A stretch of DNA of 64,000 nucleotides from Chitinispirillaceae bacterium (GTDB taxonomy: Bacteria; Fibrobacterota; Chitinivibrionia; Chitinivibrionales; Chitinispirillaceae), in contig JAFGNB010000333.1 of NCBI GenBank assembly GCA_016927235.1, positions 1 through 64,000 of the forward strand. Reading direction: 5' to 3'. The position numbers and the translations under genes are program-made. The notes below the pieces were generated by a model that was not told the origin of the DNA, searched no databases, and was given only the letters and a program-made list of their open reading frames with translations. Of this stretch, positions 1-64,000 are shown piece by piece (the first letter of the stretch is position 1; each line of letters starts with the position of its first letter).

Positions 1-180
1 AAGGCGTTGCACCGGGAACTCGGCCCGGTCGAGGCACGAAGATTTATTGCAATGGCACGGCACAAGCATGAAGACAGTGTCGCACGCCACAGAAAATGGC
101 AGGAAAATCTTGATACCGAAGCATTTATCGATCAAATCATGGCCGAATATAGAAATAATCGCAGGGTTGAATTGCGATGA
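1..180 (+). CDS. Small antitoxin-like protein, 5' end cut by window
   Basis: The frame is open from base 1 to the TGA at 178-180 and gives 59 residues, so the N-terminus lies outside the window. The protein is a clear paralogue of the complete one at 1526-1750: both share the run ELGPVEARRF followed by EDSV.RHR.WQ..LD. No catalytic motif is seen. The second copy follows a PIN-domain remnant, which suggests that both are antitoxin-type partners of PIN toxins. That role is inferred from position and not from a recognised fold. Confidence 0.6.
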   Translation, partial: KALHRELGPVEARRFIAMARHKHEDSVARHRKWQENLDTEAFIDQIMAEYRNNRRVELR

Positions 181-652
181 CCTCAATTATAGCCACACGG
201 TTCCCTTGACGTGTGACGACAAGAAGAAAAGAGGCAAGCAAGTGTGGCCTTGATCTGTGGGGACTGTGTCACAATACGACTCCACAATAACCTATGTCGT
301 ATCCAACCCTCTTAACCCATCTTTCCAAGGCAACGTGAAAAACCCCTATTAGTCTTCCTCGTCGAAAAAGGGCACTATGGGCAAACCGGTTTGTCGTTCA
401 TCGAACAGCTGCCCTGTTTGAATTGATAAAACTCGAGTGAGTGCCCCGTGTGATCAAAATGAAAAAACAATCGTGTGCCACGCTCACCACCTCGTTTCGC
501 CTTGCGGGATCGGTGCAGACATTGGTTGTGTAATATTTTTTCTTCTCTGCCGGATTCATAATAGTCACCCGCTTTTACCGCAAAGGTAACCCGGGGCTCT
601 CACCGGGGATAAAAAATTTGCTGTTTTTCATGGTATTATTTATAATACCAAT
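181..652. other. Gene-poor stretch before the PIN toxin
   Basis: No convincing coding frame is present. The stretch reads more AT-rich than most of the window. A short CCCGG/CCGGG hairpin lies near 582-607. The only strong signal is the promoter/operator at 618-650, described separately. The rest may be remains of decayed accessory genes, but nothing in it can be named. Confidence 0.5.
618..650 (+). promoter_or_regulatory. Promoter overlapped by a perfect inverted-repeat operator
   Basis: TTGCTG at 618-623 is followed after 17 bases by a perfect TATAAT at 641-646. The -10 box sits inside an inverted repeat at 631-650 with 9-base arms (TGGTATTAT / ATAATACCA) and a 2-base centre. A repeat over the -10 box is the usual site for a toxin-antitoxin repressor, here probably the ribbon-helix-helix protein at 1078-1320. 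Transcription would start at or next to the toxin ATG at 653, and no Shine-Dalgarno is present, so the message may be leaderless. Confidence 0.65.
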
Positions 653-1081
653 ATGGAATTACAATGCGTCGTTATCGATACGAATGTCATTGTTGCCGCA
701 TTACGGTCACGTCAGGGAGCATCGCATGATCTTTTCAGGCTTATAGGTACCGGCAGGTTTCAACTGAATTTGTCTGTTTCGCTTTTGATCGAATACGAGC
801 GGGCTTTACTTGATCCGAAGTTGAAAATTCCTTTCAGTGCGGATGAAAAACGGAAGATTCTCAACTATGTCTGTGCAAACGCTCATCATCAGGAGATATA
901 TTTTTTATGGCGTCCGCTGTTAGCCGATCCGGGAGACGACATGATTCTTGAGCTTGCCGTGGCGTCAGGATCGCAGGTTATAGTGACATTTAATAAACGT
1001 GATTTCCGCGGTGTCGAGCGTTTTGGCATCGCCGTGAAAGCACCGATTGACTACCTCAAGATGTTGGGAGAATTACCATGA
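653..1081 (+). CDS. PIN-domain toxin of a type II toxin-antitoxin pair
   Basis: A protein of 142 residues with the layout of the PIN family (putative toxin, COG1569-like): an N-terminal VIDTNVIVAAL with the first metal-binding Asp at residue 9, a mid-protein acidic LIEYERAL, and a C-terminal ADPGDDMILELA followed by NKRDF. These acidic residues bind Mg2+ in PIN ribonucleases. It probably cleaves RNA unless bound by its partner. Its ATGA stop overlaps the start of the antitoxin at 1078, so the two are translationally coupled, with toxin first. The start at 653 is chosen because it directly follows the operator; no ribosome binding site is visible. Confidence 0.85.
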   Translation: MELQCVVIDTNVIVAALRSRQGASHDLFRLIGTGRFQLNLSVSLLIEYERALLDPKLKIPFSADEKRKILNYVCANAHHQEIYFLWRPLLADPGDDMILELAVASGSQVIVTFNKRDFRGVERFGIAVKAPIDYLKMLGELP

Positions 1082-1320
1082 GTACCATCAGCCTTAGACT
1101 GCCCGATTCGTTGCATAAGGCTGCGCGGGAAGAAGCGAGAAAGGATAATATTTCCATTAATCAGCTTGTGATGACGGCGCTAGCCGAGAAGATTTCATCG
1201 CTCAAGACAATTGATTATCTTGCCGCCCGTGCTGCAGAGGCTCCATCCCGCAGGCAATTTTTAAAACTGATGGACAAAGTGCCTGATGTAAAACCTGATA
1301 CGCATGATCGGTTACGGTGA
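1078..1320 (+). CDS. Ribbon-helix-helix (HicB/CopG-like) antitoxin
   Basis: 80 residues. The N-terminus MSTISLRLPDSLHKAAREEA followed by ISINQLVMTAL is the strand-helix-helix pattern of ribbon-helix-helix DNA-binding proteins. The charged C-terminal tail probably wraps the PIN toxin. It overlaps the toxin stop by four bases (ATGA). As the DNA-binding half of the pair, it is the likely repressor at the inverted repeat 631-650. Its own stop overlaps a GTG that opens the PIN remnant at 1317. Confidence 0.8.
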   Translation: MSTISLRLPDSLHKAAREEARKDNISINQLVMTALAEKISSLKTIDYLAARAAEAPSRRQFLKLMDKVPDVKPDTHDRLR

Positions 1321-1529
1321 CCTGTTCGCGCAGAGGCGCCTCGGTTGATTTAAAGAAAATCATCGTGTGGATGGGAATGGCCGATGCAATGCATGTCGCA
1401 TACGCGGAGTCTTGCAACGCGGAGTTTATCACTTGTGATGATGATCTTATCAGAAAGTGTCGCCGCAATATTAGTATAATCTGGTATGGGTCGCCGGTGG
1501 ATTTTGGAAAGAAGGAAAGTTTATTATGA
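1317..1529 (+). pseudogene. C-terminal remnant of a second PIN toxin
   Basis: A frame of 70 residues opening at GTG. It matches only the last half of a PIN domain: ADAMHVAYAESCNAEFITCDDDLIRKC, which includes the helix with Asp and the strand ending in CDDDL, then GSPVDF. The N-terminal half with the first catalytic Asp (the DTN motif) is missing, so it should be inactive. The GTG overlaps the antitoxin stop by four bases, and its own stop overlaps the next ATG at 1526. The coupling looks intact even though the toxin is broken. A deletion that fused two toxin-antitoxin modules would explain this. Confidence 0.6.
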
Positions 1530-1750
1530 AAATGGTCAAATGCCTGAGTCAGCACGAACTGCTTGAAAAGGGAATCGATGCATTATACAAGGAGCTTGGG
1601 CCGGTGGAAGCGCGTCGCTTCATGGCTTTTTCCCGTCCGGCCCGGCGGGAAGACAGTGTCAAGAGGCACCGCCGATGGCAGGCATCTCTTGACAAAGAAT
1701 TATTTATGACGAGAATTGAAGCGGCCCACGAACAAGCACGAAAGAGATAA
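1526..1750 (+). CDS. Small antitoxin-like protein, complete copy
   Basis: 74 residues, paralogous to the partial protein at 1-180 (shared ELGPVEARRF and EDSV.RHR.WQ). It is mostly helical and highly charged and has no DNA-binding motif that I recognise. It is coupled by ATGA to the PIN remnant at 1317-1529, which suggests that it was the antitoxin of that PIN protein. It may survive alone as a neutral remnant or as protection against toxins encoded elsewhere. The family is not named here. Confidence 0.6.
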   Translation: MKMVKCLSQHELLEKGIDALYKELGPVEARRFMAFSRPARREDSVKRHRRWQASLDKELFMTRIEAAHEQARKR

Positions 1751-1777
1751 TCCGTCTCGAATTATTTCGACGATGTC

Positions 1778-2125
1778 GTGCTCTTCCTTTCCGACATGCT
1801 TGAGAGTGTAGATGACGCAATGAAGTATGTCTCCGGCATGAGCTACGAAACTTTTATCAGTGACAGCAAGACACGCCGTGCCGTGCTTCAATGTATTGAA
1901 AACATTGGCGAAGCGGCCAAGAACATTCCTGCGGATATCCGCGGTCTCAAGCCGCTGTTGCCGTGGCGGGATATGGCACGGATGAGTGACAAGTGCATAC
2001 ACGTTTACTTTGGGATTAACCACGAGATTGTATGGTCCACCGTCACGAGGAACCTTCCGGCCGCCAGACCGGTGATAGCGAAATTGTTGGATGAGCTTCG
2101 AGCGTCGAAGCGAAAAACGCAATAG
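1778..2125 (+). CDS. HepT-like HEPN-domain ribonuclease (DUF86)
   Basis: The protein has the DUF86/HepT layout. AVLQCIENIGEAAKNIPADI is followed by RMSDKCIHVYFGINHEIVW, which contains the R-x6-H-x-Y active-site pattern of HEPN toxins. HepT toxins normally pair with an MntA nucleotidyltransferase that AMPylates the active-site Tyr, but none is encoded nearby. The first start is a GTG at 1778 with no clear ribosome binding site. Family-like residues (YFDDVV) continue upstream in frame to the previous stop, so the original start may have been lost. It may be a silent or partly decayed orphan. Confidence 0.7.
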   Translation: MLFLSDMLESVDDAMKYVSGMSYETFISDSKTRRAVLQCIENIGEAAKNIPADIRGLKPLLPWRDMARMSDKCIHVYFGINHEIVWSTVTRNLPAARPVIAKLLDELRASKRKTQ

Positions 2126-2223
2126 TACCGCCGCTTCGTTGGAAGTAAGGGTGATTGTTTTAACCCTCATCAAACCCCCTGCCGGATTATTCATCATACG
2201 ATTTCGCCCGCGCGGGAGGAGTA

Positions 2224-2256
2224 GGGAAAGAGGGATTATCTTCATCCCTTTTTCCC
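2224..2256 (-). terminator. Hairpin after the SGNH esterase gene
   Basis: A 12-pair stem (GGGAAAGAGGGA with TCCCTTTTTCCC, one G-T pair) with a 9-base loop lies 7 bases past the stop of the minus-strand gene at 2263. There is no strong T-tract after it on the minus strand, so it could serve as a 3' stabiliser and not a true Rho-independent terminator. Confidence 0.4.
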
Positions 2257-2262
2257 GGTACG

Positions 2263-3657
2263 TCACCGCATTACTGCAACATGCACCCATCCGCACCTGT
2301 CGCTTCCGGCAAGGTAAATCCCCTTGCTTCGCCGGTTCATCGAAAACACGCACCCGCGATCGGCTCTGATTTCCTGGCGGTCGACCAGCTCCCCGCGAAG
2401 ATTAGTCAGGCTGATGACCGTTCCCGGTGGTATGGATTCTGCAGCAATCAACTGCAGCCGACTGCCGCATAACGATGACGACAACATGCCCGCCGTTCTC
2501 GGCTTCTTCGCATGGGCTGGTATTGTTACGGCAAGGGGGGCAGTGGTGTCCCAGTCGAGGTTTTTCATGATGGTGTCGACAAACGCCGCGGCTATTTTTT
2601 TATTGTCTTCAACCGAGGGATGACCGTCGCATCCGTTGTACGAAAGCCCCTGGGGATACGGGGCGAAACAGACTCTCGGATGGTTGAGTGTCGTCGTCTC
2701 TTCGGTCACCACACGCTTGACGTTGGTTTCGAATGTGCTGTTCCCGGTTGATACGCAGAGGATGGCGGCATCAGGGTAATTTCCAAGCACCCGTGCGATG
2801 AACTTGTGGTAATCGCCGATATACATCGAATCGTCGGGGTAGGGTGTGGTTGAATAATCGTTGGTGCCCAGACAGATGACGACCAGTTCGGGTTCCCATT
2901 TGGTGAAATCCCAGTTCACCCCGTTGCCGGCGTCACCGAGCGTCTGGTCGTAGTGTGCGGGAAACGGCGCGGAGGAGCGTTTTGCACCTTCGCCGTAGTT
3001 GCGCACCATTCCCGCGCCCGACCAGCCGAGAATAATGCTCTGTGCATGAAATGCCTTGGTAAGGTTGGCGGCAAAGGCAAGGCCGGCATTCGTGTACTGC
3101 TTCAACTGGTTTTGGGAGCATGATCTGCCCGGGCTCTCGATGCCGTATCCTGCGGTATAGGAATCGCCGATGAATTCGATTTTCCGCTCCGGTCGGGCAG
3201 GGGCTTCTCCCAACTCTTTGCCATGGGTAATGTAGAGGCCGATGAAGGTCCCGACAGTATAATGATCCTCACTTCGAAGGATGATACGCACCGTATGGAA
3301 CTCCGGGGAGAGATCGCTTCTGAAAAAGAAGATACTGTCGGTACCCGTCGAAATGGTCGTATCGTGCTCGCCGTCGATTTCGATATCGTAGAATGCATTC
3401 CCGTGAACCATGCGCATGCCGATGATCGAACCGGGAAAAACAGCTTCAATAATTGCGCCCGACCAGTTGAACCGCGGTTTCGCCGGAGTGCTGAAATCGA
3501 AGCGTCCGTAGTAATTAATGCGGGGATCTTCGGCGGTTACAAACACCGTATCACCGGGTGTTATGGACGGGGGAACCGCCCAAAGGCGCGGAAAAGCAAC
3601 GACAAACAGCATCAGGAAGATTTGTCGGTAAATGGCGGATAATTTCCAGCCCCTCAT
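2263..3657 (-). CDS. Secreted SGNH/GDSL carbohydrate esterase (CE2-like)
   Basis: 464 residues. A signal peptide (IFLMLFVVAFPRLWA) is followed by a beta-sandwich region to about residue 155. The SGNH hydrolase domain has the nucleophile in IEFIGDSYTAGYG, the oxyanion block GWSGAGMVRNYG, LGTNDYS, and the catalytic Asp/His in CDGHPS. This domain order is typical of family CE2 acetyl-xylan esterases. The last 80 residues form a separate tail ending GIYLAGSDRCGWVHVAVMR that resembles the tail at 54371-55096 and is probably a secretion or sorting domain. AGGAGG lies 6 bases before the ATG. It stands alone on the minus strand. Likely role: removal of acetyl groups from plant polysaccharides outside the cell. 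Confidence 0.8.
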   Translation of the reverse strand: MRGWKLSAIYRQIFLMLFVVAFPRLWAVPPSITPGDTVFVTAEDPRINYYGRFDFSTPAKPRFNWSGAIIEAVFPGSIIGMRMVHGNAFYDIEIDGEHDTTISTGTDSIFFFRSDLSPEFHTVRIILRSEDHYTVGTFIGLYITHGKELGEAPARPERKIEFIGDSYTAGYGIESPGRSCSQNQLKQYTNAGLAFAANLTKAFHAQSIILGWSGAGMVRNYGEGAKRSSAPFPAHYDQTLGDAGNGVNWDFTKWEPELVVICLGTNDYSTTPYPDDSMYIGDYHKFIARVLGNYPDAAILCVSTGNSTFETNVKRVVTEETTTLNHPRVCFAPYPQGLSYNGCDGHPSVEDNKKIAAAFVDTIMKNLDWDTTAPLAVTIPAHAKKPRTAGMLSSSLCGSRLQLIAAESIPPGTVISLTNLRGELVDRQEIRADRGCVFSMNRRSKGIYLAGSDRCGWVHVAVMR

Positions 3658-3995
3658 TTTATCGCCTCCTTGGAATGCCGGTCACTCAATATGGTGTAGG
3701 GGAAAAATAATAGATGCCGTTTCAGGGTATGAGAACCCTTTTCAGGATGTATTTTCACGCAACATCAGCTGAGAAGCTAATAAATGAAAAAAGGGGGCAT
3801 GATGGGGAGATTAAAGAAGGCAGCGGCGGCTGTTGAAATTATGCGTATCGGGATGGTTACTGCCGGGGCGATGATACCGAACCCGCTGATTTCGCCGTGG
3901 AAGAGGGAAATAGTTTTGGACCTCTAAAACGAACGAGAGTATTTTTACTATTTTACAGCAGGACAGGAAGATGTTTCATTGCAGGTGGAGGGACA
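3658..3995. other. Divergent intergenic region
   Basis: This region separates the minus-strand esterase from the forward operon. A possible promoter for the operon is TTGGAC (3916-3921), 18 bases, TATTTT (3940-3945). A short open frame at 3784-3927 (47 codons) has no family likeness and overlaps that promoter, so I do not call it a gene. Nothing else is recognisable. Confidence 0.35.
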
Positions 3996-4472
3996 ATGCT
4001 GATTCAGGCTGAAATCGCATCATTCGCACTGGATCCGAATCGTAATACACCGGTTATTATTCTCAAAGAAATCAGCGGCAACCGGATGCTGCCGGTGCCG
4101 ATCGGACCGCTGGAAGCGAGCGCAATCGCCATCGAATCATTGGATGTCGCCCCTGATAAGCCCCTTACCATCGATCTTGCGAAACTTGTCATGGAACAGC
4201 TCGGCGGCAGCCTGCAGCGGGTCATCATCGGTGATATGGTTGATCAGAGCCTTCAGGCGAAAATACAGATCAGGCACGATTCGGGTATCTGTTGCATCGC
4301 ATGTCGTCCGTGCGACGCGATTGCGCTCGCTTTGCGGTGCGGGGTTTCCATGTTTATCGACGACCGGGTTCTTGACAATGTGAATTCCGGGACGTCGTCA
4401 ACAACGGAGCGGCTGCGTCGGCGGATCCGCTCGATCGATGCGATTGAATTCGGCAACTATTTCCTGGAGTAA
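3996..4472 (+). CDS. Bifunctional-nuclease-family (BFN/DUF151) protein
   Basis: 158 residues starting at the ATG at 3996, which has GGTGGAGG 5 bases upstream. The earlier in-frame start at 3897 lacks a ribosome binding site. The body matches the BFN fold: PVIILKE near the N-terminus, RMLPVPIGPLEASAIAI, and the late CRPCDAIALALRCGVSMFIDD block. Bacterial members have been linked to nuclease activity but their role is not settled. It lies 6 bases before the next gene and is probably the first gene of the forward operon. Confidence 0.8.
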   Translation: MLIQAEIASFALDPNRNTPVIILKEISGNRMLPVPIGPLEASAIAIESLDVAPDKPLTIDLAKLVMEQLGGSLQRVIIGDMVDQSLQAKIQIRHDSGICCIACRPCDAIALALRCGVSMFIDDRVLDNVNSGTSSTTERLRRRIRSIDAIEFGNYFLE

Positions 4473-4478
4473 CGCTTT

Positions 4479-6269
4479 ATGATGCAAACGCGCTCCGCGT
4501 TAATGCTTCTTTGTATCGGTTTTCAACTGCCGATCCATTCGATGGGGGAGTCGCCGCCGATTCTTCAACGATCGATACGTCTCTATGAATCCGGCAACTA
4601 CGATTCGACGATCCTCGTGATCCGCAATTACCTGCGAAAGCACGGAAGAGAGGAAACGAGCGAACAGCTGGTACCCCTGGCCGCCGAGGCGCTTGTCAGG
4701 AGGGGGGAGTTCGTTTCCGCGCACCGGCTTTTTTCGATGTATCGGATAAAATATCCGCACTCTCCCTTCATCCCGCGGTTCTGGTATATCGAAGGGATTG
4801 CTCTTGCCAAAGAGGAAAAATACCCCGGGGCGATCGCGGCGTTTTCAATGGCGCTCAAGGCGGGGGTGTCGCCGGTGCTCGATTCCCTCGTTCTCATCAA
4901 TACCGAAAAGATATGCATGCACATGGCCGCCGATGAGTTCTACGACCTCGATGCACGGGACATTCATCGCTGGCTCATGGAGATCATTAAATTTTATGAG
5001 ATAGAGAAGCTTATCGCCATCGGGCAGTTTGCCAAGGCAGAAAATTGCGCCGATGATTTCAGACGGGCGTATCCCCGTTCCCGATACGGTGCCGTGGTGC
5101 GGGAATGGATTACGCGGGCGCAGGAGGCAAAAAAGCGTACCCTGCAGATCGGGCTTTTAGCGCCGATTTCCGGGGAGGAGGAGGAGATCGGCAGGCAGGT
5201 CGTCCAGGGAGCCCAGCTTGCGATAAACCAACTGCAGCCGCAGGCCGGGCAGACCGTCAAATGCGTGGTGCTCGATACGCGGGGAAACATGATGACGACG
5301 GCGCAGAAAACCAGGGAGCTTGTCGATCAGCACAAAGTATCGGTCATTATCGGACCGGTGCTCAGCCCGACCGCCACCGTGACGGCGGCGATGCTGATCG
5401 ACAAGCAAACCGTCATGATTTCTCCCACCGCCACCGATGAGGGTATTGCGGATATGGGGGAGAATATCTTTCAGATGAACGTAACGATCGGAGTGCTGGG
5501 GAAAAAGATCGCCCGGTATGCCATCGAAAACCTTTCCATCAAGGAGTTCGTCATTCTGGCTCCGCAGACGCCATACGGCCAGATTCTTGCCGGCAGCTTT
5601 AAAGAAGAGTTGCAGCGGCGCAATCTTGAGCTTTTGGCTGAAGAGTATTTTGAGGAGGGTGCAAACGACTACCGCGTGCAGTTTCAGAATATTCGGAAAA
5701 AGCTGCTGGCACGACATCTCGAACGACTTTCCATGGAACGGGGTACCGATTTCAGAGGGACGATTACCCGTCGTGACAGTAGTTTGTATGCCGATTCGAC
5801 GCTCGCGGTGGGCGGGCTTTTCATGCCGGGGGAGGGAGAAGATGTCGTCATGCTCGCTCCACAGGTCATGTTTCACCGTATCCGCACACAGATTCTCGGA
5901 TCAAGCGGCTGGCACCAGCAAAAGGTGCTTCAGGAAGGTAAGCGGTATGTGCTCAATGCCGTTATTTCGACCAGTTTTGAGCTTGACCAGTCGGGCAAGG
6001 AGTGGGGCGAATTTACAAAAGCTTACAAACGCAGATATAATTCCGAACCCGACCGCGTTGCGGCGCTGGGATATGATGCTGCCGCCCTTATCATGAAAGC
6101 AATCAGGGAGACGGGCGGAGACGACCCCAAACGCATCCATGCGGTACTGTCAAAGACCGACAGGTACCACGGAATTTCCGGTATTATTTCATTTGAAGAG
6201 GGACGACGGGCCAATAACGAGTGCGCCGTGTATAAGATTACCGAAAGCGGATTTGTACGCGTCCAGTGA
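4479..6269 (+). CDS. TPR plus periplasmic-binding-domain protein (LpoA-like architecture)
   Basis: 596 residues with an N-terminal signal peptide (ALMLLCIGFQLPIHSMG). Residues about 30-220 are helical repeats of TPR type. From about 225 the sequence LQIGLLAPISGEEEEIGRQVVQGAQLAIN begins a type I periplasmic-binding domain (branched-chain amino acid receptor type) that runs to the C-terminus. The order helical repeats then Peripla_BP_6 is that of LpoA, the outer-membrane activator of penicillin-binding protein 1A. I see no lipobox, so direct orthology is uncertain. An alternative is an amino-acid-type solute receptor. The neighbouring ftsX and envC-like genes favour a cell-wall role. Confidence 0.6.
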   Translation: MMQTRSALMLLCIGFQLPIHSMGESPPILQRSIRLYESGNYDSTILVIRNYLRKHGREETSEQLVPLAAEALVRRGEFVSAHRLFSMYRIKYPHSPFIPRFWYIEGIALAKEEKYPGAIAAFSMALKAGVSPVLDSLVLINTEKICMHMAADEFYDLDARDIHRWLMEIIKFYEIEKLIAIGQFAKAENCADDFRRAYPRSRYGAVVREWITRAQEAKKRTLQIGLLAPISGEEEEIGRQVVQGAQLAINQLQPQAGQTVKCVVLDTRGNMMTTAQKTRELVDQHKVSVIIGPVLSPTATVTAAMLIDKQTVMISPTATDEGIADMGENIFQMNVTIGVLGKKIARYAIENLSIKEFVILAPQTPYGQILAGSFKEELQRRNLELLAEEYFEEGANDYRVQFQNIRKKLLARHLERLSMERGTDFRGTITRRDSSLYADSTLAVGGLFMPGEGEDVVMLAPQVMFHRIRTQILGSSGWHQQKVLQEGKRYVLNAVISTSFELDQSGKEWGEFTKAYKRRYNSEPDRVAALGYDAAALIMKAIRETGGDDPKRIHAVLSKTDRYHGISGIISFEEGRRANNECAVYKITESGFVRVQ

Positions 6270-6449
6270 GCCCGTTCCGTTTCCGTCGATGCGCCTGCCG
6301 TATTTTATCATTGCCCCGCATGCAGCAGCCGTGCCGTATTCAACCGGGTGTGGGGTAATCGCATGTCGGCGGGAATGGTACGATGCGGCAAGGCGGGCCT
6401 TACGGCTGCGAAACCGAAGTGCAGTGATGGATAAAGGGTAATAGTTGAG

Positions 6450-7304
6450 ATGGGGACGCTGCTGTTCTTTTTCAAGGAGGCGGTCATGGGCTTTTTTCAG
6501 GCAAAGCTGATGACCTTCGTTTCCATTGTTTCGATCGCGGTATCGCTCTTTTTCATGAGCCTTATTGTCATCGCCTTCCTGAATGTCGAGTTGCTTCTTC
6601 GCAGAGGAATCGACCGGGCGGACATAGCGGCGTACATCGAAGACGAGGCGACGGGAGACAGCAGCGTCACCGCGGAACTTCTCGAACGGGTGCGCCGGCA
6701 GCCTTCGGTGCGACGGGCGGTTTTTATCGATAAGGACAGTGCGTGGAAACGGTTCGCCACGCTTTACGGAACCGAGATGCTCGAATCGGTGGACGACAAT
6801 CCCCTCCCGGCGTCGCTGGAGATCTACCTGACCGACAATGCACGTTCGCAGGAGGAGGCCGGCAGACTCACCGACATTATCGGGGGCTTTCCCGGGATCG
6901 AGAGCGTGCGTTATTCGCGGGAGTGGATCGATCTGGTTGAGCGGTTCAGGTTTTTTTTCTGGATGGCTGTCGTCATTGTCGCCGCCACCATGAATTTTAT
7001 CCTGTATTTCATGATTTCAAATACGATCAAGTTGACGATTTATGCCCGCAAGGAACTTATTGCGCACATGCAGGTTGTGGGTGCAACGGCACTGTTCATT
7101 AAAATGCCCTTTCTTCTTGAAGGAGTACTGCAGGGGATCGTCGGAGGAGCGATCTGCATTGCAGCAATGGGCGTTTTACGCCTGTCGCTGCTGCATGTTC
7201 CGTTCTTCTGGGGGCCGAAATCATTGCCGTTTCTTGTTATTCTGGTGGGGGTGGTTTACGGGTGGATGGGAAGCGCGGGCGCGGTAAGAAAGTTTCTCGT
7301 ATAA
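6450..7304 (+). CDS. ftsX: Cell division protein FtsX
   Basis: 284 residues. One N-terminal membrane helix (residues about 20-45) is followed by an extracytoplasmic domain to about 165 and then three helices, the four-helix layout of FtsX. In other bacteria FtsX and the ATPase FtsE transmit ATP hydrolysis across the membrane to a murein hydrolase activator. The next gene, which overlaps it by 43 bases, is that activator. No ftsE is present in front of it (the 180 bases upstream are empty), so FtsE must be encoded elsewhere. The ATG at 6450 follows a weak AAAGGG. Confidence 0.85.
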   Translation: MGTLLFFFKEAVMGFFQAKLMTFVSIVSIAVSLFFMSLIVIAFLNVELLLRRGIDRADIAAYIEDEATGDSSVTAELLERVRRQPSVRRAVFIDKDSAWKRFATLYGTEMLESVDDNPLPASLEIYLTDNARSQEEAGRLTDIIGGFPGIESVRYSREWIDLVERFRFFFWMAVVIVAATMNFILYFMISNTIKLTIYARKELIAHMQVVGATALFIKMPFLLEGVLQGIVGGAICIAAMGVLRLSLLHVPFFWGPKSLPFLVILVGVVYGWMGSAGAVRKFLV

Positions 7305-8482
7305 TCGCGGTCGGTTGTGTCGTCGCCGCTTCGGCCAGTGCGGCCGGCGGTGAAACCCCATTGAAAACGGCTGCACAGTACGATCGGGAAATCAAACGCA
7401 GTACGAAGCAGCTCGACGAGATTCGTGCCGGCCTCGAGAGGGGAAGGGAGAAACTCAAGGCGCTGCAGCGGGAGGAGGGCACCTATCGTACCCAACTCGA
7501 GCAGCTTGAGAAAAACATATCGGCGTCACATCGATATTTGAAAATGCTCACCGTGCGGATCGATACGGTTGAGGCGATCATTCAACGGCTGACCGACTCG
7601 CTGGTGGTTGCCGGGCGTCGGCTTGAATCGAGACAGAAAATCATGCGTCAACGTTTGCGGCAGGCTTACATGAACGGTCCGACGCACTCACTGTTTCTGA
7701 TTTTCGCCTCGGGAAGTCCGCTCGATGCGGTCAATCGCGCGCGCTACCTCGAAGAGCTCAACCGGTACGACCGGGATCTCGCGGAAAAGATCGAATCATC
7801 CCGCCGCGCCATCGACGTGAAGAAAAAGGCGGAACAGGAGGAGCGTATTCATTTGTCAAAATTACGCACGGCCAAGGAGGCCGAGCGCGGGGAGCTCGTC
7901 GCCGAGGAGAAGCAACGGAAGATGATGCTCGCCGACGTGCAGCGGAACAGGGAAAACTGGGAGGCGATGGTCAAGGAGCTCGAGGCTTCACAGAAGGAAC
8001 TCACCGCCATGATCAGGCTCCTGGAAAAAAAACGGAAAAAAGCGCGTGCCGGCGTTTCACGCGCGACCATTGCATCTTTTGAAAAACGCAAAGGCACGCT
8101 GCCCTGGCCCATCGAGGGGCCGGTTGTCGGCCGATTCGGCAAGGTCGTTCATCCCGAGTACCAGACGGTCATCATGAACAACGGGGTCGATATCGAGGCA
8201 AACGCGGGGGACGCCGTCCGCTGCATCGCCGCAGGAACCGTCATCCATACCGGTTCAATGCGCGGACTGGGTAAAATGGTGATCGTCGACCATGTCGGCG
8301 GTTACCTTTCGATCTATGCGCAACTGCAAAAGATCGACGTCGCAATTGACCAGAAGGTGGTCATGGATTCGGTTGTAGGCCGGGTGGGCGACCCAAAATC
8401 GTCCGACGAGGCGAAGCTCCATTTTGAAATCAGAAAATCGGCCGAAGCGCTCAATCCCGTCGAATGGCTGGAAAAACGGTAA
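7262..8482 (+). CDS. EnvC-like murein hydrolase activator with degenerate LytM domain
   Basis: 406 residues from a GTG inside the end of ftsX. A signal peptide (SRIIAVGCVVAASASAAGG) is followed by long coiled coils (residues about 35-275) and a C-terminal M23/LytM domain (about 280-406). The zinc ligands expected in active M23 enzymes are missing: residues 306-310 read NNGVD where a His is expected, YAQLQK replaces YAHL, and KLHFEIR (385-391) lacks the first His of HxH. This is the pattern of EnvC, which does not cut peptidoglycan but activates amidases under FtsEX control. The overlap with ftsX supports the pairing. Confidence 0.8.
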   Translation: MDGKRGRGKKVSRIIAVGCVVAASASAAGGETPLKTAAQYDREIKRSTKQLDEIRAGLERGREKLKALQREEGTYRTQLEQLEKNISASHRYLKMLTVRIDTVEAIIQRLTDSLVVAGRRLESRQKIMRQRLRQAYMNGPTHSLFLIFASGSPLDAVNRARYLEELNRYDRDLAEKIESSRRAIDVKKKAEQEERIHLSKLRTAKEAERGELVAEEKQRKMMLADVQRNRENWEAMVKELEASQKELTAMIRLLEKKRKKARAGVSRATIASFEKRKGTLPWPIEGPVVGRFGKVVHPEYQTVIMNNGVDIEANAGDAVRCIAAGTVIHTGSMRGLGKMVIVDHVGGYLSIYAQLQKIDVAIDQKVVMDSVVGRVGDPKSSDEAKLHFEIRKSAEALNPVEWLEKR

Positions 8483-8491
8483 TACGGTAAT

Positions 8492-9625
8492 ATGGCTCAG
8501 CTGCAATGGAACATGGTGCTAGGACAGGAACGCGTTAAGGATTTTTTTTCGTCGGCTTTTACAAACGGCACGATCGGACATGCCTATCTTCTCAGCGGAG
8601 AGGCGGGCACGGGGACATTTACCGCCGCGCTTGAAATCTCGATGGCCCTGCTCTGCAGCAGCGAAACGGCACGTCCCTGTTACACCTGCAGCAGCTGCAG
8701 AAGAGTGCGCTCCTATTCGCATCCCGATTTTCATGTCGTCATGCCTTTTGCATTGAAAAAAGAGCATAAAACGACCGACAATAAAATTACCGAGGCCGGG
8801 TGGGAAGCCTTCGCGGCCGGGGTGAGGGAGCGGATGGAAGATCCGTACCTTGTTCCTGAATTTTCAACGCCTCCGTCCATACCGGTTGACTGGATACGTG
8901 AACTGACTCATTCCATCAGGCGGGGTGCCGTTGAAAAGGGTAAAAACATCGTCATTCTCGACGGTATCGATGTTATGCTGAAGGAGTCGGCCAACACATT
9001 GCTCAAAACACTCGAGGAACCGCCGCCCGATACGCTTTTGCTTCTCTGTACCGACCGGCCGCACGTCGTGCTGCCGACCATCGTGTCGCGCTGCCAGCTT
9101 CTCCGTTTTGCGGCGCTTCCTCCCGATACGATAAGGTTGGAACTTGTTTCCCGCCTCTCGCTTTCTCCCGACGACCCCCGGCTCGATGCGGTAGCGCACG
9201 TCGGTTCTCTCGGTCGCGCACAATCGCTCCTGCGGCATATCGATGCGTCCGCCCGGCAGGATGCACGGGAGTTCTGGCGTCTGATCATTGAGCAGGACCA
9301 TCTTGCATTGTTTGACAAGATCGACGAAATCAGCGCCTCTGCGGATTACGGCAGGCATGAAAACCTTTTTATGCAGCTGATGTACGGAATACGGAATGCT
9401 TTTTTTACGAAAATGAACGGTACTGAAAACTATATTATGGGCGGGAGCGCTCTATCGGGTGTAGTGGAGCAGGTGATATCTCCCCATGCGATGGGCGTGC
9501 TTGCGCAGCACTGCGAGACGGCCATCGGCAGGATCAGGGCGAGAACGAATATCGCACTGGTGCTGATCAATTTCGCACTGTCGGTCATGGAGTTTTACAA
9601 TGAGCAAAAACAGCAAGGTCATTGA
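8492..9625 (+). CDS. holB: DNA polymerase III delta' subunit
   Basis: 377 residues of the clamp-loader AAA+ type. The N-terminus has VLGQERVKDFF, HAYLLSGEAGTGTFTAAL, the zinc cluster CYTCSSC.R, and later KGKNIVILDGIDVMLKESANTLLKTLEEPPPDTLLLL, as in delta'. The P-loop reads GEAGTGTF without the usual Lys, which fits delta' as a non-hydrolysing clamp-loader subunit. It sits 9 bases after the envC-like gene and overlaps ricT by 26 bases. It works in the replisome, opening the sliding clamp. Confidence 0.85.
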   Translation: MAQLQWNMVLGQERVKDFFSSAFTNGTIGHAYLLSGEAGTGTFTAALEISMALLCSSETARPCYTCSSCRRVRSYSHPDFHVVMPFALKKEHKTTDNKITEAGWEAFAAGVRERMEDPYLVPEFSTPPSIPVDWIRELTHSIRRGAVEKGKNIVILDGIDVMLKESANTLLKTLEEPPPDTLLLLCTDRPHVVLPTIVSRCQLLRFAALPPDTIRLELVSRLSLSPDDPRLDAVAHVGSLGRAQSLLRHIDASARQDAREFWRLIIEQDHLALFDKIDEISASADYGRHENLFMQLMYGIRNAFFTKMNGTENYIMGGSALSGVVEQVISPHAMGVLAQHCETAIGRIRARTNIALVLINFALSVMEFYNEQKQQGH

Positions 9626-10424
9626 GGTCGTTTTCAAGGGCGAGCGACGCGCGATCTACCGTAACCGCAATGAACTGGAGATAACGGAAGGAGATTTCGT
9701 CGTCGTGGAGGCGGAGCGAGGCCAGGACCTCGGCAAGGTGTCGCTCGTCGGATCGCTTGTACGGCTGAAACGGGGCAAGGGCGAGACACGGAGCATCATC
9801 CGCAAGGCGATTGCGGAAGATATCGCCATGCACGAAAAAAACAAGGAAAAGGAACGTACGGCGTTCGGCGTCTGCAAGGAGAAGATCAAGCATTACAACC
9901 TCGACATGAAGCTGGTAGACGTCGAACTGCAGTTCGACGGCAGCAAAATCACTTTCTACTTTACCGCCGCACAGCGGGTCGATTTCAGAGAGCTTGTCAA
10001 GGACCTGGCCTCCGTCTATCGAACGAGGATCGAACTGCGGCAGATCGGCGTTCGGGACGAAGCCAAGCGGATCAGCGGGTGCGGGATCTGCGGCCGCAAA
10101 CAGTGCTGCAGCGCGTTCCTCAACGAATTTGAACAGATCACCACCCAGATGGCGAAAAATCAGCAGCTTGCTCTCAACCCTTCGAAAATATCGGGCAATT
10201 GCGGAAGGCTGCTCTGCTGCCTGCGGTATGAGGATGACCTCTACGTTGATATTTTCAGGGAATTTCCACCCATCGGGAGCCAGATCACCATCGGGGAGAA
10301 GAAGGGCGTTTTGAATTATATCAATATTTTCGACGGCAAGGGGCTTATTAATTTCCGCGATAACGGCCAGGAGTGGCTTACCCCGGAGGAGATGAAGAAA
10401 GGGACAATCGAATATGTCGCTTAA
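9600..10424 (+). CDS. ricT: PSP1-domain protein RicT (YaaT-like)
   Basis: 274 residues, starting with the ATG inside the end of holB. The PSP1 domain is marked by DLGKVSLVG near residue 42 and the cysteine-rich block CGICGRKQCC... and NCGRLLCCLRYE (about 160-215). In Bacillus RicT joins RicA and RicF in an iron-sulfur complex that promotes RNase Y processing. No RicA or RicF is in this window. The pairing of holB with a PSP1 gene is common in bacteria. It overlaps metG by 11 bases. Confidence 0.85.
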   Translation: MSKNSKVIEVVFKGERRAIYRNRNELEITEGDFVVVEAERGQDLGKVSLVGSLVRLKRGKGETRSIIRKAIAEDIAMHEKNKEKERTAFGVCKEKIKHYNLDMKLVDVELQFDGSKITFYFTAAQRVDFRELVKDLASVYRTRIELRQIGVRDEAKRISGCGICGRKQCCSAFLNEFEQITTQMAKNQQLALNPSKISGNCGRLLCCLRYEDDLYVDIFREFPPIGSQITIGEKKGVLNYINIFDGKGLINFRDNGQEWLTPEEMKKGTIEYVA

Positions 10425-12411
10425 AAAGCGGTTCCTGGTGACCATGGCTTTGCCGTATGCAAACGCCGATATCCATCTCGGCCACCTGCTTGAGGCGGTG
10501 CAGACCGATATCTTCGTGCGGTTCCAGCGCCTGCGCGGACATGAGGTCGCATTCGTCTGCGCCGACGACACCCACGGCACCCCCATCGAACTGTCGGCGG
10601 CCAGACGGGGAATCACTCCCGAAGCGCTCATCGCCGAAGCATACGAGAACCATCGGCGGGATTATGCCGGATTCGACATCGGCTTCGATATTTTTTACAC
10701 CACGAATTCGCCCGAAAACCGCCGGTATGCCGAATTGATTTATCAAAACCTCCGCCGGGGGGGCCTTATCATCGAGAAAGAGATCGACCAGTACTACTGC
10801 GAGCATGACCGCAGGTTTCTGCCCGACCGGTTTATTACCGGCACCTGCCCGCGGTGCAACGCTTCGAAGCAGTACGGCGACGTCTGCGAGGCCTGCGGAG
10901 CCACCTATAATCCCACCGAGCTCATCGATCCGCACTGCGTCATCTGCAACGGCGCGCCGGTAATGCGCCGGTCCGTCCATTTCTATGTGGAACTCAATAA
11001 ATGTGAAGCGTTCCTGCGGGAATACATCAACCGCGAAGGAGTGCTGCAGGACGACATGCGCAATTTCGTCACCACCTGGATCAACGAGGGGCTGCGGGAA
11101 TGGTGCATTTCGCGCGACGGCCCCTATTTCGGATTCGCCATCCCCGGCACAAAGGATAAATACTTTTACGTCTGGCTCGACGCACCCGTCGGATACATCT
11201 CCTCCACCGACCGGTGGTGCGGCGAAACGGGCCGTTCCGTCGACGATTACTGGTCGTCCGCCTGCGACGCCGAGGTGGTGCATTTCATCGGCAAGGATAT
11301 CGTTTACTTCCACACGCTCTTCTGGCCCGTCATGTTGAAATACTCCTCATTCAAGCTTCCCGGCCGGTTTTTCATCCACGGTTTTCTCAACATCAGGGGA
11401 GAGAAGATGTCGAAATCGCGCGGCACCTTCATTCTCGCGCGCGACTATCTGGGGAAAATCGGACATCCGCAGGCAGCGGAATTTCTCCGTTTTTTTTACG
11501 GATCGAAGCTGATGCCCAATGCCGAGGATTTCGATTTCACCGCGGAGGAACTGCTCAACCGGGCCAACACCACCCTGTCGAACAACATCGGGAACCTTCA
11601 CCACCGGACTGCGGTCTTCTGCGACCGATCGTTCGGCGGCGCGGTGCCCGACGCTCCGTGGGACGAGACAATCGCCGCGGAGGTTGAGGACGCCGCAGCG
11701 GCGATCGAAGGACATTTCGAGCGGGGAGAATACAAGCTCGCCGTTGAACGAATCCATGCGCTCGGCAACCGGGGGAACAAATATTATCAGGACGGCAGGC
11801 CGTGGGAGAGTATCAAATCCGACCCGCAAAAGGCCGCAGTCGTCATGGTCACCTGCGTCAATTTGACGAAGGCGCTCGCCGTGTTTCTCAAGCCGATCGT
11901 TCCCTCGATAAGCGGTTGTATCGAACGTAAACTGGGGGTGACCCTTGCGTGGAACGATTACGCATTCTCGCTGCGAAATATGAAAATGGGACCGACCGAG
12001 AAACTGGTCCGGCCTCTCGAAAAGGCCGATGTGGAACCGCTCTTCGGCGCGGCAGCAAATGAGCCGAAGGCCGACGCTGCCGCCGGCCAGATCGATAGTG
12101 ATTATTTTAATAAAGTTTCGCTTCAGGTGGCGACCGTCACGGCGGCAGAACCGGTGCCGAAGTCGAGCAAGCTGCTCAAACTCCTGATCGATCTGGGAAC
12201 GGAAAAGCGGCAGATCGTTGCGGGCATTGCCGCCCATTACACACCCGAAAGCATTGTCGGCAAACAGATCGTGGTGGTGGCCAACCTCAAACCCGTAAAG
12301 CTCTTCGGCGAGCTTTCGCAGGGAATGGTGCTTGCCGCGAAGAACGCCGACGGTTCGCTGGCGGTCGTAACGCCGGAACGTGCGGCCGACGCGGGAGCGC
12401 CGGTGGCATGA
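10414..12411 (+). CDS. metG: Methionyl-tRNA synthetase with C-terminal tRNA-binding domain
   Basis: 665 residues. The class I signature HLGH is in PYANADIHLGHLLE (about residues 13-27) and KMSKS in GEKMSKSRG (about 330). The zinc knuckle CPRC...CEAC and CVIC lies near 145-180. The anticodon-binding helices follow, then from about 565 a tRNA-binding (EMAP/Trbp111) domain begins at DYFNKVSLQVATV. It charges tRNA-Met for initiation and elongation. It overlaps ricT (ATG at 10414) and shares ATGA with recJ. Confidence 0.95.
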   Translation: MSLKKRFLVTMALPYANADIHLGHLLEAVQTDIFVRFQRLRGHEVAFVCADDTHGTPIELSAARRGITPEALIAEAYENHRRDYAGFDIGFDIFYTTNSPENRRYAELIYQNLRRGGLIIEKEIDQYYCEHDRRFLPDRFITGTCPRCNASKQYGDVCEACGATYNPTELIDPHCVICNGAPVMRRSVHFYVELNKCEAFLREYINREGVLQDDMRNFVTTWINEGLREWCISRDGPYFGFAIPGTKDKYFYVWLDAPVGYISSTDRWCGETGRSVDDYWSSACDAEVVHFIGKDIVYFHTLFWPVMLKYSSFKLPGRFFIHGFLNIRGEKMSKSRGTFILARDYLGKIGHPQAAEFLRFFYGSKLMPNAEDFDFTAEELLNRANTTLSNNIGNLHHRTAVFCDRSFGGAVPDAPWDETIAAEVEDAAAAIEGHFERGEYKLAVERIHALGNRGNKYYQDGRPWESIKSDPQKAAVVMVTCVNLTKALAVFLKPIVPSISGCIERKLGVTLAWNDYAFSLRNMKMGPTEKLVRPLEKADVEPLFGAAANEPKADAAAGQIDSDYFNKVSLQVATVTAAEPVPKSSKLLKLLIDLGTEKRQIVAGIAAHYTPESIVGKQIVVVANLKPVKLFGELSQGMVLAAKNADGSLAVVTPERAADAGAPVA

Positions 12412-14123
12412 ACGGATTTTCCCGGCTGCAGGAACGGATAGCCCTCAGGCAGGCCGACGACGCGGCCGCCGGCCGTCTTGCCGCCGAGCTTTCGATTCCT
12501 TTCGCCGTCGCGCGGGTGCTCTGCGGCCGCGACCTTGTCTCGCGTGATGCGTGCAGGGCCTTCTTCAGACCGTCGATCGAACATTTCAACGACCCGTTTC
12601 TGTTTCCTCATATGGAACGAGCGGTTATCCGTATTGTCAGGGCGCTCGAGGCGAACGAGCTGATCGTCGTTTACGGCGATTACGACGTTGACGGCATAAC
12701 GGCCACGGTGCTCATGCTGCGCGTGCTCCGACGGCTCGGCGCCCGGTGCGACTACTACCTTCCCAACCGCCTCACCGAAGGGTACGGTCTTTCCGAGGAA
12801 GGGGTGAAGAAGATCGCGCAGGGCGGTGCGACGCTTATTATTACCGTCGACTGCGGGATCGGTTCCCGTGACGAAGTGGCGATCGCAGCCTGCCTCGGCA
12901 TCGACTGCATCGTCACCGATCATCACGAGATCCATCACGAACCTCCGGCAGCCTGCGCGATTCTCGATCCGAAGGAGCCCGGGTGCACCTATCCCTATCG
13001 TGATCTTTCGGGCGTCGGGGTGGCGCTCAAGCTCTGCCAGGCGCTCGCGCTTCATCTGAAACAAGGGGAGGAGCTGTGGCGGAACTATCTTGACCTGGCG
13101 GCACTCGGCACCGCGGCCGACATCGTCCCCCTGACGCGGGAAAACCGGGTGATCGCCCATCTTGGTTTCGAGCAGATGAAAACGACCGCCAACCGGGGGC
13201 TGAAAGCGCTCATGACCCAGCAGGGGCTTGCCGGCAAGCCGCTTTCGACCTCCCAGGTCGTTTTCCAGCTTGCGCCCTGCATCAATGCCGTCGGACGACT
13301 GGGCGATTCCCGCACCGGCATCGAACTGCTCATGACCGACGACGATGCGCAGGCGCAGAAGTACGCTTCACAGCTGCGCGCCGCGAATATCGAGCGCCGT
13401 GAACTTGACGGCGCAGTTGCCAAAGAAGCTTATGCCTGGATCGAAACGAACGCCGATTCCGCACGCGACGTCGGCCTTATCGTTGGAAGCGAACACTGGC
13501 ATGCGGGCGTGATCGGGATTGTCGCCTCGAAAATCGTCGAACGGTACCACAGGCCGGCGATCCTGTTTTCCGTCGGTCGCGACGGCTACGCCCGGGGGTC
13601 GGGGAGGAGCATCCCCGCTCTTCACCTGCTCGAAGCGCTTAACAGGTGCGCCGACCTGCTCGAGGGGTACGGCGGCCATGCGGCGGCCGCGGGAATGACC
13701 ATTAAAACCGACATGATCGAACCGTTCCGCACACGGTTCAACGAGGTAGTACGCGGCATGACGGCGCCGGATGATTTTATTCCGGTGATCATGGCAGACG
13801 CCGAAGCGGACATTCCCGATATAACGCCGAAATTCTACCGGATCATCAAACAGATGGAACCGTTCGGTCCCGGGAACATGCGGCCGGTGTTTTTGGCCCG
13901 GGGGGTGCGGCATCGTTCGGCGCCCAGGATCGTGGGCGATACGCACCTGAAAATGTCGCTCATCGGCGGCGGAGTCTTCATGGATGCAATCGGTTTCAAT
14001 TTCAGCGACCGTTACCATCAGGTCAAGGATGTCTCGACGCTTTCGGTCGCCTATACGGTCGATGAGAACGAGTGGAACGGCAGGGTGAACTTTCAGATGA
14101 AAGTGAAAGGAATCGCCGTATGA
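12408..14123 (+). CDS. recJ: Single-stranded-DNA-specific exonuclease RecJ
   Basis: 571 residues. DHH-family motifs are intact: YGDYDVDGITATVL (about residues 89-102), CIVTDHHEI (near 165) and the DHHA1 block GYGGHAAAAGM (near 420). The enzyme degrades 5' single strands in recombination and mismatch repair. Start and stop are both coupled: ATGA with metG at 12408 and ATGA with argH at 14120. The length is normal for the family. Confidence 0.93.
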   Translation: MNGFSRLQERIALRQADDAAAGRLAAELSIPFAVARVLCGRDLVSRDACRAFFRPSIEHFNDPFLFPHMERAVIRIVRALEANELIVVYGDYDVDGITATVLMLRVLRRLGARCDYYLPNRLTEGYGLSEEGVKKIAQGGATLIITVDCGIGSRDEVAIAACLGIDCIVTDHHEIHHEPPAACAILDPKEPGCTYPYRDLSGVGVALKLCQALALHLKQGEELWRNYLDLAALGTAADIVPLTRENRVIAHLGFEQMKTTANRGLKALMTQQGLAGKPLSTSQVVFQLAPCINAVGRLGDSRTGIELLMTDDDAQAQKYASQLRAANIERRELDGAVAKEAYAWIETNADSARDVGLIVGSEHWHAGVIGIVASKIVERYHRPAILFSVGRDGYARGSGRSIPALHLLEALNRCADLLEGYGGHAAAAGMTIKTDMIEPFRTRFNEVVRGMTAPDDFIPVIMADAEADIPDITPKFYRIIKQMEPFGPGNMRPVFLARGVRHRSAPRIVGDTHLKMSLIGGGVFMDAIGFNFSDRYHQVKDVSTLSVAYTVDENEWNGRVNFQMKVKGIAV

Positions 14124-15493
14124 AAATGTGGGACGGACGGTTTGCAAAACCATCGGACTCGCTCATGGAACAGTTTCATAATTCCATCTCTTTCGATCAA
14201 ACGCTGATCGATGAGGATATAGCCTGCAGCACTGCCTGGGCGGGAGCGCTCGAACGAATAGGAATTTTTACGCGGAAAGAGGCTGCGACGGTGACGGCGG
14301 CGCTCGCCGCCATCGGGAAGGATTACCGCAAGGGAAAAATCACTTTTTCTCCGCATGATGAAGATATCCACATGGCGATCGAACGAATGCTGGTTGAAAG
14401 GGTGGGGGAGGCCGGGGCGCGGCTCCATACCGGAAGGTCGCGCAACGATCAGACGGCTACCGACCTGCGGCTTTTTATAAAGAAACGGCTGCTTGATCTG
14501 CACAACGAAGTGATCGAGCTGCAGCAGGCGCTCGTTTATCGGGCTGAAACCGACCTCGATGTGATTATGCCCGGTTTCACGCATCTCCAGCAGGCGCAGC
14601 CGATTCTGCTTTCACACTACTGGCTTTCGTTTTTCTTCCTGCTCGATCGCGACAAAAAGCGCATCGGCAACGCCTCTGTCGCGGCCGATACGCTGCCGCT
14701 CGGCAGCGGAGCGATAGCCGGAAGCGGATTCGACGTCGATCGCGCCGGGCTCGCCGAAACGCTCGGCTTTACCGACATCAGCGACAACAGCATCGACGCC
14801 GTTGCTTCCCGCGACTATGTTCTCGACGCCCTCGCCGCCTGCGCTTCCCTCGGCGTCAGTATGAGCCGGTATGCCGAGGATCTCATCATTTTTTCTTCCC
14901 GTGAGTTCGGATTCATCGAAATCGACGATGCCTGGTCAACCGGTTCGAGCATGATGCCCCAGAAAAAAAACCCGGATTCTCTCGAGCTCATCCGGGGAAA
15001 ATGCGGCCGTTTTATCGGAAACTACACCCGGATGGCCGCGACCCTCAAAGGCGTGGGTCTTGCGTATTACAAAGACCTTCAGGAAGACAAGGAACCGCTC
15101 TTCGACAGCGTGTCCCAAACGGAAATCGTGCTTCGGGTGTTCACCCGGGTGATCGCCACCTTATCTGTCAGAAGAAAGCGCATCGCTGACGACCTCCATC
15201 CGTTTCTTTTCGCAACCGACCTTGCCGACTACCTTGTGCGCAAAGGAGCGCCCTTCCGGAAGGCGCATCGGACCGTCGGCCGGATCATCGGCCACTGTCT
15301 TGAACGGAACATTGCCCTTACCTCTATTAGCGTGGATGAACTGCGCGGTTTTTCCGACCTTTTCTGCGATGATGCAATGAAACTTTTTTCCTGGGAAGGC
15401 GCCATTGCTGCAAGGAGTATCTGTGGAGGTACCGGCAGGGGGAGCGTTAAGGCGCAGATCAGCAAAGCGAAAAAGCTTCTTCGCAAGGGATGA
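14120..15493 (+). CDS. argH: Argininosuccinate lyase
   Basis: 457 residues from the ATG at 14120 (MKMWDGRFAKPSD), which overlaps the recJ stop as ATGA. The upstream in-frame start at 14072 would only add residues inside recJ. The fumarase/aspartase signature GSSMMPQKKNPD lies near residue 275, and HTGRSRNDQ and TAWAGALE are also present. It splits argininosuccinate into arginine and fumarate, the last step of arginine synthesis. No other arg gene is in the window. Confidence 0.95.
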   Translation: MKMWDGRFAKPSDSLMEQFHNSISFDQTLIDEDIACSTAWAGALERIGIFTRKEAATVTAALAAIGKDYRKGKITFSPHDEDIHMAIERMLVERVGEAGARLHTGRSRNDQTATDLRLFIKKRLLDLHNEVIELQQALVYRAETDLDVIMPGFTHLQQAQPILLSHYWLSFFFLLDRDKKRIGNASVAADTLPLGSGAIAGSGFDVDRAGLAETLGFTDISDNSIDAVASRDYVLDALAACASLGVSMSRYAEDLIIFSSREFGFIEIDDAWSTGSSMMPQKKNPDSLELIRGKCGRFIGNYTRMAATLKGVGLAYYKDLQEDKEPLFDSVSQTEIVLRVFTRVIATLSVRRKRIADDLHPFLFATDLADYLVRKGAPFRKAHRTVGRIIGHCLERNIALTSISVDELRGFSDLFCDDAMKLFSWEGAIAARSICGGTGRGSVKAQISKAKKLLRKG

Positions 15494-15607
15494 AAAAATT
15501 TAAATAAAAATTATTGCCGCAACGGAAAAAAAGGTATATATTTCCATTACCAGCAATTACTATCCTACCTGCAAGGCCCTCTTGCAGCAATTTGGGTGAA
15601 GCGGAAA

Positions 15608-15637
15608 GCGCCGGTGCAATGCCGGCGCATTCTATTT
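15608..15637 (+). terminator. Hairpin after argH
   Basis: GCGCCGG (15608-15614) pairs with CCGGCGC (15622-15628) across a 7-base loop, followed by ATTCTATTT. It lies between the convergent argH and the minus-strand gene at 15733 and probably ends the forward housekeeping operon. A second perfect 7-pair hairpin, CTGCAAG/CTTGCAG, is at 15569-15587 without a T-tract. Confidence 0.5.
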
Positions 15638-15732
15638 GAGGAACCGCAGGGGCTCGCGGCGATAGTCCGCCATGCCCAGCGGAGCGCATATTCAGGAAAA
15701 TTCCCGTAATAAAAGCGTTGCGTTTTCGCCGC

Positions 15733-16662
15733 CTACTGCAGGGGCCGAAACCTGATCATCGGCGGTCGCCGTCTTTTTTTGGGTCGGTCCCGGCCGACCG
15801 GTTTTCTACGGCTATAACGGGTGAGCCAGGCTTCCGCCTTTATTATTTCTTCGGGATCATCGAACGTGAGCTCATCAGGATTACTCATGTGATAAAAAGA
15901 GTAGAGATCCGCCCATTCCTGCAGCGAGTTCGCCGTCGGCATGCGGACGGAACCTCCGTAATGGAACATCGAAAGCTCCGGGTAGTTCAGTACCGGATCC
16001 CGGCGAAAGCCCGGCGGATAGGTATAGACCCGTTCCTCGATGACGACCTTGTACTCCACCCGGTTGCAGTTATGAACCATCCGCCTTACCGTCAGGTTGG
16101 AGGGGGAAGCGGTGTCGGCGGTGTCGGGGCGGTCGTTGCGCACGCGGGGCGCCGAAAGGAGCGGAGTGGTGTCGCTTCCGGCGGCCGGAAATATTGACAC
16201 ACGTAAAAGATCGCCGGCGGGGTCGTTTGTCAGATATACCTTTACGGGAGCGGTACGATCCGCGCTTTCGACACTTTGCATCCCCGCGTAATGCCACTTT
16301 CCATCTTCGGTGTATTGAAAATGGATGACGGCGCCGCCGGCGGCTTGACCGCTTATCGTCACTTCCACGCATGAATCATCATCAGGCGCCATGCGATTGA
16401 GGCAAAGCTTCCATCGCTCCGGACGCGATACAATGAGTATTTCGGGAATACAGTAATAGTCCGCGCCGCTTTCGGCATCGGTAACGGAACTATCACCGGA
16501 GGGATCCGCAACCGCCCACCGGACGCTGATGAGAATGGAAACGATCACCATCATTGCAATCGGGCGGGAAGAGCATTTCCGCGGAGCGTCGTTGAAAAAT
16601 CCGGCTGTTCGGTTAATTTTATTCATCCATCCTCGGGTTGTCCGGTGGAATCTGCTCATCAT
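15733..16662 (-). CDS. Secreted protein of unknown function
   Basis: 309 residues from the ATG at 16662; an ATG at 16626 with GAGG just upstream is also possible. A hydrophobic segment (PIAMMVIVSILISVRWAVA) near residues 35-55 would be a signal or anchor. The middle has a beta-rich stretch (VEVTISGQAAGGAVIHFQYTEDGKWHYAG). A region about 225-285 has YPPGFRRDPVLNYPELSMFHYGG and LQEWADLYSFYHM, and the tail is strongly basic (RRKPVGRDRPKKRRRPP). I recognise no family. A surface or periplasmic role is inferred from the leader only. Confidence 0.55.
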   Translation of the reverse strand: MMSRFHRTTRGWMNKINRTAGFFNDAPRKCSSRPIAMMVIVSILISVRWAVADPSGDSSVTDAESGADYYCIPEILIVSRPERWKLCLNRMAPDDDSCVEVTISGQAAGGAVIHFQYTEDGKWHYAGMQSVESADRTAPVKVYLTNDPAGDLLRVSIFPAAGSDTTPLLSAPRVRNDRPDTADTASPSNLTVRRMVHNCNRVEYKVVIEERVYTYPPGFRRDPVLNYPELSMFHYGGSVRMPTANSLQEWADLYSFYHMSNPDELTFDDPEEIIKAEAWLTRYSRRKPVGRDRPKKRRRPPMIRFRPLQ

Positions 16663-16665
16663 CAA

Positions 16666-17063
16666 AATACTTTCCCGTGAAACCCGCGTCGCTGCAAAAT
16701 ACGTTGGAAAGAGTAGTATTTTTCTGAGGCGGGAGAGGAAGTGATTTTATCAGGTGCAGGGAAGGAGGGGGAGTACGGAGGCACTCTAAGCACCCCATGC
16801 GCCTTGAAAACCGTGATCGCCGAAACTCGGCTTCCCGCGGATTGTTAAGCGGATTTCCGACTTCCGCACCCCGCGATCACCGGAGGGCGGATGAATGGGG
16901 TTATGAAACCATGGTGCACGGACATTTACGGTCCTTCATCCTCCTAAAATTTTTTTGACACCGGTGCAAACATTTTATATTTTCACTTTTCCTTAACGGG
17001 TTGATTTGAATGACAAGTGGAAACAGTAGAACAATATAAAAGCGGTAATCCCAACTAAACGCT
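16666..17063. other. Regulatory gap before the hydrogenase operon
   Basis: No coding frame is convincing. The stretch separates the divergent unknown gene from the hydrogenase operon. Its right part is AT-rich and carries the promoter at 16955-16983. The left part (16740-16930) is purine-rich and shows no structure I can name. Confidence 0.4.
16955..16983 (+). promoter_or_regulatory. Promoter of the hydrogenase operon
   Basis: A perfect TTGACA (16955-16960) is followed after 17 bases by TATTTT (16978-16983); TATATT overlaps it at 16976. Initiation near 16990 would leave a leader of about 75 bases before the ATG at 17064. The T-run just before the -35 box may act as an UP element. Confidence 0.6.
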
Positions 17064-18101
17064 ATGGCCAAGCAGCTGAAACAGGGATGTACGATTAACG
17101 GGGTGATCGAATTTCTGACGACGGGTTGCCGTGTCTATGCGTTATCTCAAACGGATTCGAACTATCATCTTACCTCCGATGAAAAGTGGGAAAGCGACAG
17201 ACATATGCTCGGACCACACCGGCCGGTCGAGCCACTGAAATCGATACTGTTTCCTCCCCGTCAGGGGGTGGGGAGACTCCTGGAGGATGCACCACACTCA
17301 TCACCCAAACCCGCAGCGGTCATCGGAGTGAAAAACTGCGATCTCGCTTCCCTCAAAATCCACGACTATGTATTTCGCGATACCGAACCCAAAGATCCGT
17401 ATTATATTGATTTGCGCAATAATACATTGATCATTTCATGCGATTGTTCACGTCCATGCGATGTCTGTTTCTGTACCGCGGTCGGCGACCAGCCGTTTCC
17501 GGAATCAGGTTTCGATATCAATATTTCACCGCTTCCCAACAATCAGTATGTTTTGGAATCGGGAAGTGAAAAAGGGAAAAAAGCGCTTGATTCGTGCAGT
17601 GATCTGCTCGAAGAGGCTTCGCAGGATGCAATGAAAGCCCGTGATACCGCGAGAAAGGCTGTATATAAAACAGTTGAGGAACAGGCCGCGGTAAAAGGGC
17701 TGGACGGCAATAAGAATTATCAGAATGCCGTGACCGGTTCGATAGAATCGCATCTGTGGGAGCGTTTCGCGGAGGATTGCGTCGAGTGCGGCGCATGCAA
17801 TTTCGTCTGTTGCACCTGTCACTGTTTTCTGCTTGCCGACGGACGTTCTGCGACCGGAACTTCCGAAAGGGTCAAACAGTGGGATTCCTGCCTCTATAAA
17901 AATTTCGCCCGCGTCGCGGGAGGCGCAAATCCGCGAAAATACCGTGCGGAACGGTTGTATAACCGCTTCGATAAGAAATTCAATTTTTTCAAAAAAGTAT
18001 TGAATATCTATGCGTGCGACGGATGCGGACGGTGTATCGAGGCGTGCACCGGAAAAATTGATATCCGTGATGTTTTAAAAGAGGCGCTCGATGAAGCATA
18101 A
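17064..18101 (+). CDS. Iron-sulfur subunit, sulfhydrogenase beta / AsrA-like
   Basis: 345 residues. The C-terminal part carries two cysteine clusters for [4Fe-4S] centres, CVECGACNFVC (about residues 237-250) and CDGCGRCIEAC (about 315-328). A further set (CDCSRPCDVCFC, about 130) is probably also cluster-binding. The overall layout is that of the beta subunit of archaeal sulfhydrogenase (HydB) and of anaerobic sulfite reductase A. It should carry electrons between the flavin subunit at 18091 and the hydrogenase. It is the first gene of the operon, 75 bases after the predicted initiation site, and overlaps the next gene by 11 bases. Confidence 0.8.
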   Translation: MAKQLKQGCTINGVIEFLTTGCRVYALSQTDSNYHLTSDEKWESDRHMLGPHRPVEPLKSILFPPRQGVGRLLEDAPHSSPKPAAVIGVKNCDLASLKIHDYVFRDTEPKDPYYIDLRNNTLIISCDCSRPCDVCFCTAVGDQPFPESGFDINISPLPNNQYVLESGSEKGKKALDSCSDLLEEASQDAMKARDTARKAVYKTVEEQAAVKGLDGNKNYQNAVTGSIESHLWERFAEDCVECGACNFVCCTCHCFLLADGRSATGTSERVKQWDSCLYKNFARVAGGANPRKYRAERLYNRFDKKFNFFKKVLNIYACDGCGRCIEACTGKIDIRDVLKEALDEA

Positions 18102-18915
18102 TCCTTATGCCGCACTCCCCGCGACAGTGGAAAATATCATTGTCGAAACCTCGAATATCACCACCTTTACGTTCCGTCCCGAGGAACCGATTCCATTCAA
18201 GGCGGGACAATTCGTCGAACTGTCGATACCCGGTTTCGGAGAAGCCCCTTTTACCCCCTCTTCGTCCCCTGCGGTCAACGATGTCATGGATATTACCATA
18301 ATGCGGGTGGGCGCGGTAACCGAGCGGATTCATGCCTTGTCTAAGGGAGATACGGTGGGAATAAGGGGGCCGCTGGGGCAGCCATACCCCCTTGATAAAT
18401 TCAAAGGTAAAGAAATTCTCATCGTGGGCGGCGGCGTCGGACTGGCTCCCCTGCGCGCCCTGTTTTTCGCGCTTGCCGAGGAGATGGATCATTATAAAAA
18501 AATCATCCTCCGGTATGGCGCACGTTCACCGGGAGACATTGTGTATCGCAACGATGTCGCCACCGCATGGGGAAAACCGAAGGTGGACCTGATGTTGAGT
18601 GTGGACAAGGGCGATGAGGGCTGGAAGGGGAATATCGGGGTGGTCACGACGATCCTTGAAAAAAACAAGCTTTCGATAAACATCCAGAACAGCGTGGCCG
18701 TAGTCTGCGGTCCGCCCATTATGATGAAATTCGCAACGATAAAGCTGCTCGAACGGGGATATGCTCCTGAAAATATCTATCTTTCCATGGAAAAAAACAT
18801 GAGCTGCGGCATCGGAAAATGCGGGCATTGCCGAATCGGTCCCTATTACGCCTGCAAGGACGGGCCGGTATTTACCTATGACCGGATCAAAGACGAACCC
18901 CGCATCTGGGATTGA
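18091..18915 (+). CDS. FAD/NAD(P)-binding subunit, sulfhydrogenase gamma / AsrB-like
   Basis: 274 residues of the ferredoxin-NADP reductase family. The N-terminal FAD domain has KAGQFVELSIPG. The NAD(P) domain starts at EILIVGGGVGLAPLRAL (about residues 109-125). The C-terminus carries the [2Fe-2S] motif CGIGKCGHC...C (about 240-260). This is the gamma subunit of sulfhydrogenase or anaerobic sulfite reductase. It would oxidise NAD(P)H and pass electrons to the beta subunit at 17064. The pair gives the downstream hydrogenase a nicotinamide entry port. Confidence 0.85.
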   Translation: MKHNPYAALPATVENIIVETSNITTFTFRPEEPIPFKAGQFVELSIPGFGEAPFTPSSSPAVNDVMDITIMRVGAVTERIHALSKGDTVGIRGPLGQPYPLDKFKGKEILIVGGGVGLAPLRALFFALAEEMDHYKKIILRYGARSPGDIVYRNDVATAWGKPKVDLMLSVDKGDEGWKGNIGVVTTILEKNKLSINIQNSVAVVCGPPIMMKFATIKLLERGYAPENIYLSMEKNMSCGIGKCGHCRIGPYYACKDGPVFTYDRIKDEPRIWD

Positions 18916-18921
18916 GCGAAC

Positions 18922-19410
18922 ATGAGCAAACGGTTAGTGATCGATATGTATGTGTGCGATGAGTGCGATGAGTGCACGGTAAAGTGCGATTACCTCTATC
19001 AGCCTGAAATCACCGATCACGGCATGCGTGATCTCCGTGAGCGGGTCGCCTATTTATTGACGTGCCGTCGTTGCGAGGAGCCGAGCTGTGTGGCTGCCTG
19101 CAAATTTGAAGCGCTCGAGCGGGGAAGCGACGGCATTCTGAGGCGTCACAACATGCGGTGCGTGAGTTGCAAATGCTGCAGTCAGGCGTGTCCGTTCGGA
19201 ACGATCTATCCGGAACTTACCCCGTTCTATGCCGTACGGTGTGATTACTGCCTTCAGAAACTCAACGGCGGTGAACCGGCGTGTATTTCGACCTGCGCGA
19301 AAAAGGCCATTTCCTATCGGGAGGTGGATCAGTCTGAAGCGGACAAATTCCATATTGTAAATGAATATCTTGCAGTACGCGCTCCGACATGGAGCAAAAA
19401 GGAAGCGTGA
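18922..19410 (+). CDS. HycB/DmsB-type four-cluster ferredoxin subunit
   Basis: 162 residues with four cysteine groups typical of the 4x[4Fe-4S] electron-transfer subunit family (HycB, HydN, DmsB): CDECDECTVKC, CRRCEEPSCVAAC, CVSCKCCSQAC and CDYCLQKLNGGEPACISTC. It presumably bridges the HydB/HydG-like pair and the membrane hydrogenase. Its TGA overlaps the ATG of the next gene at 19410. Confidence 0.82.
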   Translation: MSKRLVIDMYVCDECDECTVKCDYLYQPEITDHGMRDLRERVAYLLTCRRCEEPSCVAACKFEALERGSDGILRRHNMRCVSCKCCSQACPFGTIYPELTPFYAVRCDYCLQKLNGGEPACISTCAKKAISYREVDQSEADKFHIVNEYLAVRAPTWSKKEA

Positions 19411-20342
19411 TGGTGAGATATCTGGTGCATATAGGCGAAGTGCTCATTTTCCCCGGGCTGTTATTTACCGCGGTGATCGGACTTGTCACATCGTGGATCG
19501 ACCGGAAGGTGACGGCGCGGGTGCAGATGCGTGTCGGCCCGCCTTTTTTACAGCCTTTTTACGATATTGTCAAATACATGATCAAAGAAACCTGCGTTCC
19601 CGCCGGAGCGTCGAAATTCGTTTTCCTCGCAGCTCCTCTTTTCGGGCTTGCGGCGGTTACCGTTGCATCAACCATTCTCTGGCGTCCGATGGTATGGCCT
19701 GAGAAATCTTTTATCGGCGATCTCATCGTGGTACTCTACCTCTTAACGATACCCGCCGTTTCAGTGGTTATCGGCTCCTTCGCCTCGGCGAATCCGATCG
19801 CCTCAATCGGCGGCAGTCGTGAAATGAAACTGATCCTTTCATATGAGCTGCCGTTCATTCTGGCCTGTCTTGTTCCGGTAATAAAAACCGGCTCAATCGA
19901 ATTCGGCAGGATACTGGCCGAACCCATGGCGGCGGCGTCGCCGGCGGGAATTATTGCATTGATCGTTGCGATCGTCTGCATGCAGGCGAAACTGACGCTG
20001 GTGCCGTTCGACATGCCCGAGGCTGAAACGGAATTGACCGGCGGAGCGTATGTCGAGTATTCCGGACCGCCGCTCGGGATATTCAAGTTAACACGAGCGA
20101 TGATGCTTTTTACGATGCCGGTATTTCTGATCACCGTGCTGTGGGGAGGCATCCCGCTGCATGAGGGAGCGGTGCCGGCGGTTCTCGGTGCGGTGAAGTA
20201 TGTCGGGCTCATAGTGATTACGGTGCTTATCCGTAACACCGCCCCGCGTGTCCGCATCGACCAGGCGATGAAATTTTTCTGGGGTCCTGTAACTCTGTTC
20301 GGCGTGATTGCGGTTATAGTGGCTTTTATCGAGGGTTTGTAA
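19410..20342 (+). CDS. NuoH-like membrane subunit of the hydrogenase (MbhM/EchB)
   Basis: 310 residues. The ATG at 19410 is chosen over 19389 because AAGGAAG sits just before it and it overlaps the previous stop by one base. About eight membrane helices are visible. The complex I subunit 1 hallmarks are WIDRKVTARVQMRVGPP (about residues 25-42), REMKLILSYELPF and DMPEAETELTGGAYVEYSG (near 200). This subunit anchors the peripheral arm and links redox chemistry to ion transfer. Its TAA overlaps the next ATG. Confidence 0.88.
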   Translation: MVRYLVHIGEVLIFPGLLFTAVIGLVTSWIDRKVTARVQMRVGPPFLQPFYDIVKYMIKETCVPAGASKFVFLAAPLFGLAAVTVASTILWRPMVWPEKSFIGDLIVVLYLLTIPAVSVVIGSFASANPIASIGGSREMKLILSYELPFILACLVPVIKTGSIEFGRILAEPMAAASPAGIIALIVAIVCMQAKLTLVPFDMPEAETELTGGAYVEYSGPPLGIFKLTRAMMLFTMPVFLITVLWGGIPLHEGAVPAVLGAVKYVGLIVITVLIRNTAPRVRIDQAMKFFWGPVTLFGVIAVIVAFIEGL

Positions 20343-20764
20343 TGAGTTTTACCGTCAATGCACTTACCCGGTCGTTGAACGTTTTCCATTTGAGCGGAAG
20401 CGCCTGTAATAATTGCGATATTGAAATACTTGATGTATTGACACCGCGTTACGATGCGGAACGTTTCGGCATCGTGCTGGTGGGAAGCATACGCCATGCG
20501 GACGTTCTCTTGCTGTCCGGGGCTTTCAACAGGAAATCGGCCGTTAGACTTAAGAGAGTTTATGAAGAGGCGCCGAAGCCGATTGTCGTTGTTGCCGTCG
20601 GCAGCTGCGCATGCACGGGGAATATATTCGCCGGTTCATACAATATTTTTGAACCGGTCTGCAATTATATCCCCATCGACGCGTTCCTGCCGGGATGTCC
20701 TCCCAAACCGGAGGCGATGATTTCCGCAATAGTGAAACTCATTGGGAAACTGAAAGGAAAATAA
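20342..20764 (+). CDS. NuoB-like small [NiFe] hydrogenase subunit (MbhJ/EchC)
   Basis: 140 residues. The four ligands of the proximal [4Fe-4S] cluster are visible: GSACNNCDIE (about residues 20-29), GSCACTGN (about 86-93) and PGCPPKPE (about 118-125). It hands electrons to the Ni-Fe site of the large subunit at 21226. Its length matches group 4 hydrogenases. It begins one base inside the previous stop and ends 4 bases before the GTG of the next gene. Confidence 0.9.
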   Translation: MSFTVNALTRSLNVFHLSGSACNNCDIEILDVLTPRYDAERFGIVLVGSIRHADVLLLSGAFNRKSAVRLKRVYEEAPKPIVVVAVGSCACTGNIFAGSYNIFEPVCNYIPIDAFLPGCPPKPEAMISAIVKLIGKLKGK

Positions 20765-20768
20765 CCAG

Positions 20769-21224
20769 GTGATAGCCGCCCGAGAAGAAATTCTTCCTGC
20801 GCTTCGCGCGAAACTGGGAAACACCATTCAGGAGGTGTTCGAAAAATCGCCGAAACGGATATATCTGCAAGTCAAAGCGGAACATATTCCACAAACCTCG
20901 CGGATACTGTTCAAGGAGCTCGAGGCACGTTTTCAGATCGCAACGGGAATCGATACGCCCGGTGCCTTCGAGATACTTTACCACTGGGCTTTTGATTTAT
21001 GCAATTGCGTGGTAACGATCAAAACGAAACTCGACCGTGAAAAGCCGGAAATCGAATCAATTGCGACTTTCTGCCCGGCGGCCGAATGGATCGAACGGGA
21101 AATGTGGGAACTGCTCGGTATTACCTTCAAAAACCATCCCGACATGAGACACCTGCTGTTGAAAGACGACTGGCCGGAGGGGCGCTATCCGTTGCGGCGG
21201 GATTATAACAAGGATATGACGTAG
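20769..21224 (+). CDS. NuoC-like hydrogenase subunit (MbhK/EchD)
   Basis: 151 residues from a GTG preceded by AAGGAAA. The C-terminal half has the 30-kDa complex I subunit signature: WIEREMWELLGITFKNHPDMRHLLLKDDWPEGRYPLRRDY. It packs against the large subunit in the peripheral arm. The N-terminal half is less conserved, as in Ech and Mbh complexes. Confidence 0.88.
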   Translation: MIAAREEILPALRAKLGNTIQEVFEKSPKRIYLQVKAEHIPQTSRILFKELEARFQIATGIDTPGAFEILYHWAFDLCNCVVTIKTKLDREKPEIESIATFCPAAEWIEREMWELLGITFKNHPDMRHLLLKDDWPEGRYPLRRDYNKDMT

Positions 21225-21225
21225 C

Positions 21226-22452
21226 ATGCCGAAAAAAACAATAGTACCGATCGGTCCCTACCATCCGCTCCAGGAGGAGCCGGAATTTTTCAAGCTTCAT
21301 GTCGAGGGTGAGAAGGTAGTCGATCTTGACATCGAAATCGGCTACAATCACCGCGGCATCGAGAAACTGTCGGAATCGAAATCATTTGAACAAAGCGTGT
21401 TTCTCGTCGAGCGGGTATGCGGTATATGTTCAACCTCCCATCCCATCGCCTGCGTGCAGGCAATTGAAGATGCGGGTGATGTTGAAGTGCCGGAACGTGC
21501 GCTCTATATTCGGTCAATTATCGGAGAGTTTGAACGGATCCATTCTCACATGCTCTGGCTTGGTCTGGCGGGCCACTTTTTAGGGTTCAATACCGTATGG
21601 ATGTGGGTGTGGCGTTATCGGGAGAATGTCCTCGATGTCATGGAGCACATCACCGGAAACCGTAATCACTATGCTATGATGAAACCGGGAGGGGTGCGCC
21701 GCGACATTTTTTCCGACGACATTCCCGGTATCAAAAAAATACTTGACGGCCTTAAAAAAGCATTGGCCCTCTTCAGGGATGCGGTTATCGACGACCCGGT
21801 GATCCATGCGCGGACGAAAGGCGTGGGCGTTCTTACCAGACAACAGATCATCGATTACGGGGCTGTCGGACCTACCGCGCGGGCTTCGGGGGTAACAATC
21901 GATGTAAGGAAAGATCATCCTCATGCTGCTTACGGTTTTGTGGACTGGAAGGTCATTACCGCCGAAAACGGTGATGTGTTCGATAAAACGGTGGTCCGCA
22001 TACTGGAAATGTTCGAATCGATTGCGATTATCGAGCAGTGTCTGGATAAATTGAAAACCGTTCCCGGTCCGGTTGATTCGAATCCGAAAGAGATCAAGCC
22101 GGGAGACGGCATCGGCCACTACGAAGCGCCGCGGGGAGAGGTATTTCACTATATCCGGAGCGACGGCACGAATCGTCCGGTGCGCCATAAAGTCCGTGCA
22201 CCGAGTTTCATGAATGTTGCGACCGACCGTGTTGCCGTTTTAGGACAGAGTATCGCCGATGCGACTATTATTCTTGCTGCAGTGGATCCCTGTTACTGCT
22301 GCACGGAGCGTATGATGGCGATTGATACGGATAAGGGAAAGCCCGCCCTGCATTCGCCCGACCTGCTTCGTTTGTCCCAGGAAAAAACCGCACGGCTCCA
22401 ACGGGAACTCGGTACAGAGGGACCGAAACTTGATTTTGGAGTATTTTCATGA
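21226..22452 (+). CDS. [NiFe] hydrogenase group 4 large catalytic subunit (MbhL/EchE)
   Basis: 408 residues. Both nickel-ligand motifs are intact: ERVCGIC (about residues 60-66) and DPCYCCTERM (about 354-363). This separates a true hydrogenase from complex I-like or Mbx-like relatives that have lost them. About 45 residues follow the second motif, so the precursor should be cut after the Arg of TER|M by the maturation protease at 29071. It reduces protons to H2 or the reverse at the cytoplasmic face. ATGA overlap with the next gene. Confidence 0.92.
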   Translation: MPKKTIVPIGPYHPLQEEPEFFKLHVEGEKVVDLDIEIGYNHRGIEKLSESKSFEQSVFLVERVCGICSTSHPIACVQAIEDAGDVEVPERALYIRSIIGEFERIHSHMLWLGLAGHFLGFNTVWMWVWRYRENVLDVMEHITGNRNHYAMMKPGGVRRDIFSDDIPGIKKILDGLKKALALFRDAVIDDPVIHARTKGVGVLTRQQIIDYGAVGPTARASGVTIDVRKDHPHAAYGFVDWKVITAENGDVFDKTVVRILEMFESIAIIEQCLDKLKTVPGPVDSNPKEIKPGDGIGHYEAPRGEVFHYIRSDGTNRPVRHKVRAPSFMNVATDRVAVLGQSIADATIILAAVDPCYCCTERMMAIDTDKGKPALHSPDLLRLSQEKTARLQRELGTEGPKLDFGVFS

Positions 22453-24329
22453 ACGAATTGATCGCGCAATCAAATATGCTCCTCACCGATCTGTCGGCGC
22501 AGCCCATGGTGCTTCTCATTGCCGTTCCGCTATTTGCGGGCATTGTGTGCAGGTTCCTTCCGTCAAAAGGTGGGGCTGTTGCAGCGGTGATCGCTTTTTT
22601 AACGGGAATTTACGCGTTTCTTATTGCCTGGCCCCTGTTTAATGCAAAGGCTGCAGCTTTTTCACACCATAACTGGCTTGCTCTCCGGCTCGACGGAATC
22701 AACGGTTTTATTCTTCTCGCGACGACCGTCTTCAGCCTTCTCATTCTGATTTATTCTTTCGGCTTCATGAAAGGGAAAGATCGACAAAACCACTATTATG
22801 CCTATATTTTGTGGACCCTCGGCGCATCGTGCGGTGCTTTGCTCGCCTCAGAATTTATTCTTCTGCTTGTTTTCTGGGGTATCCTGGGGGTAACGCTCTA
22901 TCTTCTCACCGGGATTTCCGGTCCTGAAGCTGCGGGGGCTGCGAAGAAGGCCGCCATTGTCATTGGAGGATCCGATAGTATCCTTATTTTAGGGATTGCG
23001 CTTTTATGGGTAATTCGTCATACCACCCGGATGCAGGGAGCGCCGGTGGAGTTCGGCGGACCGCTTTCATATATAGCATTTTTCTGCCTCGCGACTGCAG
23101 CTTTCGCAAAGGCGGGCGCCATGCCCTTTCACTCCTGGGTGCCCGACTGTGGCGAGAAAGCTCCTGCATCGGTCGCGGCTTTTTTGCCAGCGTCCCTTGA
23201 TAAATTACTCGGGATTTACTTTCTGTATCGCACCACGACGCTCTTTACCATGAACAGTGGAGTAACGACCGCCCTTGCTGTCATCGGCGCAGGAACGATC
23301 ATCTTTGCGGTGATGATGGCGCTGGTGCAGCACGATCTTAAGCGGCTGCTCTCCTACCATGCCGTAAGCCAGGTAGGGTACATGGTGCTGGGAATAAGTA
23401 CCGGGACGCCCCTGGGTATTGCCGGAAGTCTTTTCCATATGCTGAACCATGCAATGTACAAATCGTGCCTGTTTCTCTGCGCTGGAGCGATCGAACATCG
23501 GACCGGGACATCGGATCTGGATAAACTGGGCGGTCTTGCGAAGGCCATGCCGGTTACCCTTTTTTCATGCATCATCGCTTCAATGGCGATTTCAGGCATC
23601 CCCCCCCTGAACGGATTCGCTTCGAAATGGATGATTTACCAGGGAATCATTGAAAGCGGCAGGAGTGGGGGAGTGCTCTGGGTCGTCTGGTTGACGGCTG
23701 CCATGGTCGGGTCGGCCCTTACATTGGCCAGCTTCGTTAAACTGCTTCACGCATCGTTTTTCAGACAGCCTTCTCCCGAAGTCGCGGCGGCGAAGCCGCG
23801 GGAAGTCGGACCGGGCATGTGGCTGCCGATGGGTTTTCTTGCATTGCTATGCGTCGCCTTCGGACTGCGTTACCTGAGCCCGCTCAGTCGATTCATTTTT
23901 CCTGCGGTCAATGCGCCGGTTTCTTTTACGGGGAAATGGTTTGTCGGACCGGCGACGGTAATGATCGCGGGCGCATTGTTCGGCGGCTTACTGTTGTATC
24001 TGCTCGGAACCGTGAAAAAACCGCGGGTATGCCGCACGTACATCGGAGGCGAATATCTTGATGAAGTCTATATTTCGGGAAGCGAAAAGAGTACGGCCCG
24101 AGATGTGGAAGTAACGGGCGTTGATTTTTATCAGACAATCAGGGACATGACCCCGTTTAAACAAATCTATACCATGGCGCAGTGGAAGCTTTTCGATCTC
24201 TATGAAGTGGGGACTCACGTTTCATTTTTCATTTCCAAAATATTTCAATTTTTCCATACGGGCGTGTTGCGGCAGTATATTTCCTGGTACGTAATCGGTA
24301 TGATCATTCTATTATGGCTGATGAAATAA
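22449..24329 (+). CDS. NuoL/HyfB-like antiporter subunit of the hydrogenase
   Basis: 626 residues with about 14 membrane helices and a C-terminal extension ending in a further helix (SWYVIGMIILLWLMK). Ion-channel residues are present in AKAGAMPFHSWVPD, LKRLLSYHAVSQVGY and SKWMIYQG. At the position of the helix 5 Glu the sequence reads VFWGILG with Gly144, while the second antiporter-like subunit (25656) keeps Glu. It resembles HyfB or EchA more than MrpD, so this complex has two antiporter-type subunits. Coupled by ATGA to the large subunit gene. Confidence 0.85.
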   Translation: MNELIAQSNMLLTDLSAQPMVLLIAVPLFAGIVCRFLPSKGGAVAAVIAFLTGIYAFLIAWPLFNAKAAAFSHHNWLALRLDGINGFILLATTVFSLLILIYSFGFMKGKDRQNHYYAYILWTLGASCGALLASEFILLLVFWGILGVTLYLLTGISGPEAAGAAKKAAIVIGGSDSILILGIALLWVIRHTTRMQGAPVEFGGPLSYIAFFCLATAAFAKAGAMPFHSWVPDCGEKAPASVAAFLPASLDKLLGIYFLYRTTTLFTMNSGVTTALAVIGAGTIIFAVMMALVQHDLKRLLSYHAVSQVGYMVLGISTGTPLGIAGSLFHMLNHAMYKSCLFLCAGAIEHRTGTSDLDKLGGLAKAMPVTLFSCIIASMAISGIPPLNGFASKWMIYQGIIESGRSGGVLWVVWLTAAMVGSALTLASFVKLLHASFFRQPSPEVAAAKPREVGPGMWLPMGFLALLCVAFGLRYLSPLSRFIFPAVNAPVSFTGKWFVGPATVMIAGALFGGLLLYLLGTVKKPRVCRTYIGGEYLDEVYISGSEKSTARDVEVTGVDFYQTIRDMTPFKQIYTMAQWKLFDLYEVGTHVSFFISKIFQFFHTGVLRQYISWYVIGMIILLWLMK

Positions 24330-24338
24330 GGCGTTGAA

Positions 24339-24881
24339 ATGACGGATATCAATGTTATTCTGATGCTGATGATCGTAGGATCGATCATTGCCGTCGAAAC
24401 AAGGGACATGCTTTCCTGTGTCGTTGTCGTGGGTGTGGTCGGGCTTTTTCAATCGCTCGCATTTCTCGTTCTCAAGGCGCCCGATCTGGCGATCGTGCAA
24501 CTTGTCGTCGAAATATTAAGTCTGGTTATCCTGCTACGGGTTATCATACGAAAAGAGGCTTCCGAACCGCAGCATCATCCCGATTACTTTCCCATGCTTG
24601 TGGGAATAACCCTTTCGTTGCTGGCGCTGCTGTTTGTTCATCCGATCCTTCGGGAACTGCCGCAATTCGGGCAGCCGGTAATGAGAGTGGCAAAAGAATA
24701 TATTGAGAACGGCATGAAAGCAACCGGGGCCACCAATCTGGTGAGTGCCGTTATCCTTGATTTCCGTGCGTATGATACCCTGGGAGAAGCGGTCGTGCTT
24801 TTTACGGCAGTGTGTGGAGCGCTCATCGTATTGAGAAAAACGGGAAGAAAGAAAAAAGGAGAGCCGGAAACGGAAGCATGA
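24339..24881 (+). CDS. MbhD/MbhE-like fused membrane subunit (DUF4040)
   Basis: 180 residues with about five membrane helices. The first half matches the MbhD/MrpA C-terminal segment (KAPDLAIVQLVVEILSLVILLRVI). The second half matches MbhE (SAVILDFRAYDTLGEAVVLFTAVCG). In Pyrococcus these are two proteins and in MrpA they are the C-terminal part of one large subunit. Here they form a single short gene. It belongs to the Na+/H+ antiporter module. Its stop shares ATGA with the next gene at 24878. Confidence 0.82.
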   Translation: MTDINVILMLMIVGSIIAVETRDMLSCVVVVGVVGLFQSLAFLVLKAPDLAIVQLVVEILSLVILLRVIIRKEASEPQHHPDYFPMLVGITLSLLALLFVHPILRELPQFGQPVMRVAKEYIENGMKATGATNLVSAVILDFRAYDTLGEAVVLFTAVCGALIVLRKTGRKKKGEPETEA

Positions 24882-25318
24882 ATAAAGAACCGGGCATGAC
24901 AGTGATCGTTAAAACCGTGACGCGGCTTACCGTGGGAATCATACTCATGTACGGCATTTACATCGTGATGCACGGTCACCTCTCTCCGGGAGGAGGATTC
25001 GCGGGCGGCGTGATCATTGCTCTCTCGTTCGTCCATCTCATGCTCGCTTACGGCAAAGAGGTCGCATTCAAGAAGCTCAGTATGCCGGTCGCATCGGTGC
25101 TTGAAAGCATGGGAGCGATACTATTTATTTCGGTCGCTTTTTTAGGGCTTGTGGGGGGATACTTCTTTTTCCATACCCTGGGAAAGGGTGAACCTTTTTC
25201 GCTTCTCAGCGCGTATATGGTCCTGTTTTCCAACATTGCAATCAGTTTAAAAGTGGGGTGCGGGCTTTTCCTTGTATTGATTACCATTGCTTTGGCGGGA
25301 AAAGAGATTAAAAAATGA
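24878..25318 (+). CDS. MrpB/MnhB-like subunit (MbhF)
   Basis: 146 residues from the ATG at 24878 that overlaps the previous stop; the earlier in-frame start at 24812 lies inside that gene and is not used. Four membrane helices and the family block YIVMHGHLSPGGGFAGGVIIA are clear. It is a structural subunit of the Mrp-type antiporter module. It overlaps the next gene by four bases (ATGA at 25315). Confidence 0.85.
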   Translation: MNKEPGMTVIVKTVTRLTVGIILMYGIYIVMHGHLSPGGGFAGGVIIALSFVHLMLAYGKEVAFKKLSMPVASVLESMGAILFISVAFLGLVGGYFFFHTLGKGEPFSLLSAYMVLFSNIAISLKVGCGLFLVLITIALAGKEIKK

Positions 25319-25650
25319 CTTACTTCCTTTGTATGATCATCTTTGCCATCGGACTTTACGCCGTCGTAGCAAAAAGGAATATGATAAAAATCATCATCGG
25401 TATCATGGTGATGGAGTATGCCCTGAATATGCTGTTCGTGTTGTTCGGTTACCGGCAGGGCGGACGATCGCCGATTTTAGAAAAAGCTCAAACAATCACA
25501 AATATTGTGGATCCGTTACCGCAGGCGCTTATCCTGACGGCCATCGTCATCGGATTGGCGACCACGGCGCTTATGGTTGCTCTGGCGGTAAGGATTTACG
25601 AGAAGTACGGGACATTCGACATTACGAAAATCAGGAAACTGAGAGGATAG
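25315..25650 (+). CDS. MrpC/NuoK-like subunit (MbhG)
   Basis: 111 residues, three membrane helices, with the NuoK/MnhC pattern NMIKIIIGIMVMEYALNMLFV and DPLPQALILTAIVIGLATTAL. It forms part of the ion pathway between the antiporter subunits. It is followed after 5 bases by the MrpD-like gene, which begins at GTG 25656. Confidence 0.87.
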   Translation: MTYFLCMIIFAIGLYAVVAKRNMIKIIIGIMVMEYALNMLFVLFGYRQGGRSPILEKAQTITNIVDPLPQALILTAIVIGLATTALMVALAVRIYEKYGTFDITKIRKLRG

Positions 25651-25655
25651 CGGTT

Positions 25656-27161
25656 GTGAGCGGTATAAATTATACTATGATTCCTTTATTCGTTGCCCTG
25701 CCGTTAACGGTTTCCTTTCTTATAATGCTTCTTGGAAACAGGGTACGATGGATAAGCGATATGTTATGCACCGTCGTCGCGCTTGCGTTGTGCCTGCTTT
25801 CTTTTTATGCGGTCGGGGTGGCAAGCGGCAGCGGGCCTTTAGTTTACAGAATGGGCGGATGGCTTCCTCCGGCGGGAATATGCCTGGTGCTTGATTCGCT
25901 TTCCGTTTTCATGCTGGTGATTGTAAACGTCATCACGTTGATAGTTACGATTTACGCCATCAATTATATGGAACAATATACTGCGAAAAGCAAATTTTAT
26001 GCGCTGTTTCTGCTTATGCTTGCCGGCATGAACGGCGTCATCGTTACCGGCGACATGTTCAACCTCTTTGTTTTTCTGGAGATCGGTTCCATAGCAAGTT
26101 ACGGACTGGTTGCCTTCGGCACTGAAGAGGAAGAGCTCGAAGCGTCGTTTAAATACATGATCATGGGTTCTATTGCCGGTCTTTTCATTCTTCTGGGTAT
26201 CGGACTTCTGTATTCGTACACTTCGACACTGAATATGGCGGACATGGCACTGGTGGTGAGTGAAAAGAGCGGATCAAAGCTGATAGGATTCGTGTCGGTT
26301 CTTTTTCTGGTCGGTTTCGGACTGAAGGGCGCGCTTTTCCCGTTTCACTGGTGGCTTCCCGATGCGCACCCATCCGCTCCTGCTCCTATTTCGGCAATGC
26401 TGTCGGGATTATTGATAAAGGCGCTCGGCGTCTACGCGCTTATTCGTGTTTTTTTCAGTGTGCTTGGTGCAACCGCGTTCCTGCCGGTAGCAATGGTTCT
26501 CGGAACCATGTCAATGGTGATAGGGGTATTTCTTGCGGTCGGACAATGGGATTTTAAAAGGCTTTTAGCGTATCACTCCATAAGCCAGGTGGGGTATATA
26601 ATGCTCGGCATCGGACTAGGCACGCCGCTTGGGATTTTGGGTGGCTTGTTTCACCTCTTTAACCATTCCATGTTCAAATCGCTCCTGTTCCTTAATTCAG
26701 GCGCGGTCGATTACGCAACGGGCAGCCGTAATCTCAAGGAACTGGGTGGATTACGGGAACGCATGCCCGTGAGCGCATCCACCAGCATGGTAGCTTCAAT
26801 GTCGATTGCCGGCCTTCCGCCGTTCAACGGATTCTGGAGTAAGCTCATTATTATTATTGCCTGTGTCGATGCAGGACATCCGGTGTACGCCGCGTGGGCG
26901 GTAGTAGCGAGCATCATGACCTTGGCGTCATTTATGAAAGTTCAAAAGTATGTCTTTTTCGGCGAACTGAAGGAGAAGTTCAATGCCATCAAGGAGGTGC
27001 CGTTTGCAATGCAGTTTTCAATGGTATTTCTGGCGGCAATCTGCTTTCTAGGGGGGCTGCTGTTGGTACCGGCCGTTTCGGGCGATTTTTTGCAATCCGC
27101 CGCTGATACCGTTGCCAACGGAACGGAATATGCAAAAATGGTGTTTCAATCTTTGCAATAA
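25656..27161 (+). CDS. MrpD-like antiporter subunit (MbhH)
   Basis: 501 residues. The GTG at 25656 is chosen because GAGAGGA lies just before it; ATG 25677 is an alternative. A longer open frame reaches back to 25287 but overlaps the MrpC-like gene completely. Ion-translocation residues are intact: Glu142 in FVFLEIGSIASY, Lys in LKGALFPFHWWLPDAHPSAPAPISA, Lys in FKRLLAYHSISQVGY and Lys in SKLIIII. It should pump Na+ or H+ coupled to hydrogenase turnover. Confidence 0.88.
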   Translation: MSGINYTMIPLFVALPLTVSFLIMLLGNRVRWISDMLCTVVALALCLLSFYAVGVASGSGPLVYRMGGWLPPAGICLVLDSLSVFMLVIVNVITLIVTIYAINYMEQYTAKSKFYALFLLMLAGMNGVIVTGDMFNLFVFLEIGSIASYGLVAFGTEEEELEASFKYMIMGSIAGLFILLGIGLLYSYTSTLNMADMALVVSEKSGSKLIGFVSVLFLVGFGLKGALFPFHWWLPDAHPSAPAPISAMLSGLLIKALGVYALIRVFFSVLGATAFLPVAMVLGTMSMVIGVFLAVGQWDFKRLLAYHSISQVGYIMLGIGLGTPLGILGGLFHLFNHSMFKSLLFLNSGAVDYATGSRNLKELGGLRERMPVSASTSMVASMSIAGLPPFNGFWSKLIIIIACVDAGHPVYAAWAVVASIMTLASFMKVQKYVFFGELKEKFNAIKEVPFAMQFSMVFLAAICFLGGLLLVPAVSGDFLQSAADTVANGTEYAKMVFQSLQ

Positions 27162-27173
27162 GTATAGAAAGTC

Positions 27174-27674
27174 ATGAAGGTGAAAAGCAGAATTGTATTT
27201 TTTATCGTTGTATTCGGCTTGTGGCTTCTTCTTTGCATGGCATTTGATTGGGAGCATGTGCTCATCGGTGCCGTGGTTGCATGTTTTGTTTCGTTGATTG
27301 CCGGAGATATATTCGTCACGCGACCGCATGTTCTGAAAAATCCTTTACGGTACCTGTGGTTCATGTACTATGTACCACTTTTTATTTGGGAATGCCTGAA
27401 AGCGAACCTCGACGTGGCATACCGGGTGATTCATCCGATGCGTCCCATCAAACCGGGAATCGTAAAGGTAAAAACAGGGTTGAAATCGGAAACGGGGTTG
27501 ACGTTCTTGGCGAATTCCATCACATTGACGCCGGGAACGATGTCCGTTGATTTCGACAGGGAAAAAGGAATTCTCTACATACATTGGATTAATGTGGCAT
27601 CGATGGATATCGAGAAAGCGACTGAACGTATCGTAGCACGATTCGAACGTGTTCTGGCGAAAATCTTCGAATAG
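27174..27674 (+). CDS. MrpE/MnhE-like subunit (MbhA)
   Basis: 166 residues with two N-terminal membrane helices and the family block KTGLKSETGLTFLANSITLTPGTMSVDF, then LYIHWINV. This is the MnhE domain of Mrp antiporters and of MbhA. Its exact role is unclear, but it is always part of the antiporter module. ATG preceded by a weak ribosome site. Confidence 0.87.
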   Translation: MKVKSRIVFFIVVFGLWLLLCMAFDWEHVLIGAVVACFVSLIAGDIFVTRPHVLKNPLRYLWFMYYVPLFIWECLKANLDVAYRVIHPMRPIKPGIVKVKTGLKSETGLTFLANSITLTPGTMSVDFDREKGILYIHWINVASMDIEKATERIVARFERVLAKIFE

Positions 27675-27698
27675 TATATTGAAAGTAAACGGAGACGC

Positions 27699-28070
27699 AT
27701 GAAACGGATGATTGCATGGCTGGCTGGTACCATAGGCATAGGAGCGGTGCTTTATGTCATTTTTTATCATCCGCTCCCGGTTCTGTTTTTTCCGGAGTTG
27801 CCGCACCTCTCTTTTTTCGGGCGTTGTTTTTATATTCTGCTGCTTGCGGCATCACTGTGCCTTATCCGCGTTGCACTCGGACCTACCGCCGCCGACCGTA
27901 TCGTCGCCATTGATATTCTCGGTATCTTGATTGTGGGCTTTTGCGCGATAGTGAATATTCCGACGGGCCGCGGATGGTATATGGATATCGCCATTGCGTG
28001 GGCGTTGCAGAGTTTTATTGCAACCCTTGCGCTGGCGAAATATCTTGAAGGGAAAAACCTTGATGATTGA
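27699..28070 (+). CDS. MrpF/MnhF-like subunit (MbhB)
   Basis: 123 residues. The core RVALGPTAADRIVAIDILGILIVGFCAI is the MnhF signature, with three membrane helices and an extra N-terminal helix. It overlaps the MrpG-like gene by eight bases (ATG 28063). Confidence 0.85.
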   Translation: MKRMIAWLAGTIGIGAVLYVIFYHPLPVLFFPELPHLSFFGRCFYILLLAASLCLIRVALGPTAADRIVAIDILGILIVGFCAIVNIPTGRGWYMDIAIAWALQSFIATLALAKYLEGKNLDD

Positions 28071-28395
28071 GATCGCGGGAATAATTTTTATCACCGTCGG
28101 GTTGCTGTTTGATCTGTTGGGATGTATCGGATTGGTACGAATGCCGGATGTTTACAACAGGCTGCAGGCTTCGACAAAATGCGTGACCTTCGGCACCTGC
28201 AGCATAATGTTCGGCACGTTTCTCATGGTCGGATTCAACGCTACCGGCATGAAGGCGCTGCTCTGCATTATCTTTGTCGCCCTGACCGCACCGGTATCCG
28301 CCCACGCTTTGTCGCGCGCGGCTCATAAATCGGGGATCAAGCTATGGGACAAAAGCGTTGTTGATCAGTATCGTGAGGACTGTCCGGCCGAGTAA
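28063..28395 (+). CDS. MrpG/MnhG-like subunit (MbhC)
   Basis: 110 residues from the ATG at 28063; the earlier frame start at 27994 lies inside the MrpF gene. The MnhG pattern LLGCIGLVRMPDVYNRLQASTKCVTFG and ALTAPVSAHALSRAAH is clear, with three membrane helices. With the genes from 24339 onward, it completes a full set of Mrp-type subunits. Confidence 0.86.
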   Translation: MIEIAGIIFITVGLLFDLLGCIGLVRMPDVYNRLQASTKCVTFGTCSIMFGTFLMVGFNATGMKALLCIIFVALTAPVSAHALSRAAHKSGIKLWDKSVVDQYREDCPAE

Positions 28396-28414
28396 ATTAT
28401 TATAGGAATGTATA

Positions 28415-29026
28415 ATGAAGCTCCCGTGTCTTTTTCAGTTAAGAATACTTAAAGTGGCGCTTGCATCGCTTTTCGGGCGTCCTTACACTACCGCTTTTCC
28501 AAAGGGCGGCTATACGCCGAGCGAAAGGTACCGCGGAAGGCCGAGATACGATGAGACCGAATGTATCGGCTGCGGCGCTTGTGCGGAGGTTTGTCCTTCC
28601 AACGCGATTGAAATGATCGACGATATCGCCTCAGATGCTCCCCGTCGCATACTGATCCAGCATCTCGACACGTGCATCCAGTGCGGTCAATGTGAGCGAT
28701 ACTGTACTTCCGAAAAGGGAATCAAGCTTTCCACCGAATGGGACTATGTCGGTTTTGCCCGGAAAGACTTCGAGGAGCGTGTCGAGAAAGAGCTTCTTCT
28801 TTGTGAAGTGTGTGGAAAAGTTCTGGCGCCGATCGACCAGATACGATGGCTGGTAAAACGCCTCGGGGCCCTTGCATTCTGTAATCCCACCCTTATGCTC
28901 GTATCACATTCGAACCTTCAGGTGGTCGATCGGGGATTTGATCCGGGAGACGGTTATCCGCTTCGCGCCCGGCGGATTAACATTCAATGCCCCCATTGCC
29001 GCCGCAAGACAGCGATGACCGTATAG
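28415..29026 (+). CDS. NuoI-like ferredoxin subunit (MbhN/EchF)
   Basis: 203 residues with two [4Fe-4S] motifs, CIGCGACAEVCPSNAIEM (about residues 49-66) and CIQCGQCERYC (about 86-96). Four further cysteines (CEVCGK near residue 131 and CPHC near 193) might bind a metal. It connects external electron donors to the small subunit at 20342. In Pyrococcus the equivalent gene is last in the mbh operon, and here it also closes the structural set. Confidence 0.85.
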   Translation: MKLPCLFQLRILKVALASLFGRPYTTAFPKGGYTPSERYRGRPRYDETECIGCGACAEVCPSNAIEMIDDIASDAPRRILIQHLDTCIQCGQCERYCTSEKGIKLSTEWDYVGFARKDFEERVEKELLLCEVCGKVLAPIDQIRWLVKRLGALAFCNPTLMLVSHSNLQVVDRGFDPGDGYPLRARRINIQCPHCRRKTAMTV

Positions 29027-29070
29027 GGTCGCTTTGCGTCAAGTGGTGCAGGCACGCAGAGTGGTAGACC

Positions 29071-29598
29071 GTGGAAACGACGATTCCCGTATCAACACCT
29101 GAAGTTGTTACTACAAATGACGGAAGCGCTCTTCATGCGGCGATCGCCGAGATCGTTACCGCTGATACGTTGCTTGTAGGTATCGGCAATAACATGCGCG
29201 GCGACGACGGGGCGGGGCCTTGTTTAATCGAAATTATCGCCGACTATGTTTCCGTGCCGTGCATCAATGCCGGATCGGTTCCGGAAAATTATCTTGAAAA
29301 AATGGTGATGCTTCACCCGGAGACGATTATCTTTATCGATGCAGCCGATTTTTTAGGCATTCCCGGCGAAATAAAGCTGTTTGGCCATGACGCCATATGC
29401 AGGGGCGCCTGTTCGACGCACACGGGATCGATGGCGCTGATCACCGCTTATTTACAACATCGAATGCCTTCAACGAGGATCTGTATCATTGCCGTTCAGC
29501 CGCAGTCAATCATGTTGAACGGTTCGATAAGCAATGAGGTGCGGCGGGCGATCACTAGACTTACATCGATTTTCATGCAGGTATTCCCCCATGCATGA
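29071..29598 (+). CDS. hycI: [NiFe] hydrogenase maturation protease (HycI family)
   Basis: 175 residues from a GTG. The family motifs are LLVGIGNNMRGDDGAG (about residues 31-48), FIDAADF with the second acidic ligand, and STHTGSM with the His. The protease removes the C-terminal peptide of the large subunit after nickel insertion, fitting the long tail of the protein at 21226. About 30 extra residues precede the usual start, so a later start is possible. It overlaps hypA by eight bases. Confidence 0.85.
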   Translation: METTIPVSTPEVVTTNDGSALHAAIAEIVTADTLLVGIGNNMRGDDGAGPCLIEIIADYVSVPCINAGSVPENYLEKMVMLHPETIIFIDAADFLGIPGEIKLFGHDAICRGACSTHTGSMALITAYLQHRMPSTRICIIAVQPQSIMLNGSISNEVRRAITRLTSIFMQVFPHA

Positions 29599-29941
29599 AT
29601 TCAATGTATGCCAGTCGATCATCAATACGGTAATTGAACAGGTGGCCGGAAAAAGCCAAAATCGGCCCAACATCCTAAAAACTACCGTGGTTATCGGTGC
29701 GTTGCGCCCGCTTGTTTCCGAGTACCTGACGTTCGCTTATACCTATCTCGCGAAAGGCACTGCCGCCGAAGGATCGGAACTTATCCTCAAACGTCCGCAG
29801 GCAAGGGGAAAATGCAGCCGATGCGGATTACTCAGTGAGCGTGTGGAGGGGTCCTTTCGATGCGTGCGGTGCGGCGGGGAAAAAGGAGAAATTATCGGGG
29901 GACGCGAATTATATATTGAGTGTATTGAAGTCAGCAACTAA
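29591..29941 (+). CDS. hypA: Hydrogenase nickel-insertion protein HypA
   Basis: 116 residues from the ATG at 29591, which gives the conserved MHE N-terminus with the nickel-binding His2. The zinc site is CSRCG...CVRCGG (about residues 73-93). The earlier in-frame start at 29534 would bury the MHE motif. HypA loads nickel with HypB, which is not in this window, nor are hypC, D, E and F. It is the last gene of the hydrogenase run. Confidence 0.85.
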   Translation: MHEFNVCQSIINTVIEQVAGKSQNRPNILKTTVVIGALRPLVSEYLTFAYTYLAKGTAAEGSELILKRPQARGKCSRCGLLSERVEGSFRCVRCGGEKGEIIGGRELYIECIEVSN

Positions 29942-29970
29942 ACTATCATTATAATAAAGGAGTTGAGACC

Positions 29971-30462
29971 ATGCCGATCACTTTCAATGTCGACGAAGTT
30001 TTTACGCTTGCCGAACAGATCGAACGGAACGGTGCGGCGTTCTACCGGAAATGCGCTGAAATAAGCATGGAGGAAAAAGATTTTCTTTTAAACCTCGCTT
30101 CCATGGAAGAAGGCCATCTTGCTACATTCCAACAGATGCACCAATCGGTAACCTCCCGTGAATCGGACCTTTCCGCTGCGGATCCCGACCGTGAAGCCGG
30201 TGAATATCTGAATAATATGGCGGGCGGATATGTATTCGATACGCGCAAGGATCCGTCGGCGACGTTGAGCGGCTCCGAACGGTTGCCGGATATTCTACAA
30301 ACCGCAATCGGACTCGAAAAGGATTCCATCGTCTTTTATCTTGGCATAAAAGAGATGGTACCCAGGAGTGCCGGCAAGGAAAAGATCGATGCAATTATTA
30401 AGGAAGAAATGAAGCATGTCACCATGCTCAGCGCCAAACTGAAGGAAACGACAGGCGCTTGA
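29971..30462 (+). CDS. Ferritin-like (rubrerythrin-type) diiron protein
   Basis: 163 residues, all helical. Diiron ligands appear in two pairs: EQIERNGAAFY with EEGH, and LEKDSIVFY with EEMKH. There is no rubredoxin cysteine domain. AAAGGAG precedes the ATG. It probably scavenges peroxide or handles iron, which would protect the oxygen-sensitive hydrogenase encoded just upstream. The link is inferred from position. Confidence 0.78.
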   Translation: MPITFNVDEVFTLAEQIERNGAAFYRKCAEISMEEKDFLLNLASMEEGHLATFQQMHQSVTSRESDLSAADPDREAGEYLNNMAGGYVFDTRKDPSATLSGSERLPDILQTAIGLEKDSIVFYLGIKEMVPRSAGKEKIDAIIKEEMKHVTMLSAKLKETTGA

Positions 30463-30502
30463 ATAATTTCCAGTATATTGAGATGAGAGGAGGTGTATCG
30501 TC

Positions 30503-30907
30503 ATGAAGGTACCGACCCTTATAAGTACCGCCGCCCTGATCTCTTTCCTCGTGATTGGCGGCATTACCGCGGAAAAGCTGTCCGACATATCCGCACCCGA
30601 TAGCACGACAGCGGCAAGTATGTCGAGCAAGCAAGAAATGAAGGGCGACGGTGCGGCAACGCTCCCTATATTTACAAAGAAAGAACTCGCCCGCTATAAC
30701 GGCGCCGGAGGGAATGCCGCGTATGTTGGGGTTGACGGCATAGTCTATGACGTGACTCCCGTCAGGGCCTGGAGGAAGGGGAAACACAAAGGACGCCATG
30801 TCGCCGGAATCGAACTCGGCGATGCCATCAAGAAGAAAAGTCCGCACGGACTCAAGGTATTAAAGAAACTGAAGGTGGTGGGGACGCTCTCTCCCGCCGC
30901 AAAATAG
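30503..30907 (+). CDS. Exported cytochrome b5-like heme-binding protein
   Basis: 134 residues. An N-terminal signal or anchor (LISTAALISFLVIGGITA) precedes a low-complexity linker. From about residue 60 follows FTKKELARYNGAGGNAAYVGVDGIVYDVT, then KHKGRHVAGIELGDAIKKKSPHG. This is the layout of the predicted heme/steroid-binding family (COG4892-like), in which the His residues of KHKGRH and SPHG are candidate heme ligands. A strong GAGGAGGT lies before the ATG. It may be a periplasmic electron carrier or heme sensor. Confidence 0.75.
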   Translation: MKVPTLISTAALISFLVIGGITAEKLSDISAPDSTTAASMSSKQEMKGDGAATLPIFTKKELARYNGAGGNAAYVGVDGIVYDVTPVRAWRKGKHKGRHVAGIELGDAIKKKSPHGLKVLKKLKVVGTLSPAAK

Positions 30908-31004
30908 TACGCTCCGGTCATCAGGCCGCCTCCGTTTTTTTGCCGCTCGCCGCCGGTGCTCCGTTTCCCTGCTTTTTATCCTGCGATTGAAGCCGCCGCA
31001 GCGA

Positions 31005-31033
31005 TTGACCTTCCTGTCGAATAATAGTAGAAT
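31005..31033 (+). promoter_or_regulatory. Promoter of the STAS regulator cluster
   Basis: TTGACC (31005-31010), 17 bases, TAGAAT (31028-31033). Transcription starting near 31040 would leave about 50 bases before the ATG at 31092. The spacing is optimal, so the STAS cluster is probably transcribed on its own, separately from the hydrogenase operon. Confidence 0.55.
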
Positions 31034-31091
31034 TATCTCCGGCAACGGCTGCGTTTCCGTATTCCCGACCAACGGGAAGAGCGGAGGGTGT

Positions 31092-31430
31092 ATGGAATTG
31101 GGGATATCGGTATATCAATTGGAAAACACTTCCATCCTGCGTGTCGTGGGTTCGGTAAGCGAAGAGGAGGTTTACCGGTTTTCCCGTGCGATCCGGGATT
31201 TGGTACAGAAGGGGGCGAACCGCGTCGCTATTGATATTTCACAGATCGAATATATGGAAAGCCATGCCCTGGGGATAATGGTTTCTCATTTTCTCACCCT
31301 CCAGCGCCAGGGACGGGAACTGTTCCTTATCAATTCGAACAACGATCCGTCATTTTATATGACAAGGCTTCTGGAGTCGACACGGCTTAATGAGATGATA
31401 CGGATTGTCAATCCGTCATCCCAAAGATGA
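31092..31430 (+). CDS. STAS-domain protein (anti-sigma factor antagonist type), first copy
   Basis: 112 residues from the ATG at 31092; the earlier frame start at 30987 has no ribosome site. The STAS fold is shown by ILRVVGSVSEEEVYRF, VAIDISQIEYMESHALGIMV and LFLINSNNDPS. The Ser in MESHALG is at the position phosphorylated in SpoIIAA-like antagonists. It is followed 16 bases later by a second STAS gene. Partner: presumably the HATPase protein at 31809. Confidence 0.8.
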   Translation: MELGISVYQLENTSILRVVGSVSEEEVYRFSRAIRDLVQKGANRVAIDISQIEYMESHALGIMVSHFLTLQRQGRELFLINSNNDPSFYMTRLLESTRLNEMIRIVNPSSQR

Positions 31431-31446
31431 GACGGGAGATCATCAA

Positions 31447-31812
31447 ATGACGCTATCGGTACAGATCGCCGGAAGAAATTCGGCAATGATCCTTACGCTT
31501 TCGGGGCGAGTGACGACAAAGGACACCGCCGAGCTTCGAAAAAATATTGAGCAACTGATCAACAGCAACGCGGTGATCAAGGCGATCGACCTTACCGATA
31601 TCGAGTATATCGACAGTTATGCATTGGGACAAATTATTTACTATTGTAATAATGCCGACGGCGGCCGGGGCGCAGTCTATGTTCTTAACCGGACCCGCGG
31701 TAACAAATCGTACATCGACAAGCTGATCGATATTTCCGACCTGAAACAGGTTTTTTCCATTGTTGATTCGCTCGACGGAATCGCTCCGGCCGCTCCGCCG
31801 ACCGGGGCTTGA
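31447..31812 (+). CDS. STAS-domain protein, second copy
   Basis: 121 residues. MILTLSGRVTTKDTAELRKNIEQL is followed by IKAIDLTDIEYIDSYALGQIIYYC, with the Ser in IDSYALG at the regulatory position. It is related to the upstream copy but diverged. Its TGA overlaps the TTG start of the next gene by one frame shift (31809-31812), so the three proteins are probably made together. Confidence 0.8.
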   Translation: MTLSVQIAGRNSAMILTLSGRVTTKDTAELRKNIEQLINSNAVIKAIDLTDIEYIDSYALGQIIYYCNNADGGRGAVYVLNRTRGNKSYIDKLIDISDLKQVFSIVDSLDGIAPAAPPTGA

Positions 31813-33128
31813 CAGTGTTTACCATACCGCTCATTTCCTGCAACCGTCGCAGGATAACTGACGTCGAACGGGCCATACGGAAAGGGCTTTATCCCTCAGA
31901 TACGGTGCAGACCGTTCCCATCGATACGTTCGACGAAGCGCTCGACTATCTCAATATGGAGATGCCCGATCTCGCCTGCATCGATTTTTCCTCCGACGGG
32001 GTGAGACCGTACGAACTGCTCGATACCGTCATCGGCGATCCCTGGCTTTTGCACGCCGGGATAATAGCCTTCTGCGACTCACGGGTCGAGGAACAGCGAC
32101 TTGATGAAATGAAAAAGGCTAACATTATCGACGTCATCAGCAGTGAAGAGATCGAAGAGATCCTGCCGAAGATCATGGGCATCATAAAATCAAACCGTCA
32201 GATTCTTTTTCAGCGGGTTATCGGCATGGACATCCCGACGAACATCAGCGCCGCCATCCAGCTTGAAAACGATTTGCACGCCGCATCGTGTTACGCAAAC
32301 CTGCTCGCCAATTTTCTTTATACCACCAATAAAATCGACCGTGACGGCAAGACGGGCTTCGCCGTGGTAATGCATGAACTATTGACCAATGCGATCGAAC
32401 ACGGCAATTGCGGAATCACTTATGACGAGAAAACGCGGGAACTTGAAAAGGGAGGCGATATCCAACGGCTGATACGGGAGCGCTGTTCCGACCCCGTCAT
32501 TGCGAAACGGCGCGTACTTTTTGAATATACCATCACCGGCGACTCCTCCCAATTCCGTATCGCCGACCAGGGAAGCGGCTTCGATTGGCGCGCCGTACCC
32601 GACCCGACCAGTAAGGATAACTGTCTCATGTCGCATGGCCGGGGGATTCTCATGGCGCGGGCTTTTACGAAAAGCCTCTCTTTCAACGACAGGGGGAACA
32701 TGGTTGAATTCGAAGTCGAACACACGCTCCCCGAACACTGCATCATGCCGGGTATTTTCAGGGATATCGAACCGACGATTGTTGCGGCGGGCGATGTAAT
32801 ACTTCGTGAAGGCGATATCAGCGATTTCATTTTTTATATCGTCAGCGGAAGATTTGAAATACTTGTCGGAGAACATACAGTATCGACGCTCTCCGAAGAG
32901 GACATTTTTCTCGGCGAAATGTCGTTTTTACTGGAGCACCGTCGTACGGCGACCGTACTTGCTAAAACCGCCGGACGCCTGATCAGAGTTTCAAAAAGAG
33001 AATTCGTCGAAGCGATTAAAAAGAAACCGCACTACGCACTGCTGCTGGCACGACTGCTCGCACAGCGCATCGAACGAATCAATATCGCGCATATGGAACG
33101 GGCGACAGCGCCGGTGCAGCGGCCGTAA
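31809..33128 (+). CDS. Receiver-like, anti-sigma HATPase and cNMP-binding regulator
   Basis: 439 residues, start TTG 31809 or GTG 31815. Domain 1 (about 1-125) looks like a receiver with Asp in DLACIDFSSDG but lacks the first acidic pair. Domain 2 (about 145-310) is a GHKL ATPase of the RsbW/SpoIIAB type: HELLTNAIEHGN, DQGSGFDW, SHGRGILMARAF. Domain 3 (about 315-425) is a cyclic-nucleotide-binding fold: ILREGDISDFIFYIVSGRFEI, GEMSFLLEHRRTATVLA. No DNA-binding domain follows. It could phosphorylate the two STAS proteins under control of a nucleotide and a phosphoryl signal. Convergent with queH, 15 bases apart. Confidence 0.75.
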   Translation: MTVFTIPLISCNRRRITDVERAIRKGLYPSDTVQTVPIDTFDEALDYLNMEMPDLACIDFSSDGVRPYELLDTVIGDPWLLHAGIIAFCDSRVEEQRLDEMKKANIIDVISSEEIEEILPKIMGIIKSNRQILFQRVIGMDIPTNISAAIQLENDLHAASCYANLLANFLYTTNKIDRDGKTGFAVVMHELLTNAIEHGNCGITYDEKTRELEKGGDIQRLIRERCSDPVIAKRRVLFEYTITGDSSQFRIADQGSGFDWRAVPDPTSKDNCLMSHGRGILMARAFTKSLSFNDRGNMVEFEVEHTLPEHCIMPGIFRDIEPTIVAAGDVILREGDISDFIFYIVSGRFEILVGEHTVSTLSEEDIFLGEMSFLLEHRRTATVLAKTAGRLIRVSKREFVEAIKKKPHYALLLARLLAQRIERINIAHMERATAPVQRP

Positions 33129-33143
33129 TCACGACAGCAACAA

Positions 33144-33719
33144 CTATGACCGACGCGACGTTTTCAAATGCAGCCGTTCATCGCGCTCGTCCCGGCTCAG
33201 ACGGCAGCCGCAGTAATCCTGACGGTAAAGCCCCAGTTTCCTGCCGAGCGTGACGCTCTTTTTAAATCCGTCTCTCTTTTTAAAATCGAAGCGGCGATAG
33301 ATGACCTTGAAGGCCGCCGCAGCCGATTCTCCGGCCTCGTTGAGCATGGTGATCCGTTTGTGCGGCGAGATGCTCATAACGGTGGTGAAAGCCGGGAAGC
33401 CGATATCAGCGCAAAACCGCGCACTCCTCCACAGACGCAGTGCGAAGCAGCGGCGGCACCGTTCGCCCCCTTCCGGTGTAACGGCAAACGGAGCGATTGC
33501 CGTTTCCCATGAGACGGGATCGTAGGTGTCGGCGGTAAACGGGACGTTGAAATGGAGGGCGACCCGTTGCGCTTCGGCGAGGCGCAGCCGGTATTCGCCT
33601 TCAGGCGAGATGTTCGGATTACAGAAGTAACAGTGAAGCGAATACGCATCATTGAGGGTGTTCACGACCCATGCTTCATCGGGTGCGCAACAGATGTGAA
33701 GGAGAAGCGGCGGCTTCAT
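33144..33719 (-). CDS. queH: Epoxyqueuosine reductase QueH
   Basis: 191 residues. Cysteine motifs HICCAPD at the N-terminus, YFCNPNISPEGEY, RCRRCFALRL and the late DYCGCRLS match the QueH family, which binds an iron-sulfur cluster and a metal. It reduces epoxyqueuosine to queuosine in the tRNA anticodon, replacing cobalamin-dependent QueG. It is the last gene of the minus-strand run beginning with hisI, 22 bases after the TPR gene. Confidence 0.88.
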   Translation of the reverse strand: MKPPLLLHICCAPDEAWVVNTLNDAYSLHCYFCNPNISPEGEYRLRLAEAQRVALHFNVPFTADTYDPVSWETAIAPFAVTPEGGERCRRCFALRLWRSARFCADIGFPAFTTVMSISPHKRITMLNEAGESAAAAFKVIYRRFDFKKRDGFKKSVTLGRKLGLYRQDYCGCRLSRDERDERLHLKTSRRS

Positions 33720-33741
33720 ATCCTGCCATTCATCAATGCCG

Positions 33742-35301
33742 CTACGAGGACAAATTGGCCGGTAGCGTCCGCCGGCGGCGGAAAAAAGAGCGGATCGGCC
33801 GATAGACTATGAGTAAACATGCATACAATGCCGCTGTCATCACCACACGCTTCATACCGTAAATAAAACCGACCGGCACGAGTGCGGCGGCGACGCCGCA
33901 ACTAACAAACAGCAGAAGGAACCGCTCGAGGTATCGTGAAAAAATATACCGCCGGTACTCTTTCGGACGCTGGCCGTGAAATCGCAGAAAGCGGATCCCC
34001 TCCTGCGACCATTTGCCCCTCAATCGTTTATGCCGCGCGAAGTCGTTCATGGTATCGTTCCATCCGCTCTGGCCTATGTATCGCAAAAGGAATGGTATCG
34101 AATATCCCGTATGACCGCGTTCAAGCAGAATATCAACCATCGGTGGTATGAGCTCCTTTTCACCGGGCATACTCTTGTAGGCTTTTTTAAGAAAATGAAA
34201 CGCTTCAAGGTCGCGACCGTCCTCCCTGTAATAGTCGGCCAAAAACCAGTAATCCTCCACGCAATAGGGCTGTTCGATTCTGATAACTTCATGGACGACG
34301 GCCTCCATGGCGATCGTATCTCCGGCGGTGCGCAAATGGTGATAGTAGTCACGCATGATGTCGGTATTTTCCGGGTCGATATCGATTGCCGTTTTAAATG
34401 ACGCTTTAGCTTTTTCCCATTCGTCGAGGTCGGAATAGGCGATCCCTTTTATTCTGAATGCTTCGGCATCCAGCGGCGAGATGTCGTGCGCGCGATCCGC
34501 GCATTCGATCGCCTGCTGCTGCCGGTTGTCGTTGAGATGAACATACGCCAGATCCACATACCCGATGGGTGAATTGGGGTAAAGACGGATGGACTCCTTT
34601 GCAAGCGAAGCCGCTTCTTCAAGATGGTTCGCCTGCGTATGACAAAAAACGAGACGCGAGAGAATTCTTACGTTGCGCGGGGAGTCGCGCAGAGCATTTT
34701 GATACAGTTGGATGGCTTTATCTTCCTGCTCCAGAAAAAGGTACAGATCGGCCAGCATGTCGAGAACTTCATCGTATTGCGGGTTGAGTTCCAAGGCGAT
34801 TTTGAAGCAGTGTTCCGCATTTTCGTAAAGTCCGCTTCTTTGATAGGCAATGGCTCCGTTGCGAAAGGTTTCCGGATTGCTTACCCCCCTGCGCCGCAGT
34901 TTTTCAAAGTAGCTGATGGCAAGCGGGAGTGCGTGGAGCTCGGTATAGTACCAGACGAGCGCGGTGAGCACCGTTTCATTGTCGGGGTGATATTTTTCGG
35001 CGCGCAGTAGAAATTTGCCCCCCCGTTTGACCTGATGAAGCATCGAATATGCGTAGAACAGTCCCAGCAGGCAGTCGTGATTCGTCCGGTCGAGGCGCAA
35101 TCCCTTTCGCAGCCATGAGATAGCCTCGACGGGCTTGTTCAGGTCGGTGCAAATTCGCCCGTAAAGCGCATAGATTTCCCATGTATCGCCGTAAAAATGG
35201 GAATAGCGGTCGAGAAGTTTCATCGCGTTATCGTAAAGCCCGAGTTCGATGAACTCCTCTGATTTATCAATAAGGTCGCCGAGCTCGAGCCACTCATCCA
35301 T
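33742..35301 (-). CDS. TPR-repeat membrane protein
   Basis: 519 residues from the ATG at 35301 (MDEWLELGDLIDKSEEF), which overlaps the rseC stop by eight bases; a TTG at 35358 would add 19 residues. TPR repeats run from about residue 10 to 330 (AISWLRKGLRLDRTNHDCLLG and similar). Two hydrophobic segments near the C-terminus (LLLFVSCGVAAALVPVGFIYG and VVMTAALYACLLIVY) suggest a membrane-anchored scaffold with the repeats in the cytoplasm or periplasm. The function is not recognisable. Confidence 0.7.
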   Translation of the reverse strand: MDEWLELGDLIDKSEEFIELGLYDNAMKLLDRYSHFYGDTWEIYALYGRICTDLNKPVEAISWLRKGLRLDRTNHDCLLGLFYAYSMLHQVKRGGKFLLRAEKYHPDNETVLTALVWYYTELHALPLAISYFEKLRRRGVSNPETFRNGAIAYQRSGLYENAEHCFKIALELNPQYDEVLDMLADLYLFLEQEDKAIQLYQNALRDSPRNVRILSRLVFCHTQANHLEEAASLAKESIRLYPNSPIGYVDLAYVHLNDNRQQQAIECADRAHDISPLDAEAFRIKGIAYSDLDEWEKAKASFKTAIDIDPENTDIMRDYYHHLRTAGDTIAMEAVVHEVIRIEQPYCVEDYWFLADYYREDGRDLEAFHFLKKAYKSMPGEKELIPPMVDILLERGHTGYSIPFLLRYIGQSGWNDTMNDFARHKRLRGKWSQEGIRFLRFHGQRPKEYRRYIFSRYLERFLLLFVSCGVAAALVPVGFIYGMKRVVMTAALYACLLIVYRPIRSFFRRRRTLPANLSS

Positions 35302-35782
35302 GAGCGGCGTCCTGAACGGAAGGTGGGGAAGGGTCCGCCGTATTCTGCGGGAGGACAAGAGAAGGTGGAAATCGTTTGCGGAAGAACCGGTCGATGCACC
35401 GTACGATTAGAAAGCCGCATAGAAAGGCTCCGCCGGCAGTCAGGAGAGAGCGTCCCGACTCAAGCGTTGAGGGTTCCGCGGCATACCAGACCGCAAAAGA
35501 CGCCGTGGCCGACAGCAACGGGATGCCGAAAACGATAAGTGCGCCGATCGCCTCGTTCAAATGAAAGGAACGCACGGTGACCGAAGCTCCGGGGGCAAGC
35601 CGGTCGGCGAAGGCGGTTTCAACCATGATCCTCCGCTGCGGTTTTTGAGCGCCGCAGGAACCGCAACCGCCGTCGCACGTGGTTTGTTCACTGCACCATG
35701 CCGACGGAACGACCCATACTTTCCCCTTCGCACAAGCGCTTACCACTCCCTGTAATACGATTTCATTGATTAGCCTGCTCAT
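35294..35782 (-). CDS. RseC/MucC-family membrane protein
   Basis: 162 residues. The N-terminal cysteine group CSEQTTCDGGCGSCG followed by two membrane helices (ALIVFGIPLLSATASFAVWY and LLTAGGAFLCGFLIVRCI) is the RseC layout. In other bacteria RseC proteins act with Rnf-type complexes to reduce SoxR or modulate sigma-E. No rnf genes are in the window. Start ATG 35782 lies 11 bases after the alr stop. Confidence 0.78.
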   Translation of the reverse strand: MSRLINEIVLQGVVSACAKGKVWVVPSAWCSEQTTCDGGCGSCGAQKPQRRIMVETAFADRLAPGASVTVRSFHLNEAIGALIVFGIPLLSATASFAVWYAAEPSTLESGRSLLTAGGAFLCGFLIVRCIDRFFRKRFPPSLVLPQNTADPSPPSVQDAAHG

Positions 35783-35793
35783 ATGACCGTCGA

Positions 35794-36945
35794 TCAGAAG
35801 ATAATGCCCGGGTTTTTATCGATTACCGTTCCCCGCAGGAGCCAGGCATGTTCGACGGCAGTGCCGATAGCGCAAAGTACTTCATAGCCGATGGTATTGC
35901 CGTGAAGCGCAACTTCATCGGGAGTGATCGTTTCCGCCCCCTGCCGTCCCATCACGACCGCTTCATCGCCGATATGCATTGTCGGATGCGGACCGGCATC
36001 CACCATGAAATAATCCATGGTGACATTGCCGGCGATGCGGTGGCGTCTGCCGCCAATCAGCACGTCGCCTCGATTGCTTAGATACCGGGGGACGCCGTGT
36101 GCATAACCAAGACCGATGGTTGCGATCCAGGTCCGCCGGGAAGTTACATACGTTCCGCCGTAGCCGACCGGCGTGGCTGACGGAACCTCACGAAGTGAAA
36201 CGACACTGCCCTGCAACGATACGACGGGCTTCAGCGCGGCGCCGAAAGACTGCGCCGGGTCGGGATTGCATCCGTAAAGAGCAATTCCCGGCCGTATGTG
36301 GGTGCACGAAAAAGGGGGGAAGCGCAGAACCGTTGCGCTGTTTGCGACGTGAATATGGTCGGGACGGACCCCGCCGTCGTGCAGCATCGCAAGCGCGGAT
36401 CGAAAAAGGGAGTATTGCCCCTCGACCGTCGGCGTACCGGGAACATCGGCGGATGCCATGTGCGTAAACACGCCGCCGCATCGAAGGTTGCCGTGGCGGT
36501 GAAGCGTCTCGACGAGGCGCGGCACCTCCTCGACCTTAAGCCCCAGCCGATGCATGCCGGTATCGACATTGCAATGGAAATCGACAGGGAACCCGCACCG
36601 CACCCACCGTGTAAGGTCGTCGGGGTCATTGCAGGTAAAAATGAGGCGCTTCGAAACGCCGTTGCGGAGCTGTTCTTCCGTTGCCCTCCCCAGCACAAGG
36701 AGGTCGCCGCGAATTCCGGCCGATCGAAGGGCGAATGCTTCGTCGGAAGTCGCAACGGCGAAAAAATCGACGCCCCCCTCCTTCTCGAGCGTTTGTGAAA
36801 TCACTGTCGCCCCGCAACCGTAGGCGCAGTCCTTGACGACAGCGATAACCTTCACCGATTCGGGAATACGGGAGCGGAGCTCATGCAGGTTATGCAGGAG
36901 GTTATCGAGCGATACGATGACCGACGGAGCGTAACGGTGCGGCAC
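35794..36945 (-). CDS. alr: Alanine racemase
   Basis: 383 residues from the GTG at 36945, which has AGAGGAG seven bases upstream; the longer frame to 37200 overlaps hisI without a ribosome site. The PLP Lys is in VIAVVKDCAYGCG (about residues 32-44) and the opposite-face Tyr in IGLGYAHGVPR. It makes D-alanine for peptidoglycan. The length is normal. It lies 19 bases after hisI and 11 before rseC, so it is co-transcribed with both. Confidence 0.9.
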   Translation of the reverse strand: MPHRYAPSVIVSLDNLLHNLHELRSRIPESVKVIAVVKDCAYGCGATVISQTLEKEGGVDFFAVATSDEAFALRSAGIRGDLLVLGRATEEQLRNGVSKRLIFTCNDPDDLTRWVRCGFPVDFHCNVDTGMHRLGLKVEEVPRLVETLHRHGNLRCGGVFTHMASADVPGTPTVEGQYSLFRSALAMLHDGGVRPDHIHVANSATVLRFPPFSCTHIRPGIALYGCNPDPAQSFGAALKPVVSLQGSVVSLREVPSATPVGYGGTYVTSRRTWIATIGLGYAHGVPRYLSNRGDVLIGGRRHRIAGNVTMDYFMVDAGPHPTMHIGDEAVVMGRQGAETITPDEVALHGNTIGYEVLCAIGTAVEHAWLLRGTVIDKNPGIIF

Positions 36946-36964
36946 GGGCGACTCCTCTTTCGAT

Positions 36965-37324
36965 TCATTTCTTGATTTTTGTTCGGACAATGCGCCATTC
37001 GTTGCCGTCATACCGGCGGAAAAAGCAGCTGAAATAGTTCTCATGGCAGGCGGCGCCGGTTTGCTCGACTTTGAAAAGCAGTGAATCCCCGTCGCAATCG
37101 ATATACACCTCACGGACTTTCTGAATATGTCCGGAGGTTTCCCCTTTGAACCACCGTTTACGCCGCGACCTGCTGAAATAGACCATGACGCCTTTTTCAA
37201 GCGTTTCTGCGAACGTTTCGCGGTTCATAAAGGCGAGCATGAGAACATCGTTGCTTTCGATATCCTGTACAATGGCGCTGACGAGTCCCCGATCGTCGAA
37301 TTTGACGGCATCAAGAATGTCCAT
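36965..37324 (-). CDS. hisI: Phosphoribosyl-AMP cyclohydrolase
   Basis: 119 residues from the ATG at 37324, preceded by GGAAGGACC; a start at 37381 would add a cysteine-rich leader. The HisI signature is complete: [52 protein letters not shown]. The Cys and His residues bind zinc. It catalyses the third step of histidine synthesis. It is the HisI half only, without the HisE domain. First gene of its minus-strand run. Confidence 0.9.
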
Positions 37325-37401
37325 TGAGGTCCTTCCGTTGCAGCAACACCCCTCAACTTCGATGGAGTGTGTTTTTTTCAAAGCATGCCTGTTTTAGCGT
37401 G

Positions 37402-37510
37402 CTTTCGCCTCACCTCAACTCCCCCGGCCCCTCTTCCCCTCTCCGGAGAACAGAGAGGGGAAGAGGGGTGCTCCCGCAGTGCGGGACGAGGTAACGGGGT
37501 GAGGCGAAAG
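37402..37510. repeat. Nested inverted-repeat element
   Basis: Inner arms of 16 bases at 37428-37443 and 37453-37468 (CCCCTCTTCCCCTCTC and its complement) form a perfect stem with a 9-base loop. Outer arms CTTTCGCCTCACC (37402-37414) and GGTGAGGCGAAAG (37498-37510) are also complementary. The whole 109-base block resembles dispersed palindromic elements of other genomes. It fills the gap between hisI and the phospholipase D-like gene. Confidence 0.7.
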
Positions 37511-37561
37511 ATTAAAATAAAAATACTTTTTTCCCGGGCCGCACAGTGGTGTGGCGGGAAA
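37511..37561 (-). terminator. Rho-independent terminator of the proBA run
   Basis: On the minus strand TTTCCCGCCACAC pairs with GTGCGGCCCGGGAAA around a four-base loop (37530-37561, one mismatch and a short bulge), followed by a T-rich tail AAGTATTTTTATTTTAAT. It lies about 70 bases after the stop of the phospholipase D-like gene. Confidence 0.65.
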
Positions 37562-37632
37562 TAGTTGTTGGGGGGCGACGGGAAATCTGCATGGAACGCT
37601 TTCAAGCAGCAGACGAAGACCCCGTCATCACA

Positions 37633-38160
37633 TTATTGCATATCACGATAATCCGCGCAGAACGCTTTCCTGCCGCATGCGTCGCACTGTTCCCCCATCC
37701 ATATACGATCGAACTGATCCATGATCTGTTGAATCAGGCGAGGGTCGGTTGTGATGAATCCCGATTCGAAATTCCTGCGCGTTTTGCTTTTCGCTCCCAT
37801 CCCTGCGCCGGTGAGATTCGCGCTTCCACTGTAGGCGAAACCGCCGTCAACGATCACCGCCTTGAAATGGACGCGCGGGCAGAGGATTCTCTCCATGCCG
37901 TCGATCAGATTGGGGTAGCGGTCGAAATCCTTTCTGAAAGCAGGCCCCGGTTCCTTTGCATGCAGAAGCCGGATCGACACGCCGGCCGCAGCCAGCTCAG
38001 ACAGCTGCTCCAGAAAAGGGGCCATCCTCCGCCCTTTGTGAACGTAAAGATCCTTCAGATCGGATGTCGCCAGCCAGAGAAAACGACTGCTTTGGGGGAC
38101 GGCCTCGAGGATGACCTTTTCGTAGATCTCGCGGTCAGTGATGAAGGAGAGGGTTTCCAT
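37633..38160 (-). CDS. Phospholipase D-like nuclease-family protein, single HKD
   Basis: 175 residues with one HKD motif, HFKAVIVDGGFAYSGSANLTGAG (about residues 97-119), as in small Nuc-type members that work as dimers. The C-terminus ends in CDACGRKAFC, a possible zinc site. A phosphodiester-cleaving role is likely; DNA, RNA or lipid cannot be told apart. Last gene of the proBA run, 62 bases after proA. Confidence 0.75.
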   Translation of the reverse strand: METLSFITDREIYEKVILEAVPQSSRFLWLATSDLKDLYVHKGRRMAPFLEQLSELAAAGVSIRLLHAKEPGPAFRKDFDRYPNLIDGMERILCPRVHFKAVIVDGGFAYSGSANLTGAGMGAKSKTRRNFESGFITTDPRLIQQIMDQFDRIWMGEQCDACGRKAFCADYRDMQ

Positions 38161-38222
38161 GAGGGAATAAGCTGAAAACGGTTGATGAGATCAACTATTC
38201 TTCATCTTTACGAAATCCCCCC

Positions 38223-39485
38223 TCATCCCCGCACCTGTCCCGACCCGTAGACGATCCATTTATAGGTTGTAAGATCGGCGACCCCCATGGGGCCGCGGGC
38301 GTGAAGCTTGTCGGTAGAAATGCCGATTTCGCAGCCCATGCCGTACTCGCCGCCGTCCGAGAAGCGGGTGCTGGCGTTGACCATGACCGACGAGGAGTCG
38401 ACCTGCTGAATAAAGGCGGCTGCTTCCCGTTTTGATCCGGTAACGATCGCATCGGTGTGATGGGAGCCGTAGGTATTGATGTGATCGATCGCCTCGGCGA
38501 GGTTTTTGACGGTTCGTACCGCGAGCCGCAGATCGAGATACTCGGCTTTCCAGTCCTCGACGGTCGCTTCTTTTATCCGTGAAGAGAGCTTTCTTGTTGC
38601 ACTGTCGCCGATCAGTGCAACGCCGTTTTCCAGCAGGGCGTCAATGACCACGCGGCGTTTCGCACGAGGCAGTTTCGCATCGAGCAGAAGCGTCTCCATG
38701 GCGTTGCAGACTCCCGGGCGCTGCACTTTGGCGTTGACGGCAATGCCGACGGCCTTGTCGATATCGGCCGATGCCGCAATATAGACATGGCAGACGCCTT
38801 TGTAATGCTTTATTACCGGAATGCGTGATTTCTCGACGACCGTGCGTATGAGTTCTTCGCCGCCGCGCGGAATAATAAGGTCGATCAAGTCGTCTTTTTG
38901 TAACAGCAGTTCAACAGCGCGCCGGTCAACGGTTGGAATCATCTGTACGGCATCGGAAGGAAGCTTGGCTTTTGCGATCGCCTTTTTAAACAGTGAAATG
39001 AGGGCGCGGTTGGAACGAAAAGCCTCGCTTCCGCCGCGGAGAACCACCGCGTTTTGGGATTTCAGACAGATTGCTGCGGCATCAACGGTGACGTTGGGCC
39101 GTGCTTCGTAGATGATGCCGACGACGCCGATCGGCACCTTGACCTTACAGATCGAGAGACCGTTGGGCCGTACGCGGTGTTCGTATTCGGTGCCGATGGG
39201 GGAATCCATTGCCGCGACCTCTCTGAGGCCGCGAGCCATGGCCGCTACGGTTGAGTCGGAAAGGGTCAATCGGTCGATCATCGCGGGGGGAAGCCCCCTG
39301 TCACGGGCGGCGCGGAGGTCACGGCGGTTTTCTTTCTGCAACGACGACGCTTCCGTATCGAGCAGCCGTGCCGTGGTGTAAAGCGCCGCTTCGATCTTCT
39401 TTTCGGAGACGCTCTGAAGCGCATAAGCGGCTTTTTTTGCGCGCCGTCCTATGTGCTCAACGGTTTTATCAAGAGTTTGCTGCAT
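38223..39485 (-). CDS. proA: Gamma-glutamyl phosphate reductase
   Basis: 420 residues. Aldehyde-dehydrogenase-like fold with the glycine-rich VLRGGSEAFRSN, the catalytic Cys in VQRPGVCNAMETLL (about residue 260), and the late MVNASTRFSDGGEYGMGCEIGIST. It reduces gamma-glutamyl phosphate to the semialdehyde for proline. AAAGGGAG precedes the ATG. It follows proB by 71 bases. Confidence 0.94.
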   Translation of the reverse strand: MQQTLDKTVEHIGRRAKKAAYALQSVSEKKIEAALYTTARLLDTEASSLQKENRRDLRAARDRGLPPAMIDRLTLSDSTVAAMARGLREVAAMDSPIGTEYEHRVRPNGLSICKVKVPIGVVGIIYEARPNVTVDAAAICLKSQNAVVLRGGSEAFRSNRALISLFKKAIAKAKLPSDAVQMIPTVDRRAVELLLQKDDLIDLIIPRGGEELIRTVVEKSRIPVIKHYKGVCHVYIAASADIDKAVGIAVNAKVQRPGVCNAMETLLLDAKLPRAKRRVVIDALLENGVALIGDSATRKLSSRIKEATVEDWKAEYLDLRLAVRTVKNLAEAIDHINTYGSHHTDAIVTGSKREAAAFIQQVDSSSVMVNASTRFSDGGEYGMGCEIGISTDKLHARGPMGVADLTTYKWIVYGSGQVRG

Positions 39486-39556
39486 CGGTCGACTCCCTTT
39501 ACTGCGGGTGTTCGGATAAAATTACAATGCGGCGGAAACGAAACGCTACAGCGGCG

Positions 39557-40735
39557 TCAATCCGCAGATGGAGCGGCTGAAGGAGAGGGTAAGGAAACAA
39601 GCACCACCATATTATTGCGGTGAATGACTTCGTCGAACGGCTTTTCACCGAGCCGCGAGGCGATTTCCGAAGTTTTACAGCTTTGGATGATCCGTATCTC
39701 ATCTGCGCTGTAGTTCGCCATTCCACGGGCGATTGTTTTGCCGTTCTGCGTATCGATATCAACCGTGTCGCCGGCTTTGAACGCTCCCGTCACCGACCTG
39801 ATGCCTGCGGGGAGAAGGCTTTTTCCGCGTTTCACCACCGCAGCGCGTGCCCCTTCGTCGATGATGAGTTTACCGCAGCTCTGTCCGGTGAAAGCGATCC
39901 AGCGGTGACGCGAGGACATTCTCCTCCGTTGGGGCAGAAAAAGCGTGGCGGACCGCGGTTTGGAAAGCACATCGCGGAGCGACTGATCGAACCCGTCGCC
40001 GATAAGAGCATAGATTCCCGCCCGGCTGACGATTTCAGCGGCTTTGAGCTTGGTGGCCATGCCGCCCACGCTGATTTCCTTCATGCGGTCGTCGGCCATT
40101 TTTCGAATGAATGTCGACATGGATGCGACCACCGGAATATGACGGGCCGACGTATCGGTATGAGGATTGCGGTCGTAAAGGCCGCCGACATCGGTCAGGT
40201 TGACGAAAAGATCCGCCTGCGCGAGCAGGGCGATTTGCGCTCCGAGTATGTCGTTGTTGCCGAACCGGATCTCCTCGACGCCGACCGAGTCGTTTTCATT
40301 AACAATAGGAATTGCATCCAGGTCAAGCAGCTGAAAAAGGGTGTTGCGGAGATTGAAGTACCGTTTTTTACTTCGAAGGTCGTCCCACGTGAGCAGTACC
40401 TGTCCGATACGGATTCCGGATGCGGCGAAAAAATCCTCGTACCGCCGCATGAGTCGATATTGACCGACGGCAGCACACGCCTGCTGCAACGGTATTGCGG
40501 AAGGCCGTTTTTTCAGGGCGAGCGTCTCCATCCCATGGGCGATCGCTCCCGAAGATACGACAATTACGCGCAGCCCCGATGCGTGGAGAACGCCCAGGTC
40601 GCCGACGAGCCCGGCGACCCGTTTTTCATGGCCCGGAGCGGTAAGTATCCTGCTGCCGATTTTGACGACGACCGTCGATAAGCGAGGCAGTTCTTTTCTG
40701 ATTGAGAGGTGCATAGGCGCGTGAAAATAGATCAT
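39557..40735 (-). CDS. proB: Glutamate 5-kinase with PUA domain
   Basis: 392 residues from the ATG at 40735, which overlaps the previous stop as ATGA; ATG 40714 is an alternative. The amino-acid-kinase domain has VVVKIGSRIL, VVSSGAIAHGM, IPIVNENDSVG and VGGMATKLKAAEIVSRAG. From about residue 295 a PUA domain follows. It makes gamma-glutamyl phosphate, the committed and proline-inhibited step. Directly upstream of proA. Confidence 0.93.
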   Translation of the reverse strand: MIYFHAPMHLSIRKELPRLSTVVVKIGSRILTAPGHEKRVAGLVGDLGVLHASGLRVIVVSSGAIAHGMETLALKKRPSAIPLQQACAAVGQYRLMRRYEDFFAASGIRIGQVLLTWDDLRSKKRYFNLRNTLFQLLDLDAIPIVNENDSVGVEEIRFGNNDILGAQIALLAQADLFVNLTDVGGLYDRNPHTDTSARHIPVVASMSTFIRKMADDRMKEISVGGMATKLKAAEIVSRAGIYALIGDGFDQSLRDVLSKPRSATLFLPQRRRMSSRHRWIAFTGQSCGKLIIDEGARAAVVKRGKSLLPAGIRSVTGAFKAGDTVDIDTQNGKTIARGMANYSADEIRIIQSCKTSEIASRLGEKPFDEVIHRNNMVVLVSLPSPSAAPSAD

Positions 40736-41346
40736 TCGACGGCACCGCGGCACTTTTTTTCCAGATCGATGATGAAGTTTTCAAGGTCTTTGATTTTCTG
40801 GTTGAGTGAATCGCGCACCTGATAGCAACCGCGCAACGATTCCGTGAGGGCGTCGATGTTGGCGGTTGAAGGTCGCGTCTGAACGGCCTTTTTTTCGATT
40901 TTCCTGCTTTGAAGCTCTTCAAGCCGGTCGGTGGTACCGAGGTACTCTTTCTTAAATGACTGCATGACCACCAGCAGTTTTATCCAGGAATTGACTTCAG
41001 AGACGCGCGCATCGTCGGGGTACATGCTGACAAACAACTTGAATTCGCGCAGCGCGGCCTCCCAGCTGGCGAAAGGGTTTTCGTAATAGACATTAATGAA
41101 CCCGAGATAATACTGGGCGGTGCGGGCGGCCGACGATGCGGGCTTCACCGTACGTACCTTGTTGAACTTGACCTTCGCGTATTCGTAATTGCCGGCGCGG
41201 AAAAGCGAATCGGCTTCCCCCAGCAGCTGCTGTTCGTAGGTAACATACTTTCCGCCGCAGCCGAACGAGAAGAGGACGAAGGCCGCGACCGTTCCGACGA
41301 AGAAAGAGTGTCGTTTTTTGGCAATCAGAATTACGGACTCCATCAT
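40732..41346 (-). CDS. TPR-like outer-membrane lipoprotein candidate (BamD/YbgF-like)
   Basis: 204 residues. A hydrophobic leader ends FVLFSFGC, a plausible though imperfect lipobox. LLGEADSLFRAGNYEYAKVKFNKV and AQYYLGFINVYYENPFASWEAALREFKLF are TPR-like repeats of the kind in BamD and YbgF. A C-terminal coiled coil follows (LTESLRGCYQVRDSLNQKIKDLENF). It is 2 bases after the histidine kinase gene and coupled to proB by ATGA. Confidence 0.65.
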   Translation of the reverse strand: MMESVILIAKKRHSFFVGTVAAFVLFSFGCGGKYVTYEQQLLGEADSLFRAGNYEYAKVKFNKVRTVKPASSAARTAQYYLGFINVYYENPFASWEAALREFKLFVSMYPDDARVSEVNSWIKLLVVMQSFKKEYLGTTDRLEELQSRKIEKKAVQTRPSTANIDALTESLRGCYQVRDSLNQKIKDLENFIIDLEKKCRGAVE

Positions 41347-41348
41347 CG

Positions 41349-42461
41349 TCAGCTTGCCGATTTGTCGAGGTTGATCATCTGTTCTCCGCTGGAAGTGTAA
41401 TCCTCGACGACGGGATTCTTAATTTCACGCAGTTTACGGGTAACGCGTGAAATGCGGTCGGTTTCCTCGATGATGATACGGACTCTCTCCCGCATCTCTT
41501 CAGGATAATCGGCCATCGTCATCTGCAGAAACTGGGCGTTTCCCGAAATAATCATAAGCGGGTTGTTTATTTCATGATTAACTGAAGCGACAACTTCGCC
41601 GATGGCCGCAAGGCGTTTCGAACGGACCAGCGCTTCCTGAACGTTTTTCAGGTCAATTGACATCTGAAAAAATGCGGACGCAAGATCGCCGATTTCGTCG
41701 CGGGGATACCCGTGCGGATCGACATTGAAATTACCTTTCCCTATATTGCGCGCCGAAACGGTCAGCCGGCGGAGAGAATTGGTGATATAGGTTGAAAACC
41801 AGAAGGCGAAAATTATCGCCGTCACCGTAACACTGATAAGGATATAGATCGTCATCGCACGCACATTGGTTACCCTTAGCTCGACCTCCTTGATCCGTTC
41901 GTTGGTCTGCAGATCGAGAACGGCTTCCGCGCTGTCGATGACGCGGGTCAGCTTGGCTCCCGCCTCGTCGAGGATTTCATGCCAGACGTCGCTCTTTTTT
42001 TTCGGCACCTCGGTATTGCGTGTCCTGACGATGCTGTCGAACATGGTTTCGTAAAGGTTGTTGTAGAGAAGAATCGCATCCATGGACGATTTCAGTGATT
42101 GGAACGTGGTGGAGGCGATGGAAGAGAGGTTTTCTTCGGAAATGCCTGCAGAACCATTTTTGATCGAATCGAGCTTTTCGTTGATGGAATCGCAGAGTGA
42201 AATGATTTCACTCTGGGTGCGTGAAAAATTGTCGACCGACTCCTGTCGTCCAAGACGTTCGAAGCTTGCGATACTGGGTGCCTGGACCCGGTGGAGCGCT
42301 TTAAGGCGAAGCATGCGGTTTTTGATCTCATTCTGACGTTTAAGAAGCGCGGCGATACTATTGACATTTTCCAAATTGGAGACGATCACCAAAAAGAAGA
42401 CATTAAGAACGATAATGACGACGTATCCCAAGAATAATTTTGGTGCAATGGTTATACGCAT
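41349..42461 (-). CDS. Sensor protein with HAMP and DHp domains but no ATPase domain
   Basis: 370 residues. A helix near 10-32 and a second at 205-227 bracket a helical sensor domain. A HAMP linker follows, then the phospho-acceptor segment RLAAIGEVVASVNHEINNPLMIISG with His296. Only 74 residues remain after the His, ending in SGEQMINLDKSAS, so the GHKL ATPase domain is absent. The next gene starts 2 bases later and does not encode it. It may be phosphorylated in trans or be a truncated kinase. Confidence 0.75.
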   Translation of the reverse strand: MRITIAPKLFLGYVVIIVLNVFFLVIVSNLENVNSIAALLKRQNEIKNRMLRLKALHRVQAPSIASFERLGRQESVDNFSRTQSEIISLCDSINEKLDSIKNGSAGISEENLSSIASTTFQSLKSSMDAILLYNNLYETMFDSIVRTRNTEVPKKKSDVWHEILDEAGAKLTRVIDSAEAVLDLQTNERIKEVELRVTNVRAMTIYILISVTVTAIIFAFWFSTYITNSLRRLTVSARNIGKGNFNVDPHGYPRDEIGDLASAFFQMSIDLKNVQEALVRSKRLAAIGEVVASVNHEINNPLMIISGNAQFLQMTMADYPEEMRERVRIIIEETDRISRVTRKLREIKNPVVEDYTSSGEQMINLDKSAS

Positions 42462-42477
42462 GGTATCTCAATTATAT

Positions 42478-42507
42478 ATTATAATAAACGGTTTTTACAA
42501 CCTGCAA
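42478..42507 (-). promoter_or_regulatory. Promoter of the sensor-proBA run
   Basis: Read on the minus strand: TTGCAG (42507-42502), 18 bases, TATAAT (42483-42478). Initiation near 42471 leaves a leader of about 10 bases before the ATG at 42461 and no clear Shine-Dalgarno. Confidence 0.5.
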
Positions 42508-42719
42508 CCGCTCACTTCCGCTATCCGCGGATTCGAGAGCGAACGCCTGCCTTTTTTTTCCGATACGCATCATTAGCTGTTTTACAGGGTAATTGCTCGC
42601 CGCCTCATCATACCGGCAATATGAGAGAACCCCACCCCAAAAAAATATATTTCACCTGTGCCGTGAAAGATAAATTAATTAAATATACTTTCAGTTAAAT
42701 GAAAGATGCTGCACTATAC

Positions 42720-45089
42720 TTAAAAATCATATCCTCCCGAAAAATAAAAGAATTCGTTTCGTTTCAACAGGTACCGTTCGTTGTTTTTCAGAAGTTGGCC
42801 GTAAGAAAATCGCAGCGGACCGAGCAGCGTCATATACGACAAACCAACCCCAAAACCGAGAGGAGCGTCATTAGCAAGATTCCGATAGTCGTGTCTTCCA
42901 TAATTCCATGCCGTTCCCCAGTCGAGGAGCAGATGGGCGAACAGATTTTTTTTGATTTCATACCGGTATTCGAAATGGCAGATACCGAACAGGTCTCCGG
43001 TTACGGCGCGCGGCGGCAACCCGTAAAAAGGAATATAATTATATACGCTCATTTCCTGATAGCGCTCTTGCGCGACGGCGCCGCCGAGATAAGGGCGTTC
43101 CACCTGGGGAAGCGTGTCGTTTGCCCAGGAAAAGCTGATGCATGGAAAAAATGTATGATAGCGGAAGAGGGTGAAATATCTGCCGATGCTCCCTGAGCAT
43201 TTGAGAAAGGAATATCTGCCGCCCAATGCCCTGTCGGCCCCTCCGATTGAGAGAAATTGGCGCAGACCGCTCGTTGCATACGGATATTTATCCATGGAAT
43301 CCATGGTCAGCTTGATCGAGAAATAGGGAAGGAATTTTTGTAAGCCGGTTCCAAGGAGATCCCGCAGCATGTCGGGATCATTCCGCTGGACGCGGAACCG
43401 TTCAAGTCTCATACCGCCGCTTAGAAGAGTAACCCGGCCCACCTGTGCCCCTACAGAGAGACTGAATCCTGTTTTTCGAAGCGTATGTTCCATGAGTGAC
43501 GTGGTGGAGATCATGGTTGCCGAGTCACCAATGGTGGTGACGACCTCCTGAATTTTTTCTTTAGAGGAGTAAATCTGCATCTGGATATTATTCGCGAAGT
43601 TACGGGAAAAAAGTTGATTGCTGTGAACTTCAACGGTGTACTTTTCGCGGCGCAATCCATAGTGCAGGTGCATAAGGGTTATTATTCCGAGACCGAAACA
43701 GTTTTCGTAGGCGGGTTCGATATACCCTTCTCCGAGGTGAAATTCGTCGAAACGAAGCCCTATTCTGGCACGCCAGTATTTTTTCTCTTCAACGGCAATC
43801 CTGCATGTTCCGGCGGGATCGATGTCCAAATTTACGTTTTCAAAAAGAGCGGTTGCATAGAGCGAGGAGACGGCTTTCCGTACCGTTGAAGAAGTGATGG
43901 TGTCTCCGTTTTTAAGCCCTGATCCGACAATAAGAACGCGGTCGGATGTTCGCCGGTTTCCCTTAACGGCGATACCCCTGATTATCGCGGAGGAGGAATT
44001 TCTGCGGGAGTACGGGGCTGTTTCAACCGACGAATCTCGGGAGGGGTTTTCCGATGATGCCGGTCGATACGTCGGTAACGTCTCATGAGGCGCTCCGCCG
44101 ACATCGGCGGCAACAGCCGCAGAGGAAGGGGTGACGGCTGAGCGAAGAAGCGAAGCGATTGAATCGCACAGCGGTTGCGTGCTCTCGAATCCCGACGCAA
44201 TGAGAGCATCGATTTTATCGAAATCGGTATTTTTAATCGCGGAAAGGCGGGGGGAAATAACCAGGTCCGCCCGGCTTTTTTCACGCTCTTTCCGCTGCGC
44301 CGACCCGATCGCGATGATCTGGTCGACGAGTCGTACCGGATTGTCAAGCTCCTCTTTTCGGGCGAAGGGCGAGGTAACATCGACGGCGACGATAACCCCG
44401 GCGCCCATCCGGCGTGCGGTTTCTACCGGGATATTTGCCGAAACGCCTCCGTCGATAAGGAGCGTCGAATCCATTTCGACCGGAGAAAAAGCCGGCGGTA
44501 CGGAACACGATGCCCTGACGGCGGTGCACAAATTGCCTTCTGAAAAGACGACTTTTTTTCCCGACAGCAGATCGGTCGCGATAATGCGCAGCGGTATCGG
44601 CAGGGAGTCGAAATCACACCGCGCATTCGCCTGCGGAATAACCAGAAGCGGCGCCAGAAGGTCATAAAACGATTGTCCGTATGAAATTGCGGTGGGAATG
44701 ATCGGTGTTAAATTGTAATTGAACCGCAATTCGAACAGGGCGCTTGACGGCTCATTCTTCTGGCTGACGAAGAGTGTTTTCCTCTGCGAGCTGTTGCTGA
44801 ATATCTTATTCCAGTCGACCATGCGCGCAAGCGATTCGATGCTGTCTGCGGAATATCCCGCAGAATAGAGCGAGCCGATGATGGCGCCCATACTGGTGGC
44901 GACGATAATATCGGGTCGGATCCTGTTCGCCTCCATCGCCTTGAGCACGCCTATCTGCGCCAATCCACGAGCGCCGCCGCCGCTGAGAATAAGGGCGAAA
45001 CGGGGAGCTGCTGCAGAAGAAGCGATGCAAAACGCGATTGAAAGCACCACGCAGCGCCGGCGTAAAGGGTAACAACTGTTTTTATTCAT
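42720..45089 (-). CDS. Patatin-like phospholipase with outer-membrane barrel (type Vd, PlpD-like)
   Basis: 789 residues. A signal peptide (CVVLSIAFCIASSAAA) is followed by a patatin domain (about 30-310) with LSGGGARGLAQIG, the nucleophile Ser66 in VATSMGA and the Asp in LLIDGGVSANIP. A POTRA-like segment (about 365-440, IIRGIAVKGNRRTSDRVLI) leads into a BamA/TpsB-type barrel of about 350 residues ending in FFYFSGGYDF with a terminal Phe. The order patatin, POTRA, barrel defines PlpD/FplA self-exporting lipases. It may release or anchor a surface phospholipase. Confidence 0.85.
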   Translation of the reverse strand: MNKNSCYPLRRRCVVLSIAFCIASSAAAPRFALILSGGGARGLAQIGVLKAMEANRIRPDIIVATSMGAIIGSLYSAGYSADSIESLARMVDWNKIFSNSSQRKTLFVSQKNEPSSALFELRFNYNLTPIIPTAISYGQSFYDLLAPLLVIPQANARCDFDSLPIPLRIIATDLLSGKKVVFSEGNLCTAVRASCSVPPAFSPVEMDSTLLIDGGVSANIPVETARRMGAGVIVAVDVTSPFARKEELDNPVRLVDQIIAIGSAQRKEREKSRADLVISPRLSAIKNTDFDKIDALIASGFESTQPLCDSIASLLRSAVTPSSAAVAADVGGAPHETLPTYRPASSENPSRDSSVETAPYSRRNSSSAIIRGIAVKGNRRTSDRVLIVGSGLKNGDTITSSTVRKAVSSLYATALFENVNLDIDPAGTCRIAVEEKKYWRARIGLRFDEFHLGEGYIEPAYENCFGLGIITLMHLHYGLRREKYTVEVHSNQLFSRNFANNIQMQIYSSKEKIQEVVTTIGDSATMISTTSLMEHTLRKTGFSLSVGAQVGRVTLLSGGMRLERFRVQRNDPDMLRDLLGTGLQKFLPYFSIKLTMDSMDKYPYATSGLRQFLSIGGADRALGGRYSFLKCSGSIGRYFTLFRYHTFFPCISFSWANDTLPQVERPYLGGAVAQERYQEMSVYNYIPFYGLPPRAVTGDLFGICHFEYRYEIKKNLFAHLLLDWGTAWNYGRHDYRNLANDAPLGFGVGLSYMTLLGPLRFSYGQLLKNNERYLLKRNEFFYFSGGYDF

Positions 45090-45212
45090 TCCACCGTTTC
45101 CCGGAAGGTATCTTTTTTCATTTATCGATTCCTGTCGACGGACAATGACGGCGAGGGTGAGAAGTGTTGAAAATATAATTCATCCACTTTGCGCAATAAA
45201 ACCTTACATCTT

Positions 45213-46898
45213 ATGGATTCCGCAGTACGATGCCGATCCTTTTTCCGCGTTCACTTCCGGGGATGCGTTCACGCCTTTTTCAGGCTGGCGGCACTGCTTA
45301 CGTTCGGCAGTATCGACCTCTCCGCTTTCACTCCCGCGGAACAGGAACTGCCCCTCGATGAAACCGAAGCGGAGCTTTTTTTGGAGGAGGGAATCCTGGA
45401 CTCCGCAGTATGGCAGGTGGTGCTGCCTTTTTACCGCCGACCGCTCGAGGTGCCTTCAGGTGAGCTTGCACAGCTCGAAGAGGCCTTTCCGGAACTCTCC
45501 GGACTGCTCCCGATGGAGCAATCGGAACTGGACCGGTATCTGCCGTGGGGCGACAGGGAAATAGGCCGTTTTTTTAAAGACTACCCGATACTGGCCGGAT
45601 TCAAACCGATCCTTCAGTTCGATCATCACCCTGCACGGCGTAACGGCGCCGTCTCCTTTTACATGAACCGTTCGGGATATGATACCTCGGCAAACCATTC
45701 GGCGCGCCTTCTCATAACGCCCGTACGGCAGGCCGGTTTTAACGGCACCGTTGATTTTACCTCGAATTACGCACGCTGGGAACGACGCTCTTTTTTATTC
45801 AAACCCGTTTCCTGGATGTCGCTGCACCTGGGAAATGCGCTTCTGTTTCCGGATCAAGGAATGTGGTACGGCCATTTTCCCGCCGATACGTCTTCCCGGA
45901 CGGATCCGAAGGCGAATTGGCTCTACGGAGAGACGCCGACCTGGAACGGCCTGGCCCTGAGGTGCTCCGGAACAAAAAAAAGAAACGGATTCACGCCGGG
46001 ACTTTCCTCGTTTTTTCACGAGCGGACTTCCGAGAGAATTGTCGGATGCGAAGTCGCAGGGACGGTGAAAAAAACAATATCCGTTTCACTGGGTACGTCA
46101 CGGCTGTCGTCCGACACTATGGATGCGGCATCGCTGTATTTCCACGGTTCGGTGCACCTGCGGTCGTCGCTGCTCAATTCCGAGTTTTACTGCGGTATGG
46201 AGCATGGCCGCCCGTCCCGTATTCCTTTTTCGTGGAGCACCGTATACCACCGCGACAAGCGTTTCGTTGAACTGCGGATGATTCGTCTGCCGGCACGGTT
46301 TTCCGCCCCCCGGAGCGCCCTGCTGCGCCGTTTTGTAAATGAAATGGAGTTCGACGACACCATTCCCGCAGCGGTTTCACTTGTGAGAATAACCACCGGG
46401 CAGCGTACCGGTTGCCCGGTCAGGGTTCGGCCGCAGGCGGAACTCTGGTTCAACGGAACCGATATCGATCACGGGACGTTTTACCTTCAAGGCGACTGCA
46501 GCGGGAAGTCGCTGAAAAGCACGTTGCTGCTGTCGCAGGAATTCGGGAGTGATGACGGCAGTGCACGCTGGAGTATCATTCAAGGCAGGCTGGAGTGGAA
46601 GGTTATCCCGCAGCTTTGTATGGCCACCAGGCATCGCTGCTCTTTTACCGGTTCCGGAAAAGTGAATTACCGGGGGTCCATCGCACCCGCGATTCTGTTC
46701 TTCTCGTTTAATCGCATTGAACCGTCGATCACCTTCACGGCAAAGGGGAAGGGCGCTCCGTCGATTCTGGCAGGTTGCCGTCAGAAAGCGACTCTTTTCG
46801 AACGGACCTATACCGAGTTTATTTTTCAGAGAACCATCGTACCTTCATCTTCGAGGAGCGGGTTTCGTGTCGAAGGAAAAGCTTCGTTTTTTTATTGA
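45213..46898 (+). CDS. Putative outer-membrane barrel protein with helical N-terminus
   Basis: 561 residues from the ATG at 45213 (TTG 45189 possible; no clear ribosome site for either). A hydrophobic leader (HAFFRLAALLTFGSIDLSAF) precedes a helical region with FLEEGILDSAVWQVVLPFYRRPLEVPSGELAQLEEAFPEL and LLPMEQSELDRYL. This resembles the helix-hairpin-helix front part of some barrel proteins. From about residue 120 alternating strands run to a C-terminal aromatic (ASFFY). The family is not certain. It overlaps the ComEC-like gene by 32 bases. Confidence 0.55.
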   Translation: MDSAVRCRSFFRVHFRGCVHAFFRLAALLTFGSIDLSAFTPAEQELPLDETEAELFLEEGILDSAVWQVVLPFYRRPLEVPSGELAQLEEAFPELSGLLPMEQSELDRYLPWGDREIGRFFKDYPILAGFKPILQFDHHPARRNGAVSFYMNRSGYDTSANHSARLLITPVRQAGFNGTVDFTSNYARWERRSFLFKPVSWMSLHLGNALLFPDQGMWYGHFPADTSSRTDPKANWLYGETPTWNGLALRCSGTKKRNGFTPGLSSFFHERTSERIVGCEVAGTVKKTISVSLGTSRLSSDTMDAASLYFHGSVHLRSSLLNSEFYCGMEHGRPSRIPFSWSTVYHRDKRFVELRMIRLPARFSAPRSALLRRFVNEMEFDDTIPAAVSLVRITTGQRTGCPVRVRPQAELWFNGTDIDHGTFYLQGDCSGKSLKSTLLLSQEFGSDDGSARWSIIQGRLEWKVIPQLCMATRHRCSFTGSGKVNYRGSIAPAILFFSFNRIEPSITFTAKGKGAPSILAGCRQKATLFERTYTEFIFQRTIVPSSSRSGFRVEGKASFFY

Positions 46899-47739
46899 CT
46901 ATTTGTTTATTCCATCGATTATCGCCGTTGCAGGATGCACCGCCTCCGTGACGGATAGTGCCGTCGACGACGTGTCGTTCATGCTGATCGATGTGGGGCA
47001 GGGGCTCTCCCAAGTCGTCGTAGAGGGGGACGAGGCAATGCTTTTCGACATGGGTCCCGTTGACGCGGAGCAGGAATGGAAAAAAGCTTACGCCTCTATC
47101 GGAAAACCGTATATTACGGCGATCGTCGTCTCGCATCGAGACCTTGACCACAGCGGGGGGTTGCATTTTATCGACAGCGCGGTCGACTGGTCGGGAACGC
47201 TCGTGGTCAGCCCCTGGGAGGATACGGTTTTTCTGCGGGAACAGTGTTCGAACTGGTGCCGCCCCGTGCGGTTTGAAACCGTCGTGCAGGATGATACGGT
47301 TGAATTTACCGATGATTGCTTCGTCCGGTGCCTCTGGCCGCCTCCGCTCATCGACGATCCGGTACCCGTACCCGATACGAAGACCAATTTTTACAGTATT
47401 GTCTGCCGGATAACCCACGGGAACACCAGCGTCATGACTACCGGCGATATCGACTCGGTTGCGCAACGCTTCATCACCCGGCGCTATGCTACGCAGCTCA
47501 GGTCGGATATCGTCGTTGTGCCTCATCACGGAAGCGCTGGCGCGGCGTACCCGCTTTTTTACGGATATATCCGGCCCTATCAGGCGGCAATATCGTGCGG
47601 AGAGGGAAATCCCTACGGTCATCCTTCAAGTGAGGTGCTCACCATGTTTTTTCACCTTGCCGTAAACTGTGTTACCACTTCCGGCAGCGGAACGCTCCTG
47701 TGGAAAAGTAACGGATTTTACTGGAACGAACGGTTTTAA
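46867..47739 (+). CDS. ComEC/Rec2-like metallo-beta-lactamase-fold protein
   Basis: 290 residues from the GTG at 46867 (GAGGAG upstream). A leader (IPSIIAVAGCTAS) with a possible lipobox precedes the MBL domain: MLIDVGQGLSQVVVEG, VSHRDLDHSGGL, TTGDIDSVAQRF, VVVPHHGSAGA. These are the motifs of the C-terminal hydrolase domain of ComEC, here without its membrane channel. It may be a secreted nuclease or phosphodiesterase. It overlaps the upstream barrel gene. Confidence 0.78.
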   Translation: MSKEKLRFFIDYLFIPSIIAVAGCTASVTDSAVDDVSFMLIDVGQGLSQVVVEGDEAMLFDMGPVDAEQEWKKAYASIGKPYITAIVVSHRDLDHSGGLHFIDSAVDWSGTLVVSPWEDTVFLREQCSNWCRPVRFETVVQDDTVEFTDDCFVRCLWPPPLIDDPVPVPDTKTNFYSIVCRITHGNTSVMTTGDIDSVAQRFITRRYATQLRSDIVVVPHHGSAGAAYPLFYGYIRPYQAAISCGEGNPYGHPSSEVLTMFFHLAVNCVTTSGSGTLLWKSNGFYWNERF

Positions 47740-47809
47740 CTGGCGGTAAAAGGTGCCGCGGACGTATTTTCACATACTGTTTCATCCCGGAACGAGCTTC
47801 GGAGAAACC

Positions 47810-49144
47810 ATGCGTAGCGTTTGTATACCTGTTGTTTTATTGACAAATTTACTCTTTGCCGACATCGCCGTTACCGTTGATGCGCGGAAAGATCTCCGGC
47901 TGACGGTGTACCGTGATTTCGGCATTGTAAAAGACGTCCGTACCATAAACCTTCCCGAAGGGGCGAACCGTATCCGTTTTGAAGGCGTCGCCACCGGAAT
48001 CAATGCGGAGTCGGTCAATCTTGACTGGAAATCGGGGTCGGGAATCGAATTGATCGGACAGAGTTACGAGTTCGACCTCGTCAGCCCCGTCAAATTGATG
48101 GAGAAATATGTCGGCAGGGAGATTGAAATCGTTCCCCGCAAGAACGAATGGCCCGACACGGCGCTCCAGACCGCCGAACTGATCAGTATCAACGGGAAAG
48201 AACCTGTTTTCCGCATCGGGACGAAAATAACCTTCGGAGATATCGGCAGAATCCTGTTTCCGTACATGCCCGATAATCTTTACACGAAACCGACCCTGCT
48301 GTGGAACGTGTTCATTGCGAAGCGGCGGGAAACGGAAATCGTCGCGACCTATCTGACCGAAGGGATTTCGTGGAAGGCGGGGTATCTTCTTCAGGTCGAT
48401 AAAAAAGAGGAGACGGGAATATTCAGCGGCTGGATCACCATCAATAACGAGTCGGGGCTCGACTGCAAGAACGCTCATATGACCTTTGTCGCGGGCGATA
48501 TCCGGAGAATAGGGGAGCTCCGTCCGCCGGAAATGACGGGGCACGACGCCCGCAGGGCCGTGCAGCAGTATGGTGAGTACAACTTTTATACGATGGACCG
48601 GCAGGTTACCATTCTCTCGAACCACTCGAGCCAGGTCGAATGGATCCCGAGAACCACGGTCAAGCTGAAGCGGCAGTATGTCGTGGAAGTAAACGATGCA
48701 GGCGAAGCGGAAACGGCTCCCGCGGCTGCGTACGCCGCTGTTGAAGTCGAGAATGTCGCCTCGAACGGTCTGGGGCTTCCGCTCCCCGAAGGAATCGTCA
48801 GGATTTTTAAACGGGATGCGAATGATGACAGCCGGTTCATCGGTGAAAACCGGTTCGAGGACACAAAGACGGGGCACGCTTTTTCCGCGACCCTCGGAAG
48901 GGCTGACGGAATAACGGTTTCGCACAAGTCCGAATCGGGAGGGGAACCGAATGTGGTGAGGATCCGCAATGATAACGACCAGCCGGCTCCGGTGAAGCTC
49001 TGCGTTGCGACCGGCGGCAGGAGCGTCTTCGATGCGACGAGAAAATACCTCCTCGTCCGGAATTCTTTTCTTCAATGGAACATTGTGGTAAAATCTCATG
49101 AGGCCTCGACGATTACCTACCGCCTCAAGAAGAAGGGAAAATGA
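47810..49144 (+). CDS. DUF4139-family secreted protein
   Basis: 444 residues from the ATG at 47810, preceded by GGAG. A signal peptide (IPVVLLTNLLFADIAV) is followed by YRDFGIVKDVRTINLPEGANRIRFEGVA and a beta-rich body with WKAGYLLQVD, GWITINNESGLDCKNAHMTFVAGDIRR, and a late VKSHEASTITYRLKKK. This is the DUF4139 pattern; the function is unknown. 70 bases after the MBL gene. Confidence 0.75.
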   Translation: MRSVCIPVVLLTNLLFADIAVTVDARKDLRLTVYRDFGIVKDVRTINLPEGANRIRFEGVATGINAESVNLDWKSGSGIELIGQSYEFDLVSPVKLMEKYVGREIEIVPRKNEWPDTALQTAELISINGKEPVFRIGTKITFGDIGRILFPYMPDNLYTKPTLLWNVFIAKRRETEIVATYLTEGISWKAGYLLQVDKKEETGIFSGWITINNESGLDCKNAHMTFVAGDIRRIGELRPPEMTGHDARRAVQQYGEYNFYTMDRQVTILSNHSSQVEWIPRTTVKLKRQYVVEVNDAGEAETAPAAAYAAVEVENVASNGLGLPLPEGIVRIFKRDANDDSRFIGENRFEDTKTGHAFSATLGRADGITVSHKSESGGEPNVVRIRNDNDQPAPVKLCVATGGRSVFDATRKYLLVRNSFLQWNIVVKSHEASTITYRLKKKGK

Positions 49145-49172
49145 CGTCGCCGGCAAAAGGGGAGCAACTCCC

Positions 49173-51278
49173 ATGACTTTCCAGACGCAAAAAACCTTTC
49201 TCGGAAAGGATCAGTCGCTTTTTCATAGTGAAATCGAGTCCGAGCGCCTGATTTCGATCGTTCGATTCGCAGCGGCGGCGCTCTTCTGCATTATCGCCGT
49301 TTTCAGCGTGTTGCTGGGATCAACCACCCTGAATACCTTCGTGGTACAGGCAATCGCGCTTGCGGTCGTCTTTCTTTACAGCTGTCGTTTTCTGCTTAAT
49401 CCGCGAAAGCGCATCGCTCACGACTCATATCTCTATATTCTGTTTTTTCTCGATATTCTGGTGATCACCGTGATTCTCTGGTCCTATCGTCTCAACGGAT
49501 CAGGGATCGGCATCCTCAACAGCGCGGCGGCGAGCCTCTATTTCATCGTCATCATATTCACCGCCTTTCACCACAAGACGAGCCTTTCCCTCTTCTGCGG
49601 CATCCTGTCGGCGGTCGCCTATTCCATTCTTTACTTTATTTATACCCGCGGCCTGGAGTCTCCGCACCCCCTCCATGATTACACGGTGAGGATCCTGCTC
49701 CTGCTGACCGCCGCACTGCTTGGGGGAATCGTTTCGCGCAACAATTCCCGTACGATACAGAAAGTGATCTCCTCGGAAACCCGCTATCACAGCCTCGTCC
49801 ACCGTCTGCCCGAAATGCTCTTTACGCTTGACGGACGCGGCAATTTCATCTGGGCGAACGCGGCGTCGTCGGCCATTCTCGGCGTTCCCGCAAAGACCGT
49901 TCCGGGCAGGAGCCTGCGGAGTTTCCTGTCGCATCCCGACAACATGACGCTCGATGCAAACGGCGTTCGGGGCACGTTCGGCATCACCGATTTCAGCGGC
50001 AACGAAAAATTCGTCGATTGCATTATTCAACCGGTCGTGGAGGAGAGCGGAGAGGGGGTGTTCGACGGGATCATGTCGGACGTCACCGACAGGGAAAAGG
50101 CGATATCCCAGCGTGAAGAGATGGTGCAGCGGCTGTTCCAGTACCAGAAAATGGAATCGCTTGGAATGCTGGCAAGCGGCATGGCCCATGATTTCAACAA
50201 TATTCTTCAGACGGTCAACGACATCACCGCGATGATACAGCGGGAGAGCAGGGAAGAGGAAACGCTCAAACGTATGGAGTTGATCAATGAGACCATGGCG
50301 GACGCGAAGTTTCTCGTTTCCGAACTGTTCGCACTCGGCAGGAAAAAACCGCTCGATTTCCGCCATATCAATCTCAATTCACTGCTCGAGCAGACGATTC
50401 CCCACTTCAGCAAGCAGTTGGGTCACAATTTCCTGGTGACCCTCGAAACGCCGGAAGAGCCGCTCTGGATCGAGGGAGATCCGGAGCATTTGAAAAGGAT
50501 CTTCCAGAACCTTATCGGCAATGCGCGCGATGCGATGCCCGAAGGAGGAAATATAACCGTATCCTGCGGAAAGGCGGTCAGTTCCTCAAGCGACCGCGTC
50601 GTCGCCGTCCGTGTCAGCGACACGGGAACGGGGATCCCGCCCGAATTGACCGAGAAGGTTTTCGACCCGTTCTTTACAACGAAAAAACCGGGAAAAGGCA
50701 CCGGTCTCGGTCTTGCTCTCGTACGACGCATCGTCATGCTGCATAACGGAACCGTCACGATCGAGAAGTCCGGGTACGAAGGGACCGTTTTTCTGATCGA
50801 ATTGCCGCTCAGCGATGAAAAAGCCCTTGACAGCGACACCAAAGTCTTCATGCTCAACCGTCTTTCCGCATCGGTCCTGCTGCTCGATGACGACTGGAAA
50901 ATACGCGACGTGCTCAAGGTGTTTCTCAGGGAATTCAAATACTCCGTGCTGGAGGCGACCAGCGGCGATGAAGCGTTGCGGCGGCTGAAGAAGAACGTCG
51001 ATGCCTGCACGGTGCTTATCATGGACTGGAAACTGGGCGCCGAAAATCCGCACCATATCATTAAACGCCTCAGAGCAATCAAACCCGACCTGATCGTAAT
51101 CGTCGTGTCGGGATACCCTCCCGAGGAGAAAAGCATCGCCTCCATGCGGATAACGCGCTGGTTTACGAAACCGTACGATAACAATCTGCTCGATATTGAA
51201 ATTCAACGGGCGCTTCATACGGCGCAGACGAAAAAACCGGAAGCGACGGCTGAAGAGGAAGCGGAAAAAAAGTCGTGA
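49173..51278 (+). CDS. PAS-containing hybrid sensor histidine kinase
   Basis: 701 residues from the ATG at 49173 (GGGGAG upstream). Six membrane helices (about 30-190) are followed by a PAS domain (about 200-320, LVHRLPEMLFTLDGRGNFIWANAAS). The DHp His is in GMAHDFNNI (about 340). The ATPase has NLIGNARDAMPEGG, DTGTGIP and GKGTGLGLALV. A C-terminal receiver has LLLDDD and the Asp in LIMDWK (about 618). It is a complete hybrid kinase. No response regulator is adjacent. Confidence 0.87.
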   Translation: MTFQTQKTFLGKDQSLFHSEIESERLISIVRFAAAALFCIIAVFSVLLGSTTLNTFVVQAIALAVVFLYSCRFLLNPRKRIAHDSYLYILFFLDILVITVILWSYRLNGSGIGILNSAAASLYFIVIIFTAFHHKTSLSLFCGILSAVAYSILYFIYTRGLESPHPLHDYTVRILLLLTAALLGGIVSRNNSRTIQKVISSETRYHSLVHRLPEMLFTLDGRGNFIWANAASSAILGVPAKTVPGRSLRSFLSHPDNMTLDANGVRGTFGITDFSGNEKFVDCIIQPVVEESGEGVFDGIMSDVTDREKAISQREEMVQRLFQYQKMESLGMLASGMAHDFNNILQTVNDITAMIQRESREEETLKRMELINETMADAKFLVSELFALGRKKPLDFRHINLNSLLEQTIPHFSKQLGHNFLVTLETPEEPLWIEGDPEHLKRIFQNLIGNARDAMPEGGNITVSCGKAVSSSSDRVVAVRVSDTGTGIPPELTEKVFDPFFTTKKPGKGTGLGLALVRRIVMLHNGTVTIEKSGYEGTVFLIELPLSDEKALDSDTKVFMLNRLSASVLLLDDDWKIRDVLKVFLREFKYSVLEATSGDEALRRLKKNVDACTVLIMDWKLGAENPHHIIKRLRAIKPDLIVIVVSGYPPEEKSIASMRITRWFTKPYDNNLLDIEIQRALHTAQTKKPEATAEEEAEKKS

Positions 51279-51348
51279 GGCGGAGCCCGGCAGCCGGATG
51301 TCGGAAGGAAGAAAGCCACCGTATCTGCCGCCGTATGACCTGCATACT

Positions 51349-54012
51349 TTACAATGCAGTAACCATTTTCCTCACCGCGTCGGCAACGGCTTCGGCGGTC
51401 GGTTGGGGCGCTTCGACCGTCCCGTCGGCAATCATCGACTGAACCGTCGCCGGCTTTCCAAACCGGAGAACGGTTTTTCTTCCCGTTTCCCTGATAATCC
51501 TTACCGGGGCTACTGAAGCGTTCGATTCAAGCGCCAGAAGCCCGATTGCCGGTTTAAACCGCTTCACTTCCCCGCCGCCGGAAATCGCTCCTTCGGGGAA
51601 GAAGATGATGTTGTCGCCCCTGCGCAATGCGGCGGTTGAAACTTTTAAAATTTCGATCGGGTCGCCGGGATTCAGCAGGGCGATCATCGCATGGCGGAAC
51701 AGGATGTACGGAACCGCCGGGGAGGCCGAAGCTTCCGGGTCGCCGAGAAACAGGGTTTTGCGCCGGATAGGCGGCGGCAGTGAGACAAGGAGGTCGAACA
51801 GGTCGCTGCGGTGGGTATGATTCGCTGCGAAAATGAGCGGAGGAGGCGCGGAAACGATCCGCTCGATGCCGGAGACGGATGCGGGCCGCAGCGCCGCGGC
51901 GAGGGCGCCAACGCTCCCCGATAGGAAATCAACGACGGGCCGCCGTTTCGGCAGTTGCGCTGAAACGTCGACAGACGCATCGGCAAAGATACGCTCCTTG
52001 ATGCCGAGCGTCCGTTCGATTGACGCGCCCTGATGCGCAGCGATTGAATCCCTGACAAGGGAGACCAGGTCGCTCATCGTCTCCATTTTGTCGAACACCT
52101 GCTCGGGAACGGAAATCGAAAACCCTTTTTCGAGAAGGCTCAACAGTTCGATCCGGTCGAGCGAATCGAGTCCGAGATCGATTTCAAGATGCGACCGGGC
52201 GGTTATTCGTTCCGGCCGGTTTTTGGGGGCAAGCCGCAGAATAAGTTCGACAATGCGCCGGTACTCATCGGTCTCCATCATCGCCATCTCGATTACCGAC
52301 AGCTCTTCACGGACGGGAGAACGGAGCTCCCGTTTCTGTTTGACGGCATGATACATCCGGCGCAGATCCGTCTTTTTCAGCTTGCGCGTGGTGGTGCGTG
52401 GAAGCGGCGTAGAGGAAACGACAAAGTCGCTGATGCGGCGGTAGACCGGCACGTTTCTTCCCAGACGTAAAAGCTCGGCGTACAGCAGGTCGGTCGCCTG
52501 TTGCCGGGATTTCGTTTTCCGTATCGACGCTTCGGGGACGATCGCCGCGGCGACGATCTCCTTATTGTCGGTTTCGATGCCGAAGACGCCGATCTCTTCG
52601 ATCAACGGCGAAACGCCGTAATACTCTTCAAGCTCCTCGGGGTAGACGTTTTTTCCGGATTCGAGAACGATGACGTCTTTTTTTCTCCCGGAAAGGTAGA
52701 GATAGCCGTCCGCATCTGTCCTGCCGAGATCTCCCGTATGAAACCATCCCTCAGCGTCAACAACCTCGCGGTTAAGCTCCTCGTTGTTGTAATACCCTTT
52801 GAAAACGCAACTGCCGCGGAGCAGCACCTCGCCGATACCGGATCCGTCCCGATCGATGATACGCAGTTCGTTTTCGGGGAGCACGGGACCGACCGATCCC
52901 AGACGCGCATGTTCTCCCGGGCAGACGGTGATCGGACCGAAGGTTTCGGTAAGCCCGTACCCCTCGACAATGGTGAACCCCAGACGCCGGAAGCCGTTCC
53001 AGTAGGTCCTGCTCAGCGCCGCCCCGCCTGAAATGACAAGGCGCAATTTTCCTCCGAACCCTTTGTGGACGCTCGAGAAGAGCTTTCGTTTGAATCCCTC
53101 GCCCAGTCTCTCGCCGACTGCGGCTGAAACCGTCTGCATGCCGGAGAAGAGCGCCTTGACAAGCGGACCCTTTTTTCTTACGTTGTGGAGGATGCTGTCG
53201 TAAAAGAGCTGCAGGAGCTTCGGCACCGCCGGCAGGTAGGTAACGCCCTTGTCGATCAACGCCTCCAGAATGAGCGGACCTTTGAGGTAGGGAACGAAAA
53301 CGATGTCCATGCCCGCGTACAGCGGCCCGACGATACCGGCGGCGCAGCCGAAAACATGATGCAGCGGAAGAACCGCGCATACCGTATCGTTGCTGTCGAC
53401 CTTCATGCGCGGCACCGCATGCCTGCATACCGCGGTGAAATTCTTCTGGCAGAGCACCGCCCCCTTCGCTTTTCCGGTAGTGCCTGAGGTAAATATGACG
53501 ACCATCGGATCATCGGGTCCGAACCGGGTTGAAAAAGCGTCGATCGACCCGTCGCCCTCGGCAATGAACCGGTCGAATCGCGGCTCCTTCTCCTCCGATC
53601 CGGGATCGAGAAGAATGATCTGCTCAAGGAAACGGTATTTCCCTTTGAGCTGCCTGAAAAGCCCGAGATACACGGTCGAGCAGAAGACGATCTTCGCCTC
53701 GGTGGTCGCGAGGATGGACTCTATCTCCACGGCGGGAATATTGGGATCAACCGGAACGGTACAGGCGCCGGTCAATATGATGGCGTGATAGGCGATGATC
53801 CATTCGGGCATATTTTCACCGATGACAATTGCATTGACGCCCTTCCGAAGCCCGTGTTTTTTAAGAACCGAGGCGAGACGGTTCAGATCGCGGTGGAATG
53901 CGCCGTAGGTCCAGCTTGTGTAGGTCCCCGCGCGTTTAATATGGAGACAGGGAAGCGATTCGTGCTTTTTAACGGATTCCGCAAGCAGATCGATGTAGAC
54001 ATGCTCATTCAT
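51349..54012 (-). CDS. Fused AMP-dependent acyl ligase, acyl carrier and acyltransferase
   Basis: 887 residues in three parts. Residues about 1-570 are an AMP-dependent ligase: VIFTSGTTGKAKGAV, EGYGLTETFGPIT, HTGDLGRTDADGYLYLSGRKKD. Residues about 590-670 are an acyl carrier domain with the phosphopantetheine Ser in DLGLDSLDRIELL. Residues about 725-887 are a PlsC-type acyltransferase: FAANHTHRSDLFDLL and FFPEGAIS. It likely activates a fatty acid, loads it on its own carrier and transfers it to a glycerophosphate-type acceptor, as in an extended Aas-like system. It stands alone, with GAGGAGAT before the ATG. Confidence 0.88.
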   Translation of the reverse strand: MNEHVYIDLLAESVKKHESLPCLHIKRAGTYTSWTYGAFHRDLNRLASVLKKHGLRKGVNAIVIGENMPEWIIAYHAIILTGACTVPVDPNIPAVEIESILATTEAKIVFCSTVYLGLFRQLKGKYRFLEQIILLDPGSEEKEPRFDRFIAEGDGSIDAFSTRFGPDDPMVVIFTSGTTGKAKGAVLCQKNFTAVCRHAVPRMKVDSNDTVCAVLPLHHVFGCAAGIVGPLYAGMDIVFVPYLKGPLILEALIDKGVTYLPAVPKLLQLFYDSILHNVRKKGPLVKALFSGMQTVSAAVGERLGEGFKRKLFSSVHKGFGGKLRLVISGGAALSRTYWNGFRRLGFTIVEGYGLTETFGPITVCPGEHARLGSVGPVLPENELRIIDRDGSGIGEVLLRGSCVFKGYYNNEELNREVVDAEGWFHTGDLGRTDADGYLYLSGRKKDVIVLESGKNVYPEELEEYYGVSPLIEEIGVFGIETDNKEIVAAAIVPEASIRKTKSRQQATDLLYAELLRLGRNVPVYRRISDFVVSSTPLPRTTTRKLKKTDLRRMYHAVKQKRELRSPVREELSVIEMAMMETDEYRRIVELILRLAPKNRPERITARSHLEIDLGLDSLDRIELLSLLEKGFSISVPEQVFDKMETMSDLVSLVRDSIAAHQGASIERTLGIKERIFADASVDVSAQLPKRRPVVDFLSGSVGALAAALRPASVSGIERIVSAPPPLIFAANHTHRSDLFDLLVSLPPPIRRKTLFLGDPEASASPAVPYILFRHAMIALLNPGDPIEILKVSTAALRRGDNIIFFPEGAISGGGEVKRFKPAIGLLALESNASVAPVRIIRETGRKTVLRFGKPATVQSMIADGTVEAPQPTAEAVADAVRKMVTAL

Positions 54013-54370
54013 GAAACCATCTCCTCGGAAAAGGCAGACACTGCCGGATCACGGCACGGTTAATAAAATAATTGCCGAGATCACCGGGAGACACGACTAT
54101 TTTATAGTGATTCAATCTCCATTGAGAGTAAACTCACATTTACGGTAGCGGGCGGGACGGCGCCTGCGCCCCGGGCATGGGGCCGTCAGCAGCGCCTCTG
54201 TTCGCTTATTCATTATCTCTTTTTTCGATATGTCGTGCCCCGACCGTGAGGGAGGGGGTTAAGGGCGCCATCCGCGACAACTTACTTTTTTATTTTTTTG
54301 TAGAGACGCACAACCGTACGTCTCTACATTATCAATATCAATACCGATTCCGATCCCGATTCCGACGCCG
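54013..54370. repeat. Repeat-rich gap next to the glycosidase remnant
   Basis: A perfect palindrome lies at 54300-54327: GTAGAGACG, a 10-base loop, CGTCTCTAC. It is followed at 54329-54373 by a tandem array of CCGATT/CCGATC-like units that runs into the start of the remnant gene at 54371. The left part (54013-54290) holds no recognised gene. These are typical dispersed repeat types and probably mark a rearrangement boundary. Confidence 0.6.
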
Positions 54371-55096
54371 ATGGATATCACCTCACCAGAGATGTCGCTG
54401 ACGCAGATCCCGGTGTATATCAAGGCCAATTCGATCTATCCCACCGGTCAGGTATTTGCCGGCCTTGCGAAAAAATGGGAGCCGGAGTTCGACGGCAGCC
54501 GAACCATGACGATTAATGCATTTTCAGGCAGTGCGGGCGAGAGCGTATCCTTCACGTATATCGATTACGTTGACGGCGACAAGGAGAAGGTCATGGAACT
54601 CGAGGTGGACGATGATGACGTCATAACCGTATCCGCACCTGCGATGACTCTACCGGGAACAGTGGCGCTGCGTCTGCCAGCAGCTCCGACGAGCGTCTAT
54701 CGTGGATCGTCGCAAATCGCTTTTCCGGTCTACGATGCCGGTGCAAATAAACTCACCGTGCCGTTTGAAGCGAATGAGCCGATCATGGTCACGGTAAACC
54801 CAACGGTTGAAATCGTCGCGCCGTTCGAACCGGTACAGGCTAAGGGATTGATAACGGTAAGGCATAATGGAACGGATAGGGAGCTTGTCATTCCCCGTAT
54901 GACAGGATTGGATGCACGCGGCAGAGCCGCCGTGAGGATTTTTTCCATGACTGGCAGGGAGATCGTTAAGAAATCCGTACCGTTGAACCGGCATGCTTCT
55001 ACGCCGCTGAAAATTACTACCGGTAAAGGAGTTTTCCTCGCAAAGGTAAGCATGCACGGCATATCCATGGGAACCGTAAAAATCATCATACCGTAA
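54371..55096 (+). pseudogene. C-terminal remnant of a family 31-like glycoside hydrolase
   Basis: 241 residues that match only the end of a GH31-type enzyme: IPVYIKANSIYPTGQVFAG, then AFSGSAGESVSFTYIDYVDGDKE, a DUF5110-like beta domain, and a C-terminal tail (RGRAAVRIFSMTGREIV...GVFLAKV) like that of the esterase at 2263. The catalytic barrel is absent. The frame stays open upstream through the CCGATT repeats, which encode only a short Pro-Ile run, so the 5' part was replaced. It is almost certainly inactive. Confidence 0.6.
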
Positions 55097-55230
55097 TTTG
55101 CAGCGCTGTCGTTCTGTTCGGGAGTCATGACACCGCACGTATCCCTGTGCATGAACAGCCCCTGCGCGTTGATCACCCGGCTCGGAACCGTTGCTACGAC
55201 GTCAGTCCCGCCGCCATCCGGAGACCGGTA

Positions 55231-55959
55231 TCAATCCTTCACCAGTCGCACCGAAAGGCCGCAGTTTTTATTCTTTTTCTTCCGGTTGAGCGAATCGCTT
55301 TTATAAAAGAGCATGCAGGCGGTTGCGGAAGTATTGTTGACCTCCGAGGCCGTCCACCACCACCCGAAAAGATTATGCGCGGTAAAACCGCCGCGTAAAC
55401 CGTCGCGCAGCCCGCCCGGAAGCGCCGTAAATCCGCTCCGGTTATTTTTTGCCGTTCTGCTGCCCACATAGCCGTCAGCGGAATTATCAATTATCCAGTC
55501 GGTTGCGGCGGCCAGGGTCTTGCCTACCGAATATCCGCGCGGCATGTATTTACCAGTGTGCAGATAGACAAGCAGGGTATCGAACTCATGGTCCATCGGC
55601 ACATGCCACCCCTTCGGAGCAAGTTTCCCCGAGTTGACAGCATACCAGTTATACAAAGCGCCGAATTTCTTTTTCCGTTTCGATGCGGTGGTATTATCGT
55701 AAAAACAGTAGGCGGGTGTGGTCATGCTGTCCCAGGCTGTATCATCGGTCACGTGTGTAACGGGAGTGCCGTCGTTGAACCTGGTGGTCCGCAGATTTTC
55801 AACGGTCCACACCTGGTTTCCGATTTTTACCGTATGGTAAAGGTTACCGTCCGCATCCGTTACGGTAATCACCGGAGTGGAATCCTGAACAGAGCCCTCT
55901 TTAGCAATTGCGACATGGGCTGAAATCAGCATTGCAATAAAAAACCAGCACCGGTTCAT
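55231..55959 (-). CDS. Fibrobacter succinogenes major paralogous domain protein
   Basis: 242 residues. A signal peptide (CWFFIAMLISAHVAIA) is followed by VTDADGNLYHTVKIGNQVWTVENLRTTRFNDGTPV, GALYNWYAVNSGKLAPKGWHVP, GFTALPGGLRDG, FGWWWTASEVN and a late GLSVRLVKD. This is the complete FISUMP domain, greatly expanded in Fibrobacter and some Bacteroidetes. It is exported and probably surface-attached; its function is unknown. AGGAGG precedes the ATG. Confidence 0.9.
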   Translation of the reverse strand: MNRCWFFIAMLISAHVAIAKEGSVQDSTPVITVTDADGNLYHTVKIGNQVWTVENLRTTRFNDGTPVTHVTDDTAWDSMTTPAYCFYDNTTASKRKKKFGALYNWYAVNSGKLAPKGWHVPMDHEFDTLLVYLHTGKYMPRGYSVGKTLAAATDWIIDNSADGYVGSRTAKNNRSGFTALPGGLRDGLRGGFTAHNLFGWWWTASEVNNTSATACMLFYKSDSLNRKKKNKNCGLSVRLVKD

Positions 55960-56046
55960 CGAGACCTCCTTCTATACGTCGCAGGTATTCGGCACTGTTC
56001 TCAGCCTCTGGGCCCCTCCGGGTGCCGACTGTTTTGCATGGTGCGT

Positions 56047-57102
56047 CTACCCCCGATCCCGCAGCTGCGCCGCCGTTTTTTCGAGCAGCTCGAAAACCCT
56101 CTTTGCGGCGTTTCCCGACAGTTCGGCAATCCCGCACGAAGGGGTGATGATCGATTTCGCATGCACCAGTGCAGGGTCGACACCGAGCGCGCAGAGGCGC
56201 TCAACGTGACTGTCATAAAGAGCGACGAGTGAGGCGGCATCCTCCTTAAAAATCATTTCCGAAGCCGGGATGATACCCCAGGCGATATATCCGCCCGCTT
56301 CGAGGTGTTTTTTTATCAGACGCGGGTAAAGGGTGACCGTTTCGCCGAACTCATACGCATCAAAGCTGACAATGTCCACGCCGGCTTCGATGGGGATCGT
56401 CCACTCCGTTTTTCCGCAGCAATGCAGACCGCACAGCGCTCCCACCGCATGGACCGACTCGACCATTTCATTGATAATGGTGACGACTTTATAGTGCGAA
56501 AGCGGCAACGAGAGCTGGGAACCGAAGGTCGCAAAAACCGGCTCATCGATGAAGCAGAGCAGTTGCCGGGCATGCGGGGCGAACTTTTTGATCTGCCACC
56601 GGCATTTGGCGATCAATCCCTTGACAAGTACATCAAGGAACGTCTCGTTGCGGCAAACCGGCTCTCCGTTCGTATCGAGGATATTCATACCCATCGTGAC
56701 CGGGCCGGTGGTCTGCATCTTGAGAAACGATATCGGTGTCCGCTTCAACCGCTTTTCGAGTGCGGGAATCCCGGCGGCGCATTTCTCCGAGATCTTGAAC
56801 GCCGTCCATTCGTCCGCAGCCTCGGATTGCAGATACGACTCATAGAACCCGAACATGGTATCGGCAAGGCGATCTTCGTTGCCGCTGTCAAAGAATACGC
56901 GCTCGTTCACCGCATCAATCACCACGCCGGGGAGTCCTTCGCTGAACTGGACCTCCGTGCGTTCGCGGAATCCCCTTTGAGGGAGCTGGGGCCAGAGAGG
57001 GCATGAAGGAATGTGTTCGAAAATGATATCGAGCGCCGCTTCAGCGGCAGTATGCGGCATACTGCCGATTGCCGTTGCAATAAAAGAGATTTCATCACGC
57101 AT
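56047..57102 (-). CDS. MetE/UROD-like methyltransferase family protein
   Basis: 351 residues from the ATG at 57102 (GGAGG six bases upstream); a frame start at 57219 has no ribosome site. It has the barrel layout of the cobalamin-independent methionine synthase C-terminal domain and uroporphyrinogen decarboxylase relatives: ATAIGSMPH, KMQTTGPVTMG, CFIDEPVFATFG, and zinc-type ligands in LHCCGKTEW and TPSCGIAEL. It is shorter than MetE and lacks its N-terminal half. The substrate may be a methylated compound and is not known. Confidence 0.7.
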   Translation of the reverse strand: MRDEISFIATAIGSMPHTAAEAALDIIFEHIPSCPLWPQLPQRGFRERTEVQFSEGLPGVVIDAVNERVFFDSGNEDRLADTMFGFYESYLQSEAADEWTAFKISEKCAAGIPALEKRLKRTPISFLKMQTTGPVTMGMNILDTNGEPVCRNETFLDVLVKGLIAKCRWQIKKFAPHARQLLCFIDEPVFATFGSQLSLPLSHYKVVTIINEMVESVHAVGALCGLHCCGKTEWTIPIEAGVDIVSFDAYEFGETVTLYPRLIKKHLEAGGYIAWGIIPASEMIFKEDAASLVALYDSHVERLCALGVDPALVHAKSIITPSCGIAELSGNAAKRVFELLEKTAAQLRDRG

Positions 57103-57379
57103 CGCTGCCTCCACACACCCCCGGATTTCAGTCTCCGGCATCCATAAAGCGACTTTGCGAATTGACGGTACAACCGTTCCGTTAAAAGGTGAGTTATGTC
57201 CTCCTTGCAAAAAGTTCATTACCGAAGTCGGTTTCTGTCATGTAGAGAAGAGAACAGGGGCGAAGCAGTAAAGGAACGGAACTGCCATAAAAGGAGTAGT
57301 GCCGGAACGGCTCTCTATCACCCTTTGACATGGAGTGACGGGGTAAGGCGGGAGAGGGCCGTTGCGGCTGATCGCCGGC

Positions 57380-58417
57380 CTATGTTGATTTTTTTCTCGC
57401 CTGATCGAGCATGACCGCTCCCAGAAGAATAACACCGAGAATGACCTTCTGCAGATATGATTCGACGCCGGCAAGGTTCATGCCATTGCTGAGCACACCG
57501 ATGATGAGCGCCCCAATCAGCGTGCCGGGGATGCTCCCTTCTCCGCCGGAGAGACTGGTACCGCCGACAACCGTAGCGGCGATGGCATAGAGTTCGTAGG
57601 AGACGCCGGCATTCGGCTGTCCTGAGGCGAGGCGGGAGGCAAGAAGGATTCCGCCGCATGCTGCGGTTATCCCGCTGAAGGCATATACGAACATTTTTAT
57701 GAATGCGACATTGATACCGGAAAGTCGCGCCGCTTCCTCATTGCCGCCCACCGCGTAGATATACCGGCCGACGGTGGTGCGCGTGAGAATTACATGAGCT
57801 CCGGCCATGATTGCGAGCATGATAAGAACCGGTATGGGAAGCCAGGGTCCCAACAGGCCTTCGAGTACATATCCCCGTCCGAGAACATTGAATTCCGCCG
57901 GAAGATTCCAGACGGGACGTCCTCCGCATATGATGAATGCCATTCCGCTTGCGGCAGTCATAAGCGCCAGGGTAGAAATGAAAGGAGGTACGTTAAACCG
58001 GGTAATCGTAAATCCATTTACCGCACCGCACAGCGCGCCGAGCAGCATTCCGCCGGTCAAAGCGATGCCGATCACCGCAACGACCGGCAGCCCGCTCAGA
58101 TGGAGGAGATGGGCGGTGAATACTCCCGCAAGAGCGGCGACCGATCCGACCGAAAGATCGATACCCGCGCTGATTATTACAAAGGTCATTCCGGTCGCGA
58201 GAATCGCATTGATGGAGATCTGGCGCAGAACATTTACGATATTGAGCGGCTGGAGGAAAAGCCCTTTGGTCCATAGGGTGAAGATGCCGCAGATAACTAT
58301 CAAAATGATGCCGATGCCGTATTTGGAGAGGGGGTTGCGGCGACGTTTCTCCCCCGCATTCCGCATCGGTTTACTGTTGCGGTCGAGGAAGGTATGTTTT
58401 GAGCGTTGCGGTTTCAT
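57380..58417 (-). CDS. rbsC: Ribose-type sugar ABC transporter permease
   Basis: 345 residues from the ATG at 58417 (AAAGGAA upstream); ATG 58453 has none. About ten membrane helices and the family block GTGMTFVIISAGIDLSVGSVAALAG, then GGNEEAARLSGINV and GGTSLSGGEGSIPGTLIGALIIG. It forms the inner-membrane channel with the ATPase at 58460. The symbol follows family resemblance; the sugar is not known. Confidence 0.85.
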   Translation of the reverse strand: MKPQRSKHTFLDRNSKPMRNAGEKRRRNPLSKYGIGIILIVICGIFTLWTKGLFLQPLNIVNVLRQISINAILATGMTFVIISAGIDLSVGSVAALAGVFTAHLLHLSGLPVVAVIGIALTGGMLLGALCGAVNGFTITRFNVPPFISTLALMTAASGMAFIICGGRPVWNLPAEFNVLGRGYVLEGLLGPWLPIPVLIMLAIMAGAHVILTRTTVGRYIYAVGGNEEAARLSGINVAFIKMFVYAFSGITAACGGILLASRLASGQPNAGVSYELYAIAATVVGGTSLSGGEGSIPGTLIGALIIGVLSNGMNLAGVESYLQKVILGVILLGAVMLDQARKKST

Positions 58418-58459
58418 CGGGCGATTCCTTTTGTATGCACGCTGATGCGGCATGTAGGT

Positions 58460-59938
58460 TTAATTGGCGGCGCACTCCATTATCTTTTCCTGAGTCGCCT
58501 CCCCGCGGGTAAACTGGGCCCGCAGCGCGCCTCCTCGCATGACAAAGATGCGATCGCTCATTCCCAGTACTTCGGGAAGTTCCGACGATACCATGATGAT
58601 TCCCATGCCTTCGGCTGCAAGAGTATTGATAAGCAGATAGATCTCCTGTTTCGCGCCGACATCGATACCTCGGGTCGGTTCGTCGAGCAGCAGGATCTTC
58701 GAGCGGGCCGATAACCACTTCGCGAGAACGACCTTCTGCTGATTGCCGCCGCTGAGTGAGCCGACACGCTGCAGCATGCCGGTGGTTTTAATCCGCAACC
58801 GTTCGATCTGAAGGGCTGCCGCTGCGCACGCTTTCTTTTTGTCGATGAATCCGAAGCGGTTGACGGCGTTAAGCGATGCAAGGGTTATATTGTCGCTCAC
58901 GCTCATGCCGAGCACGAGCCCCTGAAGCTTGCGGTCTTCCACGGCAAGGGCGATACCATTGCGTATGGCATTGCGGGGAGAGCGGATACGGACCGTTTTT
59001 CCCTCGATCATTACCGTCCCCCGATCGATCCGGTCGGCACCGAAGATCGCCCGCAACAGTTCCGTACGTCCGGAACCGACAAGCCCGGTGATTCCGAGGA
59101 TTTCGCCGTAGTTCAGTGAAAAACTGATGGCCTCGAGGACGCCGCGACGGCTGAGATTGTCGACGCGCAGAAGTTCGGTCCCCGTTACCCTCGTCCGGGA
59201 AGGAAATTCATCCTTCAGCTCCCGTCCCACCATGTCTTTGATAAGGAGTTCGCGGTTGTATTCGTTTCGCGTGCGTGTAATGATATGAGCGCCGTCACGA
59301 AGCACGGTCACCCGATCGGCGATCCGTATGATTTCTTCGAGTCGATGTGAAATATAGACAATCCCGGTCCCCTGCGCTTTGAGCAACGCAATGAGATGAA
59401 AAAGATTTTCAAGCTCGTGACCGGTGAGGGTCGCGGAGGGTTCGTCCATGACCATGATCCGCGCATTGATCGAAATGGCATGGGCGATCTCGACCATCTG
59501 CTGCTGTGCGACACTCAGAGTGCCGATACGCTCCTCAATGTCGAGCGGCACCTGCAACCGATCGAGGATTGCCCTGGCCTCCTCGTTGAGCTTTTTTTTA
59601 TCGAGAAATACCCCTCTGCGGGGTTCGCGCCCCAGAAAAATATTCTCCGCAACCGACAGCGAACGAATCAGGTTGAACTCCTGATAGATGATGCTGATGC
59701 CGCATTTTTCGGCGCTGCGCGGCGTATCGATGTCGACCTCGACACCGTCGATGCGGATCGATCCGGCATTGCGACGGCAGGCGCCGCCGAGGATTTTAAT
59801 GAGCGTTGATTTCCCCGCGCCGTTTTCACCGGCAATTGCATGCACTTCCGCCGGGTTCAGATCGAAATCGACTCCCTTGAGCGCACGGACGCCGGGATAC
59901 TCTTTGACGATTCCTCTCATTTCGAGCAGACAGGACAT
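58460..59938 (-). CDS. rbsA: Ribose-type sugar ABC transporter ATPase, double domain
   Basis: 492 residues with two ABC domains. The first has IAGENGAGKSTLIKIL and LSVAQQQMVEIAHAI with VMDEPSATLT. The second has ITGLVGSGRTELLRAI, a divergent P-loop without Lys, and LSGGNQQKVVLAKWL with LLDEPTRGIDVG. This asymmetry is typical of RbsA/MglA. GGAGAA precedes the ATG. It lies between rbsB and rbsC. Confidence 0.88.
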   Translation of the reverse strand: MSCLLEMRGIVKEYPGVRALKGVDFDLNPAEVHAIAGENGAGKSTLIKILGGACRRNAGSIRIDGVEVDIDTPRSAEKCGISIIYQEFNLIRSLSVAENIFLGREPRRGVFLDKKKLNEEARAILDRLQVPLDIEERIGTLSVAQQQMVEIAHAISINARIMVMDEPSATLTGHELENLFHLIALLKAQGTGIVYISHRLEEIIRIADRVTVLRDGAHIITRTRNEYNRELLIKDMVGRELKDEFPSRTRVTGTELLRVDNLSRRGVLEAISFSLNYGEILGITGLVGSGRTELLRAIFGADRIDRGTVMIEGKTVRIRSPRNAIRNGIALAVEDRKLQGLVLGMSVSDNITLASLNAVNRFGFIDKKKACAAAALQIERLRIKTTGMLQRVGSLSGGNQQKVVLAKWLSARSKILLLDEPTRGIDVGAKQEIYLLINTLAAEGMGIIMVSSELPEVLGMSDRIFVMRGGALRAQFTRGEATQEKIMECAAN

Positions 59939-59961
59939 GCACGTTCTCCGGCGGACGGGGG

Positions 59962-60864
59962 TTACTTGCTCTCTTTTGTCCAGACACCCACCGGGACCGG
60001 TACCGTGGCCGGAACGGTTTTCCCGGCAAAGTAGTCGGCGATCGTTTTGATGGCGAGCACGCCGATTTTCTTAGGCGACTGGATGACGTCACCGTAGATT
60101 TTCCCGTCTGCAATCGCTTTTTTGGCTTCGGGAATCGCATCGTAGCCGACAATAACCGTTTTTTTGCCTGCTGCTTCCACCGCGGCAAGCGCTCCGAGCG
60201 CCGAGTCGTCGTTAATACCGAACACCGCGCTGACGTCGGGGACTTTCAGCAGCATGTCTTCCATGGCCGACATTGCCTTGTCGCGCTGCCCCCACGCGGG
60301 GACATCGGCGATAATGGAGATGTTCGGATAGGCGGCAAGCGCCTCCCTGAAACCGGCAACACGATCGAGCACCGACGTGACCCCGGGGTGGTTGATGATC
60401 ACCACCTTGCCTTTTCCGTTGATCGCCGTGGCGATGAGCTTGCCGGCAAGACGCCCCCCCTCCCTGTTATCGGAGGCGATGTGCGACACCACCTTTCCCT
60501 GCGATGAAATGGAGGCGATGTCAACGGTAAACACCGGAATTTTCGCCTTGTTTGCGCCCAGTATCGAATTTCCGGCTGCCTTTGAATCGCATGGAGCAAG
60601 AACGATCGCGTCGACCTTCTGCGCGATGAAATCCTCTATCTGCGATGCCTGGCGGGCGGGATCGAACTCACCGGCCGTAACCACCAGTTTGTAGTGCGCT
60701 TTGGCAGCTTCGCTCTGCAGCCCCGATTCGAGATCCTTGTAGAACTGATGCTCACGCGAAAGCAGCGAGACGCCGATCACTTTCGGCGCAGCGGCATTTG
60801 TGTGCGGGATGAAAAGTGCGACTGAGACGACTAGCAGTGAAATAGCTTTACCTAACAACCGCAT
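59962..60864 (-). CDS. rbsB: Ribose-type sugar-binding protein
   Basis: 300 residues. A signal peptide (AISLLVVSVALFIPHTNAAA) is followed by a type I periplasmic-binding domain: KVIGVSLLSREHQFYKDLESGLQSEA, DAIVLAPCDSKAAGN, VSHIASDNREGGRLAG and VSAVFGINDDSALGALAAV. It binds a pentose, hexose or related sugar outside the inner membrane. First gene of the importer, AAAGGAG before the ATG. Confidence 0.87.
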   Translation of the reverse strand: MRLLGKAISLLVVSVALFIPHTNAAAPKVIGVSLLSREHQFYKDLESGLQSEAAKAHYKLVVTAGEFDPARQASQIEDFIAQKVDAIVLAPCDSKAAGNSILGANKAKIPVFTVDIASISSQGKVVSHIASDNREGGRLAGKLIATAINGKGKVVIINHPGVTSVLDRVAGFREALAAYPNISIIADVPAWGQRDKAMSAMEDMLLKVPDVSAVFGINDDSALGALAAVEAAGKKTVIVGYDAIPEAKKAIADGKIYGDVIQSPKKIGVLAIKTIADYFAGKTVPATVPVPVGVWTKESK

Positions 60865-60913
60865 GGAGCTCTCCTTTATTTACGGTAAATAGAATCACAC
60901 GTCTCGAAAATGG

Positions 60914-60945
60914 TTACATTGTAATATACAGCAATCCACGTAAAA
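60914..60945 (-). promoter_or_regulatory. Promoter and operator-like palindrome before rbsB
   Basis: On the minus strand TTTTAC (60945-60940), 16 bases, TACAAT (60923-60918). The -10 box lies inside an 11-base palindrome TTACATTGTAA (60914-60924). It would start transcription about 47 bases before rbsB. A repressor site is plausible, but the boxes are weak. Confidence 0.4.
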
Positions 60946-60999
60946 TCGAAAGATGGTTGAACCGGTAACGCTTCTTCCGCCACTGATTTTTATCTGATG

Positions 61000-61010
61000 G
61001 GAACGGTTCC
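61000..61010 (+). promoter_or_regulatory. LacI-type operator-like palindrome
   Basis: GGAACGGTTCC has perfect five-base arms about one central base and lies between rbsB and the divergent outer-membrane protein gene. A TATATT that could be a -10 box is at 61017-61022. LacI-family regulators bind similar sites, but no regulator gene is in the window. Confidence 0.35.
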
Positions 61011-61128
61011 AGAAGCTATATTTTCAAAACCAAACGGGCGGGTTCAGCGTGCGAATCAGAACTCCGGATACTGAAGAAAGGAGTGGTGATTCGTGCGGTA
61101 TCAACGGTTCAATGCTACGGGAGCGGAT

Positions 61129-62505
61129 ATGACTTTGTGGAGCAAACGAGGGGTGATTGCATGGCTGGCTGCCGGTGTGCTGCTGTTTCCGGCGTCGTCG
61201 GCGCGGGCGCAGGAGGAGGGGGTGGGGGAGGCTGAATCGGACAACGTATTCGAAGAGATCGGCATCCGGCCCTTCGGCATGGGGTCGTATGAGTTCGGGC
61301 AGATAGTTCATGGACAATATGCACATGCGGTGTATCCGGAAAAAGGCAAACTCGACCACTACTGGATGCAGCAGGGACTGCTGCAACTCGGTTTAACGAC
61401 CGAGCGTTTTTATGGACTCCGTGTCGTGCTCGCTGCGGAAGGCGCGCTCTATTTTCCCTATACCCTTCCCAGCGACGGAAGCGGCTTCGGGTATGAACTG
61501 CTCGGCCCCCGGTTCAGATTCTATCCGCATCATTCCGAAGGCAGCTTTTCAATCGGCGATTCCGACGCACCGCCGCTCTATGTCGGGGTGGGTTTTTTTC
61601 CGTTCAAATACAACCCCGACGCCAGGAACTTCGGCGATTACCTTTTCAGGGTCAATCCGTATCCGCAGTATTTCCCGACGCACTTCGATTCACCCTACCA
61701 GCGCCTGCTTGGCTTGCGTATCAACAGCAATCCGTTCTCGGGATTGAAACTCGACGGGATGCTTACGAGTGAAGTATATCTCTGGCCGTTGAGGGACTTC
61801 TCTCTCTCGTTTCTGGCGAATTATGACGGATTGAAATTCATCGAGGCGGGGATCGGCGCCATCGGGTACCGGCTGTTCCCGGTGGATGAACGGCTGACAA
61901 CGCCTCCTCCTGAAGAGCAGGAGCCGGCGGGAACCGATTTTTCATTCGCCGGAACGAAAGTCATTCTCAGAGCGGCGTTCGATCCGAAAGAATTCCTTCC
62001 CTTTAAGCATATTTTCGGGAAAAATGATTTACGATTCTACTCGGAGGTGTGCTTGAACGGACTGAAAAATTATCCGGTAGACTCGAGCAACACCAATTAC
62101 CCAGGATACGACTCTCTTTACAAACGCACACTTATCCTGCTTGGATTGAATCTTCCGGCCTTTACATTTCTCGACGTCGTATCCATCGAATTCGAGTACT
62201 GGCCGAATGATTTCGCCAACAGTTACTGGGGCGCCTATCCCATCGGCGGCGGTTATAAACAGAACCCCAATCCATGGAGATACGGCAGTCGCGGAACGCA
62301 CACGGAGCCGTATGGACCGTGGCATTGGTCGGTGTATATGAAAAAGACGGTTTTTAATCACTTCAAATTCATCCTTCAATTTTCGCGGGATCATACCATT
62401 CTTGAGACCTCCCTGACCGGCACCTCGAACGGGGACCCGCAGGAGGCGATGGACGGACTCGGGAACTGGATGTGGATGTCAAAGATTGAATTTGACATTA
62501 AATAA
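61129..62505 (+). CDS. Outer-membrane beta-barrel protein of unknown function
   Basis: 458 residues from the ATG at 61129 with GGGAG five bases upstream and a clean signal peptide (WLAAGVLLFPASSARAQ); GTG 61093 with AAAGGAG is an alternative. The rest is rich in alternating aromatic strands (FKYNPDARNFGDYLFRVNPYPQYFPTHF, LRFYSEVCLNGLKNY, FILQFSRDHT) and ends in IEFDIK. I recognise no family. The position, just before a secreted GH2 enzyme and divergent from a sugar importer, suggests a glycan-related porin. Confidence 0.65.
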   Translation: MTLWSKRGVIAWLAAGVLLFPASSARAQEEGVGEAESDNVFEEIGIRPFGMGSYEFGQIVHGQYAHAVYPEKGKLDHYWMQQGLLQLGLTTERFYGLRVVLAAEGALYFPYTLPSDGSGFGYELLGPRFRFYPHHSEGSFSIGDSDAPPLYVGVGFFPFKYNPDARNFGDYLFRVNPYPQYFPTHFDSPYQRLLGLRINSNPFSGLKLDGMLTSEVYLWPLRDFSLSFLANYDGLKFIEAGIGAIGYRLFPVDERLTTPPPEEQEPAGTDFSFAGTKVILRAAFDPKEFLPFKHIFGKNDLRFYSEVCLNGLKNYPVDSSNTNYPGYDSLYKRTLILLGLNLPAFTFLDVVSIEFEYWPNDFANSYWGAYPIGGGYKQNPNPWRYGSRGTHTEPYGPWHWSVYMKKTVFNHFKFILQFSRDHTILETSLTGTSNGDPQEAMDGLGNWMWMSKIEFDIK

Positions 62506-62541
62506 TCATCGGCAACGCCACTTACGGGAAGGAGATACACC

Positions 62542-64000
62542 GTGCGAAAAATAACGATAATGATCTTGACCATCGGGTTGTGCTGTGTTGCAGCTTTCGC
62601 ACAGCAGAGCGCAGAAATCACCGGCTGGGAGATGCAGGACAGTTCGAAGGTCGCATCGGCGACCGGAGAAACGATCTCTTCCCCGTCGTATACCGCAGCG
62701 GAATGGTATAAAGCAACGGTTCCGGGAACCGTCCTCGGCACGCTGGTTGACCAGGGCGTGTATAACGATCCCATGGTCGGCCAGCAGATGTATGATATTC
62801 CGGACCTGGCGAAAGAACAGCGAAGGTACTGGTTCCGCGCGAAATTCAATGCGACGTTCGCTGAAGGCCAGCGTGTATGGATCGAATTCGGCGGCATCAA
62901 CTATTTCGCGACCGTTTATTGCAACGGTCAACAGGTCGGGACCATGTACGGCGCGTTCAAGGAGGCCAAATTCGATGTGACCGACAAGGCGGTGTCGGGA
63001 GAAAACGTCGTCGCGGTCAAGATCCGCGGCAATTACTACCCGGGAGATCTTCACAAGCAACGGCTTACCGGCAACTGCGGGCCGAACGGCGGGGTCATGT
63101 CGCGCGACGGCCCCACCTTCATCGCCTCTCAAGGGTGGGACTGGATACCGACGATCCCCGACCGCGATATGGGCATCTGGAAACCGGTATATGTGCGGGT
63201 GACCGGACCGGTGGTTATCCGGCATCCCTGGATAAAGACCACCGACGTCAGTACGGCAAGTGCGACCGTACCGTTACAGGTAACGCTCAGAAACTCGACC
63301 GCTGCGGCCGTTTCCGGTACACTGGACGCCGGCATCGATAACAACGCTCTCAAATTCGAATCGAAAACCGTCACGGTTCCCGCCAATGACACGTTGAACG
63401 TCAGCTTCACCAGCTTGACAATGACCAACCCGCGGTTGTGGTGGCCGAACGGTTACGGCGAGCCGAACCTGTACGACTGCCGGATATCCTTTACCCCCGA
63501 CGGCGGTACGGTTTCCGATTCCGTACAGTTCAATTTCGGCGTTCGGCAGTTCACCTTTCAGGACGTTTCATCGGGGCTCATCATCAGTTGCAACGGTCAG
63601 CGCATCCTGGCGAGGGGAGGCAACTGGGGTATGGACGATGCGATGAAAAAATGGGATCTGCATAAACTGGAGACTCAGGTCCGGTATCATAAGGAGATGA
63701 ATTTCAACATGATCCGCGACTGGCTCGGTGGAACCGACCGGGATCCTTTTTACGATTATTGCGACAGGTACGGACTCATGGTATGGTCCGATTTCTGGGA
63801 GCCGCATTCGGCCGACCAGCCGAATCCGGTTGACGATCAGGCAAACTTCATCGCCAACATGCGGGATAAAATATATCGTACGCGCAATCGTGCCTGTGTG
63901 GCGATCTGGTGCGCCAGAAATGAGACCGCTCCGACCACCGCGTTCCTTACCGCTTTAAAGAATTTCCATACCGAGCTCGACGGAACGAGGATAGTACTCG
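62542..64000 (+). CDS. Secreted glycoside hydrolase family 2 enzyme, 3' end cut by window
   Basis: The frame is open from the GTG at 62542 (GGAAGGAG upstream) to the window end, 486 codons. A signal peptide (IMILTIGLCCVAAFA) is followed by the GH2 sugar-binding jelly roll (FGGINYFATVYCNGQQVG), SQGWDWIPTIPDRDMGIWKPVYV, the immunoglobulin-like domain and the start of the catalytic barrel (GGNWGMDDAMKKW). AIWCARNET holds the expected acid/base Glu. The arrangement resembles beta-mannosidase or exo-beta-glucosaminidase. The nucleophile lies beyond the window. Confidence 0.85.
   Translation, partial: MRKITIMILTIGLCCVAAFAQQSAEITGWEMQDSSKVASATGETISSPSYTAAEWYKATVPGTVLGTLVDQGVYNDPMVGQQMYDIPDLAKEQRRYWFRAKFNATFAEGQRVWIEFGGINYFATVYCNGQQVGTMYGAFKEAKFDVTDKAVSGENVVAVKIRGNYYPGDLHKQRLTGNCGPNGGVMSRDGPTFIASQGWDWIPTIPDRDMGIWKPVYVRVTGPVVIRHPWIKTTDVSTASATVPLQVTLRNSTAAAVSGTLDAGIDNNALKFESKTVTVPANDTLNVSFTSLTMTNPRLWWPNGYGEPNLYDCRISFTPDGGTVSDSVQFNFGVRQFTFQDVSSGLIISCNGQRILARGGNWGMDDAMKKWDLHKLETQVRYHKEMNFNMIRDWLGGTDRDPFYDYCDRYGLMVWSDFWEPHSADQPNPVDDQANFIANMRDKIYRTRNRACVAIWCARNETAPTTAFLTALKNFHTELDGTRIVL

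Follow-up and report, generated by a model that had tools for sequence, protein, structure and literature searches.

The membrane-bound hydrogenase Mbh contains neither HydB, HydG nor HycB and has one antiporter-like subunit. The Mrp-linked group 4g of the [NiFe] hydrogenases is listed in HydDB with an undetermined role and as putatively ferredoxin-coupled (PMC5037454). No enzyme of this group has been characterised, as stated in PMC7886697, and MAG papers have taken ferredoxin as its electron donor (PMC5037454, PMC7886697, PMC8542988). The available parts of two descriptions of the group do not mention an NAD(P)H head (PMC5037454, PMC8542988); one of them classes the hydrogenase of "Candidatus Saelkia tenebricola" as Mrp-linked 4g (PMC8542988). 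A group 4 [NiFe] hydrogenase locus of Saganbacteria RX5A contains asrA, asrB, cooF and Mrp genes (Matheus Carnevali et al., 2019; PMC6349859). Its nearest relatives were found in Zixibacteria and Omnitrophica, and the authors read the complex as Mbh-like in function. The parts of that text available here name neither an NAD(P)H donor nor Rex control nor a broad distribution (PMC6349859).

Gene content and architecture of the operon

The analysed window, a stretch of 64,000 nucleotides from a Chitinispirillaceae bacterium, contains at 17064-29941 a set of 18 genes, all on the plus strand and packed tightly enough to form a single operon. Their order is HydB, HydG, HycB, MbhM, MbhJ, MbhK, MbhL, MbhH1, MbhD/E, MrpB, MrpC, MrpD, MrpE, MrpF, MrpG, MbhN, HycI, HypA. 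The earlier note had described a sulfhydrogenase-type beta/gamma pair and a HycB-type ferredoxin leading a group 4 [NiFe] hydrogenase with a complete Mrp set, and every gene that it named was recovered intact, co-directional and in place; the probable starts of MrpB (24878), MrpD (25677), MrpG (28063) and HypA (29591) were revised. Adjacent genes mostly overlap (HydB and HydG by 11 bp, HycB and MbhM by 22 bp) or lie a few bases apart. A sigma-70-like promoter (TTGACA-17-TATTTT; 16955..16983, plus strand) is located just 5' of hydB within a block that is conserved in the congeneric genome G001. Since the genes overlap or nearly touch and this conserved promoter precedes hydB, the HydB-HydG head is probably part of the same transcription unit. 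A rubrerythrin-like gene on the same strand (29971..30462; weak match to PF02915), which has a 76% identical counterpart in the same position in G001, may close the operon. The G001 assembly has a contig break within MbhM; the operon there lies on the ends of two contigs, whose genes follow the same order.

HydB (17064..18101; PF17179), a sulfhydrogenase beta/AsrA-like Fe-S protein, had the sulfhydrogenase beta family ShyB as top NCBIfam match (4.8e-46) and also matched AsrA (1.4e-30). Its sole relative in the PDB is the beta subunit of P. furiosus sulfhydrogenase 1 (9nez_B), with which its cluster cysteines align, and 15 cysteines are invariant across the family. HydG (18091..18915; PF00175, PF10418, PF00970) is an FAD, NAD(P)H and [2Fe-2S] reductase subunit (diaphorase) of the single-FAD, PyrK/AsrB-type class. 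Its top NCBIfam match was AsrB (3.2e-69), followed by sulfhydrogenase gamma (4.8e-64), it matched 9nez_C with 2.3e-52, and it conserves the flavin motif, GGGVGLAPLR, CGPP and the four cysteines of a [2Fe-2S] cluster. As their scores fall under the family cut-offs, HydB and HydG are, on this measure, relatives rather than members of the ShyB and AsrB families. The third gene encodes a HycB/CooF-type ferredoxin with 16 conserved cluster cysteines (18922..19410), which together with MbhN (28415..29026) resembles the HycB and HycF proteins of formate hydrogenlyase (E. coli HycB, 7z0s_B, 2.2e-10; HycF, 7z0s_F, 2.1e-17 over 123 residues). MbhN carries two [4Fe-4S] motifs and an extra CxxC/CxxC site. 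As a counterpoint to electron entry through HydG, HycB could itself accept electrons from ferredoxin.

The catalytic core corresponds to group 4 of the [NiFe] hydrogenases in having a large subunit of the Nuo/Complex I type, partners resembling NuoB, C, H and I, and maturation genes. It comprises the NuoH-like membrane subunit MbhM (19389..20342; PF00146, 2.3e-63), the NuoB-like small subunit MbhJ with four conserved cysteines (20342..20764; PF01058), the NuoC-like MbhK (20769..21224; PF00329) and the large subunit MbhL (21226..22452; PF00346, 5.3e-68; PF00374). The nickel-ligand motifs of MbhL, RVCGIC and DPCYCCTER, both contain CxxC, and the four ligand cysteines are kept in every family sequence that spans those positions. 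The C-terminal extension of 46 residues after DPCYCCTER is a fitting partner for the HycI-type maturation endopeptidase encoded in the operon (29071..29598; PF01750; TIGR00142, 3.9e-26), which is followed by the nickel chaperone HypA (29591..29941; PF01155, 1.4e-24). Together with P. furiosus MbhL (6cfw_L, 2.1e-88) and E. coli HycE (7z0s_E, 1.1e-80) as best solved relatives, the two nickel motifs, the extension and HycI identify MbhL as a hydrogenase rather than an Mbx/MBS-type relative devoid of nickel.

Two antiporter-like subunits were found in the membrane arm, MbhH1 of the NuoL/MrpA-N type (22449..24329; PF00361) and MrpD (25677..27161, the first ATG being at 25677; PF00361, 1.1e-64). Both keep lysines plus acidic or histidine residues: the conserved charged residues of MbhH1 include K221, K252, H330, K338 and K393, and those of MrpD, based on only 16 sequences, are E135, K217, K294, K334 and K389. 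The Mrp set is completed by MbhD/MbhE, which corresponds to the C-terminal part of MrpA (24339..24881; PF13244, PF20501), MrpB (MnhB; 24878..25318; PF04039), the NuoK-like MrpC (25315..25650; PF00420), MrpE (MnhE; 27174..27674; PF01899), MrpF (27699..28070; PF04066) and MrpG (MnhG; 28063..28395; PF03334).

Distribution, co-divergence and Rex-type operators

A scan of 84,980 species genomes yielded 264 relatives of MbhL, the best 80 of which were examined. The earlier note had suggested a comparison of gene order across phyla, and among these 80 of 264 the same order, with HydB-HydG-HycB upstream of the hydrogenase genes, was found in 51 of the 52 loci having more than 4.5 kb of upstream sequence. 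The lone exception (L077) is probably a misassembly that joined the wrong contigs, as its MbhM is shortened and runs into a phosphatase-like frame of unrelated origin. Record titles of the best 80 of the 264 span about 18 phylum-level labels, some of which may reflect misbinning. One of the loci is that of "Ca. Saelkia tenebricola" (L117), and it carries HydB-HydG-HycB; through this genome the family is indirectly linked to group 4g. By MbhL, the nearest relative from a named genome is a Chitinispirillaceae MAG (Fibrobacterota) with 90% identity. The MbhL proteins of the family form their own clade (support 99/99), with Pyrococcus MbhL, on a long branch, as the sister lineage of all of them (modest support, 89/78). 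A formate dehydrogenase as the true recurrent head was rejected, its upstream occurrence being confined to a few Clostridia-type loci. A few loci (L092 and L141) keep the head and have no Mrp genes, so ion coupling may vary across the family.

Pairwise distances of HydB (r = 0.82), HydG (0.84) and HycB (0.83) track those of MbhL as closely as the core subunits MbhJ (0.78) and MbhM (0.75) do, and none of 999 permutations reached as high a correlation for HydB or HydG. In a tree that also contained HydG proteins from Fibrobacterota, one Verrucomicrobia locus and P. furiosus, the operon-encoded HydGs formed one clade apart from these other sampled sequences (support 100/99).

Rex senses NADH/NAD+ and normally derepresses at high NADH. 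In 1.18 Mb of locus DNA the operator TTGTGA-N6-TCACAA occurred in 18 exact copies, 17 of which lie within 100 bp upstream of hydB; the eighteenth (L109) is found about 0.7 kb ahead of hydB, close to where a rex frame begins, rex preceding hydB at this locus. The shorter motif TGTGA-N6-TCACA occurred at 21 sites, all within 800 bp upstream of hydB. CRP is the less likely reader of this motif, since its outer bases are T..A at 18 of the 21 sites and the CRP-like A..T at none, and since rex adjoins hydB in 13 loci. In a fourteenth locus (L125) rex is found about 14 kb downstream, and Rex-linked Omnitrophota have near-matches to the operator before rex. Among 40 permutations of a scrambled-operator control, one was apparently the true half-site itself (identical counts, 18 and 17); judged by the means, the remaining 39 gave about two sites altogether and none near hydB. 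Upstream of the window's own operon a search for the Rex operator found none, it is also missing from the sister genome, and no exact copy occurs anywhere in the genome of the window, though this genome holds one Rex gene. Predicted Rex-type operators in relatives suggest that the operon is often controlled by Rex and tied to NADH balance in several phyla. Rex also controls enzymes without direct NADH use, and the link therefore points to a redox-balancing role rather than to a substrate.

The occurrence in 51 of 52 informative loci, the divergence in step with the core, the single HydG clade and the frequent Rex-type operator together support the view, already held in the earlier note, that the NAD(P)H module formed by HydB and HydG is integral to the hydrogenase.

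Proposed function and rival explanations

From gene content, motifs, conservation, co-divergence and the Rex-type operators of relatives, we infer that the operon probably encodes one physical membrane complex acting as an ion-translocating NAD(P)H:H+ oxidoreductase that works reversibly, does not bifurcate electrons and trades energy with a Na+ or H+ gradient; the path and direction of the electrons, the ion and the choice between NADH and NADPH belong to the same inference. The FAD of HydG would receive a hydride from NAD(P)H, and single electrons would leave through the [2Fe-2S] cluster of HydG to the clusters of HydB and on via HycB, MbhN and MbhJ to the Ni-Fe site of MbhL, where protons would be reduced to H2. 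MbhM, the two antiporter-like subunits and the Mrp set would couple this electron flow to ion movement, and electron bifurcation forms no part of the proposal. In this fermenter the complex would most likely get rid of NAD(P)H by forming H2, a reaction that would be mildly exergonic at low H2 and would be pulled forward by the ion gradient at higher H2. With assumed potentials, the energetics of H2 formation were calculated as +18 kJ/mol at 1 bar, +1 at 100 Pa and about -5 at 10 Pa from NADH (-320 mV), and +8.5, -9 and -14 kJ/mol, respectively, from NADPH (-370 mV). The reaction would thus be near balance under anaerobic sediment conditions, so that reversible coupling to an ion gradient makes sense. 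The genome of the window (4.15 Mb, 87% complete, so that others could be missing) yielded no other [NiFe] hydrogenase, no [FeFe] hydrogenase, no second homologue of the complex I 49 kDa subunit and no second HydB; Rnf and NuoEF-like genes are present. Within this completeness, no hydrogenase but this complex would be available to release the electrons of NAD(P)H as H2.

The same anatomy would serve a complex that chiefly oxidises H2, makes NAD(P)H and conserves energy when H2 is plentiful, as both group 4 enzymes and sulfhydrogenases can run in either direction and, with the potentials assumed, the reduction of NAD(P)+ by H2 at 1 bar releases about 8 to 26 kJ/mol. We consider this direction unlikely: the genome has Rnf and yielded no other hydrogenase, derepression by Rex at high NADH better fits NADH disposal, and HycI-processed cores of the Mbh/FHL type usually evolve H2. 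Slightly less probable still is that ferredoxin is the main donor, entering at HycB or MbhN, with HydB and HydG as a side entry and NAD(P)H and ferredoxin used jointly. HycB is a polyferredoxin, ferredoxin is the donor of Mbh, and HydDB gives group 4g as putatively ferredoxin-coupled (PMC5037454), but mixed donors would merely equilibrate without a bifurcating flavin. Confurcation with ferredoxin, which the earlier note had entertained, was rejected as having no sequence support, because flavin-based confurcation depends on a bifurcating flavoprotein (NfnB, or HydB/HydC in [FeFe] hydrogenases), HydG is of the single-FAD type and no NfnB, NuoF or HydC-type bifurcating flavoprotein is encoded among the genes at 17064-30462.

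HydB and HydG match AsrA and AsrB as well, and might be a soluble NAD(P)H enzyme in their own right, similar to a sulfite or polysulfide reductase, that is just co-transcribed with the hydrogenase. The operon contains no AsrC or other catalytic partner for such an enzyme, and the genome revealed no second HydB; together with the fixed position of the head and its co-divergence with MbhL in distant phyla, this makes a separate enzyme highly improbable. Service of the pair to a group 3b hydrogenase or to Asr was rejected for this genome, where the only HydB found is that of the operon and no group 3 hydrogenase turned up. The preferred reading is an NAD(P)H-linked, ion-translocating hydrogenase, which would probably let a fermenter make H2 straight from NAD(P)H, with energy passing to or from an ion gradient.

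Relation to described hydrogenases

Judged by its genes, the complex would be a widespread variant of the group 4 hydrogenases that was partly anticipated in 2019 among open-access papers; a description in a subscription journal could exist. More tentatively than for the single complex, we suggest that much of Mrp-linked group 4g may consist of ion-translocating NAD(P)H:H+ oxidoreductases rather than ferredoxin hydrogenases, that is, of counterparts of complex I that use protons in place of quinone, are regulated by NADH/NAD+ and act as the principal redox valve in many anaerobic phyla that lack cultured members. If NAD(P)H is the donor, the making of H2 from it would be coupled to an ion gradient, and the way in which H2 production, redox balance and syntrophy are modelled for Omnitrophota, Kiritimatiellota, Elusimicrobiota, Fibrobacterota and further phyla must then change.

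The Saganbacteria RX5A locus most likely belongs to the same family, although it has an extra molybdopterin oxidoreductase that this operon does not share. The earlier claim of a new arrangement was overstated, a similar locus having been published in 2019, although a link to NAD(P)H is not drawn in the available parts of that paper (PMC6349859). The beta/gamma electron-entry pair is the same as in P. furiosus sulfhydrogenase 1 (group 3b; 9nez), the Fe-S and flavin motifs of which align with those of HydB and HydG. That enzyme is soluble with a group 3b catalytic subunit, whereas the core found here is of group 4 and membrane-bound, MbhL and MbhJ replacing the alpha and delta subunits of group 3b. 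With E. coli formate hydrogenlyase (4a; 7z0s) the operon shares the HycB/HycF-like wire and maturation by HycI; in place of the formate dehydrogenase, which is absent from this operon, it has the sulfhydrogenase-type HydB and HydG, and it adds a full Mrp set. P. furiosus Mbh (HydDB group 4d; 6cfw), the best PDB match for MbhL, shares the core subunits and the Mrp set, but has one antiporter-like subunit versus the two of this operon, and is defined by ferredoxin as sole donor and by having no nicotinamide module, whereas HydB and HydG are conserved here. With a membrane arm resembling that of Mbh and MBS, the complex would form a natural link between H2-evolving Mbh and NADH-oxidising complex I, made with an unrelated NAD(P)H module.

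Genomic surroundings and other redox genes

Next after hypA comes a rubrerythrin-like gene (29971-30462), which occupies the same position in the congeneric genome G001 (76% identical). Directly upstream of the operon lies a 310-aa open frame (15733-16665, minus strand) that had no match in an NCBIfam search. Elsewhere in the window's own genome (G000), NuoE/NuoF-like and HndC/HoxU-like genes were located at G000:C99 and G000:C339 (loci L153 and L154); despite their presence, no [FeFe] hydrogenase or second [NiFe] hydrogenase was found in G000.

A second group 4 hydrogenase type in Fibrobacterota

Related Fibrobacterota carry a second group 4 hydrogenase type with an approximately 40% identical MbhL (loci L006-L012, from genomes G003, G007, G008, G014, G025, G031, and G043). 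This MbhL stops immediately past DPCISCTER, and a C-terminal extension was absent in both sequences read through (L011 and L012).

Variation among related loci

In a gammaproteobacterial MAG contig (L077), a truncated mbhM is fused to a phosphatase-like frame, a join that is likely a misassembly. The Clostridia-type loci L085, L087, and L088 have extra genes upstream, including one for a 925-aa formate dehydrogenase alpha-like protein at L087. Loci L092 and L141 (Elusimicrobia and Spirochaetota) retain HydG-HycB-MbhM-J-K-L-MbhN-HycI, with antiporter/Mrp genes mostly or wholly missing, and the head is thus more constant than the ion-pumping arm.
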